This document shows positions 1-50,148 of a stretch of 50,148 nt of DNA, in pieces. Made by a program: the position numbers and the translations under genes. The notes beneath the pieces are model-generated. The model was not told the DNA's origin. It did no database searches and saw only the letters and a program-made list of their open reading frames with translations. The stretch's first letter is position 1, and the number at the start of each line of letters is the position of its first letter. The DNA is from Nitrospira japonica (GTDB taxonomy: Bacteria; Nitrospirota; Thermodesulfovibrionia; Thermodesulfovibrionales; DYHX01): positions 1 through 50,148 of the forward strand of contig DYHX01000004.1 in the NCBI GenBank assembly GCA_020723925.1. Reading direction: 5' to 3'.

Positions 1-22
1 CCGCACTACGGATGTAGTGCGG
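1..22. repeat. Perfect hairpin CCGCACTAC-GGAT-GTAGTGCGG (REP-like)
   Basis: 9-bp perfect inverted repeat with 4-nt loop, read directly. Confidence 0.7.
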
Positions 23-99
23 GGTGAACCCTGCCCTGCCTGCCTTCTATGTCTACTTTTCGGACTTAACCCACAAATAATAAATGATACGACATGGAT

Positions 100-155
100 A
101 AACGTGAGACGTTAGAAGTAATGAGGCAAGGCGCTTCACGTCTCACGTTTCGCAT
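100..155. repeat. Heptamer array / inverted repeat (TTCACGT CTCACGT TTCGCAT)
   Basis: AAACGTGAGACG (100-111) is the exact inverse of CGTCTCACGTTT (139-150); 7-bp period; overlaps atpI-like stop codon. Confidence 0.75.
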
Positions 156-501
156 TTTTAAGCCCTTCTTTTATAAGAAGTGCGAAGACAATTGTCATCC
201 CTAAGATGAGGCCAAACAGGTTTACAAGTCTGAGCGCTGCAAGGATGATGATAATCGCAAACAGTATGAAGAGTCTAAGGAGGCTCAAGAATACGAGCTT
301 TGTGCTTGCTTTATATGTTCCGAGAAGGCTCTCAATGCCCCATACAAGCCCTTTAAGGTTAGCAAGACCAATTGCGCCACCAACAATAATACTGAGTGGC
401 ATTTTACCACCCCCGCCCCCCCAGTCTATAAAGGCAGAAAGTAGTGCCAGGGGCAAGATTATGAATACAGCCTGTTTATAAACCCTTTTTATTATCTCCA
501 T
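136..501 (-). CDS. ATP synthase subunit I (AtpI)-like membrane protein
   Basis: 121 aa, four hydrophobic segments, next to an AtpZ-like gene; C-terminal AKRET* is encoded by a heptamer array. Confidence 0.65.
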   Translation of the reverse strand: MEIIKRVYKQAVFIILPLALLSAFIDWGGGGGKMPLSIIVGGAIGLANLKGLVWGIESLLGTYKASTKLVFLSLLRLFILFAIIIILAALRLVNLFGLILGMTIVFALLIKEGLKNAKRET

Positions 502-712
502 TGTTCTGTTTCCTTGCCATTCTCAGGAGTTCACGAAATCCTGCAATTATACCAAATATGAGAAAGATAATCGTAAGCCATGGTGAGGTGTTGAAGATTG
601 AATCAAGGAAATATCCTATCGCAAGACCGACAAAGGTAGAAATGACAAGATAAAGTCCCACTGTGCTGGCCTGAAGAAGCTGTTTAAGTAATGGTTTTTC
701 TCCCATCTTCAC
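476..712 (-). CDS. AtpZ/AtpI family F0F1-ATPase accessory subunit
   Basis: 78 aa, two TM segments, motif FVGLAIGYFLDSIFNTSPWLTIIFLIFGIIAGFRELLR. Confidence 0.75.
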   Translation of the reverse strand: MKMGEKPLLKQLLQASTVGLYLVISTFVGLAIGYFLDSIFNTSPWLTIIFLIFGIIAGFRELLRMARKQNNGDNKKGL

Positions 713-1254
713 AAGCCCTTTCCATGTAATTCTTCGTATTCTGAAAGGAGGAAATCCCTTGTTATTTCAGCAATCTCTTTGTAGAAGATTGTATTTGCAA
801 AACTTGATGCCTCATTGCAATATTCAGGTATCCACTTCATAATATGTTCATCCATAAACCTCTTCTGAAGCTCCAACTTTCCACCCTCTACGAGATAGCT
901 CATGAAGAGAAGTTCAACCGCAATATGGTCAGGAATAAGATTTATCTCTTCATCAAGCATAAGCCCCGATGATTCATAGAATGCATGGACCTCATCAGTA
1001 GTCTTGCCCCATAGCCCTGATTTCTCACCAATAGGAAAGTTGTATAGGGACTCATAAGGCAGAAGATGTTTTCCTGGACCAACGAATATCCTCGCAAAAT
1101 CAATTGCTATTTCTTCAGGGGTTTCCTTAAAGTCCATCTCAAAATCTTCTTTAACTGCCTTAAGGAACTCTTCATCAGGTTCCTTTAAGAAAAGACCGGC
1201 AATGACTCTGTATGTATTTGCCCTGATTTTATCTTCCTCTGAAGGGATATTCAT
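709..1254 (-). CDS. TorD/DmsD-like redox enzyme maturation chaperone
   Basis: 181 aa; pattern YRVIAGLFLKEPDEEFL...FARIFVGPGKHLLPYESLY...DHIAVELLFMSYL is typical of TorD-family chaperones. Confidence 0.8.
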   Translation of the reverse strand: MNIPSEEDKIRANTYRVIAGLFLKEPDEEFLKAVKEDFEMDFKETPEEIAIDFARIFVGPGKHLLPYESLYNFPIGEKSGLWGKTTDEVHAFYESSGLMLDEEINLIPDHIAVELLFMSYLVEGGKLELQKRFMDEHIMKWIPEYCNEASSFANTIFYKEIAEITRDFLLSEYEELHGKGL

Positions 1255-1790
1255 CAGGCCGCCCCGAGAAGTTTTCTTATGGCTGGTTCATCAAGTTCGC
1301 CCAATATCTTTTCCCTTACTATACCCGCCTTATCAACAATGAAGGTTGTAGGAAGGCCCATGACTCCATAGGTCTTGGCCACTTTGGCGTCTTCATCAAT
1401 GAGGATAGGATATGTAAGCTTGAGGTTTTTTGCAAACTCCTCTGCGATAACTTTTGGTTGTTTCACATTTATAGCAAGTATAGCTAAACCACTTTCTCTC
1501 TTTTCCCTGTAGACCCTGTCTAACGTGGGCATCTCCTCTTTGCAGGATGGACACCAGTCTGCCCAGAATCTGATAACAACAATCCGTCCTCCATGATCAC
1601 TAAGTCTCTGTTGGCTGCCCTCAATATCATAAAGGACAAATTCTGGGGCCTTATCTCCAATCTTCACCTTCTGCTGCTTCGCCTTTGAATCACAACCGTT
1701 CAGGAAACAAGTAGCGAGTAACAGGTAACAAATGGCAAGTAAACAGTAGTAAGTCTTTTTATCCACCCAACCACTCATTATTCTATTCAT
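1254..1790 (-). CDS. TlpA-like thiol-disulfide lipoprotein
   Basis: Lipobox CFLNGC, WADWCPSCKEEMP redox motif, GLPTTFIVD; start taken at internal Met (ORF extends to 1862); 4-bp ATGA overlap with the next gene. Confidence 0.85.
   Translation of the reverse strand: MNRIMSGWVDKKTYYCLLAICYLLLATCFLNGCDSKAKQQKVKIGDKAPEFVLYDIEGSQQRLSDHGGRIVVIRFWADWCPSCKEEMPTLDRVYREKRESGLAILAINVKQPKVIAEEFAKNLKLTYPILIDEDAKVAKTYGVMGLPTTFIVDKAGIVREKILGELDEPAIRKLLGAA
1708..1749. repeat. Heptamer array (CAAGTAG CGAGTAA CAGGTAA CAAATGG CAAGTAA ACAGTAG)
   Basis: Six consecutive degenerate 7-mers inside the TlpA signal peptide. Confidence 0.8.
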
Positions 1791-1987
1791 CTGTTTGCTC
1801 AATCCAGCGATAAGAGTTATAAATGAAGAACCTGCAGCAAGCTGCCGGGTATCTAAGATCAATTATCTCCCCTACAGGGAATACTCAAGTTAAACAACTT
1901 TATCATCAAAAAGCCAAACAAATCAATCAGCCTAAAAATATCTTTATGATATTTTGTCGATTCTAAAGATTATGAATCCTGCCATAC

Positions 1988-2437
1988 CTACTGCGGGTAT
2001 CGCTGGATTCGGGCATTTGCTAACTTGAAAGGGTTATCCACAAGTTTTCCGTTATACTGCCTCGCATGGGATAGGGCATGTGTCTTATCTTTGAATACAT
2101 GGATTCTGTTCTGGGTAGCCTTAACAGTTACCACATCACTCTCAACAAAAAAGGCAATGTCTGCATCGAGCTTTTCTCCAGTAATCTCATCTGTGACCAG
2201 TACTGCATCAACCCTCGATGCATTCCCCTGAAACCATGCCCTCGCGCAATAGATAGAGCAAAACCTCATAAACTTACCCTCCTTCAGCATTATATCTACC
2301 TCATAGATGGGTATAATCCTTGTGCCGTCATAGTCGCATCTAAAAGCCTTCTGGCTTCGATAGATAGCAGTAGCCAATGCCAGAACAATGGAAACAATGA
2401 GTATAATTGCGGCTATAATAATTTTTTTCTTACTCAT
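1988..2437 (-). CDS. NosL-like membrane-anchored protein (divergent)
   Basis: N-terminal TM, CDYDGTRI...FCSIYCARAW motif similar to NosL family but lacking CxxCGM. Confidence 0.55.
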   Translation of the reverse strand: MSKKKIIIAAIILIVSIVLALATAIYRSQKAFRCDYDGTRIIPIYEVDIMLKEGKFMRFCSIYCARAWFQGNASRVDAVLVTDEITGEKLDADIAFFVESDVVTVKATQNRIHVFKDKTHALSHARQYNGKLVDNPFKLANARIQRYPQ

Positions 2438-2446
2438 AACACAGAT

Positions 2447-3454
2447 TCATCCTTTAAATAAAAGATGTATCGTGACCATGACTAAGGATGTGCCTATCGC
2501 TACGATACAAAGAAAATAGAGATTCCTTAGATATTCCTTTAGGGTTACAGCGGTCTCTTTGTGCTTGCCCATTAAATTAAGTAAAAGCGCCCATCCTGGT
2601 GAAAATGTGCCAATGACAAATAGGGCTGACATAAATGTGGTATCTGGCACATACTGCCACATACAATAAATGCAGTGGTGATATGGAAGATTCATGATCT
2701 TTGGTGCAACAACCTCGAATATGGCAAAAGTGGTAATTACTGCGTTTAATAAGGCAAGAACCACACCAATTATCGTGAGGCGTAGAGCGTGAGGCGTAAG
2801 GCGAGGATAGGATATGCCCATAAAGGCAATTAATAAGATGTTTGAAAGGTAATAAAGGGGGAGCATATAACGCTCATAACCTTCACCGAGGATAGAAATA
2901 GGAAGCATAGCTGTCGCCCTTTCTGGAATGTCAAAGAAAGTGGTACAGCATGCAACAAAAGCTTTGATATTAAAGGTCGTAAAGTATATAAGGTCACCTG
3001 CGCTGTCCACAAATGCCAGGATACTCACAACAGAAAGAAACAGAAATTTTCTCTTAAAAAGAGGAGCGGTCTCTGTTCCTCTGTCAAGGCGGTTTAAGAG
3101 AAGCCAGCCACAGATAGAGAAAAAGACTACGGGTTTAAAAATCTGAACAATGCTACTGAGATAGGGGTGAAGCTGTGTAATACCAAAGATGCACATTACC
3201 CCTTGGATATTGGGAACATAGCTTTGAAGGGTTGCATAAAAGATCGGCCACGAGAGTAACTTCACAAAAAGCATAACTGTAGCCATGTGCAGCAGAAGAT
3301 ATGACCTGTTCTCAATAGCAGTTCTTTCATCATCGTAGAGGGTCTTTCCCCACCTCTGATACATTCTGAAGGAGAGAACACCGAGGGGAATCGCAAGAGT
3401 GCCTGTAAGTATAGCTATAAAGAGCATTACTATGGTATATGCGTTGAGTATCAT
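2447..3454 (-). CDS. Multi-pass membrane protein of unknown function
   Basis: 335 aa, about 8 hydrophobic segments; ATGA-type overlap with ABC ATPase gene. Confidence 0.75.
   Translation of the reverse strand: MILNAYTIVMLFIAILTGTLAIPLGVLSFRMYQRWGKTLYDDERTAIENRSYLLLHMATVMLFVKLLSWPIFYATLQSYVPNIQGVMCIFGITQLHPYLSSIVQIFKPVVFFSICGWLLLNRLDRGTETAPLFKRKFLFLSVVSILAFVDSAGDLIYFTTFNIKAFVACCTTFFDIPERATAMLPISILGEGYERYMLPLYYLSNILLIAFMGISYPRLTPHALRLTIIGVVLALLNAVITTFAIFEVVAPKIMNLPYHHCIYCMWQYVPDTTFMSALFVIGTFSPGWALLLNLMGKHKETAVTLKEYLRNLYFLCIVAIGTSLVMVTIHLLFKG
2775..2809. repeat. Heptamer array (CGTGAGG CGTAGAG CGTGAGG CGTAAGG CGAGGAT)
   Basis: Five consecutive 7-mers inside a membrane protein gene. Confidence 0.85.
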
Positions 3455-4197
3455 CTATGCACTAAAGGAACCCATGAGCCAGCTAAATGGCCATGCCTTA
3501 TCTCAAAGATTATATCAGCATTTACGAATAAACCCTCATCATGCGAAGATATGAGGATAGTCTTACCCTCTGCCTTTAAACCTTTAAGGATATCTATAAG
3601 CAGAGAGGCGGCCTCTACATCTATATTTGATGTGGGCTCATCGAGGATGATTATGTCAGGGTTGTTTACCAATGCCCTTGCAATTGCAACCCTTTGTTGT
3701 TCTCCTCCACTCAATTCCTCCGGGGCATGATGCACCCTATCTGACAGCCCAATCTTATCCAAAAGTTGCATCGCCCTATACTTTCTATCTTTTTCCCTTA
3801 TGCCCTGAGGGATAAGGGGAGCGGAGACATTCTCCCATGCAGAGAGTCGTGGAACAAGATTAAAGTTTTGAAAGACAAACCCTATCCTTTTTCTCCTCAG
3901 TAACGACAATGTTACATCGGAAAAATCTGTTATATCCTTTCCATCCAGATATGCCCTGCCTCTGCTCGGCCTGTCGATAGCGCCGATAATACTTATAAGA
4001 GTAGTCTTCCCTGAGCCTGATGGACCATTAAAAATCGTGAAGGAACCCTTTTCTACCACAAAACTCACATCCACAAGCGCCCGAACCTCATGGGGTTTAG
4101 CCTCATTATAGATTTTCCATATCCCATCACACCTGATTAATTCATTATCCTGACTTCTGAGTTCTGTGTTCTGAGTTCTGTGTTCTGTGTCTATCAT
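3451..4197 (-). CDS. ABC transporter ATP-binding protein (LolD/MacB type)
   Basis: Walker A GPSGSGKTT, signature LSGGEQQRVAIARAL, Walker B IIILDEPTS. Confidence 0.95.
   Translation of the reverse strand: MIDTEHRTQNTELRSQDNELIRCDGIWKIYNEAKPHEVRALVDVSFVVEKGSFTIFNGPSGSGKTTLISIIGAIDRPSRGRAYLDGKDITDFSDVTLSLLRRKRIGFVFQNFNLVPRLSAWENVSAPLIPQGIREKDRKYRAMQLLDKIGLSDRVHHAPEELSGGEQQRVAIARALVNNPDIIILDEPTSNIDVEAASLLIDILKGLKAEGKTILISSHDEGLFVNADIIFEIRHGHLAGSWVPLVHR
4150..4191. repeat. Heptamer array (CTGACTT CTGAGTT CTGTGTT CTGAGTT CTGTGTT CTGTGTC)
   Basis: Six consecutive 7-mers at the ABC ATPase N terminus. Confidence 0.92.
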
Positions 4198-5363
4198 CTC
4201 ATTGCCTCAGCTGGTGGGATAATGGCTGCTCTCCATGTGGAGTAGATGCTTCCCACCATTGTCAATATCAACGCAAAGAAAAAAGAGAGTATAAAAGGCA
4301 GCGGCATAAACCTCGACGGAACAGGAAAGGGTGGCATACTCCCTATCTCTGCAATAAAGATCTGGGCAATGAAAAGACCGTTGAATAACTTTATCCAGAC
4401 AAAGGAAAGAATAAACGCGGCCGGAGCACTTATCAGAGCAAGGATGATACTCTCAAAGAAGACCATCTCCAGCACCTCATGTGTCTGCCATCCCGTGGCC
4501 TTCAATATGCCTATCTCTTTTCTCCTATCCGAGAGTCCGAAGCCTGATGATACAAGAATGGCAGGAATTGCAAGGGCAAAGGCAACGGTGTAAAGGGCAA
4601 CAAAGATGCCACCCTTTGTATTAAATCCCCTTTCAACGTATGTCTTCACAAGATCTTTCGTCTGTATCCTGAAGAATGAATTCATCTTCTGAAGATTCTC
4701 ACTTACTGATACCTCATAGCCTGGCCTGACATACACAGCAATATCTGTTACAAAACCATCCATCTCGAACGTCGAGATAGCATCGTCAATGTTCATCATC
4801 ACAAGGCCAGATGTCCAGATGCTTGATTCTGAGTCGAATATCCCGGATATACGATACAGCTTTTTTATGATGTAAGGGCGATGGTCAATAATTGCTATCA
4901 CTCTTACCCCGATGCTCAGATTGTTGCCGATGTCCATGTTGAGGTCCTCTGCCATCCTTTTTCCAATGACTATCTCCCCTCTTTGGGGTATCGACCCTTT
5001 TATAAAACTTAGAGATGATGGTGGTTCATCAATTGGGATGCCAAGCAGGACTGCTAACCTGCTTCCAATATAGATTCTACTAATGACCCTCGGGACGGCC
5101 TTTATAACACCATCTATTTTCTTTATTCCTTCAGCCATCTCAAGTGGGATCACACCGTTTCTGCCGTACATATCCATAGTCACATAGATGTCTGCCCCTT
5201 CGTTTACCGATACACGAGACTGGACCTTAACGCCCTCCAGAATTGCGATAGCCGATATGAACGGAAACAGAATTGCTATAAGACAGAACACCACAACCAT
5301 ACTCCTGAGTTTATGTCTTATAACATTTCCTGTAGCAGCGAAAAAGATATTGAGATGTCTCAA
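4194..5363 (-). CDS. ABC transporter permease (FtsX/MacB-like)
   Basis: 389 aa, N-terminal TM, periplasmic domain, C-terminal RRKEIGILKATGWQTHEVL and terminal TMs. Confidence 0.9.
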   Translation of the reverse strand: MRHLNIFFAATGNVIRHKLRSMVVVFCLIAILFPFISAIAILEGVKVQSRVSVNEGADIYVTMDMYGRNGVIPLEMAEGIKKIDGVIKAVPRVISRIYIGSRLAVLLGIPIDEPPSSLSFIKGSIPQRGEIVIGKRMAEDLNMDIGNNLSIGVRVIAIIDHRPYIIKKLYRISGIFDSESSIWTSGLVMMNIDDAISTFEMDGFVTDIAVYVRPGYEVSVSENLQKMNSFFRIQTKDLVKTYVERGFNTKGGIFVALYTVAFALAIPAILVSSGFGLSDRRKEIGILKATGWQTHEVLEMVFFESIILALISAPAAFILSFVWIKLFNGLFIAQIFIAEIGSMPPFPVPSRFMPLPFILSFFFALILTMVGSIYSTWRAAIIPPAEAMR

Positions 5364-5405
5364 TAGAGTCTTGTCATCCCTTTTTCCTAAAAATTGTGCG
5401 GCTTT

Positions 5406-5957
5406 TTAGTGATGCCCACTGCTACCATGGTCGTGCATGTTACCTGTCCTGTCCATATGTTTATGACCTTGAATCTCTTTTTTTGCCTCGGATAATGCGC
5501 CCTCAAAGCTGGACACAGCGCCACCATATTTAGCAGCAAATTTCTCAGCCTCTTCTTTTGAGAAAAAGGCAATCTTGCTTTTTTGGGTCATTGTCCCTGG
5601 CGCACTGGAGCCTATGACATAAAAAGTCTTATCTGCATCAAGCATCTTTTCTGGATGGAGGTATTCTGCTACTTTCACATTTTTAGGTTCCTCTTTCAAT
5701 TTCATGCTCATCACTGCAACGCAGTGTATCGAGCATGTGTAGGATCTCCCCTTTGAGGTTTGAAACTCGTGTCTCGTTCTTGCCCACTTATTCCTGTCCA
5801 TGCCACAATTATCACATTTTTCTTTATCAGTATATTTTTGCGGATTTTTGATGGGGTGTTCTATATTAAAATTTTCAGCAAAAATTATACCTTTGAATAG
5901 AAAGAGCTGACATAAAAACAAAAATACAAAAAATTTAAATGCATTTCTTTTGTTCAT
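5406..5957 (-). CDS. NosL family protein, secreted
   Basis: Signal peptide, CDNCGMDRNKWARTRHEF...CSIHCVAVM, His-rich C terminus. Confidence 0.85.
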   Translation of the reverse strand: MNKRNAFKFFVFLFLCQLFLFKGIIFAENFNIEHPIKNPQKYTDKEKCDNCGMDRNKWARTRHEFQTSKGRSYTCSIHCVAVMSMKLKEEPKNVKVAEYLHPEKMLDADKTFYVIGSSAPGTMTQKSKIAFFSKEEAEKFAAKYGGAVSSFEGALSEAKKEIQGHKHMDRTGNMHDHGSSGHH

Positions 5958-5981
5958 ACTGCCTCCTTGAAAATTATATTT

Positions 5982-6299
5982 TTATTTTACTGCTTCTGTG
6001 TTTATTGTGACCTCTTTGATGTCACTAACAGATAACCCCCTGTCAGGGGAATAACTATAACCACATGGTATGGGCCATAGATTTGTTTCATCTACTGAAT
6101 CAACCCTCGTATCATAGCTTATAAAACCCCAGTCAGGGCTGACAGATGCCCCAAGTCCCAATCCACATACATAGCGTTGAAATGTCCTTATCTTATCCGC
6201 CTCAAGATTCTTCCATAAATGCCGATCAATTAAAATGGCAGTAAGGGACGCTATAAACAAAAGGCATATAAAGGTTATCACCAGCTTATAACCTTTCAT
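5982..6299 (-). CDS. Hypothetical membrane-anchored protein
   Basis: 105 aa, N-terminal TM, no recognised domain. Confidence 0.55.
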   Translation of the reverse strand: MKGYKLVITFICLLFIASLTAILIDRHLWKNLEADKIRTFQRYVCGLGLGASVSPDWGFISYDTRVDSVDETNLWPIPCGYSYSPDRGLSVSDIKEVTINTEAVK

Positions 6300-6317
6300 T
6301 TATCACTCAATGCAATA

Positions 6318-6962
6318 TTAATTAGCTTGCCGCTTCTTAGTTTTTTCAAGAAGCCTTGCCACATGTCGGATATGGAGGGCAAAATTAAGGTTTTTCCCAT
6401 CCTCTATAAAAAAGGTCACGATTCCTATAGCCTTACCTTTTGAATTCAATACAGGACTACCACTGCTCCCATAGGCAACAGGCGCGGTAATCTGGATAAG
6501 TTCATTCATACCAAAGATATTGCTTATATTGCCATTAGATACTGTTAATTCATGGCTTGAAGGGCTTCCTATAACCGTAATCGCCTCTCCCTGTGTCAAA
6601 CTATGCCTTTCATCAAGTTCTATTGTCCGAAACTTTCTTGCTTCTACCTTTAATAAAGCAATATCATTCTTTATGTCAAAAGAGAGGATCCGTGCAAAAA
6701 ATGCTCCATCTTCCAACATAACAAGAAGAGGGCTATTTTTATCTCTATGCTTCTGGAATACCACATGAAAGTTTGTAACAATTATACCGCTCTGGTCTAC
6801 AACAAAGCCAGTGCCCTGGTAAAGCTGTTCAGCATGAGGATCAGTGGTATAGATGGTTACTACCGCATTTCTAATTTTAGGGTCAGAAGCATCCGCCTCT
6901 AAGTTGCTGGTAAAAATCAGCATTATGGATAAAACCAGCATCCATATTAAATGTATTTTCAT
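6318..6962 (-). CDS. Trypsin-like serine protease (HtrA/DegP-type catalytic domain, no PDZ)
   Basis: TGFVVDQSGIIVTNFHVV, DIALLKVE, APVAYGSSGSPVLNSKGKAIGIVT. Confidence 0.9.
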   Translation of the reverse strand: MKIHLIWMLVLSIMLIFTSNLEADASDPKIRNAVVTIYTTDPHAEQLYQGTGFVVDQSGIIVTNFHVVFQKHRDKNSPLLVMLEDGAFFARILSFDIKNDIALLKVEARKFRTIELDERHSLTQGEAITVIGSPSSHELTVSNGNISNIFGMNELIQITAPVAYGSSGSPVLNSKGKAIGIVTFFIEDGKNLNFALHIRHVARLLEKTKKRQAN

Positions 6963-7637
6963 CTAAGTTAAGTCTCCTGCATCAGGCTGTTTTGATGTCC
7001 TTGACCACGGTGATTTGTCTCTCACCTCAAGGACATTTATAAGATAGCCAAATGGATAATCAGGCTGGTAAAGGTGGAACTTATCAAACTCAAAAAGTCT
7101 CCTTGATGCAAGAAGGAATTTATAGTAAGGGTTCTCTTTGCCGAGTATTTCTACCTTACCGTTGACCTGAAAACTTATGTATTGTATCCCATTGTATTTA
7201 CTCGCCATGCCCACATAAAGAAGGCTTGTGTATGAATTTCCTCTCAAGTTATCGAGAGCCTTTCCTTCAAAAATCTCCAGTCCACCAAGAATAGTTGAGT
7301 CAAAATTTTCTATGTTGCTATAAAGTCTACCTATGACTTCCACCCTCTTATGCATGCTTTCATTCCATGGCATTGTCCTGACCCCTGCAAGGACACCCTC
7401 AAAAACATCTGTATAATACTCAAGGGACTCTTTTTTGGGTAGAAGGCCGATGCCCTTAACAGTCATATTAACAGGAAATGACTCACCTTCCCTCCATGTG
7501 GCCATTACAGGTAGATGGGCAGAGAAATACTTAAGTGGTTTTCCCTCTTTCATGTCATTGAGAAAACGCATTCTTGCTGACACAAGCCATTCAAGGAACT
7601 GTGCTGGAATTGTATTTAATGTCACGCGCTCTTTCAT
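6963..7637 (-). CDS. Conserved-looking hypothetical protein
   Basis: 224 aa ORF in the co-directional run; no domain recognised. Confidence 0.6.
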   Translation of the reverse strand: MKERVTLNTIPAQFLEWLVSARMRFLNDMKEGKPLKYFSAHLPVMATWREGESFPVNMTVKGIGLLPKKESLEYYTDVFEGVLAGVRTMPWNESMHKRVEVIGRLYSNIENFDSTILGGLEIFEGKALDNLRGNSYTSLLYVGMASKYNGIQYISFQVNGKVEILGKENPYYKFLLASRRLFEFDKFHLYQPDYPFGYLINVLEVRDKSPWSRTSKQPDAGDLT

Positions 7638-7642
7638 CTTAT

Positions 7643-8920
7643 CTAACCCCTCCTCTCTGGATAACCACGTTCTTTCAACTCATCTATAAGTTCTGATGTA
7701 ATTAGATTCATTCCCCTCTCCTCTGCTTTTGCCTCTATTATCTTTGTTATTATCCCCTGCATAAAGAATGGAACCTTTTTAATCCTTTCCTTTGCCTCAT
7801 CAGTCCATTGGAGTTGTCCTCGAAAGATTTTTTTGAGGACAACCCTCTCACCGCCCTCTGGATTGTAATTACAGAACGGGTCTTCCTCCATGAAGTTTCC
7901 TTTCACTGTTAATGCCCTTGCCCTGCAGCCACCGCATATCTCAATATATTCGCAGATGCCACACCTGCCTTTGTAAGCCCCCCCGCGCAATAACTTCAAA
8001 TATGGTGAATCTTCCCATATAGATGTCAAAGATTTCTCTTTTATGTTGCCCACTGTAACTGGCATATAAGGGCATGGTGTTATATTGCCCTCTGGGTCTA
8101 TCCTCATGTAGTTAATTCCAGCAAGACAGCCCCTTGTCCCTTCAGGGATGCTGTAGCCTTCTTCGTAGAGGAATCTATATATGTGAGGGGCACACTTAGC
8201 CTTTATCATAAGCCTTCTTTCCTTCACCGATATTTTTACTATGTGCCTTATTGCCGCATCATAATTTTTTGTAGATATATCAGTCCTCATTGCCCTCCCG
8301 GTGCAGACGAGGAAAAAGAAATTAACCGCCCTTGCACCCAGGCGTACTCCAATCTCTACAAAGTCATCTATCCATTTCCAGTTATGATCTGTCAGGGTAA
8401 CATCCATTTGAATCTCAATGCCTACCTCTTTTGCTGACCTCAAGGCACTCATAGATAGCTCCCATGCACCATCAAGCCCTCGGAAGGAATCATGGTAGCT
8501 TCTATTTATGGAATCAATGCTCACACCGAGGCCCTTTAATCCTGCATCCTTTAACATCCTCAGATTTTCTCTTGTAAGGAGTGTGCCATTGGAACCCAGA
8601 ACAGTGATGAACCCTGCCTGACTTGCATATTCCACTATATCGAATATATCATCCCTCAACATGGGTTCGCCTCCGCTCAAGATAAGCATAAGTTGGGCAT
8701 TTAGATAGGATAGTTCATCTATGACAAACCTTGCCTCTTCCCTTGAAAGTTCGGAGTTCAGAGTTCGGAGTTCGGAGCTTGGAGACTCCTGACTCCCGAC
8801 TCCTGACGCCCGATTACCTTTATGGCTGTTCACTGATTCTATATAGCAGTGAGGACATAAAAGATTACATCTCTTCGTAAGATTCCATGAAACTAAATAT
8901 GGCCTATATTCACTCATCAC
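7643..8920 (-). CDS. Radical SAM/SPASM protein with PCP_red-like C-terminal segment
   Basis: CNLLCPHC, SGGEPMLRDD, SPASM CGICEYIEICGGCRARAL, C-terminal WTDEAKERIKKVPFFMQGIITKIIEAKAEERG resembles the protochlorophyllide reductase tail domain; carries a repeat-encoded insertion. Confidence 0.85.
   Translation of the reverse strand: MMSEYRPYLVSWNLTKRCNLLCPHCYIESVNSHKGNRASGVGSQESPSSELRTLNSELSREEARFVIDELSYLNAQLMLILSGGEPMLRDDIFDIVEYASQAGFITVLGSNGTLLTRENLRMLKDAGLKGLGVSIDSINRSYHDSFRGLDGAWELSMSALRSAKEVGIEIQMDVTLTDHNWKWIDDFVEIGVRLGARAVNFFFLVCTGRAMRTDISTKNYDAAIRHIVKISVKERRLMIKAKCAPHIYRFLYEEGYSIPEGTRGCLAGINYMRIDPEGNITPCPYMPVTVGNIKEKSLTSIWEDSPYLKLLRGGAYKGRCGICEYIEICGGCRARALTVKGNFMEEDPFCNYNPEGGERVVLKKIFRGQLQWTDEAKERIKKVPFFMQGIITKIIEAKAEERGMNLITSELIDELKERGYPERRG
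8749..8811. repeat. Double heptamer array (GTTCGGA x5 then GACTCCT x4)
   Basis: Nine consecutive 7-mers, two unit types sharing one register, inside the radical SAM gene. Confidence 0.93.
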
Positions 8921-8931
8921 TGTTCACTCTT

Positions 8932-9963
8932 TTATAGTACCCATCCTCTGTACACCTCGTGTCTTGTTACAAATACACTGCATGGCGAAAACCTCACAAC
9001 ATTCTCCGCTACAGAACCGAGGTCCATCCCCTCAACAAAATGCCTCCCTGTCTTGCCAGCAAAGATAAGGTCAGCACTGACCTTTGATGCGTAGTCACAC
9101 ATCTCCCTGAATGGAAGCCCCTCAAAAACCTTTTTCGTATACCCGTTATTGCCATCCAGCACCTCTTGTGCAGCCCTCGCGATTATCATATCTCCTACCT
9201 TCATAAGTCCCTTATCTATGAATAAATCGTGTATCTTCTGCTGCTCCTTTGAATTAAATGAAAACCTCCCACCACTGTTTATCACAGAGTCTTTCAACTT
9301 GCTAAAGACATCTTTGTGTAGTTTAGAATCGAAAACATATATGAGGTGAAGCTCTGCAGAGTATTTTTCTGCTAAGATTGCGGCCATCCCCAATGCCCTC
9401 AGAGATGATGGGCTTCCGTCAAGGCCAACAATAAATTTCCCCCCTTTGAAATTTAGAGGCCCTTTTACAATGAGCATGTCCATATCAAGGTGATGCAATG
9501 TCCTCAAGCAGACGCTGCCGATAAAACCAGGTGCATTTTCACTAAAACCCCACGCACCCATGACCATGAGGTCTCCCCCTTCTTCATGTGCGAGTTCCAT
9601 AAGGCTTCTGAAATTCTTTCCCTCTTTCACCATTGCCTTGAAATTTATATTCGCCGCCCTGAATGTCTCCTCGAGAGGGCTCAGATAGGATAAAGAAATC
9701 TTTTCCATCCCGACATTGATCAGGGTATTATGCACTTCCCTTTGCTTTTGCAGGATTTCTTCCTTTTGATACCGCGATGGGAGCGTGGGTTCCATTATAT
9801 GGAATGCCCCATCATGCATGGAGGCATTGTATGCATGAAGGCCAACAACTTCTGAGCCGAGGGTTCTGGCAAGTTTCAATGTTGCCTCTGATGCAACCAT
9901 CGAAATATCGCTGTTGTCAAAGGCGAGGAGTATCTTGTTTATCTTAATCTCTCTCTTGCTCAT
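8932..9963 (-). CDS. Tandem-domain universal stress protein (UspA)
   Basis: 343 aa; two Usp domains (KILLAFDNSDIS..., KFIVGLDGSPSS...; DLMVMGAWG, DLIFAGKTGR). Confidence 0.85.
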   Translation of the reverse strand: MSKREIKINKILLAFDNSDISMVASEATLKLARTLGSEVVGLHAYNASMHDGAFHIMEPTLPSRYQKEEILQKQREVHNTLINVGMEKISLSYLSPLEETFRAANINFKAMVKEGKNFRSLMELAHEEGGDLMVMGAWGFSENAPGFIGSVCLRTLHHLDMDMLIVKGPLNFKGGKFIVGLDGSPSSLRALGMAAILAEKYSAELHLIYVFDSKLHKDVFSKLKDSVINSGGRFSFNSKEQQKIHDLFIDKGLMKVGDMIIARAAQEVLDGNNGYTKKVFEGLPFREMCDYASKVSADLIFAGKTGRHFVEGMDLGSVAENVVRFSPCSVFVTRHEVYRGWVL

Positions 9964-9983
9964 CTCAATGTCATGCCTCCAGT

Positions 9984-10466
9984 TTAAGATTGCATATTCG
10001 GCTTAAGGATGTTCATTGTTACTTCATCAAACCTGATTATCCTGCCGCCGTGCTTCTTTATATAAACTGCAGCGTCTTTCATATCGGAAAACGGAACCAA
10101 CGCCTCCCCCATAGGTCCCATTATATCTCCTCCATGGACATAAAATGCGTTCTTTGCGTCTATCCAGTGCCCATGAGGCCGCTCCATATCAGCCTTCCCC
10201 ATATCATTCACATAAATGGCCACTATATCCACGGGCCTGTCAGGCTGAAGATAGAACAGAAACATGTCCAGGGTGCTGCAGAATACATCACCCCTTCCCT
10301 TCTTGTAATGTATCTGTGCCTTTGCACCAGGGAAGTCCACTATAATCATTCCGCAGACCCTGCAGGCATGTTCTCTATTAAACTCAACCGGAGGAGGTTT
10401 TGTTGCTGACTCCTTAGTGCATCCAGCAAGGAAAAAGATAATTATAATCAGCATCCTTAGTTTCAT
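9984..10466 (-). CDS. NosL family lipoprotein
   Basis: Lipobox FLAGC, ACRVCGMIIVDFPGAKAQIHYKKG, FCSTLDMFLF. Confidence 0.9.
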   Translation of the reverse strand: MKLRMLIIIIFFLAGCTKESATKPPPVEFNREHACRVCGMIIVDFPGAKAQIHYKKGRGDVFCSTLDMFLFYLQPDRPVDIVAIYVNDMGKADMERPHGHWIDAKNAFYVHGGDIMGPMGEALVPFSDMKDAAVYIKKHGGRIIRFDEVTMNILKPNMQS

Positions 10467-10483
10467 AAAAATATGAACCTCTA

Positions 10484-11914
10484 TTATTTTTTCCTCTTCA
10501 GCCTTCTATGCAATACCATGCCAAGACCAAAAACTGCAAATGAGACTACAGGGGGGAGGATATATACCTTCAATGGGGTTGGCGGCTCCAGCATGATGTA
10601 ATACCATGCTGACACTACCCCTTTGTTTTTCTCCTCATTGTTCTGCCCATCATAGAGGGTGACTGAAAATGGAACGAATCTGCCAACTTCAAAGACAATA
10701 TCGTCCTTATCCTTCGTATCTATAGACCTTTTAAATATAACCCTGTATAATCCATCGTTATATGTTGCAGTAATCTTCACATCCTGTTTTTCTTGCTGTG
10801 TTATCAGCTCCTCTATTGGCCCCTTAGCATTGAGTTCAACACCGAGATTATCTGATGCTTTCCACTGCCAGATATTAACAGCCCTTTTCCCATCTCCCAT
10901 AAAAAAATAAGGCTTTTCACTACCTGTAAGGATTTTAGAAGGAAACTGTATGTGCGCTGCGTCTGGAGACAAACCATCATCACCCTTGTTAGGCCTTTTA
11001 TCGGTCCACTCAAGCATCATTGCAACCTCAGAGCCTGAATAGATTCCCCTTACCCTTACATTCGTTATCGTGGGTGTAAAATGGCGTGGCTCAAATATTA
11101 TCTGCCCGGCCATCGGCATATCGATATAATCACCCTTTTCCCATGCTCTATCATCCGTCGAAGAAGGAATAGCATCCACCCTCTTTATCCGTAATGCTAT
11201 GCCGAGTCTCCTTTTCAGTTGTAGAGATTTTATAAACTGTGCCAGTGCCCACCTATCATCATCAGAAAGGGAGTCCTGATATGAGGTCATAGGTGTACCG
11301 CTCAGCCCAACAGTTATTGTCCTGTATATATCCTCAACGGTTGAGCCATTCCTCAATTCCCAAGTATGTGTATAATTAGCAGGGTATATTCTCTGACCCC
11401 AGTCATCCTTAAATTTAGCTTCCCAACCTTTCTCGCCGTTACCCCTGCCTGCTTCGCCATGACATTCAAAACATTTTGCAACCTTAAACAGTTCCTTTCC
11501 TTTTTTTATGATTGCATCACTCGCAGAAGGTGCCTTTCCAATCTTTATTGGTCCTGGCTTAACGGCAAAGACATCAGGGGAAAATTTCTTTATGTAGTCA
11601 ACGATTGCCACGACCTCACCATCGCTGAATCTCTCCCATGCAGGCATAGATGTCCCTGGATTTCCCTTTCTTATGGACTGTATCAAATCCTTGTCAGCAG
11701 GAGGGTCGCCTGTTGGTGTTGAGCGAAATTTATAGACACCGAATGCAAGATCCCTCGGTCTTGGAAATGTAAAGTCACTGGAGTAGGCATCAGCATCACC
11801 TTTATATCCATGACACTGGGCGCACCACTCTTCATAAAGCTTCTTCCCTTTATCTTCAGAAAATGCATTAACGGGCAATAATAACAATAAAACAAGGGTT
11901 ATGAGAATCCTCAT
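10484..11914 (-). CDS. Diheme c-type cytochrome fused to EB_dh-like (ethylbenzene dehydrogenase gamma-type) heme-binding domain
   Basis: CAQCH and CFECH motifs, C-terminal EB_dh-like sequence and TM; start chosen at MRILITL with RBS GGAGG (ORF extends to 11992). Confidence 0.85.
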   Translation of the reverse strand: MRILITLVLLLLLPVNAFSEDKGKKLYEEWCAQCHGYKGDADAYSSDFTFPRPRDLAFGVYKFRSTPTGDPPADKDLIQSIRKGNPGTSMPAWERFSDGEVVAIVDYIKKFSPDVFAVKPGPIKIGKAPSASDAIIKKGKELFKVAKCFECHGEAGRGNGEKGWEAKFKDDWGQRIYPANYTHTWELRNGSTVEDIYRTITVGLSGTPMTSYQDSLSDDDRWALAQFIKSLQLKRRLGIALRIKRVDAIPSSTDDRAWEKGDYIDMPMAGQIIFEPRHFTPTITNVRVRGIYSGSEVAMMLEWTDKRPNKGDDGLSPDAAHIQFPSKILTGSEKPYFFMGDGKRAVNIWQWKASDNLGVELNAKGPIEELITQQEKQDVKITATYNDGLYRVIFKRSIDTKDKDDIVFEVGRFVPFSVTLYDGQNNEEKNKGVVSAWYYIMLEPPTPLKVYILPPVVSFAVFGLGMVLHRRLKRKK

Positions 11915-11927
11915 TGCAAAATCCTCC

Positions 11928-12443
11928 TTACCATGTCCTCGGCTTATTTCCTGAGGCATTATAAATAAACAGGCTGGCCTTCCATATCTCATCTTCTGTC
12001 AGAAAGTCCTCAAATGCAGGCATTGACGAATCCCATGGGTTTGAACCTGTTGGAAGACCTCTCCACCCCTTTGCTATACGCCAGAACACAAAGGACTCAG
12101 GTAACTGCGCAATCGTATCGGTACCTCTGAATGGCAGCGGAAGCGGATTAAATGCCTGCGCAAAATGTCCTTTGCCATCAAGGTCATCTCCGTGGCAGTA
12201 AAAACAGCTTTGATAATATATCTTCTTGCCATCCTCTATGTGTTTCAAAAGGTTTGCAGCATCCTTTCTTAAAGGATTTTCAAGTCCTAATATCCTGATA
12301 GTTTTGCCCCTGAAATCTATCTCTGTTGGGGGCTCAGGATGCACAATCCTTGCTGATACTGGAGGTTCAAAGGCTGGCCTTACCCTTGCATATGTAATAA
12401 GACCTGCCAGCAGGGGAACGAGGATGAACACTATAGTCCTCAT
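11928..12443 (-). CDS. Monoheme cytochrome c
   Basis: CFYCHGDD heme motif, signal peptide MRTIVFILVPLLAGLITYA (ORF extends to 12479). Confidence 0.85.
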   Translation of the reverse strand: MRTIVFILVPLLAGLITYARVRPAFEPPVSARIVHPEPPTEIDFRGKTIRILGLENPLRKDAANLLKHIEDGKKIYYQSCFYCHGDDLDGKGHFAQAFNPLPLPFRGTDTIAQLPESFVFWRIAKGWRGLPTGSNPWDSSMPAFEDFLTEDEIWKASLFIYNASGNKPRTW

Positions 12444-12491
12444 AACTTTTTTATCCTCATCCACAAGCACAGCCCTCATCCATAGTCATAT

Positions 12492-13420
12492 GGGGTCAGG
12501 TCTTGAAATATAAGAGAAGATTCTGATACAGTGATAACTAATGGCAAGACCTTTAAGGATAGAATATCAAGGAGCACTATATCATATAACTTCAAGGGGC
12601 AATGCAAAGAACAAGATATACTACGATGATAAAGACAGAGCAGTTTTTCTTGAAGTATTAGGCTCAGTAGTAAAGAGATTCAACTGGTTGTGTCATGCCT
12701 ACTGTCTGATGGACAATCATTATCATCTTATGATAGAGACTCCTGAAGCTAATCTATCAAAAGGCATGAGACAGCTTAACGGAGTGTATACCCAGACATA
12801 CAACAGAAGACACAAGAAGGTTGGACATATATTTCAGGGAAGATATAAAGCAATAATAGTAGAGAAGGAGAGTTATCTTCTTGAGCTTTGCCGATATGTG
12901 GTGTTAAATCCGGTGAGGGCAAGGATTGTGGAATTACCTGAAGAATGGCAATGGAGCAGTTATTCAGCCACAGCAGGGATAAAGAAAGCACCTGCCTATC
13001 TTATAGTTGACTGGATACTTGGTCAGTTTGGCAGTAAAAAGACAAAGGCAGAAAGGCGATATAAAGAGTTTGTCATAGCAGGGATTAAAGAAGCCTTTCC
13101 ATGGGGGGAACTTCAAGGGCAGATATTACTTGGTGGAGAAGGGTTTATTGAGAAAATCAAAGGTTTAATAACAGAGAAAGAGGATATAAAAGAGGTACCA
13201 AGACTTCAGAGATATGCTGGCAGACCTCTGCTTTCAGAGATATTCGAAGAGGAAAAAACAAAGGACAAAAACAGAAGGAATAAAGAAATATACAATGCTC
13301 ACATGAAATTTGGTTACACACTAAAAGAGATTGCAGATTATTTAGGTATTCACTATACTACAGTAAGCAAGAAAATAAATGGGGTGGAGACTAAAATCTG
13401 ATATTTCAAGACCTGACCCC
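12492..13420 (+). mobile_element. RAYT/Y1-transposase element bounded by a 20-bp perfect inverted repeat
   Basis: GGGGTCAGGTCTTGAAATAT at 12492-12511 and its exact reverse complement at 13401-13420. Confidence 0.9.
12541..13401 (+). CDS. REP-associated tyrosine transposase (Y1_Tnp/RAYT) with C-terminal HTH
   Basis: MARPLRIEYQGALYHITSRGN, HUH motif DNHYHLMIE, GHIFQGRYKAIIVEKESYLLELCRYVVLNPVRA. Confidence 0.95.
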   Translation: MARPLRIEYQGALYHITSRGNAKNKIYYDDKDRAVFLEVLGSVVKRFNWLCHAYCLMDNHYHLMIETPEANLSKGMRQLNGVYTQTYNRRHKKVGHIFQGRYKAIIVEKESYLLELCRYVVLNPVRARIVELPEEWQWSSYSATAGIKKAPAYLIVDWILGQFGSKKTKAERRYKEFVIAGIKEAFPWGELQGQILLGGEGFIEKIKGLITEKEDIKEVPRLQRYAGRPLLSEIFEEEKTKDKNRRNKEIYNAHMKFGYTLKEIADYLGIHYTTVSKKINGVETKI

Positions 13421-13552
13421 TATTCCTATTCCTATTCCTATTCCTATTTGACCTATTCTGATGACCTATTCTGACTATTCTGACCCCTATTCCTATTATT
13501 CCTATTCTTTTTCTATCTATTCTCTATTCTATTCTTTGACCCTATTTGATTC
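13421..13552. repeat. CCTATT-rich degenerate repeat tract next to the transposase element
   Basis: TATTCCTATTCCTATTCCTATTCC, then GACCTATTCTGAT/GACCTATTCTGAC and a second CTGACCCCTATTCCTATT. Confidence 0.85.
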
Positions 13553-13594
13553 ACATGACCCTTCCAATTTCGCATCACGGATCACCATTACGCG

Positions 13595-14398
13595 TCACTT
13601 TAATCCCAATACATCCTGCATATCATAAAGCCCTGCTGGTTTTCCTGAAAGCCAGAGGACTGCCCTTAAAGCGCCACGTGCAAAGGTGTCCCTGCTTGAT
13701 GCCTTATGTGTGATCTCGATTCTTTCTCCGAGGCCGCCGAATAGGACTGTGTGCTCTCCGACAATGTCTCCAGCTCGAACAGTCTGGATTCCTATCTCCT
13801 TCTTTGTGCGCTCACCAATCATACCCTTCCTTGCATAAACAGCAACCTCGTCGAGGTTTCTGTTTATTGCAGCTGCAACAACCTGAGCCATCTTTAATGC
13901 AGTTCCGCTTGGGGCATCCTTTTTTAGTCTGTGGTGCACCTCGATAATTTCTATGTCATAGTCGTCACCGAGAACCCTCGCCACATCTTGTAATACCTTT
14001 AAGAGCAGATTGACACCCACACTCATATTAGGTGCAAGCACGCATGGAATATTCTTGCAGAGAGCTTCTATCTCTTTTATATCATCCTTTGAGAAGCCAG
14101 TCGTACCAATAACCATTGCCTTGCCTTTAGCGGCGGCAATCCTCAGATGTTCGATGGAAGAATTCGTGTGGGTGAAATCGATGATTACATCTGAGTCATC
14201 TATCACATTTTCGAGGGCATCCTCAAGCCTGATTCCTATTTCACCAATGCCAACAAGACTCCCTATATCTTTACCCACATCTTTATGGCCTTTTTTTTCA
14301 AAGGCGCCTGTGAGTCTGAGACCCTCGTATTCTTTTAAAAGTGCAGTAATCCTGCTCCCCATCCTCCCTGTTGCCCCGGCAACTGTAATTTTCACCAT
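13595..14398 (-). CDS. dapB: 4-hydroxy-tetrahydrodipicolinate reductase
   Basis: VAGATGRMG, IDFTH, EVHHRLKKDAPSGTALKMA. Confidence 0.95.
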   Translation of the reverse strand: MVKITVAGATGRMGSRITALLKEYEGLRLTGAFEKKGHKDVGKDIGSLVGIGEIGIRLEDALENVIDDSDVIIDFTHTNSSIEHLRIAAAKGKAMVIGTTGFSKDDIKEIEALCKNIPCVLAPNMSVGVNLLLKVLQDVARVLGDDYDIEIIEVHHRLKKDAPSGTALKMAQVVAAAINRNLDEVAVYARKGMIGERTKKEIGIQTVRAGDIVGEHTVLFGGLGERIEITHKASSRDTFARGALRAVLWLSGKPAGLYDMQDVLGLK

Positions 14399-14414
14399 AA
14401 CTGCCTCCTATTCA

Positions 14415-14600
14415 TTATTTATTTTTATCTTCCCTCTCTTCATCTTTTTCCTTTTTCTCTTCTTTTTCCCCGGCAATCCTGTATTCCTCAGATGCCCACT
14501 TTCCAAGGTCAATGAGCTTGCATCTCTCAGAGCAGAAAGGTCTCCACGGGTTTTCCTCCCATGTGGTAGTTTTTTTACAAACAGGACAAATTATCTTCAT
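14415..14600 (-). CDS. yacG: YacG-like zinc-binding protein (DNA gyrase inhibitor family)
   Basis: [38 protein letters not shown]. Confidence 0.85.
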
Positions 14601-14646
14601 TTTGTCAATCCCCTTACCCCTTACGCCTTGCGATTAGCATCGTCTT

Positions 14647-15177
14647 TTATATAACATTCTGAATTTTCTCATCTGGTTTTTTCAACAGATTTTTGATTAA
14701 GAAGTCCGAGACAATGCCATTGACACCACCTGTCAACGTGCCGATTAAAAGTATCACAGGGCTGACTATCAATACAGGCTCTATCCGCTGTATGAATAAT
14801 ACATAAGCAAGGGAAAGCTGAGCCAGGTTATGGAATAAGGCACCTACCAGGCTGAGGCCAACAGGACCAAATAGTCTTGGGACAGTAGAAAAGATTAGTC
14901 CCATTGCAAGTGTGCTCGAAACTCCGCCGCCGAAGCTCAATATGAATCCAGGGCCAAGAAATGTGCCTGTGAATATGGACGCAAGGATTACCCTTATCAG
15001 CGTCACCATCATGGCTGCCTTGAATCCATAGAGCACAAGTGTTGTCAATGTAATTATGTTTGCGAGACCCAGCCTGAGCCATGGAATAGGCAGAGGGATG
15101 AGACTCTCAAAGCCATGGAGTGCAAGTGCATAGGCAGAGAGCAGGGCGATACGGTATTTATCCTGTAGTTGCATCAA
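14647..15177 (-). CDS. Gx transporter family (heptaprenyl diphosphate synthase component I-like) membrane protein
   Basis: FESLIPLPIPWLRLGLANIITLTTLVLYGFKAAMMVTLIRV...LGPGFILSFGGG. Confidence 0.85.
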   Translation of the reverse strand: MMQLQDKYRIALLSAYALALHGFESLIPLPIPWLRLGLANIITLTTLVLYGFKAAMMVTLIRVILASIFTGTFLGPGFILSFGGGVSSTLAMGLIFSTVPRLFGPVGLSLVGALFHNLAQLSLAYVLFIQRIEPVLIVSPVILLIGTLTGGVNGIVSDFLIKNLLKKPDEKIQNVI

Positions 15178-15550
15178 CAGTCTTATTACGGTTTTCTTCA
15201 GGGCTTCCTATAATTACCATAACCCTGTTTGGAAGACACACAACTGCACCTTTGTCTATCCATCCATGATGAATGCATATCTTATTCTGGCATGGAGATT
15301 CTTTTATGCGAACCTTTTTGTCCTTAATTTCGACTGTTATACTGCCAATCGCACCCTTCACCGAAACAGTTCTGTCAATGTCGATAGGCAATTTATAGGC
15401 AAGTTTTCCATTAACTTCTATCCTCACATCTGTTCCCTGGGAAAGGACATCTTTTACGAATATAAATCCAAGAAAAGATACAAGTATGAGCACAATAAGC
15501 AAAAGCCTATCTGCGATTGTTGTCCCATTAAGCGTCTCTCTTAATCTCAA
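15158..15550 (-). CDS. NusG domain II-containing protein
   Basis: Single TM plus VRIKESPCQNKICIHHGWIDKGAVVCLPNRVMVII. Confidence 0.85.
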   Translation of the reverse strand: MRLRETLNGTTIADRLLLIVLILVSFLGFIFVKDVLSQGTDVRIEVNGKLAYKLPIDIDRTVSVKGAIGSITVEIKDKKVRIKESPCQNKICIHHGWIDKGAVVCLPNRVMVIIGSPEENRNKTVDATTG

Positions 15551-16562
15551 TCTTTCCCCTCAGTCCACGTGTTGTATATATTTTGCCATCCCTGTTAACA
15601 ATTATTCCATCAAAGCCCATTTCCTCAAGCAGTTTCATGCCTTTCTCATGTCCGAGTATAAATACACCTGTTGAGAATGCATCTGTAAATACCCCGTCTT
15701 TTGCTATTACGCTCACGCTCTGGCATGTATCAGCAGGGTAACCTGTCTTTGGGTCAAGGAGGTGGTGATAGCGTTTATCATTTAATATGAAGTATCTCTC
15801 ATAGTCTCCAGATGTTGATATTGCCATATCCTTCAACTCTATGGTTGCCATAATCTCATCCTTTTCACCTTTGGCCCTCGGATTCCTTATACCTACCTTC
15901 CATGGTTTTCCATCAGACTTCAGGCCAAATGCCTTTATATCTCCTGCAACAGAGACAAGGCCGGATGTTATTCCGTACTTTTTTAATACATCTACTGCCC
16001 TGTCTGCAGCATAACCCTTTGCAATCCCACCAGTGTCAAAGGACATGCCCTTTCTTTTCAGAAATGCGGTTGACCTCTCTTTATCGATAACCATGACTTT
16101 ATAATCCACAAGATGAATCTTTTCTTTAATAGCCCTGTCATCAGGCATTATCTTCTTATTAAAATCCCACAACCTGACTAAAGGCCCTATTGTTGCGTCA
16201 AAGGCACCATTAGTCTTCTCAGAGACAAATATAGCCTTTTCTATAATATCAAGCGTAACAGGGGAAACCTTCACCTCTGACACTCCAGCGTTTTTGCTTA
16301 TGGCTGCTATCTCGCTATCATCAGACCAGAAGTTAATCAGTTTTTCTATTTTATGTATCTCATCAAATGCTGAATCAATTGCCATCTCTGACTCATTTTT
16401 TGAATCAGAGACAACGCTTATCGTTATAAGCGTGTCCATGAGGATCTTGCTTTTACGGTATATTTTTTCTTTCTGAGGTGTGCAGGCAGAGACAGTGAAC
16501 AGTAGAAAAATAAAGACTAAAACTTTGAACTTTGAACTTTTAACTTTAAACTTTTCTCTCAT
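15528..16562 (-). CDS. apbE: FAD:protein FMN transferase lipoprotein
   Basis: [45 protein letters not shown]; lipobox VSAC. Confidence 0.95.
16521..16555. repeat. Heptamer array (AACTTTG AACTTTG AACTTTT AACTTTA AACTTTT)
   Basis: Five consecutive 7-mers at the ApbE N terminus. Confidence 0.93.
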
Positions 16563-19078
16563 GCTATCCTCGCAAGGCTCAAGCCCGATAATTTATCCCT
16601 GAGAAATCTTCCTGTATACGAATTAAGATTTCTGCTGACCTCCTCTGGCGTGCCTGAAGCCGTAACCCTTCCTCCTCCCTCTCCGCCCTCAGGACCGAGG
16701 TCGATTATATAGTCTGCTGATTTTACCACATCGAGATTGTGTTCTATAACCAGAACTGTATTTCCTAAATCGACAAGGCTGTTAATAACGTCGAGGAGCT
16801 TCTGTATGTCAACGAAGTGGAGCCCTGTTGTCGGTTCATCAAGGATGTAAAGGGTATTGCCTGTAGATTTCTTCCCAAGTTCCCTTGAAAGCCTCACCCT
16901 CTGCGCCTCGCCTCCTGAAAGGGTTGTTGCTGGCTGACCGAGCTGTAAGTAGCCAAGTCCCACATCCTCAAGTATTTCGAGCTTCTGCCTTATGGGGGGT
17001 ATTGCGCCGAAGAACTGAAGGGCCTCTGAGACTCTCATCCCAAGTACCTCACCTATATTTTTTCCCTTGTAGCTTATCTCAAGGGTTTCTTTGTTGTACC
17101 TCTTTCCCTTGCACGTATCGCAAGGGATATAGACATCAGGGAGAAAATGCATTTCTACTTTTTTCAGCCCATTACCGTGACATGCCTCGCATCTTCCACC
17201 AGAGAGGTTAAAGCTGAACCTCGATGGAGAATATCCTCTTACTCTTGAATCTAAAAGTTGAGAAAACAGTTCTCTTATGAATGTGAACACCCCTGTATAG
17301 GTTGCAGGATTAGACCTCGGTGTACGGCCCAGCGGAGATTGGTCAACACATATCACACGGTCAATCCTGTCCATGCCAATGATTTCCCTATATCTTCCAG
17401 GGATAAGCCTGCTTCCATATATGCTCTTTGCAAGGGCTTTGTAGAGTATCTCGAAGATGAGTGTGCTCTTTCCGGAACCTGATACGCCTGTTATGCATGT
17501 GAAAGAGCCGAGTGGTATCTTCACATTTATATTTTTTAGATTGAATTCGGATGCACCGATGATCTCTATAAAGTCCTTTGGCTGTCTTCTTTTATATGGC
17601 ACAGCAATGCTAAGCTCGCCCTTCAGGTATTTGCCTGTTAATGAATTCTCATTGCCCTCGATTTCGTATGGTGTCCCTTCTGCAACAACCCATCCGCCCC
17701 TGCGACCAGCGCCAGGCCCCATATCAACCACATGGTCAGCCCACCTTATTGTCTCCTCATCGTGCTCGACAACAATGACCGTGTTGCCAGCATCTCTTAT
17801 GGATGAAAGACTTTCAAGGAGTTTTTTGCAGTCCCTCGGGTGAAGACCTATGCTCGGCTCATCAAGGACATAGAGGACACCTGTGAGTGATGAGCCCATC
17901 TGTGTTGCAAGCCTTATCCTCTGTGCCTCACCACCTGAGAGTGTGAGTGACGGCCTGTCAAGCGTAAGGTAACTAAGTCCGACCTTTCCAAGGAATGAGA
18001 GCCTGTCCCTGACCTCCTTAAGAACACGAAATGCAATTATCTGTTCTCTCTCTGTGAGTCTTAAATTATTGATAAAGAGCAAGGCATCCCTGACAGACAT
18101 CCTCCCGAATTCACCTATGTTTATATCCTGTATTTTTATGCTCAGGGCCTCTTTTCTCAATCTCAATCCATTGCATAGCCTGCAATATCTGTATTCCTCA
18201 AGCTCGGTAGAATCCTCTTCAACATTCTCGAAGCCGAGTCCGTTACATCTTGGACATGCGCCATGCTTGCTGTTGAAGGAGAAGAACCTCGGATTTATCT
18301 CTGGATAGCTTATACCACAATTTGGGCATGCCATGGTCTTGCTGAACAGGATATCCCTTTTTTCATCTATGAGATTTATCACGACTATATCTGCATATCT
18401 AAGGGATGTGTTGATGGCATTTTTTATCTGCCTTTCGACCCCTGGTTTTATAATGAGCCTGTCTATCACAATCTCGATGGTATGTCTCATCTGCTTCTTG
18501 AGAACTATCTCCTGCGTGAGATCCGTCATCTTGCCATCTATCCTCGCCCTCACAAAACCGTCTCTCCGCATCTCCTGCAACTCTTTCTTGTATTCACCCT
18601 TCCTGTCTCTGACAATTGGTGCAAGGATTTGGAGGCGGGTTCTCTGTGGAAGGGACATGACAGAGTCGATTATGCTCTGTGCCTCCTGAGTTGCTATAGC
18701 AGAACCGCAGTTATAGCAGTAAGGTTTTCCTACCCTCGTGTACAGAACGCGCATGTAATCGTAAATCTCTGTTATTGTGCCGAGGGTGGAGCGTGGGCTC
18801 TTTGTTACAGTCTTCTGGTCAATGGCAATAGATGGCGACAGTCCCTCAATATAGTCAACGTCAGGCTTCTGGAGCTGTTCGAGGAACTGTCTTGCATAGG
18901 CAGAGAGGCTTTCCACATATCGCCTCTGTCCCTCTGCATAGATTGTGTCGATGGCAAGGGAAGACTTTCCGGAGCCAGAAGGGCCTGTGATGACGGTTAT
19001 CTTCTCCCTTGGGATGGATAAATCAAAATTCTTGAGGTTGTGCTCTCTCGCACCCTTTATGATTATATAGTTCTGCAT
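16559..19078 (-). CDS. uvrA: Excinuclease ABC subunit A (compact)
   Basis: [35 protein letters not shown], two LSGGEAQR signatures, zinc-finger Cys pairs. Confidence 0.95.
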
Positions 19079-19248
19079 ATCAGGTTCTAAAACTGCTAAC
19101 AATAACTTTTTAATATAACTTAAGGCAGGTCACTTTTTCAAAATGTATGGGATTCCGAAAAATAGCTTGCTATATTAGGGGATTCTTCGCAGAAGAGTTC
19201 GAGATTCAAACTTAAATCGTGATGAGTAATGTTGAATTTATCATCTAC

Positions 19249-19644
19249 TCAGCGGGTATGGTAGTAGCACAGAGCCCCATGGAGGGCAGCAACATTGGTA
19301 GTGCATAATCTTAAGTTGGGCATCACATTATTTCTTCCATTAGCTTTGGCTTTGTAAAGCATTTTATCGGCTTCCTGTAAAACCCTGCAGCTATCTGAGC
19401 CGTTTCTTAAACCAGCAACCCCAAAGCTTGCAGTTATATTAATTGTTTTATCGCCCAGATTTATTTTGTAGTTCTCAATTTTTCTCCTGAGCTTTTCAGC
19501 CAGTTCTACAGCATTGGAGAATTTTGTATCAGGGAGAACCAGAATAAATTCTTCTCCGCCATACCTTGCAAGGTAGTCGCTTTTCCTGTTTGAGCCCGAA
19601 GGGCGAGTTTTGAAATTGCCTGTAACGAGCCATGGATTTGTCAA
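19249..19644 (-). pseudogene. Truncated diguanylate cyclase (GGDEF) remnant
   Basis: RYGGEEFILVLPDTKFSNAVELAEKLRRKIE...ASFGVA...ADKMLYKAKANGRN present, but the N-terminal part of the GGDEF domain is missing and replaced by repeat-like sequence. Confidence 0.75.
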
Positions 19645-19723
19645 AAAGTCTCTGCAGAAAGCGAAAAGGATAGTTCGGCAACAAGCTCATATATTCTGAT
19701 GCTCTTTTGGGGTATAATTCTCA

Positions 19724-19758
19724 CAAGAGTTAAGAGTTAAAAGTGAAAAGTCGGAGTC
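19724..19758. repeat. Heptamer array (CAAGAGT TAAGAGT TAAAAGT GAAAAGT CGGAGTC)
   Basis: Five consecutive 7-mers upstream of pcm. Confidence 0.8.
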
Positions 19759-19784
19759 ATATTCCTTATGGGAATAATTTAATT

Positions 19785-20504
19785 ATGGCACCAAAGAAAT
19801 TCCTTTATATCCTTCTCTCAGCCATAATAGTCATATCTGCTGTCTCTGCTTACTCTGAGGATATCTACAAGAATAGGCGTCAGATGATGGTGGAGAAAGA
19901 TATAAAGGGTAGGGGCATCAGGGACAAAAAGGTGCTCGAAGTGATAGGAAAAGTGCCGCGGCACCTCTTTGTTGATGAATACCTCAGGGGCAGGGCGTAT
20001 GAGGATTATCCTCTCCCAATAGGTGAAGGGCAGACCATATCCCAGCCCTATGTCGTTGCCCTGATGACAGAGGTATTGAGGCTAAGGCCGACTGATAAGG
20101 TTTTAGAGGTAGGCACTGGCTCAGGATATCAGGCAGCAGTCCTTGCAGAGATTGTAAAAGATGTTTATACGATAGAGATTAGAAGGGGTCTCGCAGAGAA
20201 GGCTGAAAAGAGACTTAAAGACATGGGATACAAAAATGTAAAGGTTAAATATGCCGATGGATATTTTGGATGGGAAGAGTATGCCCCTTTCGATGCTATT
20301 ATCATAACCGCCTCTGCAAATCACATCCCACCACCATTAATAAAACAGTTAAGAGAGGGCGGGAGGTTAATCATCCCGCTCGGAAGCACTGTTTATTATC
20401 AGACCTTGACACTCGCAACAAAGACAAAAGGAGAGCTTGATTTAGAGCAGATAACCTCGGTTGCATTTGTGCCTATGGTCGGAGAGGTGCAGAAGGGGAG
20501 ATAG
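19785..20504 (+). CDS. pcm: Protein-L-isoaspartate O-methyltransferase with signal peptide
   Basis: [31 protein letters not shown]; start [25 protein letters not shown] (ORF extends to 19743). Confidence 0.9.
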
Positions 20505-22833
20505 GAAAGGTAACAAAGGCCAGCATGTATGCCCCTGCCCCTATCCAGAGGACTATCTTGAAGCCCACTGCCATAGCGAGCATAATGGCGAGAATAGGCG
20601 CAAGAACTGAGAGGCAGCCGTTGATTGCCCATGCCCACGGGATGAGGTAGGGATTCCTCTCTCCAAGGATTTTCAGGCCAAGAGGGAATGGGATTCCCAT
20701 AAGGAGGCCAATGGGCATGAGGATGGTGAATACAGATGCAATCTTAAATGGCATTGAGTATTGGGAGATGACGTTTGAGATGGACGGTAGGAGGAGGCTG
20801 TAGGAAATAATAAGGAATGAGATTGCAAGGGGTATAGATGAACCCCTCAGTCTTGAAAACCTATGACTTAACAGGCTTCCTATGCCTGAGCTTATGAGGA
20901 TTGATGTGAGGACTGCTGCAACAGCATAGGATGGGTTTTCGAGAGGAAGGATCATCTTCTGGATTAAGGAAATCTCCACAAACATAAACCCAAGGCCGAG
21001 AAAGGCAAAGTAGGGAAGAGTAATGACCCTTGAAATATTATTCCCACGCTTTCTCGAAAAAGCCGGGAGAAGTATGAGGATAAGGCTTAAAAACAATACC
21101 TGTATAAAAACGGCTGGAAGGAGATACCCCTCTTCTATAAAATACTGCCACTTCCTACCCATAACCTCGTAAATTGCTTTAATATTTTTAAGCCTGAGAT
21201 AATAGTGGAAGAAAGGGTTTTCATCGCGCACTGGTCTTATATCAAGGATATAGTCGCGTTGGAATGATTGCCATGTTTCAGGGGTAAGGATGCTTTTAAA
21301 TGCCTTGAAGTATTCGGTTGAAGGCATTCTTACATAGATATTTGTCTCTTCTTCCTGTATCCCTGGATAGTATATAAGGTCAAACCGTCTATCCTTCGAG
21401 AATCTCTTGATAGTCTCTATCTCTCCAGAAGAAAATGGAGACCTTTTAGCAAGGATGCATATTGTCCCCCAGCTTCTGATTGCAACAATATTTTCCTTTA
21501 TATCTTTTATACCCATCTCCTCCATTGATGTGGCGAGTGTATTTAAAAGTCTCAGCTCTATTCTCGGAGGAGGAAGGATAAAGAGGTTTATGCTTAAGAT
21601 CCCGCTATCTTTTAAATGGCTCACATATTCTTTAAATGCCTCGACAGTAAACCTGTAGTCCTCTGATATCCCAAACGAGCCTGATGGTGATGTCCCCATC
21701 AGCGGGATGTCAATGATGTCAAATTGCCTGTCTCTTGATTTAAGCCATGATCTCCCAATGCCATACCAGGTATCTTTGCTATAAATACCATAGGAAAAGT
21801 CCATAAAATCATCCCTTATAACCTTGATGACAAGAGGATTGGAGTCGACCTTATAAATATTTTTTGAGCCATAATACTCAGCTAACAATGCCTCCAGGCC
21901 TCCCCTTGGCTCAAGGATTAAGACATCATCATTTTTGCCTCTCTCGTAAGGAAGGGCAGATGGAAGGTATCTGAGGAACCCGAGTGATTCTTTATTGTCA
22001 GCATGGGTAATGGCGTTTATCTCACCTCCGTCTATAGAAATCCCTATCTGCCCTGGAAGCGCATCAAGGTATTTAAGGCTGAGACCTGGCGCAAACCTCA
22101 CAGCAGGGCTCTTGAATGTATCTATGCGTGAGAATGGGCTGTTATAGGTCTTCATGTGCTCTGCACCGGGGTATCTTAAAGCAACCTGAAGCCCTTTATA
22201 CGGAGACATCCTCGGATGGATAAGGCCTGGCATGATCAAAAGAGTGATACCTATCACAATCAGAAATGCTGAGGTAATCTTTGTCTTCCATCCTCCGATG
22301 ATAAATGCACCTGTTAATGCTATCGATGATGCAAAGAAGACAGCCTTCTCAGGACCAATTATGCTCATCAAACATAAGATAGCTATTGAACCAATGCCAG
22401 CACCGAGAAGGTCTGAACCATAGAGCAGTCCTGATTTTTCGCTTATGAAGGAAAATGCAGTTGCGATACATAGTCCGAAAAAGAAGAATGGCATGGAGAG
22501 CACTATATAGTAGAAGCAGATATAAAGAAGCTGTATTCTATCCCACGAGAGCCTTACAGGGTCAAAGGGTATCTGGTTCGATAAGATATAACTTAGCCCT
22601 ATGCCTGCGCCGAGGAATAATCCATAGATACCAATTTTTGATGGGTCTTTGAGCTTTGGATATATGGAAAGAACTGTCCCGCTTGCGCCAATGCCGAGCA
22701 TAGCGATGCTTATGACCATGAATGCAAAGTGATACCAGAGGGAGATGGAGAATATCCTTGTTAAGGTTATCTCATACGAAAGTGCTGAGGATGAGAATAG
22801 AAAAATCCCTGCAAATATCCTTGATTGTGTCAT
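20473..22833 (-). CDS. Membrane-embedded spermidine synthase-like / SAM-dependent protein
   Basis: 786 aa with N- and C-terminal TM bundles and central Rossmann-like domain ([29 protein letters not shown]). Confidence 0.75.
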
Positions 22834-22898
22834 TTTAAGGTAATTATATCTGAAAGTGGAACAGGTGAGAATTTTATAGGGTATGGCTCGATGGAGTT

Positions 22899-22921
22899 GG
22901 GCCAGGACTATGTCCTGGCCC
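22899..22921. terminator. Hairpin GGGCCAGGAC-TAT-GTCCTGGCCC
   Basis: 10-bp perfect stem 3' of the reductase operon, followed by no clear U-run; could be a dispersed repeat. Confidence 0.5.
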
Positions 22922-22941
22922 TGGTAATCTGTTCTTTTTTA

Positions 22942-23877
22942 TTATCTCCTTGCAATATCGCTTAAACTGCTCAACTGTCCCACATAAACAAAGGCAACCC
23001 TTATGGCAAGGTTTCCCAAAAGTATTAATACAGCAATTAGATGAACCCTGAGTGGTGCAGGTCTCCTCGCTGTTATTACGGGTAATTCTAAGGCAATAGG
23101 GAAGATGATGCCCGCAAACAATACAGCAGTAAAAAATGGAATAAGCGCCTCTCTATGTGGTGCGGTAGATGTGAGATGGCTGTAATAAAAGAGAAGCACA
23201 AGAACGATCTCTGCGGTGGTAAGCCAAATATTCAGCTTTGTGAAATAGAGTTTTTCCTGATAGTTTCTCGCAATAAGGATTATCATGGCAGACCCGCTCA
23301 CGAGACCAGAGTTAAGAAAGAATAATGGAAGCACTGCACTATTCCATAAAGGTCGTGCAACATAGCCGCTCAGAAGCACGCCTGTATAAATGCCAAGAAA
23401 GATTCCGAGTGCAAGGTTTACTCCTGCTAACTTGTTCCTGTAGGCTGATATCTTGAATGAAAAATCATGGAGTTTGGGCCACCTGAGATAGTGTCTGTGC
23501 TCTTCAGGGATTGATGCAAGGGCCCAGAGCGTACTGAGTGGAATTATCAGTCCAACACCCCATGCACCCCATGACATGGGAGACATGATATTGAAATTCA
23601 GATAGAACCAGAAGGCATTGAGTTTCCTTGACAGGTCAAGGAAAATAAAGAACATACCTATGGAGAGGAGTATCGGTGACAAAACAGGGGCCAAATAGCA
23701 TACAAATGGCCTTCCTGCATCTGTTGTCGAACTCGGACGGAACTGTGATATGGCTCCAAGCACCATAAGTCCAGCTACCATACCGCCGAGGAAGAGATAA
23801 ATGGATATGGCCCAGTTCCATATTTCAAGATGGGGATAGGTTATGGCATTTGCCCCTGTTATAGCAATCTCTTTCAT
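22942..23877 (-). CDS. nrfD: NrfD/PsrC-type membrane quinol-interacting subunit
   Basis: 311 aa, about 8 TMs, WNWAISIYLFLGGMVAGLMVLGA. Confidence 0.9.
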   Translation of the reverse strand: MKEIAITGANAITYPHLEIWNWAISIYLFLGGMVAGLMVLGAISQFRPSSTTDAGRPFVCYLAPVLSPILLSIGMFFIFLDLSRKLNAFWFYLNFNIMSPMSWGAWGVGLIIPLSTLWALASIPEEHRHYLRWPKLHDFSFKISAYRNKLAGVNLALGIFLGIYTGVLLSGYVARPLWNSAVLPLFFLNSGLVSGSAMIILIARNYQEKLYFTKLNIWLTTAEIVLVLLFYYSHLTSTAPHREALIPFFTAVLFAGIIFPIALELPVITARRPAPLRVHLIAVLILLGNLAIRVAFVYVGQLSSLSDIARR

Positions 23878-23886
23878 ATATGCCTC

Positions 23887-24441
23887 CTATGTTAATGGCT
23901 GCAGGGAGAGATAATATACAGATGGCTTTGTCCCTGCCTCAGCTATTAATATTCTTAGATGTTTTTCCGCACATATTTTACTTACGATGCTCTGAGGGTC
24001 GTCGAGGTCTCCAAATATCCTTGCCCTTGATAAACATGTTGTAACACAGGCAGGCTCTTTACCCTCTTTTATCCTGTGCTCACAGAAAGTGCACTTGTGG
24101 GCAGCACCGTTTCTCGGGTCTATAAACCTTGCATCATAGGGACATGCTGCTATGCATGCCTTGCATCCGACACATCTTTTCTTGTTCACCAGAACTATGC
24201 CGTCTTCTTTTTTGTATGATGCACCTGTCGGGCAGTTATAGACGCAGGGCGCATTTTTGCAGTGGTTGCATAGCTCTGGCCTGAGTTCCATGCGAACCTT
24301 CGGGAACGTGCCTTCAACTATCTCAACAACCCTTGTTCTGTAATGTTCCTCAGGGACATTGTTTTCCCTTTTGCAGGCAACGACGCATGCCATGCATCCG
24401 ATACATCTCCTCTGGTCAATTACCATTGCGTATCTTGGCAT
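23887..24441 (-). CDS. 4Fe-4S ferredoxin-type electron transfer subunit (PsrB/PhsB-like)
   Basis: Four Cys clusters, CIGCMACVVACKREN, CNHCKNAPCVYNCPTGA, CVGCKACIAACPYDAR. Confidence 0.95.
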   Translation of the reverse strand: MPRYAMVIDQRRCIGCMACVVACKRENNVPEEHYRTRVVEIVEGTFPKVRMELRPELCNHCKNAPCVYNCPTGASYKKEDGIVLVNKKRCVGCKACIAACPYDARFIDPRNGAAHKCTFCEHRIKEGKEPACVTTCLSRARIFGDLDDPQSIVSKICAEKHLRILIAEAGTKPSVYYLSLQPLT

Positions 24442-26628
24442 CTATGCCTCCTTGATTATCTTTACAAAGTTAACCCTCATACCAGTTCCACCCATGAGAG
24501 GGTCAATTGCGTATCTTGTGATAAGGGACTGGTCGTCAGCACCTTTTTTGTAAGCCTTTTTCGTCTCTTTCGAATTGTGACCAAAGCCATGAACCATATA
24601 CACACAGTCTTCCCTTATCCTCTCTGTGGCCTTGAGTTTTATTCTGTTAGACCTTGCACCATCCTGATTGATAAGAACAACATATTCGCCATTTTTAAAA
24701 CCGAGGGCTTTTGCCCTCTTTGCATTTATCCAGAGCTCGTTCTCTTTATATAATTCCCATAGCCATTGATTGTTCACAGTTCTCGAAAAGGTGTGTAGAG
24801 GGCTCCTTCCATATAGAAGTCTGAAGTAACCTTCTGGCGGCATCTCAGGTCGTTTGTATTTCGGCACAGGGTCAAAACCCTGTTCTTTAAGGGCTTTTGA
24901 ATAGAGTTCTATCTTTCCCGAATCTGTATCAAACTCAGGTTCATTACCTGATGTGATGAATGGGTTTGCAGTGTCAGGGAATGTTATTGTGCCTTTTTCT
25001 TTAAGCTCTTCAAACCTTATACTTTTGGCATCGAGCCTTGCCTTAAGGTATTCTTCTATATCTTTATAGGGGAAATATGCCTCAAGTCCGAGCTTGATTC
25101 CCAGCTCTCTCACCATCCACCATGAAGGTTTGCTTTCATACATCGGTTGAACAACAGGCTGTCTTATGGTAACGCTCAGCACCTTACCTTTGCCCACCTT
25201 CAGGTCATCATATCTTTCGAGGTATGTACACTCTGGTAGGATTACATCTGCCCAATCAATATGCGCGTATGGTAAGACATCCACAACCACCATGAGGTCG
25301 AGGTTTTTTATAGCCTCAATGGTCTCCTTTTGGTTTGGAAGGGTCTTAAGTATATGACAATCATAGGCAATCCATCCCTTAACAGGGTAAGGCTTACCTG
25401 TTATAGTTGTCTTTCTCAGAGATGTTGTCGTTGCCTCTACTGCGTATGGCCAATCACCACTGAGTTTGAGTCTCTGGGGCTCTGGTGGAGACGGCAGATT
25501 GGGATATTCTGGTATGCCTGCCACCTTGGTAGGGAAATAATAACCACCCTCTCTTCCCCATGAACCCATGAGTGCTGTGAGTATAGCCATTGCCCTTGAC
25601 CGCTGTGTGTCATCTCCATACCATGCAGTATGCCTTCCGGGGTGCACTACAACACTCGGTTTGTATCTCGACATCTCCCTCACGGTCTCAACTATAATAT
25701 CTGCTGGGATTTCTGTCTCTTTTGATGCCCATTCTGGTGTGTATGTTTTTACCTCTTCTTTGAGTTCCTTAAGCCCAATGGCATATTTGTTTATGTACTC
25801 TTTGTCATAAAGTTTCTCTTGAACGATTATGTTTATCCATGCAAGGAGTAATGCTATATCTGTACCGGGTTTAATAGGCAGCCACCATGTAGCCTTTCCA
25901 GCAGCGGTCGAGAACCTCGGGTCAACAACAACCAATTTTGCACCCCTTGCAATGCCTTCAACAAAATCCTGCACCTGACTGTTGTGAGCGTTTTCTCCGA
26001 GGTGGGCGCCTATGAGGACTATAAATTTGCTGTTAGCAAGGTCTATCTGTTCAGGAGAGCCAGGGCCAGCGCCAAATGTGAGCGTGTATCCTATATCCCT
26101 CGGTCCGCGGCATTGCGCAAAAGACGGTGCTGTAGAATTTTGGCTACCATATGCCTTTAAGAGGTATTTCCAGAAGCTTCCACCTGTGCCGTGTGATATC
26201 AGGGCAACTGCCTCTGGGCCGTAAGTCGCTTTTATCTTCGTCATTTTCTCAGCAATAAAGCCGAGGGCCTCATCCCAGCTTACTTTCTTCCATTTTGGTT
26301 CTCCCCTTTTGCCTACATTCAACATCGGATGCTTCAGTCTGTCAGGGTCATAGAGAGAACCCATTCCTGCATTACCTCTTGCACAGAGCTTCCCTCTACT
26401 TGATGGGTCTGTGGGGTTGCCCTCAAGCTTCACTACTTTTCCATTTTCTACCCTCGCTATTTCACCACAATTCCAGAAACATATCTCACAGAATGTTGGA
26501 ATGTTAGATGCAACCGTTTCTGGTTTTTTGCCCATTGCCATGACGGACTTGAATATCGGAACACTTATAGCTGTGCCGCCAGCAGCAACAGTTGCGAGCT
26601 TCAAAAAATCCCGGCGACTTAAACTCAT
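24442..26628 (-). CDS. Molybdopterin oxidoreductase catalytic subunit (Psr/Phs-like), TAT-exported
   Basis: SRRDFLKLATVAAG TAT signal, CEICFWNCGEIA...GKLCARGNAG 4Fe-4S motif. Confidence 0.92.
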   Translation of the reverse strand: MSLSRRDFLKLATVAAGGTAISVPIFKSVMAMGKKPETVASNIPTFCEICFWNCGEIARVENGKVVKLEGNPTDPSSRGKLCARGNAGMGSLYDPDRLKHPMLNVGKRGEPKWKKVSWDEALGFIAEKMTKIKATYGPEAVALISHGTGGSFWKYLLKAYGSQNSTAPSFAQCRGPRDIGYTLTFGAGPGSPEQIDLANSKFIVLIGAHLGENAHNSQVQDFVEGIARGAKLVVVDPRFSTAAGKATWWLPIKPGTDIALLLAWINIIVQEKLYDKEYINKYAIGLKELKEEVKTYTPEWASKETEIPADIIVETVREMSRYKPSVVVHPGRHTAWYGDDTQRSRAMAILTALMGSWGREGGYYFPTKVAGIPEYPNLPSPPEPQRLKLSGDWPYAVEATTTSLRKTTITGKPYPVKGWIAYDCHILKTLPNQKETIEAIKNLDLMVVVDVLPYAHIDWADVILPECTYLERYDDLKVGKGKVLSVTIRQPVVQPMYESKPSWWMVRELGIKLGLEAYFPYKDIEEYLKARLDAKSIRFEELKEKGTITFPDTANPFITSGNEPEFDTDSGKIELYSKALKEQGFDPVPKYKRPEMPPEGYFRLLYGRSPLHTFSRTVNNQWLWELYKENELWINAKRAKALGFKNGEYVVLINQDGARSNRIKLKATERIREDCVYMVHGFGHNSKETKKAYKKGADDQSLITRYAIDPLMGGTGMRVNFVKIIKEA

Positions 26629-26648
26629 ATCCTTCTCCTCCTTTCTCT

Positions 26649-26678
26649 AAAGTGCAGAGTTTATAAACTCTGCACTTT
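26649..26678. promoter_or_regulatory. 30-bp perfect palindrome in divergent intergenic region
   Basis: AAAGTGCAGAGTTTA|TAAACTCTGCACTTT, 20 bp upstream of the reductase start codon. Confidence 0.6.
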
Positions 26679-26800
26679 TCTTACAATGCTAATGCATCAA
26701 AATTATAATTGTCAAGTAACCCTAAAGTCAAAATTTTTGAACCATGGTCGAAACTGGATTAACCTATCATATTTCAATTATATTATCATCGGATCCTACT

Positions 26801-27667
26801 ATGTGGAATAAAAGATTCATAGATAAGATTATCTTATACCTGAGGATGATAAAATTCTCCCATTCAATTTTTGCCCTTCCTTTTGCATTTACAGGCGCTG
26901 TTATCGCTGCCTCCGGGCTGCCATCTCTGAGGCAGATATTCTGGATTACAGTTGCTATGGTCAGTGCAAGATCAGGTGCGATGGGACTGAACAGGATTAT
27001 CGATAGAAGGATTGATGCAGAAAATCCGAGGACAAGAAATCGGGAGATTCCAAAAGGGATGGTAAAGGTGAAGGCTGCTGTGCTCTTCGTTATGGTTTCT
27101 TTTATGGTATTGGTTATTGCTGCTTATAATCTTAATTCCCTCTGTCTGAAACTGTCACCATTAGCAATAGCTATCCTTTTTATCTATTCATATACAAAGA
27201 GGTTCACATGGGCATCCCATTTTGTCCTTGGACTTTCTCTTTCTGCTGCTCCCCTTGGTGCATGGGTTGCTGTGAGGGGTACATTTGATTTAGAGCTACT
27301 TCCCCTGGCATTTGCAGTAGTATTCTGGCTTGCTGGTTTTGATACCCTTTATGCCCTGCAGGACATCGAGTTTGACAGTGCTTACGGCCTTCACTCAATC
27401 CCACAGAGGTTTGGAATCAAAAAGGCATTTATTCTTTCGAGGTTGCTTCATTTTATTGCATGGGGCTTGCTTATATTTACTGGTTTCATTTTTGATCTTG
27501 GCCTGTTTTACTGGATTGGTATGGGTATAGTTGCGATGCTATTCATCTATGAGCATTCCCTTGTAAGGGTTGATGACCTGAGCAATCTCGATATGGCGTT
27601 TTTCAATATGAACGGATATATAAGTATGACGGTATTTGTGTTCACACTGCTGGATTATCTTATTTAA
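26801..27667 (+). CDS. ubiA: UbiA-family prenyltransferase
   Basis: GAMGLNRIIDRRIDAENPRTRNREIP, DTLYALQDIEFDSAYGLHSIPQRFG (ORF extends to 26744). Confidence 0.9.
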   Translation: MWNKRFIDKIILYLRMIKFSHSIFALPFAFTGAVIAASGLPSLRQIFWITVAMVSARSGAMGLNRIIDRRIDAENPRTRNREIPKGMVKVKAAVLFVMVSFMVLVIAAYNLNSLCLKLSPLAIAILFIYSYTKRFTWASHFVLGLSLSAAPLGAWVAVRGTFDLELLPLAFAVVFWLAGFDTLYALQDIEFDSAYGLHSIPQRFGIKKAFILSRLLHFIAWGLLIFTGFIFDLGLFYWIGMGIVAMLFIYEHSLVRVDDLSNLDMAFFNMNGYISMTVFVFTLLDYLI

Positions 27668-27727
27668 GATTAGTGTCCAAAATAGAGATTGCTTCGGCCC
27701 TTCGACAGGCTCAGGACGCCTTGCAAT

Positions 27728-27768
27728 GGGTTCCCAAAAAGTCGTAGACTTTTTTGGGTGCGAATGAC
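27728..27768 (-). repeat. Dispersed hairpin repeat copy 1 (CCCAAAAAGTCGTAGACTTTTTTGGG...GAATGAC)
   Basis: Near-identical inverse copy at 33980-34020. Confidence 0.8.
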
Positions 27769-27826
27769 AGATGCGGGTGTGGAATTTTATTGTTAAGTTC
27801 AGCGAGATTTTATAAAATTTAGAACT

Positions 27827-29161
27827 ATGAGGAAAAGGCTAAGTCCACCACAGATTCTGGTTCTTGGATTCCTTTCTTTTATACTTGTAGGGACTGCACT
27901 CCTTATGCTTCCCGTTGCAACAACAAAGGGCATTTCAGCAGTCGATGCCATTTTTACTGCTACCTCGGCTGTCTGTGTTACCGGGCTGATAGTGAAGGAT
28001 ATACCGAATGACTTTACACTCTTCGGTCAGATAGTGATATTGCTCCTGATACAGTTTGGTGGTCTTGGCTATATGACATCAGCCACAATAATCTCTCTGC
28101 TCATAGGTAAGAAGATAGGACTCGGGGAGAGATTGATAATGAGGGAAGCATTGAATGTTATAAGCATAGAAGGAATTGTTAAGTTTACGAAGGGGGTTTT
28201 AAAATTTACATTACTTTTTGAACTCATAGGAACGATTATTCTAACCTTCAGGTTTATGCGGGACTATGATCTGAGGGATGCATTTTTCTATGGACTCTTC
28301 CATTCAGTCTCTGCGTTCAACAACGCGGGGTTCAGCCTCTTCTCTGACAACCTCATAAAGTACAGGGGTGACATAACAGTGAACCTTGTTATAACCACAT
28401 TGATAATAATTGGCGGCATAGGCTTCATCGTCATAAGCGACCTGTACAGATTCCAGAGGAAAGAGGTTACGAAGCTGTCGCAGCACACAAAGATAGTGCT
28501 TACCACAACAGCTATCCTGATAGTGCTGGCTTCAGTTCTTATATTCATATTTGAGACCTCGAACCCGCACACATTCGACCAGTTGTCGTTCAAGGAGAAG
28601 CTTCTTGTATCTTATTTCTCTGCAGTAACTCCAAGGACAGCAGGCTTCAACACAGTGGATTATTCGTCGTTAAGGATAGAGACACTCTTCCTCGCTATAA
28701 TCCTTATGTTCATTGGCGCATCTCCCGGTGGTACCGGTGGAGGTGTAAAGACATCGACCTTTGCAATAGTCCTTATGAGCCTGTGGTCAACCATACGAGG
28801 TATGCGTGACACAATACTCTTCAAAAGGAGAATACCGGCTGATACCGTATCAAAATCCTTCTTGCTTATAACGCTTGCATTGCTTTTCATTATTTTTATC
28901 ACCCTGTATATAATCAGGACAGAGGATACAAAGTATCTCTCCACAATGTTTGAGGTTACATCTGCATTTGGTACGGTGGGATTATCTGTGGGAGACGGGG
29001 GTGTGAGGAGTCTTTCAGCGATTTTCACGCCAATGGGCAAGTTATTAATAAGTTTCACTATGTTTGTAGGCAGGCTTGGTCCCCTCACACTTGCGTTTGC
29101 TGTTGTCAGGCGCAAGGAGGAGAGGTTCAGATACCCAGAAGGGAGGGTTGTTATAGGATGA
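27827..29161 (+). CDS. TrkH/KtrB-type potassium uptake membrane protein
   Basis: Repeated P-loop/TM pattern, SAVCVTGL, FHSVSAFNNAGFSL, FIGASPGGTGGGVKTST. Confidence 0.93.
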   Translation: MRKRLSPPQILVLGFLSFILVGTALLMLPVATTKGISAVDAIFTATSAVCVTGLIVKDIPNDFTLFGQIVILLLIQFGGLGYMTSATIISLLIGKKIGLGERLIMREALNVISIEGIVKFTKGVLKFTLLFELIGTIILTFRFMRDYDLRDAFFYGLFHSVSAFNNAGFSLFSDNLIKYRGDITVNLVITTLIIIGGIGFIVISDLYRFQRKEVTKLSQHTKIVLTTTAILIVLASVLIFIFETSNPHTFDQLSFKEKLLVSYFSAVTPRTAGFNTVDYSSLRIETLFLAIILMFIGASPGGTGGGVKTSTFAIVLMSLWSTIRGMRDTILFKRRIPADTVSKSFLLITLALLFIIFITLYIIRTEDTKYLSTMFEVTSAFGTVGLSVGDGGVRSLSAIFTPMGKLLISFTMFVGRLGPLTLAFAVVRRKEERFRYPEGRVVIG

Positions 29162-29835
29162 AGAATCAGTATGCTGTTATAGGACTCGGCAGGTTTGGGT
29201 TTTCTGTCGCAGAAACCCTATCAGAGTGTGACTGCGAGGTTATCGCAATCGACAGGGAAGAAGAAAAGGTTAAATCGGTGGCTGACTTTGTTACCCATGC
29301 TGTGCAGCTCGATGCCATGGATGAGAGGGCGCTGCGCTCTGTCGGTGTTCAGAATGTGGATGTTGCAGTGGTCAGTATTGGCGAGAATATAGAGGCAAGT
29401 ATACTTGTTGTCATGACACTGAAGGAGATGGGAATTAAATATGTGGTGGCGAAAGCTGTTACGCGGCTTCATGGTAAAGTGCTCGAGAACCTGGGCGTTA
29501 ACAAAGTGGTCTATCCAGAGCGAGATATGGCTGTGAGGGTTGCTCACAGCCTCATAAGGCCGAATATCCTTGAGCAGCTCGAGCTCTCACAGGAATACAG
29601 TATTATTGAACTGCCAGCTCCAAAGGGCTTTGTCGGCAAAACCCTGAAGGAGAGCCAACTCAGGAGCAAATATGGTGTTAATCTTATAGCCATAAAGAGG
29701 AGGGTCAGCAAAGAGGGGGAGATGGGGGAGACATGGAATGTCAATCCAATGGCAACGGATACGATTCAGGAAGGGGACGTACTTGTCCTGATCGGCTCGA
29801 ATGAAGACCTCGACAGGTTGGGGATTGAGAGGTAG
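29158..29835 (+). CDS. TrkA/KtrA-type RCK potassium channel regulatory protein
   Basis: YAVIGLGRFGFSVAETL, TrkA-N and TrkA-C domains; 4-bp overlap with trkH. Confidence 0.93.
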   Translation: MKNQYAVIGLGRFGFSVAETLSECDCEVIAIDREEEKVKSVADFVTHAVQLDAMDERALRSVGVQNVDVAVVSIGENIEASILVVMTLKEMGIKYVVAKAVTRLHGKVLENLGVNKVVYPERDMAVRVAHSLIRPNILEQLELSQEYSIIELPAPKGFVGKTLKESQLRSKYGVNLIAIKRRVSKEGEMGETWNVNPMATDTIQEGDVLVLIGSNEDLDRLGIER

Positions 29836-30234
29836 GGTAGAAAGGCTTGGTGCAAATCTGAGGCTGCACCACGATTATCCGAGGTTGCAGTTGATTTTCC
29901 CTTATTTTAATACCGTTACCTATTGTTTTGAGCCCCGCATGCAAACTTGGTGTTGCATTTTGTACTAACTACGTTTTAATCTGTTTTGGGAGAGAAAACT
30001 AAAAAATCCTTTTAAATACAATGTATTATAAGGAGAGGGGCTTCGATGGCATGCCCTTTGCTAAAGTAGAATAGACATGTTAAATCTCGTTGTTAACCGC
30101 ACGTCCTGCTATGCATTCCTGGTTAACCCGCCATTTCTTTAGATAGTCAACTGTAATAGCAACTTATGTGTAAGTGGAAGTGTAAGTACGAAGTTTTCGC
30201 TTGCACATACACTTTATAAAGATAAAGACCTAAG

Positions 30235-30363
30235 TTGAGCGATTTTCAATGTAAACTTATGACAGCCGAGACGGCTGTCCTACCCGATGGGTGACATCGT
30301 TGAAATCAGTAGGACAGGCGTCTCGCCTGTCAAAAATGGATTTATGATTAAAGAATCGCTCAA
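30235..30363. repeat. REPIN-like element: two inverted palindromes inside a 10-bp inverted repeat
   Basis: TTGAGCGATT...AATCGCTCAA bounding GACAGCCGAGACGGCTGTC and GACAGGCGTCTCGCCTGTC. Confidence 0.75.
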
Positions 30364-30434
30364 TTTAAGAAAGAGAAAGATAAAGTGAAACAAAGACTTT
30401 ACTTTTGCTGACTTTTACGGAGAAAGGAGAGAAT

Positions 30435-30851
30435 ATGAAGATATTGGTAGCCCATGATGGCTCAGAACAGGCAGATTTGGCTTTAAAGAGGGCAGCAGAT
30501 CTGGCATCGAAGACGAATGCTTCCCTTGTTGTGCTTTCTGTTGTACCCGACCTCTGCATGACAGAACTCAGCGATGACGAGTGCAGGAGCCTCTATAACG
30601 CCATGACTGAAGAGGCTAAGAGACACATGGCAAGGGTTAAGGAGGACCTTACAAAGAGCGGTCTTGAGGTAATGACTGAGGTGAAGTTTGGGAGTCCTGC
30701 CGAAGCGATTATTGATGTTGCCCAAAATGAAAAGGTCGATATGATTGTTGTAGGCTCTCATGGCCGCCACGGTGCAAAAAAATTCCTCCTTGGCAGTGTA
30801 TCTTCCAAGGTAGTTGACCACGCGCCATGCGAGGTACTTATCGTGAAATAA
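30435..30851 (+). CDS. Universal stress protein (UspA family)
   Basis: KILVAHDGSEQADLAL, DMIVVGSHGRHGAKKFLLGSVSSKVVDHAPCEVLIVK. Confidence 0.95.
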   Translation: MKILVAHDGSEQADLALKRAADLASKTNASLVVLSVVPDLCMTELSDDECRSLYNAMTEEAKRHMARVKEDLTKSGLEVMTEVKFGSPAEAIIDVAQNEKVDMIVVGSHGRHGAKKFLLGSVSSKVVDHAPCEVLIVK

Positions 30852-30916
30852 ACGGGTAACAAAGATGGGGAATTTTATTAAAGCTAAAGTCAAAACATCA
30901 GGAGGTGAGGAGATAT

Positions 30917-30985
30917 ATGAAACAGGTTTTGATACTTGCAGGAATATTCCTCGTATTGGCAGTGGTAATAAGCTTTGTCCTGTAA
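30917..30985 (+). CDS. 22-aa single-TM microprotein
   Basis: RBS GGAGGTGAGG then ATG; MKQVLILAGIFLVLAVVISFVL*; absent from the ORF track because of its size. Confidence 0.55.
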   Translation: MKQVLILAGIFLVLAVVISFVL

Positions 30986-31017
30986 CTAAAACTAAAATAA
31001 AGTAAAGGAGGTAAGAC

Positions 31018-32610
31018 ATGAATGGAGTAAAAAGGTCGCCTGCAGCGCTGATTATAGGACTTATCCTGCTCATTTACGCCTTGATTCTTAAGCGTCAGGA
31101 TGCAGCAGTAACCCCCGGGTTACTGATAGACTTAGCGACTTATCTTAAGACAACCAAAACAGTAAGCACTCAAGTTGGTGTGGGATTATGGGCAGGGATA
31201 ATAGTTACATTCTTTGGTTTGTGGAACCTTGCTGTGCCTGCTATGAAGTCAAAATTTGACAAGCTGGTGCGTGGCCCTATGGCTGGTATCGGTACCATTA
31301 TTCTCCTTTCCTTTCTCACCCGGTATTACCTGGAGCCGATATTCAAGATCTGGGGTAAGAACGCAGAGAAGACGCTTGGTTTTGACTTTGCAGCGATGTT
31401 TGGTCTGAATTATATCCTGCTCGGTATTGTTATTGGTATTATCTGGGTTAATACCATTGGGGTTCCGGGTTGGATGCAGGCCGGGGTTAAGACTGCACGA
31501 TTATCCATGAAGATGGGGGTTATCACCCTTGGTGCCATGTACAGCCTGACAGAGCTGAGGTATATGGGCTCGCTAAGTATCATAATGGTTGCGGTCTTTG
31601 TTATGGGCACTGTGATATTTGTCCTCTGGCTCGGCCAGATAATGAAGACTCCAAAACCACTCACCGGCGTGCTTTCTGCTGGCCTGGGAGTATGCGGCGT
31701 ATCTGCAGCAGTGGCAGCATCGCCTGTAGTGAAGGCCCGTGGCATTGATATGGCTTACTCCATAGGCATGCTGCTTTTAGTTGGTGTGGTAGGGCTATTC
31801 ACATTTCCAACCATAGGCAGATTGGTGGGCATGAATGAGCTTCAGTTTGGCGCGTGGGCAGGCACAGGCATATTGAATTCTGCACAGGTTGCAGCAGCAG
31901 CCCTGATTTTTGACCCAAAGACCATAGAGACATTGAAGGTTGCTGAAATCTTCAATATCACTCGAATACTGTTCCTTCCGTTCATCGTTATCTTGCTTGC
32001 AGTCTGGTTTGCAAGGGGGGAGGAAGAAGCAGAGGTAGGCAAGGTTAGCATACGCAAGGTTCTTATAGATAAGTTTCCACTCTTTGTTCTCGGGTTCATC
32101 CTCATGTTTGCCTTCAGCACAACAGGAGTATTCACACCAAGAAACTATGAACTGCATGGAAAACACTTTTACAACTTTAAACCCGACGAGAAAAAGGAGT
32201 TGAGGACAAGGGACCTGAAGAAGATTCAGGCATTTATTGAATCAGGGCAGGTCACGAATCCTGAGGTTAAGTCAGCACTCGAAAAGCTTGTAGCTGACAG
32301 GCAGATTACAAGCACTGCACAGACAGACCTCGTTCTCAAGGCGTCTGATTTTACCGAGGATAAAGACCTCAAGAAGATTTTCAAAGATGCTGACAAAAAG
32401 GTTCAGGCAACTCCAAAGACAGTAAAGACCATGAGGGAATATATGATGTGGTTCTTTGCATTCGGACTTATTGGTCTCGGGATGCAGATTACATGGCAGA
32501 CCATTCGCCAGGCAGGTGGAAAGGCGGCTGTAATAGGGGTAATTGCAGGGGTTACAAAGGCGGTTCTGTCATTCTTTGTATGCTGGTTACTTATTAAGGG
32601 AACCATTTAA
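31018..32610 (+). CDS. YeiH/UPF0324-like putative sulfate exporter family protein with extra soluble insert
   Basis: 530 aa, about 11 TMs, GLGVCGVSAAVAASPVVKARG and FGAWAGTGILNSAQVAAAALI motifs typical of the family. Confidence 0.75.
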   Translation: MNGVKRSPAALIIGLILLIYALILKRQDAAVTPGLLIDLATYLKTTKTVSTQVGVGLWAGIIVTFFGLWNLAVPAMKSKFDKLVRGPMAGIGTIILLSFLTRYYLEPIFKIWGKNAEKTLGFDFAAMFGLNYILLGIVIGIIWVNTIGVPGWMQAGVKTARLSMKMGVITLGAMYSLTELRYMGSLSIIMVAVFVMGTVIFVLWLGQIMKTPKPLTGVLSAGLGVCGVSAAVAASPVVKARGIDMAYSIGMLLLVGVVGLFTFPTIGRLVGMNELQFGAWAGTGILNSAQVAAAALIFDPKTIETLKVAEIFNITRILFLPFIVILLAVWFARGEEEAEVGKVSIRKVLIDKFPLFVLGFILMFAFSTTGVFTPRNYELHGKHFYNFKPDEKKELRTRDLKKIQAFIESGQVTNPEVKSALEKLVADRQITSTAQTDLVLKASDFTEDKDLKKIFKDADKKVQATPKTVKTMREYMMWFFAFGLIGLGMQITWQTIRQAGGKAAVIGVIAGVTKAVLSFFVCWLLIKGTI

Positions 32611-32625
32611 CAGGAGGTGCTTAAG

Positions 32626-32772
32626 ATGGCTGAAGAGAAAGCAACAGCAGCAGAACAAAAAGAGATGGAGGAGCGTGCACTCAGTGTCTTTGCTTCAGAA
32701 AGAAGGGAAGACCTGACAGCGCTGATAATCGCCTTTACACTGGCGATATTAGTGATTATCACATTGAAGTAA
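32626..32772 (+). CDS. 48-aa single-TM small protein
   Basis: RBS AGGAGG; MAEEKATAAEQKEMEERALSVFASERREDLTALIIAFTLAILVIITLK*; lies between YeiH-like and UspA genes. Confidence 0.7.
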   Translation: MAEEKATAAEQKEMEERALSVFASERREDLTALIIAFTLAILVIITLK

Positions 32773-32777
32773 ACAAC

Positions 32778-33302
32778 ATGTTTAAAAGAATACTGGTAGC
32801 TACTCATGGGACAGAGGGTGCTAAGAAGGCTGAGATATATGGTATTGGGCTGGCAAGAGCATTAGGCGCAGAGTTGCATGGTCTTTATGTAATACATAGA
32901 GACTGGAGCTCACTTGTTGGCATTGAATGGCTTCATTCTTCCCATGCGAGGATGGAGTTTTACAGATATGCAGAATCTGAGTTTAACCTCAGGGCAAAAG
33001 AGGTCTTAGAAGCCTTTAAACAACATGCAAATGGGATGGAAGTGAGTACAGCCATCAAAGTGGGAGAACCAGCAGAGGTTATAGCAGAGGAAGCAAAGGA
33101 CAGCCATGTGGATATTATTGTTATTGGAGCCAGTAGCACCGGGAGGTCAGAGGAATACAAGGCTCGGATCTCCTTGAAAAAACTCATAAAACTTGCACCA
33201 TGTCCTGTTTTGGTGGCAAATAATGCTTCAACGATTATGCGGGAAGGGGGTGAGGTAGAACTTAGTAGGACAAAGGTTTTGGAGACAGTGAACAGTGAAT
33301 AG
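32778..33302 (+). CDS. Universal stress protein (UspA family)
   Basis: FKRILVATHGTEGAKKAE, DIIVIGASSTGRSEEYKARISLKKLIKLAPCPVLV. Confidence 0.9.
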   Translation: MFKRILVATHGTEGAKKAEIYGIGLARALGAELHGLYVIHRDWSSLVGIEWLHSSHARMEFYRYAESEFNLRAKEVLEAFKQHANGMEVSTAIKVGEPAEVIAEEAKDSHVDIIVIGASSTGRSEEYKARISLKKLIKLAPCPVLVANNASTIMREGGEVELSRTKVLETVNSE

Positions 33303-33349
33303 TGAACAAATATACTTGTCTTTAACTATTCACTAACGACCATTCACTA
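33283..33349. repeat. Opposed heptamer arrays (AGACAGT GAACAGT GAATAGT / TTAACTA TTCACTA ACGACCA TTCACTA)
   Basis: 7-mers spanning the usp stop codon, followed by the same motif in reverse orientation. Confidence 0.88.
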
Positions 33350-33366
33350 TTTAAAAGGAGGAGAAG

Positions 33367-33867
33367 ATGTTTAAGAAACTGGCAATAGCTTTGCTGTGCT
33401 TCGCATTTGCAGTTGTGGGTTTTTATAACCTTGCATCTGCCGCTGAATGGCCTGATGCCCTCTTAAAGGAATTAGAGGTGCTTAAGGCTGCTGGAAACGA
33501 CAAAAAGGACATGCCTGCTTCTATCCCCGGGATTAAGGAGATAAAAGGCGATGAGCTTAAGAAGTGGATGGATGAGAAGAAGAAGTTCGTACTAATGGAC
33601 AACAGGCTCAAGGCTGACTACGACAAGGAGCATATTGTAGGTGCTGTATTGCTTACTGTGGATGAGCTTATTAAGGATCCCAAGCTGGCTGACAAGTATA
33701 AAAAGGATGATATACTTGTTCAATATTGTAACGGTGTAAAATGCTGGAGATCGCCAGGAGCAATACTGCTCCTTAAACACCTTGGATTTAAGAATATCTA
33801 TTGGTATAGAGACGGTATTCCTGACTGGATAAAGAAGGACTACCCCACAGTAGAGGGCAAGAAGTAA
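33367..33867 (+). CDS. Secreted rhodanese-domain protein
   Basis: Signal peptide, VLMDNRLKADYDKEHIVGAVLL, active-site region VQYCNGVKCWRS. Confidence 0.88.
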   Translation: MFKKLAIALLCFAFAVVGFYNLASAAEWPDALLKELEVLKAAGNDKKDMPASIPGIKEIKGDELKKWMDEKKKFVLMDNRLKADYDKEHIVGAVLLTVDELIKDPKLADKYKKDDILVQYCNGVKCWRSPGAILLLKHLGFKNIYWYRDGIPDWIKKDYPTVEGKK

Positions 33868-33883
33868 GAAGTCTATGTATTCG

Positions 33884-33914
33884 CTGTAGGGGTATGGTAA
33901 CCATGCCCCTACAG
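33884..33914. terminator. Hairpin CTGTAGGGGTATGGT-A-ACCATGCCCCTACAG
   Basis: 15-bp stem with one T/G mismatch immediately downstream of the rhodanese gene; could be a dispersed repeat. Confidence 0.55.
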
Positions 33915-33979
33915 TTAAAACCAACTAAAAATTAAACTCATGACATTCTACTGTAGTGTTTATAGCACCTCTTTACATT

Positions 33980-34020
33980 GTCATTCTCACCCAAAAACTC
34001 GTAAACCTTTTTGGGGACCT
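33980..34020 (+). repeat. Dispersed hairpin repeat copy 2 (GTCATTCTCACCCAAAAACTCGTAAACCTTTTTGGGG)
   Basis: Aligns with the reverse complement of 27728-27768. Confidence 0.8.
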
Positions 34021-34132
34021 GATTTGAAAAATATGGTGACAGCAATGAAAGAAGAAAAATTATTGTGCGTAGAAACAGCGCCGTGGTATGTCCAATAAAT
34101 AAAAAGAAAGCGCAAATAAAGGGGTGAAAAAT

Positions 34133-36217
34133 ATGACAATAAAGAACAAGTTGACATTGAATGTTGTTACTGTCCTTGTAATCATTGGTGCTGTTGTTGC
34201 CACAAGCATTATAGGGATGGGATTTGTTAAAGACAAATTGTTTTATCTCACAGAACGGAGCACCCCCTTCCAGATAAGGACTGTTGAGTTTCAGAGGGCA
34301 ATACAGGGGACTACAGCAGATCTCGTTAAGGTAAGTGCTTCAAGGAATATGGAGGAATATAAGGCATATCGCACTGAGGCTGAAAGGTCTCTATCAGAGG
34401 TTAAAAATACACAGGATACATTGGAGTCTCTATCAGGAGGTGCGAAGATGGAGACTCACAGTGAATTAAACCGCATAGCAAAAGAGCTTTTTGAGATAAC
34501 AGAGGGAAGACTGCATGCTGAAGAAGATGCTGGGGCAGCAAATAAAGGAATTACCATGAAGTTAAAGGAGGCATCTGACAGATTAAATCTTCTGGACACA
34601 AAGATAGAGAGTCTGAAAATGAATCGTGTTGCCGCCTTTGAGACATTGCTGTCAGAGGCGAAAGGTATAGATACTATTAGGCAAAGCAGTCTCATGGCTG
34701 ATGCAGACATTGCCACCACAACTTTGATTCGCAGTTCCCAATTTATTTCAATGGCCCTGTCTGTTAATGTATTAACAACAAGGCTTTTCACATTGGATTC
34801 TATAAAAGAGGTGGGCAATGTGGAATCAGAAATCAAAAAGATGTTTGAGAAAATAGACCTACGCATAAAGTCCCTGGGAAAGTCCCTCAAAAAATTAGAT
34901 GCAAAGGACGAGATTAAAATACTTTCTGATGTAGAAGGTTCTCTTCAGACAATGAAGGGATTACTGCTTGCAAAGGACGGCATAATCGCAAAGATCCGCC
35001 ATCAGATTAACATGAAGGAAAAGGCATTACAGGCAACTGGAAGATTGAGAGAGATTGTTTTGAAGCAGGCAGCAAAGGGTAAGGAAACCGTAACGACTGC
35101 CCAGGGCGAGCAGGAGAAGGCTATTGGAACTGTAAACAAAATGGTCAGGTTCAGCACAATACTTATAGCAGCAATAAGCATAGGAGCAGTTATTTTTGGG
35201 ATTGCCTTTGGCATATGGGTTTACAGGTCAATAGCAAGGCCTTTAAACCAGCTCGTGAGAGTCTCCGATGAAGTTGCCAATGGAGACCTTACATGTGCGA
35301 TAAGTACACATACAGGAGATGAAGTTGGCATAGTTCAGTCATCAATGGCAAAAATGGTAACGAACCTGAGAGAAATAGTCGGAAAGATAAGGACATCTAC
35401 AGGAAGCCTTGCAAGCAGTTCAGAGGAATTATCTGCCACTGCCACTTCACTGGATAAAGGTTCACATGAACAAACCATGCAGACTGAACAATCAGCAACA
35501 GCAATGACAGAGATGTCACAGACAACCATAGATGTGGCAAAAAATGCATCTGACACAGCAGATGCTGCACAGAGAATGAAAAAGATAGCATTGCAGGGCA
35601 AAGAGGCGATGGATATTACTGCAAGGGAATTAATTAAGTTTGCAGATATGGTTAAGGAGTCTGCTGAAAAGGTAGAATCCCTTGGCCACAAGTCCACAGA
35701 GATAAACAATATTATAATCCTGATAAAAGAAATTGCAGACCAGACCAATCTTCTTGCCTTAAATGCTGCTATTGAAGCAGCAAGGGCAGGTGAACAGGGA
35801 AGGGGCTTTGCAGTTGTAGCTGATAATGTCAGGCAGTTAGCAGAAAGGACAACAGTTGCCACAGATGATATTGCAAACACTGTAAGGACAATGCAGACAG
35901 AGGTTTCAGAATCTGTGAATTTTATGAAAGAGGAGAGGAATTCTATTGGAAGGGTGCTTGACCATGTAAAGAACACCTTAAAATCAATAGACGAAATAGC
36001 CACATATGTAGAGCAGGTTGCTGACATGGTGCAGAGGATTGCAGCAGCCACAGAGGAACAGTCTTCAACCTCTGAAGAGGTCTCACACAATATGGAGAAT
36101 ATTGCTGCTATAACAAGACAATTAAGCAGCTCTATCGGCGAAATAAAGCGTGCATCAGAAGACCTTTCAAGACTCGCTGCTGAATTAAATTCAATGGCGG
36201 GGTGGTTTAAGGTGTGA
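34133..36217 (+). CDS. Methyl-accepting chemotaxis protein
   Basis: HAMP region, IKEIADQTNLLALNAAIEAARAGEQGRGFAVVADNVRQLAERT (GTG start at 34124 also possible). Confidence 0.96.
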   Translation: MTIKNKLTLNVVTVLVIIGAVVATSIIGMGFVKDKLFYLTERSTPFQIRTVEFQRAIQGTTADLVKVSASRNMEEYKAYRTEAERSLSEVKNTQDTLESLSGGAKMETHSELNRIAKELFEITEGRLHAEEDAGAANKGITMKLKEASDRLNLLDTKIESLKMNRVAAFETLLSEAKGIDTIRQSSLMADADIATTTLIRSSQFISMALSVNVLTTRLFTLDSIKEVGNVESEIKKMFEKIDLRIKSLGKSLKKLDAKDEIKILSDVEGSLQTMKGLLLAKDGIIAKIRHQINMKEKALQATGRLREIVLKQAAKGKETVTTAQGEQEKAIGTVNKMVRFSTILIAAISIGAVIFGIAFGIWVYRSIARPLNQLVRVSDEVANGDLTCAISTHTGDEVGIVQSSMAKMVTNLREIVGKIRTSTGSLASSSEELSATATSLDKGSHEQTMQTEQSATAMTEMSQTTIDVAKNASDTADAAQRMKKIALQGKEAMDITARELIKFADMVKESAEKVESLGHKSTEINNIIILIKEIADQTNLLALNAAIEAARAGEQGRGFAVVADNVRQLAERTTVATDDIANTVRTMQTEVSESVNFMKEERNSIGRVLDHVKNTLKSIDEIATYVEQVADMVQRIAAATEEQSSTSEEVSHNMENIAAITRQLSSSIGEIKRASEDLSRLAAELNSMAGWFKV

Positions 36218-36237
36218 GATGATGTAAAATAGACTCG

Positions 36238-36849
36238 ATGCAATATATATCAGAAAGAATCAATCTCCCTGTCTCAGATGAGTTAGCATTTAAAGTCTTA
36301 TCAGACCTGAATGTAATACTAAGGCTTTCTCCTTACTGGAGTCTGAAGGAACTCAAGTGTCTTTCAGAGGAGCTGGCAGAGGGATGGGTAAGGGATGGTA
36401 GCAGATACGAAGCAACAATTGAATATTACGGAAAAGAGGTAGTGGAGACACATGACATAGAAGTGTCAGAGTTTTTAAAAAATACAAAGATTTCGTTTAA
36501 AGTTGAAAACGGGATATTAAAAGAAATAGTCTTTGTCATTAAACAGGAAGGTGAGGGGATTCAATTAACGCAGCAGTTCTTGCTTGAGTGCGAGGATGAG
36601 GCTATCTTAAAGGGAACCCAGAGCGAGCTCCATTTCTGGCTAAGAAGCATAGGGGAATATTTAAAACTTGCTAAGGGCAAGACTTTATGGAAGAAATTCT
36701 TAAAATGGTTTATGGATAGGGTGTGGTTAAAAATGACTCTCTCCGAAAGAAAGATTGCCATCATTATTGTCAAGATTTCCATTCTGGAACTTATTCTATT
36801 GCTTTTATTGGTTTTAATATGGAACCTTGGACTGAGGTTGAACTTTTAA
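36238..36849 (+). CDS. SRPBCC/START-like protein with C-terminal TM
   Basis: 203 aa, polyketide cyclase-like beta pattern, terminal hydrophobic helix. Confidence 0.5.
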   Translation: MQYISERINLPVSDELAFKVLSDLNVILRLSPYWSLKELKCLSEELAEGWVRDGSRYEATIEYYGKEVVETHDIEVSEFLKNTKISFKVENGILKEIVFVIKQEGEGIQLTQQFLLECEDEAILKGTQSELHFWLRSIGEYLKLAKGKTLWKKFLKWFMDRVWLKMTLSERKIAIIIVKISILELILLLLLVLIWNLGLRLNF

Positions 36850-36935
36850 TACATCTCTATCTCAACAACATGCCTCAGCCCTTCATTTCATATCTTCATA
36901 AGAAGTCACTTAAGCCACTTCTCAATAAGCCCCAT

Positions 36936-37562
36936 TTATTTGAGTATGCTTTTCAGAATCGTGATAATATTCTCCCTAAAGGCATCAATGTTATGATCAA
37001 AGGCATGGGGATTTGTCATAATATTACCAGCGATGATTAAGGTAGGGGTTTCATCAACGCCATACGCACCAGCCATATCCAGCGCCTTCTGGACATCTTT
37101 GGCTTTATCTCCTGACCTGAGTTTTTTGCTAAAATCAAAACCAAGCCCTATCTTTTCCCCTATCTCCTCAAGCACTTTCACATCACCAATGTCCTTTTTT
37201 TCAATAAAGTGGGCATTAAAGATAGCTTTCTTCATCTGTTCTCCCTTGCCAGCCTCCTCTGCAAGGAGATATGCCTCTCCTGGCTTTGGAGAACCCTTTC
37301 CCCAGTAGATTAGAATGGTCTTCCACTTAATCTTTTTTGGAAAGTTTCCTTTGATGATTGGTATTGACTTTTCAAAGGAATAACAACCGTCGCAGTAGAA
37401 ACTCATAAATTCTATTACCTCAACTGTCTTACCATCAGACTTGAATTGATGCCCTGATAATTGGGTATAGATACCTTTGATGGAAGTTTCCGCTTCTACA
37501 GATAAAGGTGAAAACGCCGCAACTAATAACATTAACACTAAAAACATTTTTTTAAAGCTCAT
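36936..37562 (-). CDS. DsbA-like thiol:disulfide interchange protein
   Basis: Signal peptide, EFMSFYCDGCYSFEK, YGVDETPTLIIAG. Confidence 0.9.
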   Translation of the reverse strand: MSFKKMFLVLMLLVAAFSPLSVEAETSIKGIYTQLSGHQFKSDGKTVEVIEFMSFYCDGCYSFEKSIPIIKGNFPKKIKWKTILIYWGKGSPKPGEAYLLAEEAGKGEQMKKAIFNAHFIEKKDIGDVKVLEEIGEKIGLGFDFSKKLRSGDKAKDVQKALDMAGAYGVDETPTLIIAGNIMTNPHAFDHNIDAFRENIITILKSILK

Positions 37563-37585
37563 CTCATTCCTCCTCTGTCTTACAA

Positions 37586-38806
37586 TTATTTATGTCTAAT
37601 CTTCTCCAGATAGACTGGGTAATTGAAATCAGGACTTGTGATTTTTGTATGGCATTCTAAACAGACAGACTCTGTCACAGGCTGCATAGGTCTGGAAAAG
37701 TCCGAGAGGTGATCCCTGCCTGGCCCATGACATGCCTCACACTGAACACCTGCCAGCATTGGTGTTGTTTTAGTACTGTAAAAACCACCTTTCTCACCAA
37801 AGCCTATAGTGTGACACTTTATGCACTCTGGGTCATTTGCCTTGCCTGCACGTTCGAGTGTAGCCCATGCACTTGCATGTCGGGTCTTCATCCAATTCTC
37901 CACAAAGAGCTGATGACACTCAGAACATTTAGAAACACCGAGATAAGAGACTTCTACTGGCGGCTTGTAGTCGTCTTTTAAAAGCTTGGCAACCATAGCA
38001 TCATAGTCCTTTAAAATTTTTCGGATATTTATATCTTCTTTTATATCTCTGCCAAGAACATGCCATCTATGTTTGAAGTTTAACAACCTCCCTTTATTGT
38101 CGATCTGAAGGGTCAGGATACCCAATCGTTCCCCTTTTGGATAACCTGCTACAATGACCGTTCCATGCAATCCCCCCTTACCCCCCTTTATCAAAGGGGG
38201 GTGAGGGGGGATTAGAGGTTCCTCAAGGGTTTCTCCTGATGAGAGTATTATGACATCCCATTTCTCCAAACCTTTAACCTCAGCGATGGGCATATCAGAC
38301 AGGAGGATATTTAGTTTCCCCTCTTGAAAATTCTTTGGGTCTGTACTCAGGTTTACCTCAATACCATCACGCCTTATAGAAACCGACTGTCTATTTTTCG
38401 TCATATCAGAAATAACAGGCAGTTTATATTTCTTCAAAAGGGCTGAGAGAAAGTTATAAGGGAATTCCTTCTCGTTTTTTGAAACTGCCACTACATCATA
38501 TTTCATGATGCTGAGGGCTTTCAGCATTGCCTCTGCCTTGAGCCTCCCCTGAGGGGTATCCTTACCAAGAAAATTTCCTGCATCTATAAGGATATAAGGA
38601 GAAAGCCCTTTTCGGTGTTCAGCAATATAACCAGCTCGCCTGGCAACACCTCCAAAATCAGTCTTTGGAGAGCACCCGCATGGCTCAAGTTCACCCACCA
38701 CACCACCTGTATAGAGGATATTGAGTGTCCTTACCTGCCCATGAGTGACAGTCGGGAACAGCATCATTAAACACATCAGTATATATAAAAGAGAGAGTTT
38801 CATCAT
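37586..38806 (-). CDS. Tetraheme cytochrome c with metallophosphatase/5'-nucleotidase-like N-terminal domain
   Basis: CSECH, CIKCH, CEACH, CLECH; N-terminal CGCSPKTDFGGVARRAGYI. Confidence 0.85.
   Translation of the reverse strand: MMKLSLLYILMCLMMLFPTVTHGQVRTLNILYTGGVVGELEPCGCSPKTDFGGVARRAGYIAEHRKGLSPYILIDAGNFLGKDTPQGRLKAEAMLKALSIMKYDVVAVSKNEKEFPYNFLSALLKKYKLPVISDMTKNRQSVSIRRDGIEVNLSTDPKNFQEGKLNILLSDMPIAEVKGLEKWDVIILSSGETLEEPLIPPHPPLIKGGKGGLHGTVIVAGYPKGERLGILTLQIDNKGRLLNFKHRWHVLGRDIKEDINIRKILKDYDAMVAKLLKDDYKPPVEVSYLGVSKCSECHQLFVENWMKTRHASAWATLERAGKANDPECIKCHTIGFGEKGGFYSTKTTPMLAGVQCEACHGPGRDHLSDFSRPMQPVTESVCLECHTKITSPDFNYPVYLEKIRHK
38169..38213. repeat. 45-bp hairpin repeat AATCCCCCCTTACCCCCCTTT-ATC-AAAGGGGGGTGAGGGGGGATT
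   Basis: 21-bp stem with one mismatch, inside the cytochrome CDS in frame. Confidence 0.9.
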
Positions 38807-38895
38807 TAATCAACCTCGCGTTACACAATAATATTCTAACAATCTAAAACACACAGAAGTTAAGACTGCTGTCAGATGAATTTTTGGTGCATAAA

Positions 38896-40791
38896 TCAAC
38901 TCCTTCCTACACGGAGGCCATTTGCTACAGCAAGAAGCTCTGAGGCTTCGTGAACAAAGACAGCAAAGGCAACGCTCATAATTCCTATAAGGGCAGCGGG
39001 TATGAGGACTGCCAGTATTAAAAGCGAAAAGACAATATTCTGACTGCTTATCCTTCTGGCCCTCTTGCCGAGATTTATTGCATAGGGGACCTTTGTTAGA
39101 TCATCTGCCATAAGGGCGACATTGGCTGCTTCTATGGCTGCATCTGTCCCTGCAGTCCCCATGGCTATTCCAACAGTGGCCATTGCAAGGGCAGGGGCGT
39201 CGTTTATACCGTCTCCAATCATGGCAACTGAGCCATACTTTTTTTCAAGTTCCTCTACGGCTTTAATCTTGTCTTCAGGCTCAAGCTCTGCCCTCACATC
39301 ATCTATACCCAATTCCTTGGCTATAGCCTTTGCAGTAATTGCATTATCCCCTGAGAGCATAACGACCTTAATACCCATCTTGTGAAGTTCGGCGATAACA
39401 TCCCTTGCCTGTGGTCTTATCTCATCCCTTATGGCGATAATTCCGTAAATCCCTTCCTCAGTCCCAACCAGAACTACTGTCTTACCATCATCCATCAATT
39501 TCTGGATTGTGGAAGTATGTCTATTAACATAGCCAAATTTCTCAAATAGCTCTGGTTTTCCCACATAGATTGTCTTGTCTCCAATCTTTGCCTTTGCTCC
39601 TGCTCCTATGAGGGCGCTGAAGTCAGTTGCATCTTGAGGTCTTATGCTCATTCCTTCTGCCTTTTCAACAATCGCTTGAGCTAATGGATGCTCAGAGAAC
39701 CTCTCCACGCTGTAGGCTAAAACCATCACATCTGATTTATTCCCATTCAATGCTATAACATCGGTCACTATTGGTTTGCCTTTTGTAAGGGTTCCTGTCT
39801 TATCAAAGGCAATAGTCTTGATTCTTCCAAGATTCTCAAGATGAATCCCTCCTTTAATAAGCACACCTGTTAAACCAGCCCTTCCAATGCCTGCTGCTAT
39901 GGCAACTGGTGTTGACATGACAAGTGCACATGGTGCTGCTGCCACTAAAAGGACAACAGCCCTTGTTGCCCAATGGGAGAGGGATAATCCGAAAAGGGGA
40001 GGGATGACAATCAGGAGAATCGCACCCAAAAGGACCAGAGGGCTGTATCTCCTGCCAAACCTTTCTATGAATAGCTGGGTCTTTCCCTTCTGTTCCTGTG
40101 CCTCCTCAACCAGATGTATCATCTTTGCAAGTGTGTTGTCTTTAAAAGTTGCGATTGCCTTTATCTCCATCGCTCCCTCTTTATTTATGGTTGCAGCAAA
40201 GACCTTCATTCCTTCCTTTTTCTCAACTGGGATGGACTCGCCTGTCACAGGCGCCTCATTTATACTGGAACTTCCTTTCAAGATAATCCCGTCTGTCGGG
40301 ATAGACTCACCCGGTTTTACGATGAAGATGTCTCCAACCCTTATCTCCTCTGCAGGGATTGTCATTTCTTTCCCATTCCGAATGACTCTTGCCTCCTTTG
40401 GTGCGAGGTCAAGGAGTTTTCTTATGGAATACCTTGTCTTAGCATAGGTGTATTCCTCAAGACCCTCTGCAGTGCCATAAAGGAATACTAAAAAGGCTGC
40501 CTCATCCCACATGCCAAGTATTGCCGAACCAACCGTAGCAGCCATCATGAGTATCTCTATGCCAATTTCCTTTTCTTCAATAAACTCCTCTATACCTTCT
40601 CTGCTCCAGTGATAACCACCCAAGAGGATTGCAATAGCATAGATGACAATTTCAACGATGGATGGAATTAAACCGAGATGGGCAAGCCCGAATGCGACAC
40701 CTGTTAGTAAGCCAGAAATCAGGGCATTACGCATTGGTGGATGGGCATACCATTTGCCTTCAAAGGTCTCTTCTTTTTTATTCTCCTTCAT
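38896..40791 (-). CDS. Heavy-metal P1B-type ATPase
   Basis: DKTGTLTKGKP, TGES, GDGINDAPALAMA, TM motif APCALVMSTPVA, no N-terminal CxxC domain. Confidence 0.93.
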   Translation of the reverse strand: MKENKKEETFEGKWYAHPPMRNALISGLLTGVAFGLAHLGLIPSIVEIVIYAIAILLGGYHWSREGIEEFIEEKEIGIEILMMAATVGSAILGMWDEAAFLVFLYGTAEGLEEYTYAKTRYSIRKLLDLAPKEARVIRNGKEMTIPAEEIRVGDIFIVKPGESIPTDGIILKGSSSINEAPVTGESIPVEKKEGMKVFAATINKEGAMEIKAIATFKDNTLAKMIHLVEEAQEQKGKTQLFIERFGRRYSPLVLLGAILLIVIPPLFGLSLSHWATRAVVLLVAAAPCALVMSTPVAIAAGIGRAGLTGVLIKGGIHLENLGRIKTIAFDKTGTLTKGKPIVTDVIALNGNKSDVMVLAYSVERFSEHPLAQAIVEKAEGMSIRPQDATDFSALIGAGAKAKIGDKTIYVGKPELFEKFGYVNRHTSTIQKLMDDGKTVVLVGTEEGIYGIIAIRDEIRPQARDVIAELHKMGIKVVMLSGDNAITAKAIAKELGIDDVRAELEPEDKIKAVEELEKKYGSVAMIGDGINDAPALAMATVGIAMGTAGTDAAIEAANVALMADDLTKVPYAINLGKRARRISSQNIVFSLLILAVLIPAALIGIMSVAFAVFVHEASELLAVANGLRVGRS

Positions 40792-41055
40792 TTAAGTCTC
40801 TAAATCCCGCTTTCTCCTCGCAAACTCCTCTGCATCTATCTCGCCCCTGGCATATCTCTTTTTCAAGATATCAAGGGGTGTTTCTCCTTGAGCAGAAGGG
40901 AGGCTTCTCCCGCCAGCAAGGACTTTAACAATGTACACTATCCCTGCTATCACCAGCACCCAGAAGACTATCATCAGTATAGGGCCAAACCATCCCCAGC
41001 CCATACCGTATCCATACATCCAATCTCCCCACATCCAATTATGTATCATACTCAC
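40792..41055 (-). CDS. SHOCT-domain membrane protein
   Basis: Trp/Met/Gly-rich N terminus, TM, C-terminal DILKKRYARGEIDAEEFARRKRDLE. Confidence 0.85.
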   Translation of the reverse strand: MSMIHNWMWGDWMYGYGMGWGWFGPILMIVFWVLVIAGIVYIVKVLAGGRSLPSAQGETPLDILKKRYARGEIDAEEFARRKRDLET

Positions 41056-41063
41056 CTCCTAAT

Positions 41064-41399
41064 CTAATATATTGACCTTATCCTGCCTGTCCTTTTATCC
41101 ACTATCACTACATCTATCAGATCATTATTCTTATCTTTAATCTCTGCCTTAAAGAACCACTTTCTTTCCTTGATATTGCCTATCTTTACATCTCCGTATT
41201 GTGAAAAGTATTCCTGAAGAATCTTTTTTGCCTCCTCTGCTGTTCTCACTGCCTTCCTTGCCCCATACCACCCCCACATAGGGCAGTAATCTCCGTATGG
41301 AGTTTTTCCGCCCCACCCGTTCATTGCCTGAACATCGGAATCAGGTAAAACAACGAAGGTTGTGAGAAAGATTATCAATAGTAGTAAATTTTTCATCAT
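41064..41399 (-). CDS. Small secreted protein, PepSY-like
   Basis: MMKNLLLLIIFLTTFVVLPDSDVQA signal peptide; C-terminal EIKDKNNDLIDVVIVDKRTGRIRSIY; ORF extends to 41498 through repeat sequence. Confidence 0.65.
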   Translation of the reverse strand: MMKNLLLLIIFLTTFVVLPDSDVQAMNGWGGKTPYGDYCPMWGWYGARKAVRTAEEAKKILQEYFSQYGDVKIGNIKERKWFFKAEIKDKNNDLIDVVIVDKRTGRIRSIY

Positions 41400-41473
41400 C
41401 TGCAAAACACCTTTAGCACACAAGGGGTACGTCCCCCTAACAAAATCCCCTTTTAGTAAGGAAAGGGGGGTTC

Positions 41474-41498
41474 GTGGGGGAAACACAGTTTCCCCCAC
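41474..41498. terminator. Hairpin GTGGGGGAAAC-ACA-GTTTCCCCCAC
   Basis: 11-bp perfect stem between two minus-strand genes. Confidence 0.55.
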
Positions 41499-41505
41499 CC
41501 ATTTA

Positions 41506-41901
41506 CTACCACCGGCCCATAGGGCACATGCCCATGCCAGGACCCATCATTCCAGTCCCCGTCATGCCGCGTCCCATCATGCCGCCCATCGGGCCACCTG
41601 CAGGAAGTCCGTATTTGTCAGCAATTGTCTGAATCTTCGTCTGGAGGTCTATGATCTCCTTTTGAAGTGTGCCAATACGGTTAGTATCAGGGACAGGTTT
41701 GTTATACTCATTCTGCAGTTCGAGGTTCTTTGTCATAAGTTCGTCCCTTAAACTCAGGGTCTCTTTCTGGAACTTCTTCACTGTCTCTACATTTGCACTT
41801 GTCCCATAACCCATTCCATAACCGCCCCACCATGCATAGGCACCACTGGCAAAGACCACTGCCACTGCTACCATCAAACCTATTACCATTAATCTCTTCA
41901 C
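41506..41901 (-). CDS. Spy/CpxP/ZraP-like periplasmic metal-stress protein
   Basis: Signal peptide, helical LRDELMTKNLELQNEYNKP...DRIGTLQKEIIDLQTKIQ, C-terminal Met/Gly-rich GMMGRGMTGTGMMGPGMGM. Confidence 0.85.
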   Translation of the reverse strand: MKRLMVIGLMVAVAVVFASGAYAWWGGYGMGYGTSANVETVKKFQKETLSLRDELMTKNLELQNEYNKPVPDTNRIGTLQKEIIDLQTKIQTIADKYGLPAGGPMGGMMGRGMTGTGMMGPGMGMCPMGRW

Positions 41902-41998
41902 TCTCCTTCACCTCCTTTCTCCTCTGATTTCATGACTAAAGCATATCAAAGGATTGTGAAGTGGCAGCGAATGAATTATGAATAATTGTAAAGATCAC

Positions 41999-42141
41999 AT
42001 ATAAGGCAGGATATAGTATTTAAGCGGTTTTATTTTGCCGATATTCCTTTGCTTAAAAATGCTGATAATAGAGAGGTAAAATACCTCGGAGGTCGGCTTG
42101 GCGACCGAGAATGAGCGAGAATACTATATCCTGCCTTATAT
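41999..42141. mobile_element. 143-bp MITE-like element with perfect 22-bp terminal inverted repeats
   Basis: ATATAAGGCAGGATATAGTATT / AATACTATATCCTGCCTTATAT; flanked by TAAAGATCA (41989-41997) and TAAAGGTCA (42142-42150). Confidence 0.8.
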
Positions 42142-42147
42142 TAAAGG

Positions 42148-43497
42148 TCATTCTATCGGAATATATACCGTAAAAATACTTCCCTTCTCGTATTCGCTCT
42201 TTACCTCTATCCTTCCGTCATGCGCTTCCGCAAGCTCTTTTGCAATCGTAAGTCCGAGACCGAGTCCGCCGGGATGCGCTTTATAAAATCTTTCGAAAAT
42301 GAAAGGGATGTCTTCTTTTTTTATCCCGTGTCCTGTATCAGCGACCTCTATGAACACCTCCGAATTTCTTCTGCCTGCATTTATCCAGACACTGCCGTTT
42401 TTATCTGCGGCTTTCAGGGCATTGCTTAAAAGGTTTATCACAATCTGGCTGAGCCTGTCGGGGTCGGCGTTAACTGACAGCCCGTCATCACATTGAAACT
42501 CGAGATTTACACCTTTATCCAGAAAAAGTTTGCCGAATCTTTCCATGATATTTTTCAAAAATTGTTTAAGTTCAACGTGCTGCTTGCTTAGAGATAAGGC
42601 GCTTGCCTGCGCCTGTGAAAGTTCATCAATCCCGTCAAGGATATTTTTAAGCCTCCCTGTCTCTTCATATAAAGACTGGAGTTGTTCTTTATCCATGGTA
42701 ATCAGGCCGTCTATCATTCCTTCAATCTCGCCTCTCATGGCGCTGATCGGAGTCCGCAACTCATGAGCGACATTGGCGATAAGTTTTTTTCTGAGTGATT
42801 CCTGTACTTCAAGATTTTTTGCCATCATATTGAATGTTTCCGAGAGTTTTCCTATTTCGTCGTTATCCGAAATTTTGACCCTGCTTTTCAGATTTCCTTC
42901 ACTCACGGCCTTTGCAGCAGAGGCGAGTCTCTTGATGGGGTTAGTTAACTTTCTTGAAAAAATAATGCTGAGAACAATGGCAAGGCCTCCTAACGCAAAA
43001 AGAGAAAGCACCAGAAACCTGTTCGAGCGTTCTATAAAAATGCTTTCTTTTCTCGGCCGTAAAAACCTAACCTCAAGCGCGCCTATTTCCTTTCCTTTTA
43101 AGAACAGAGGATAGGGCTGAAATGAGCTTGGATTTTCTGATTTCGTAAAATTCGAGACTGCCATAACTCTGCGCTTTACTAATGGTGAAAGTGTGCTAAT
43201 AGCCTTTTCCGTATCCATTACGACATTGCCTTCCGTATCTTTGATCTTTATCTCAAGACCCAGCATCAATGCCCAGATAGTATCTTCGCTGATGACATCC
43301 TCTATCCAACCGGAATACTTTTCATATGTGCCTTCGAGGTCTGCCATCACCCAATAGACTCTGTCTTCCATCTCACCTTCTAAGTATTCCCTGAAATCCT
43401 TTATCATCAATTCCCTTAAAAATAATGCTGATGAAAGTGCAATAAAAGAGATGGCAAGAAGCAGTATAAGGAACTTTATCCAGAGACTTTTAATCAT
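42148..43497 (-). CDS. Sensor histidine kinase (HAMP, HisKA, HATPase)
   Basis: NVAHELRTPISAMRGE, NLLSNALKAA, FERFYKAHPGGLGLGLTIAKEL. Confidence 0.95.
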   Translation of the reverse strand: MIKSLWIKFLILLLAISFIALSSALFLRELMIKDFREYLEGEMEDRVYWVMADLEGTYEKYSGWIEDVISEDTIWALMLGLEIKIKDTEGNVVMDTEKAISTLSPLVKRRVMAVSNFTKSENPSSFQPYPLFLKGKEIGALEVRFLRPRKESIFIERSNRFLVLSLFALGGLAIVLSIIFSRKLTNPIKRLASAAKAVSEGNLKSRVKISDNDEIGKLSETFNMMAKNLEVQESLRKKLIANVAHELRTPISAMRGEIEGMIDGLITMDKEQLQSLYEETGRLKNILDGIDELSQAQASALSLSKQHVELKQFLKNIMERFGKLFLDKGVNLEFQCDDGLSVNADPDRLSQIVINLLSNALKAADKNGSVWINAGRRNSEVFIEVADTGHGIKKEDIPFIFERFYKAHPGGLGLGLTIAKELAEAHDGRIEVKSEYEKGSIFTVYIPIE

Positions 43498-44191
43498 CTT
43501 TTTTGCCTGAGAATCTATAACCTACGCCATAAATGGTATGTATAAATGTCGGACTTTTGGGGTCATCCTCAATCTTTTGTCTAATATTTTTTATGTGGGC
43601 ATCAATACTCCTCTCATACCCTTCAAATTGATAGCCAAGGGCCTTTTCCACAAGTTCATCCCTTGTGAAGACCTTGTTAGGTGTGGATGTAAGGGAAAAG
43701 AGAACCTTGAATTCAGTTGGTGTAAGATTTACTAAACGCCCTTTCTTTTTTACCTGATAGCTCTGACCATCTATTATTAAAAGCCCATTATTGAAGCTCA
43801 TAGTCTCTGTTCCTTTAAGGTCCGTCTTCTGTACCCTTTTTAAAACCGCCTTAACCCTGTAAACTAATTCCCTTGGGCTGAAGGGCTTGACAACATAATC
43901 ATCCGCTCCGAGGGCAAAGCCTGCAACCCTTTCCTCTTCAGATGATTTTGCTGTGAGCATGATTATTGGAAAGTCGCCTATCTCTTTTAGTTCCTGGATT
44001 ACCTCCTCTCCACTCATGTCGGGTAACATCAAATCGAGTATTACGAGGAGTGGCATCTCCTTTAATGCAGACTCTATTGCATCCTTGCCCTTCCCAGCAT
44101 GAACTACCCTGAAGCCTGCTTCTTCAAGATATACCTTCACGACCCTGGCAATCTTTCTATCGTCTTCTACTACGAGAACAGGGTGGATCAC
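43490..44191 (-). CDS. OmpR-family response regulator
   Basis: VEDDRKIARVV, LLVILDLMLPDMSGEE, C-terminal winged helix. Confidence 0.96.
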   Translation of the reverse strand: MIHPVLVVEDDRKIARVVKVYLEEAGFRVVHAGKGKDAIESALKEMPLLVILDLMLPDMSGEEVIQELKEIGDFPIIMLTAKSSEEERVAGFALGADDYVVKPFSPRELVYRVKAVLKRVQKTDLKGTETMSFNNGLLIIDGQSYQVKKKGRLVNLTPTEFKVLFSLTSTPNKVFTRDELVEKALGYQFEGYERSIDAHIKNIRQKIEDDPKSPTFIHTIYGVGYRFSGKKDD

Positions 44192-44294
44192 TATTTTTCC
44201 TCCACATGCCTCAGTCCTTCATCAAAGAGGTTCTTTATGTGCTTAGTCAAGAATAATTCTGACCTGCGTAGTTGCAAGATGACAACTGATATTT

Positions 44295-45074
44295 TTATAT
44301 CGCTTTCTTACTTTTATAAAACAGAATTCCCACGCCAAACAAGATCATAACTGCACTCAGCATCTGTCCCATTGTGAAAGAACTGAGGATAAGCCCGAGC
44401 TGTGGGTCTGGTTCTCTAAATAACTCGACAACAAACCTGAACAGGCCATATAAAATAAGAAACAGTGAGGTAATTATGCCTGTCTTTAAATCTCTATCCT
44501 TGAGAAACCAGAGAACAGCAAAGAGGGTGACGCCTTCAAGCAAAAACTCATAAAGCTGTGATGGGTGGCGTGGCAGATGACCTCCGTCAGGAAAAACCAT
44601 GCCCCATGGAATATCCGTAACCCTGCCGTAAAGTTCTCCATTTATAAAATTACCAAGCCTGCCAAGTCCAAGCCCGATGGGTGCAGTAACAATAACAATG
44701 TCGGAAAGAACCCAGAAATCCAGCCTCTTTTTCACTGAAAATATCACTCCTGCTGCTACAGCACCAATTAATCCACCGTGAAATGACATCCCCCCATGCC
44801 AGACAGCGAATATTTCGAGTGGGTTTCTAAGATAATCACTGAGATTATAAAATATGACATAGCCAAGTCTGGCGCCTATGATGAGACCAAATATAAGAAA
44901 TGAATAGAGGGAGTCAATGTCTTTCATCCCTACAGCTATCTTCTTTTTCTTTATCTGGTATTTAACAAGAAGATATGATGCAGCAAAGCCGATGAGGTAC
45001 ATGACACCGTACCACCTGACGGATAGTGGACCAATTTTAATAATAATAGGGTCTATATTGGGAAATGGGATCAT
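44295..45074 (-). CDS. lgt: Prolipoprotein diacylglyceryl transferase
   Basis: HGGMSFHGGLIGA, GRLGNFINGELYGR. Confidence 0.95.
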   Translation of the reverse strand: MIPFPNIDPIIIKIGPLSVRWYGVMYLIGFAASYLLVKYQIKKKKIAVGMKDIDSLYSFLIFGLIIGARLGYVIFYNLSDYLRNPLEIFAVWHGGMSFHGGLIGAVAAGVIFSVKKRLDFWVLSDIVIVTAPIGLGLGRLGNFINGELYGRVTDIPWGMVFPDGGHLPRHPSQLYEFLLEGVTLFAVLWFLKDRDLKTGIITSLFLILYGLFRFVVELFREPDPQLGLILSSFTMGQMLSAVMILFGVGILFYKSKKAI

Positions 45075-45143
45075 TTAAACCTCATTTACAGATTATATTT
45101 CCTGTATAATAGTATAACCATGTCAAAAGGAGAATATAAAGCA

Positions 45144-45172
45144 GTAAGGGCGACCAGGCGGGTCGCCCTTAC
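45144..45172. repeat. Palindrome GTAAGGGCGACC-AGGCG-GGTCGCCCTTAC
   Basis: 12-bp perfect stem between divergent lgt and ubiX, so not a terminator for either. Confidence 0.8.
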
Positions 45173-45234
45173 ACTGGATTAACCAAAGATGAAGAAGATT
45201 TTTTATAGCATTCTTAAGGAAGTACAATAAGACT

Positions 45235-45813
45235 ATGAAAAAATACATTCTTGCCATAACAGGTGCAAGCGGCTCAATATTCGGTATAAGGGTTCTTGAA
45301 GAACTTCTGAAGGTGGCAGAGGTTCATCTTGTTATGTCGTCCCAGTCGTTTTCAATAATGAAGTATGAGACTGACCTTGACTGGAGAACAGATACAGAGG
45401 AGAAGATAAGAAAGCAGTTCAAAACCAAAAGGCTATTTTTTTATAAAGAGACTAATCTCGCTGCTCCCATGTCAAGCGGCTCTTTCAAAACCGACGGGAT
45501 GCTTGTGGTGCCTTGTTCTATGAAGACCCTTTCAGGTATTGCCAACGGCTATGCGAACAATCTCATCGAAAGGGCTGCTGATGTCTCTATAAAAGAAGGA
45601 AGACCGTTTCTCCTTTCTCCCCGTGAAATGCCATTCAGCACAATACACCTCGAAAACATGCTGAAGCTCGCACGGCTTGGCGTAAAGATAGCGCCCCCTA
45701 TTCCTGCCTTTTATCATCAGCCAAAAAATGTGGATGATATTGTGAATTTTATAGTAGGAAAGATACTGGATAGTTTTGGCATAGAGCATGAACTGTTTAA
45801 AAGATGGGAATAG
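45235..45813 (+). CDS. ubiX: Flavin prenyltransferase
   Basis: ITGASGSIFGIRVLEEL, APMSSGSFKTDGMLVVPCSMKTLSGIANGYANNLIERAADVSIKEGR. Confidence 0.95.
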   Translation: MKKYILAITGASGSIFGIRVLEELLKVAEVHLVMSSQSFSIMKYETDLDWRTDTEEKIRKQFKTKRLFFYKETNLAAPMSSGSFKTDGMLVVPCSMKTLSGIANGYANNLIERAADVSIKEGRPFLLSPREMPFSTIHLENMLKLARLGVKIAPPIPAFYHQPKNVDDIVNFIVGKILDSFGIEHELFKRWE

Positions 45814-45865
45814 TTTTTATTTACAGTAACTTGCACTAATAATAACAAGCACCTATAATTTAACT

Positions 45866-46312
45866 ATGAAACAACAGGATATGATTAATATCTTAAAAGT
45901 AAATCTCAGGTGTGTTTTAATGCCCGATACCCTATCAGCAATATATCTCTACGGCTCTTTTGTAAATGGCTCACTTAGAGCCGATAGTGACATAGATATT
46001 GCCATACTTTCAATTCATGGTGTAAATGAATTAGACAGATTGGAATTGATATCAAAAGTAGAAGGAATTTTTACATCTCTTTTAAAAAGAATCGGCATCC
46101 AGCAGGAGGTAAGCATTCTTGATATGAGGGCTAAATATATATCTTTACAGCTTCAATATAAGGTCATCACTGAAGGTATCCTTTTATATGAAAAGGACAG
46201 ATTAGAGAGACTTGATTTTGAAAATGCTATAAAAGGTGAATACTTTGATTTCATGCCGTACTTGAGCTTTTTAAGGAAGAGGAAATATGGAGATATACTT
46301 CAGAAAGTTTGA
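45866..46312 (+). CDS. mntA: MNT-type nucleotidyltransferase (MntA-like antitoxin)
   Basis: GSFVNGSLRADSDID fits GSx10DxD. Confidence 0.88.
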   Translation: MKQQDMINILKVNLRCVLMPDTLSAIYLYGSFVNGSLRADSDIDIAILSIHGVNELDRLELISKVEGIFTSLLKRIGIQQEVSILDMRAKYISLQLQYKVITEGILLYEKDRLERLDFENAIKGEYFDFMPYLSFLRKRKYGDILQKV

Positions 46313-46712
46313 GTTAATAGAAGAATGTATTAAAAAACTTTCAGAGATAAAAAGAGAAAATCCAAGCCTCGATAAATACAGAAATTCATGGAAGGATAAA
46401 GACGCTGCAGAGCGTAATATACAAAAAGCAGTAGAGGCTTTTATTGATATCGGCAAGATGCTAATAGCAGAAAAAAAGCTGAAGGAACCTGGAAGCAACA
46501 GGGAGGTTTTTCTTATTCTTGAAGAAAATGGTCTTTTCCCGGCTAATTTTATAGCCCTTATAGATAAAATGATTGGCATGGGAAATATCATTGTACATAG
46601 CTATGACAGAATTGATGATGCCATTGTATATGGTGTCCTGAGGAAGAATCTCAATGATATTAAAAAATTAACCCAGGAATTGAAAAAAATCTGCCTTTCT
46701 AAGAAGACTTGA
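46287..46712 (+). CDS. hepT: HEPN-domain protein (HepT/DUF86-like toxin, motif variant)
   Basis: Overlaps the MNT gene by 26 bp; GMGNIIVHSYDRID aligns with the canonical RNxxxHxY region. Confidence 0.85.
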   Translation: MEIYFRKFELIEECIKKLSEIKRENPSLDKYRNSWKDKDAAERNIQKAVEAFIDIGKMLIAEKKLKEPGSNREVFLILEENGLFPANFIALIDKMIGMGNIIVHSYDRIDDAIVYGVLRKNLNDIKKLTQELKKICLSKKT

Positions 46713-46790
46713 GTTAAAGGTCATTGCTAAAAATATTACTTTATGATTTATCTCATACCTTTAAAAGACCATACTTGTTAAAATAAAACT

Positions 46791-47039
46791 GTGAAAGAGA
46801 GTTGTCCAGGAAGCAAAGAGATTAGAAGTCCTTATCCAGAGGACTTAAGGTGCATCTGGTGCGGCACTGTGTCAGAGATATGGACAGATGAGGTGGAGAC
46901 TGCATGCAAGGGATGCGGTAAGACCATATCCAGGGAGATGAAGCCTACATGCCTTGAATGGTGCCCTGCAGCAAAGGAATGTGTTGGCATCGAGAAGTAT
47001 GAAAGGCTGATGAAGGGAAAAAGCAGCCGCAGGCTTTAA
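46791..47039 (+). CDS. Small zinc-ribbon-like hypothetical protein
   Basis: 82 aa, LRCIWCGTVSEIW...ACKGCGKTISREMKPTCLEWCPAAKEC. Confidence 0.65.
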   Translation: MKESCPGSKEIRSPYPEDLRCIWCGTVSEIWTDEVETACKGCGKTISREMKPTCLEWCPAAKECVGIEKYERLMKGKSSRRL

Positions 47040-47178
47040 CCTGCGTTCTACACTAAAAGGTGCTGTTACATCGTTTCCAGAAAATTCCATGAAGAGCCAT
47101 AAAATTGAAGATTCCCTGCAGCAAGCTGCGGGGAATACACTCGCTATCCATTTAATAGCAAATCTGGATGCTAAATAA

Positions 47179-47204
47179 TAGGCCCCGATTCTCATCGGGG
47201 CCTA
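47179..47204 (-). terminator. Intrinsic terminator of csp gene
   Basis: TAGGCCCCGAT-GAGA-ATCGGGGCCTA on minus strand followed by TTATTTAG, 13 bp after the csp stop. Confidence 0.85.
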
Positions 47205-47216
47205 CGAAGGTTCGGA

Positions 47217-47417
47217 TTACAGTTTTACTACGTTTGCTGCCTTTGAGCCTTTTGGGCCTTCAACAACATCGAAGCTCACTGCCTGGCCTTCAGCAAGGGA
47301 CTTGAATCCATTGTCCTGAATGGCAGTATAGTGAACAAAAACGTCTCCGCCGTCTTCATTGGTGATGAATCCAAACCCCTTGGACTCATTGAACCACTTA
47401 ACGGTTCCTTTTGCCAT
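47217..47417 (-). CDS. Cold shock protein (CspA family)
   Basis: [33 protein letters not shown]. Confidence 0.97.
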
Positions 47418-47705
47418 GCTGCTACACCTCCTTACTAAAAAATCGAAGATTACGGAACATCAAGCCATAAGAAAGGCCGCAAAGCCACAAAGTCTTTGCG
47501 ACCCCTATTACAACAAAACTTCCAAAACTTCATGGGTAGTATTGCATAGAGCCTGTTGTAAGGTCAAGGTTTATTTCGCCCTTTTTAGCGAGGAATTTGC
47601 AATGCTGTCTATAATAATGTGGTATAAAGGGCTTAGAGTTGTAAAAGAAGAGAACAAGGTGAGCAGTAATGAGGACAGGAGCTGGCATATCATTCGCAGA
47701 AGAGG

Positions 47706-49514
47706 CTATTTCTCTTTATTCTTTGGCCTTTTGTTTGCTTCAAGGATTTTCTTTCTGACACGAATTGACTGAGGCGTTACCTCAACAAGCTCATCCTCTT
47801 TTATAAACTCTATTGCCTGCTCAAGACTCAATATCCTCGGAGGAATAAGCTGCAATGCCTCGTCAGCGCCTGATGCGCGCATGTTTGTGAGCTTTTTTTC
47901 TTTAGTTACATTCACATCAATATCGCTCTCCCTTGAGTTCTCTCCGATGATCGTCCCTTCATAAACTGGAGTATTCTCTTTTATAAAGAGTATCCCCCTC
48001 GGCTGAAGGTGATAGAGGGCGTAGGTCGTTGCCTTTCCAGCCCTGTCAGCAACAAGGGCGCCTGTTGAGCGCTTCGACATTAGGCCATGCCAGGGTTCAT
48101 ATCCATCGAATATATGGTTTAAAAGCCCGGTTCCTCTCGTGTCTGTTAAAAACTGGGAGCGGAAGCCAATGAGTCCCCTCGACGGGATTCTGAATTCAAG
48201 TCTTACTCGGCCGTGGCCATTGTTCTGCATCTTCTGCATCTTGCCCTTTCTCATGCCGATCTGCTGTGCTACAACTCCAACATACGCCTCAGGTACATCT
48301 ATGACAAGGTGCTCCATTGGTTCATGCAGAGCAGCATTGATTGTTTTTGTTATAGTCTCTGGCATCGAGACAGAGAGTTCATAGCCCTCTCTCCGCATCA
48401 TCTCTATAAGTATTGCAAGCTGAAGCTCCCCGCGACCCATCACCTTGAAGGAGTCTGTGTTATCAAAATCAACTCTTATGCTGACGTTATATAGAAGTTC
48501 TTTTTCGAGCCTTTCTCTGAGATTCCTTGATGTGACGTATTTCCCTTCCTTGCCTGCAAATGGGGATGTGTTTACAGAGAAGACCATTGAGATTGTAGGC
48601 TCATCAACTGCAATCCTTGGAAGTGGTTTCGGGTTTTCAACATCTGTAATCGTATCACCGATGTTGATACCCTCGATTCCTGCAAGTGCAACGATGTCCC
48701 CAACTGACGCCTCTTTCATATCTACTCTTTCAAGCCCCTGAAATCCATAGAGGGATGTAACCTTCGTCTTTATCGCCTCACCTTTTCCATTCACCATAGA
48801 AACCCAGTCGCCAATTTTCACAGAGCCTGAAAATATTCTTCCTATAGCAAGCCTTCCAACATAGTCGTTGTAGTCGATATTTGTGACGAGGAACTGGAGC
48901 ACGCCATCTTTATCTCCATCAGGTGCAGGGATTGTTTTAAGTATCAACTCAAAGAGGGTCCCTAAGTCCTTAGAGTCATCGTCTATATTCAGCTTTGCGA
49001 TGCCCTGTTTTGCATTGGTATAGACAATTGGAAATTCGAGCTGCTCCTCTGTTGCATCAAGGTCTATGAATAGATCGTAGACCTCGTTAAGAACCTCCTG
49101 AATCCTTGCATCCGGTCTGTCTATCTTGTTTATCACAAGGATTGGTGGAAGTTTTAGCTCAAGGGCCTTTTTGAGGACAAACCTTGTCTGTGGTAAGGGA
49201 CCTTCTGATGCATCAACGAGCAGGAGCACTCCATCCACCATCTTCAATATTCTCTCGACCTCTCCACCGAAGTCAGCATGACCGGGTGTGTCAACAATAT
49301 TGATCTTCACGCCGTTGTATCCAACAGCAGTGTTTTTTGCCATGATGGTGATGCCGCGCTCACGCTCAAGGTCGATGTTGTCCATGACTCTTTCCTGGAT
49401 ATTCTCATTCGAACGGAATATGCCAGACTGTTTGAGCAGTCCGTCAACAAGGGTGGTTTTTCCATGGTCAACATGGGCAATAATCGCAATATTTCTTAAA
49501 TCCTCACGCTTCAT
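47706..49514 (-). CDS. typA: Translational GTPase TypA/BipA
   Basis: [31 protein letters not shown]; start at 49514 (ORF extends to 49670). Confidence 0.96.
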
Positions 49515-49687
49515 GAAACCTCTAAATTCTTTTGTTTTAATTTTTGAAAAACTCAGACAATGCCAAAGGCAGGACACTGCGAGCAAGTATATCCTTTTAT
49601 ATTCTAGTTTTAAATGGCAAAGAAAAGCAACATTTATAGCCAGACTGTAAGCTGGCCTCGTTGGTTTCAAAAATTTCTAATACATTT

Positions 49688-49867
49688 TCATTGTTCTGTC
49701 TTCTCATGTGGGAGTTTTTTATCATCGGTAGCTATATCTTCAATATCTGATGTTTCAGACGGTTTCTCCCTGCTAAACCTGCGCTGTCTCTTCTCCTCCT
49801 GCTTTTTCTGGCGGGCAAGTTCCTTTCTTCGCTTATCACCGCGATATGCCCCGGCATGTTTTGCCAT
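49688..49867 (-). CDS. Small basic conserved-looking protein (59 aa)
   Basis: RBS AGGAGG; MAKHAGAYRGDKRRKELARQKKQEEKRQRRFSREKPSETSDIEDIATDDKKLPHEKTEQ*; missed by the ORF track. Confidence 0.75.
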   Translation of the reverse strand: MAKHAGAYRGDKRRKELARQKKQEEKRQRRFSREKPSETSDIEDIATDDKKLPHEKTEQ

Positions 49868-50148
49868 GTATCCTCCTTGAGATGAAGTACCCTGGCAACA
49901 ATGTTTGATTTAAGCTACGGCATTATGCCAGATGTGTAAAGATTATAGCTTTTTCGGCTATCATTTTCCAATCATTGTAGTTTCAAAGGAGTTAAAGAGT
50001 TAAAAAAGTTATAAACTCTAAACTCCAAACTTATGAAAAATTAATGTTAGGAAACCAAGACATAGACACATCAAACACAGGTAGGATTATGGTTTTTAAA
50101 GAATTTCTATGTCTATTTTTCAGCGGGAAAATTAACTTTGAATTTTTA

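Follow-up and report, generated by a model that had tools for sequence, protein, structure and literature searches.

The window analyzed here (the whole stretch of 50,148 nucleotides) carries on its minus strand, at positions 7643-8920, an open reading frame of 425 amino acids with a GTG start. Judged from its sequence, the product is a member of the Radical SAM/SPASM superfamily; it scores above the cutoffs for PF04055 (Radical_SAM) and PF13186 (SPASM), contains CNLLCPHC, which is a CX3CX2C motif, and has a C-terminal PCP_red domain. The best NCBIfam models are NirJ2 (TIGR04055, 307.6 bits) and AhbD (TIGR04545, 287.1 bits), but both scores lie well under the curated cutoff of 500 bits and neither equivalog identity is accepted. 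Among solved structures a search with this protein returned distant relatives only, PqqE and SkfB, and their alignment begins past the insertion that concerns us here.

That insertion occupies positions 8749-8811 on the minus strand, that is, 63 bp, nine 7-nt steps, or 21 codons in frame, and its translation, HKGNRASGVGSQESPSSELRTLNSE, sits between CNLLCPHC and LSREEARFVIDELS. Read from 8749, the steps are GTTCGGA, GTTCAGA, GTTCGGA, GTTCGGA, GCTTGGA, GACTCCT, GACTCCC, GACTCCT, and GACGCCC: five units of GTTCGGA type and four of GACTCCT type, with units 5 and 9 degenerate. The first-pass annotation had described just such an in-frame segment of five plus four heptamers at this place, and both the steps and TRF agree with it, the latter reporting period-7 arrays at 8748-8777 (AGTTCGG, 91% matches) and 8784-8807 (GACTCCT, 88% matches). 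Together the two "unit types" form a single inverted repeat, with one type in each arm. On the plus strand the first arm (8747-8783) consists of five AGT-core units (AGTTCGG, AGTTCAG, AGTTCGG, AGTTCGG, and AGCTTGG), and the second (8784-8813), of GACTCCT type with an ACT core, is its inverted partner; on the minus strand, the strand of the gene, they code SSELRTLNSEL and NRASGVGSQES, respectively. Folded as RNA, the insertion is a hairpin of 5-bp helices with 2x2 internal loops between them (8735-8825, minimum free energy -36.3 kcal/mol, z -3.5, none of 200 shuffles as good); the DNA fold of the array gives a weak signal.

Comparison with orthologs accounts for the extra length. From CNLLCPHC to the EEA helix the protein reads CYIESVNSHKGNRASGVGSQESPSSELRTLNSELSREEA where an array-free ortholog reads CYIDSTADSADELTPQEA, and it is longer by exactly 21 residues; since this excess equals the 63 nt of the array, the array explains the difference in length from array-free orthologs. 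Five orthologs at 56-60% identity lack the array. The one exception is the closest ortholog (65% identity, in genome G028, which falls in the same order but a different family), where the site holds a shorter heptamer tract reading GAACTTC AAACTCC AAACCCT GAACTG. The alignment bears out the earlier proposal that the segment is an in-frame insertion specific to this lineage, placed where a short linker stands in orthologs, and the same insertion, the observation named beforehand as fatal to that proposal, did not appear in the distant orthologs. At the boundary of the array orthologs carry GAA CTC or GAA TTG (Glu-Leu codons), which hints, at this site only, that a native GAACTC codon pair seeded the growth of the array. 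The first-pass annotation had also raised the idea of a surface loop. In an AlphaFold model the array residues 35-55 have pLDDT values below 50, which is compatible with a flexible loop but weak, given a shallow alignment and a mean pLDDT of 63.8.

A heptamer repeat dispersed through the genome

In the window alone, a shuffle test of one 13-mer is suggestive only (17 hits against a mean of 9.6). The whole genome (G000, 1.87 Mb) contains 71 matches to GAGTTCNGAGTTCNGAGTTC at up to two mismatches and none to the reversed control. Furthermore, 425 kb of it, made up of the window and 20 other stretches (L065-L084), hold 108 period-7 arrays at a fixed score, against 0, 22, 4, 1, and 5 at periods 5, 8, 10, 11, and 13; some contigs were picked for array hits, so that 108 per 425 kb overestimates the density in the genome. 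Given these 71 matches against none, together with the 108 arrays, the array at 8749-8811 belongs, as one copy among many, to a heptamer hairpin repeat dispersed through the genome, and chance is excluded. ACT/AGT is the leading period-7 core in these 425 kb and most arrays carry AGT or ACT every 7 nt; other cores are CAGAACA with TCTGGGC and GGAATGC with AATCCGC. Arrays of period 8 are also in excess in stretches L065-L084 (22 against 0-5 at the other control periods).

Further copies lie within the window. On the minus strand, an array of CTGAGTT/CTGTGTT units (4150-4190) codes residues 3-15 of ORF 3451-4197, and one of AACTTTG units (16521-16554) codes the N-terminal, basic part of the signal-peptide-like leader with which ORF 15528-16562 starts. 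On the plus strand, a hairpin of ACAGTGA/TTCACTA type (33285-33345) spans the end of ORF 32778-33302 just upstream of ORF 33367-33867, and a short intergenic AGT-core array lies at 19725-19751. A different tandem repeat, of CCTATT and related 9-13 nt units, follows ORF 12541-13401 at 13419-13535.

The repeat extends well beyond this genome. Its GAGTTC form is found in 57 of 150 genomes of the order and the general AGT form in 91 of the 150, while at the level of the phylum 135 of 296 genomes have five-unit AGT arms; for such AGT-core patterns the reversed control (TGA...) is not neutral, because arrays of AGTGAAC type also have TGA every 7 nt. The AGT repeat is abundant in one Nostoc and one Microcoleus genome, the former with 691 matches to AGTN4AGTN4AGTN4AGT. 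As for candidate enzymes, neither G000 nor G028 has Ku, which occurs in 4 of 32 array-rich genomes versus 32 of 118 others; Ku-dependent end joining is rejected as the source on the grounds of these absences and of the lack of association with array richness. Y1_Tnp domains are found in 27 of the 32 array-rich genomes versus 75 of the 118 others (p = 0.03, kinship ignored). G000 has four matches, but the array-rich G049, G132, G045, G025, and G121 show none, which speaks against Y1/RAYT as the sole source.

Arm order, unit number, and matching of arms

Neighboring period-7 arrays that lie close together are inverted. When arms are defined as chains of at least three AGT or ACT at 7-nt steps, and neighbors no more than 150 bp apart are paired, AGT precedes ACT in nearly every pair: the ratio of AGT-then-ACT to ACT-then-AGT is 24:1 in G000, 8:0 in Nostoc, 5:0 in G028, 3:0 in G033, and 9:1 in G013, or 49:2 over the five genomes (p ~1e-12). 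This order is a true polarity because an inverted repeat reads alike on both strands.

The two arms keep no common register. According to the first-pass annotation the 7-nt register at 8749-8811 is maintained across the change of unit, and this stands when G is taken as the first letter of both types; it fails for the AGT and ACT cores, which are offset by 37 nt (2 modulo 7). As a rule, moreover, the idea of a register kept while the sequence switches does not survive: the phase differences modulo 7 of the 24 pairs in G000 spread over all seven values (counts of 6, 4, 5, 2, 2, 1, and 4; chi-square p = 0.45), so that the register at this site is a coincidence of about 1 in 7, and the change of unit marks the point where the inverted repeat turns.

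The number of units is restricted as well. In the arms inspected, AGT recurs five times and an A/T-rich turn follows. Exact AGT/ACT chains in G000 number 45 with three units, 17 with four, 31 with five, 3 with six, and 1 with eight; G033 has 7 of four units and 10 of five, G013 has 3 and 14, and neither has any above five. Five-unit arms thus outnumber four-unit arms 55 to 27 in the pooled genomes (p = 0.003), and four arms are longer. In the Nostoc sample, arrays reach nine units, with a longer tail and no sharp ceiling at five.

The arms of a pair share the core and draw on a common pool of words, and are slightly matched beyond that, but they are not copies of each other. Watson-Crick pairing at the linkers of 49 arm pairs is 47.8%; random re-pairing of the arms within each genome gives 41.2% +/- 2.6%. 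This barely greater complementarity (0.478 vs 0.412) leads us to reject fold-back or direct copying of one arm into the other. Some arms pair via G-U wobble, yet the frequency of G-U pairs at linkers (0.140) is no higher than in re-paired arms (0.133), and RNA-level covariation through such pairs was not seen. The templated or slipped synthesis invoked in the first pass consequently fits poorly on both counts: arm copying because of the linkers, and simple slippage because the unit number stops sharply at five.

Arrays in other genes and turnover among congeners

Most arrays in the sampled 425 kb lie within genes. Set against mechanically called ORFs, which cover 89% of the sequence, 67 of the 108 are well inside (at a distance of over 60 bp from either end) and 18 are intergenic, while 13 lie near starts, 3 near ends, and 7 across an end; 83 thus fall inside ORFs. 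The insertion is not peculiar to the radical SAM enzyme, since other enzymes in this genome, unrelated to it, have comparable ones. In LpxK, CarA, QueC, and CbiD, named by eye from conserved motifs, arrays occupy indel loops absent from array-poor orthologs, and CarA, QueC, and CbiD of the array-rich G028 have arrays in the same loops. The QueC insertion is recognizably common to the two genomes, which belong to two families (AGVQSSKFKVQS and AGVQRSKIKVQS). In the CbiD-like gene (L083:16872-17000), 60 nt of native coding sequence lie between the two arms of a pair, and the G028 arrays are found in the same two loops. Stretch L083 (G000:C57:1-20000) as a whole holds a cobalamin-biosynthesis-like cluster in which nearly every gene has several in-frame heptamer arrays.

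Arrays at gene starts code signal-peptide-like leaders at 16521-16554 of the window and at L077:19172-19312, L079:4939-5061, L083:11675-11729, and L083:12421-12583; in these leaders the basic residues come from the purine-rich arm and the hydrophobic stretch from the pyrimidine-rich arm.

We compared a 20-kb stretch of G013 (L170) with seven congeners, at 85-95% nucleotide identity over long matches. A site that is vacant in some species holds, in others, hairpins whose units are unrelated. One such variable site separates two tRNA genes, another lies at a murE/murF-like junction, a third at a further cell-wall gene junction, and yet another within the leader of a DacA-like carboxypeptidase; positions 11073, 17244-17328, 18411-18511, and 333-418 of L170 are empty or differently filled in congeners. 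In the case of the DacA-like protein (leader at L170:13571-13680, with orthologous stretches in L176, L177, L179, L181, L188, and L190), the mature protein is nearly identical in seven congeneric species, whereas the signal peptide is coded by different heptamer hairpins, with arrays of CACTGTT, CACTATT, AACTTTC, or TTTTGCA units according to species. In several of these species, the leader owes its basic region to the purine-rich arm and its hydrophobic region to the pyrimidine-rich arm. At the junctions of several filled and empty sites we found no consistent target-site duplication, with a possible ATAA at one site. Other palindromic families, of CATTGCGA...GCAATGACA type and CCCCCTTT...AAAGGGGG type, occupy the same sort of sites (L170:9405-9530, and in L181 the site matching L170:7692-7700).

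Origin of the repeat and relation to known heptamers

Heptamer hairpin repeats are, as a kind, already known. The short tandemly repeated repetitive sequences (STRR) of filamentous cyanobacteria, first described in Calothrix, are heptamers, and the palindromic elements of Rickettsia are short palindromes that are tolerated in frame in protein genes and constitute a sequence family of about 100-170 bp. The present repeat resembles the STRR in its 7-nt unit, and the Nostoc genome is rich in the AGT form with the same arm order (8:0), but its arrays, at up to nine units, differ in lacking the sharp ceiling at five. The Rickettsia elements share the feature of short palindromes in frame inside genes. 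So do the enterobacterial RU elements (103-168 bp); Delihas reports that small mobile repeats code parts of proteins, including loci with signal-peptide motifs (PMC2759123). Those are sequence families, whereas in our case copies share an architecture and differ freely in unit sequence.

The closest descriptions concern other heptamers. In many bacteria no long simple repeat is more common than the heptamer, and polymerase slippage has been proposed as its source (PMC4679880, PMC4692102). The GGGNATC / GGGGA(C/T)T heptamers of Xanthomonas, with similar repeats in Nostoc, are dispersed, have a preferred unit number of four ascribed to G-quadruplexes, form 70-75 convergent inverted pairs per genome, are 89-93% intergenic (the share for Xanthomonas GGGAATC), and differ in sequence from one close relative to another at a given gene junction (Rehm et al. 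2015; PMC4692102). The tandem step, dispersal, preferred unit number, convergent pairs, and variation at junctions are all common to our repeat. The differences are that AGTTCGG and GACTCCT lack a G-tract of three in every unit, that the peak and ceiling are at five (G000, G013, and G033) rather than four, and that 83 of 108 arrays are in mechanically called ORFs rather than mostly intergenic. In Beggiatoaceae and several cyanobacteria, TAACTGA direct repeats have a single unit sequence in 2-6 copies, with one inverted case, and are mostly intergenic just upstream of start codons (MacGregor 2015; PMC4679880). They too are heptamer direct repeats with an ACT core inside the unit, patchy across genomes and phyla and in some cases within ORFs, but a TAACTGA unit placed upstream of start codons does not describe our repeat. 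In a limited search of the literature, we found no counterpart of a core of AGT, a ceiling at five units, such abundance within genes, or the rewriting of one site after another.

We consider it very probable that the array at 8749-8811 is a copy of the dispersed heptamer hairpin carried by the enzyme as a passenger loop. A copy, in which AGT opens each heptamer of the first arm (five units at most) and a short turn leads into the inverted arm with ACT at 7-nt spacing, would have been inserted into the loop that joins the [4Fe-4S] motif to the following helix, and would persist because 63 nt keep the frame and the loop tolerates 21 extra residues. This confidence applies to the identity of the array and to its reading as a passenger loop; its neutrality for the enzyme and the origin of the repeat are what we infer beyond that.

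With regard to origin, we tentatively propose a putative process, possible though on balance doubtful, in which both 3' ends at a break or gap would be extended in 7-nt AGT-core words and then joined. Extension of both 3' ends by words of the same type would make the AGT-then-ACT order automatic, with arms that are not copies of each other, and would also permit different words at the same site later. The five-unit ceiling is not accounted for by this proposal, and the bias in arm order might also be expected from a fixed mobile element or from selection for the hairpin. A bolder version, which we regard as rather unlikely, posits a dedicated process that would write the hairpins by placing AGT-core words on both 3' ends, stop at five, and overwrite old hairpins, thereby supplying in-frame loops and whole signal peptides for protein evolution.

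The main rival for the origin of the repeat, itself somewhat unlikely, is a MITE- or REP-like mobile palindrome whose transposase, for example a Y1/RAYT enzyme, recognizes the shape of the hairpin. Occupied and empty sites among congeners, the defined arm length, and the somewhat higher frequency of Y1_Tnp in array-rich genomes are consistent with it, but the domain is missing from the five array-rich genomes named above, the junctions examined lack the consistent target-site duplication of a MITE, and element sequences vary widely between copies while the architecture stays constant. Plain replication slippage, in which a chance GAACTC-like seed multiplied and the inverted copy arose via template switching at a quasi-palindrome, seems unlikely: although the Glu-Leu codons at the array boundary in orthologs and the precedent of other bacterial heptamers favor it, slippage predicts a falling tail where unit number peaks at five with almost none above, and template switching predicts fully complementary arms, which these are not, and on its own leaves the 49:2 arm order unexplained. 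We consider it more improbable still that the hairpin is selected for a role in RNA (mRNA stability, attenuation, or translation), with coding copies as by-products. The strong RNA fold of the radical SAM copy, the wobble pairing of some arms, and the hairpins adjoining tRNA genes and between genes speak for such a role, and the lack of G-U enrichment at linkers, the location of most arrays inside ORFs, and congeners with different or no hairpins at the same site against it. Finally, the G028 tract at the same radical SAM site and the QueC insertion in both families could reflect a retained function, but recruitment of the loop in the radical SAM enzyme for partner docking or as a substrate channel, despite its position beside the cluster loop, is highly improbable in view of the equivalent insertions in unrelated enzymes and the full-length orthologs that lack it.

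For annotation, these findings mean that peptides with a 7-residue repeat in bacterial enzymes are to be read as repeat insertions rather than as features of the enzyme. The coding cases, in which repeat DNA rewrites loops and signal peptides from one species of a genus to the next, offer a testable instance of new coding sequence arising from repeats. If the architecture holds, with its fixed step, unit ceiling, and arm order and its free unit sequence in this phylum and in Nostoc, the explanation of preferred unit number by G-quadruplexes would not be general, and one common generating process may underlie the heptamers of Xanthomonas, Beggiatoaceae, and cyanobacteria.
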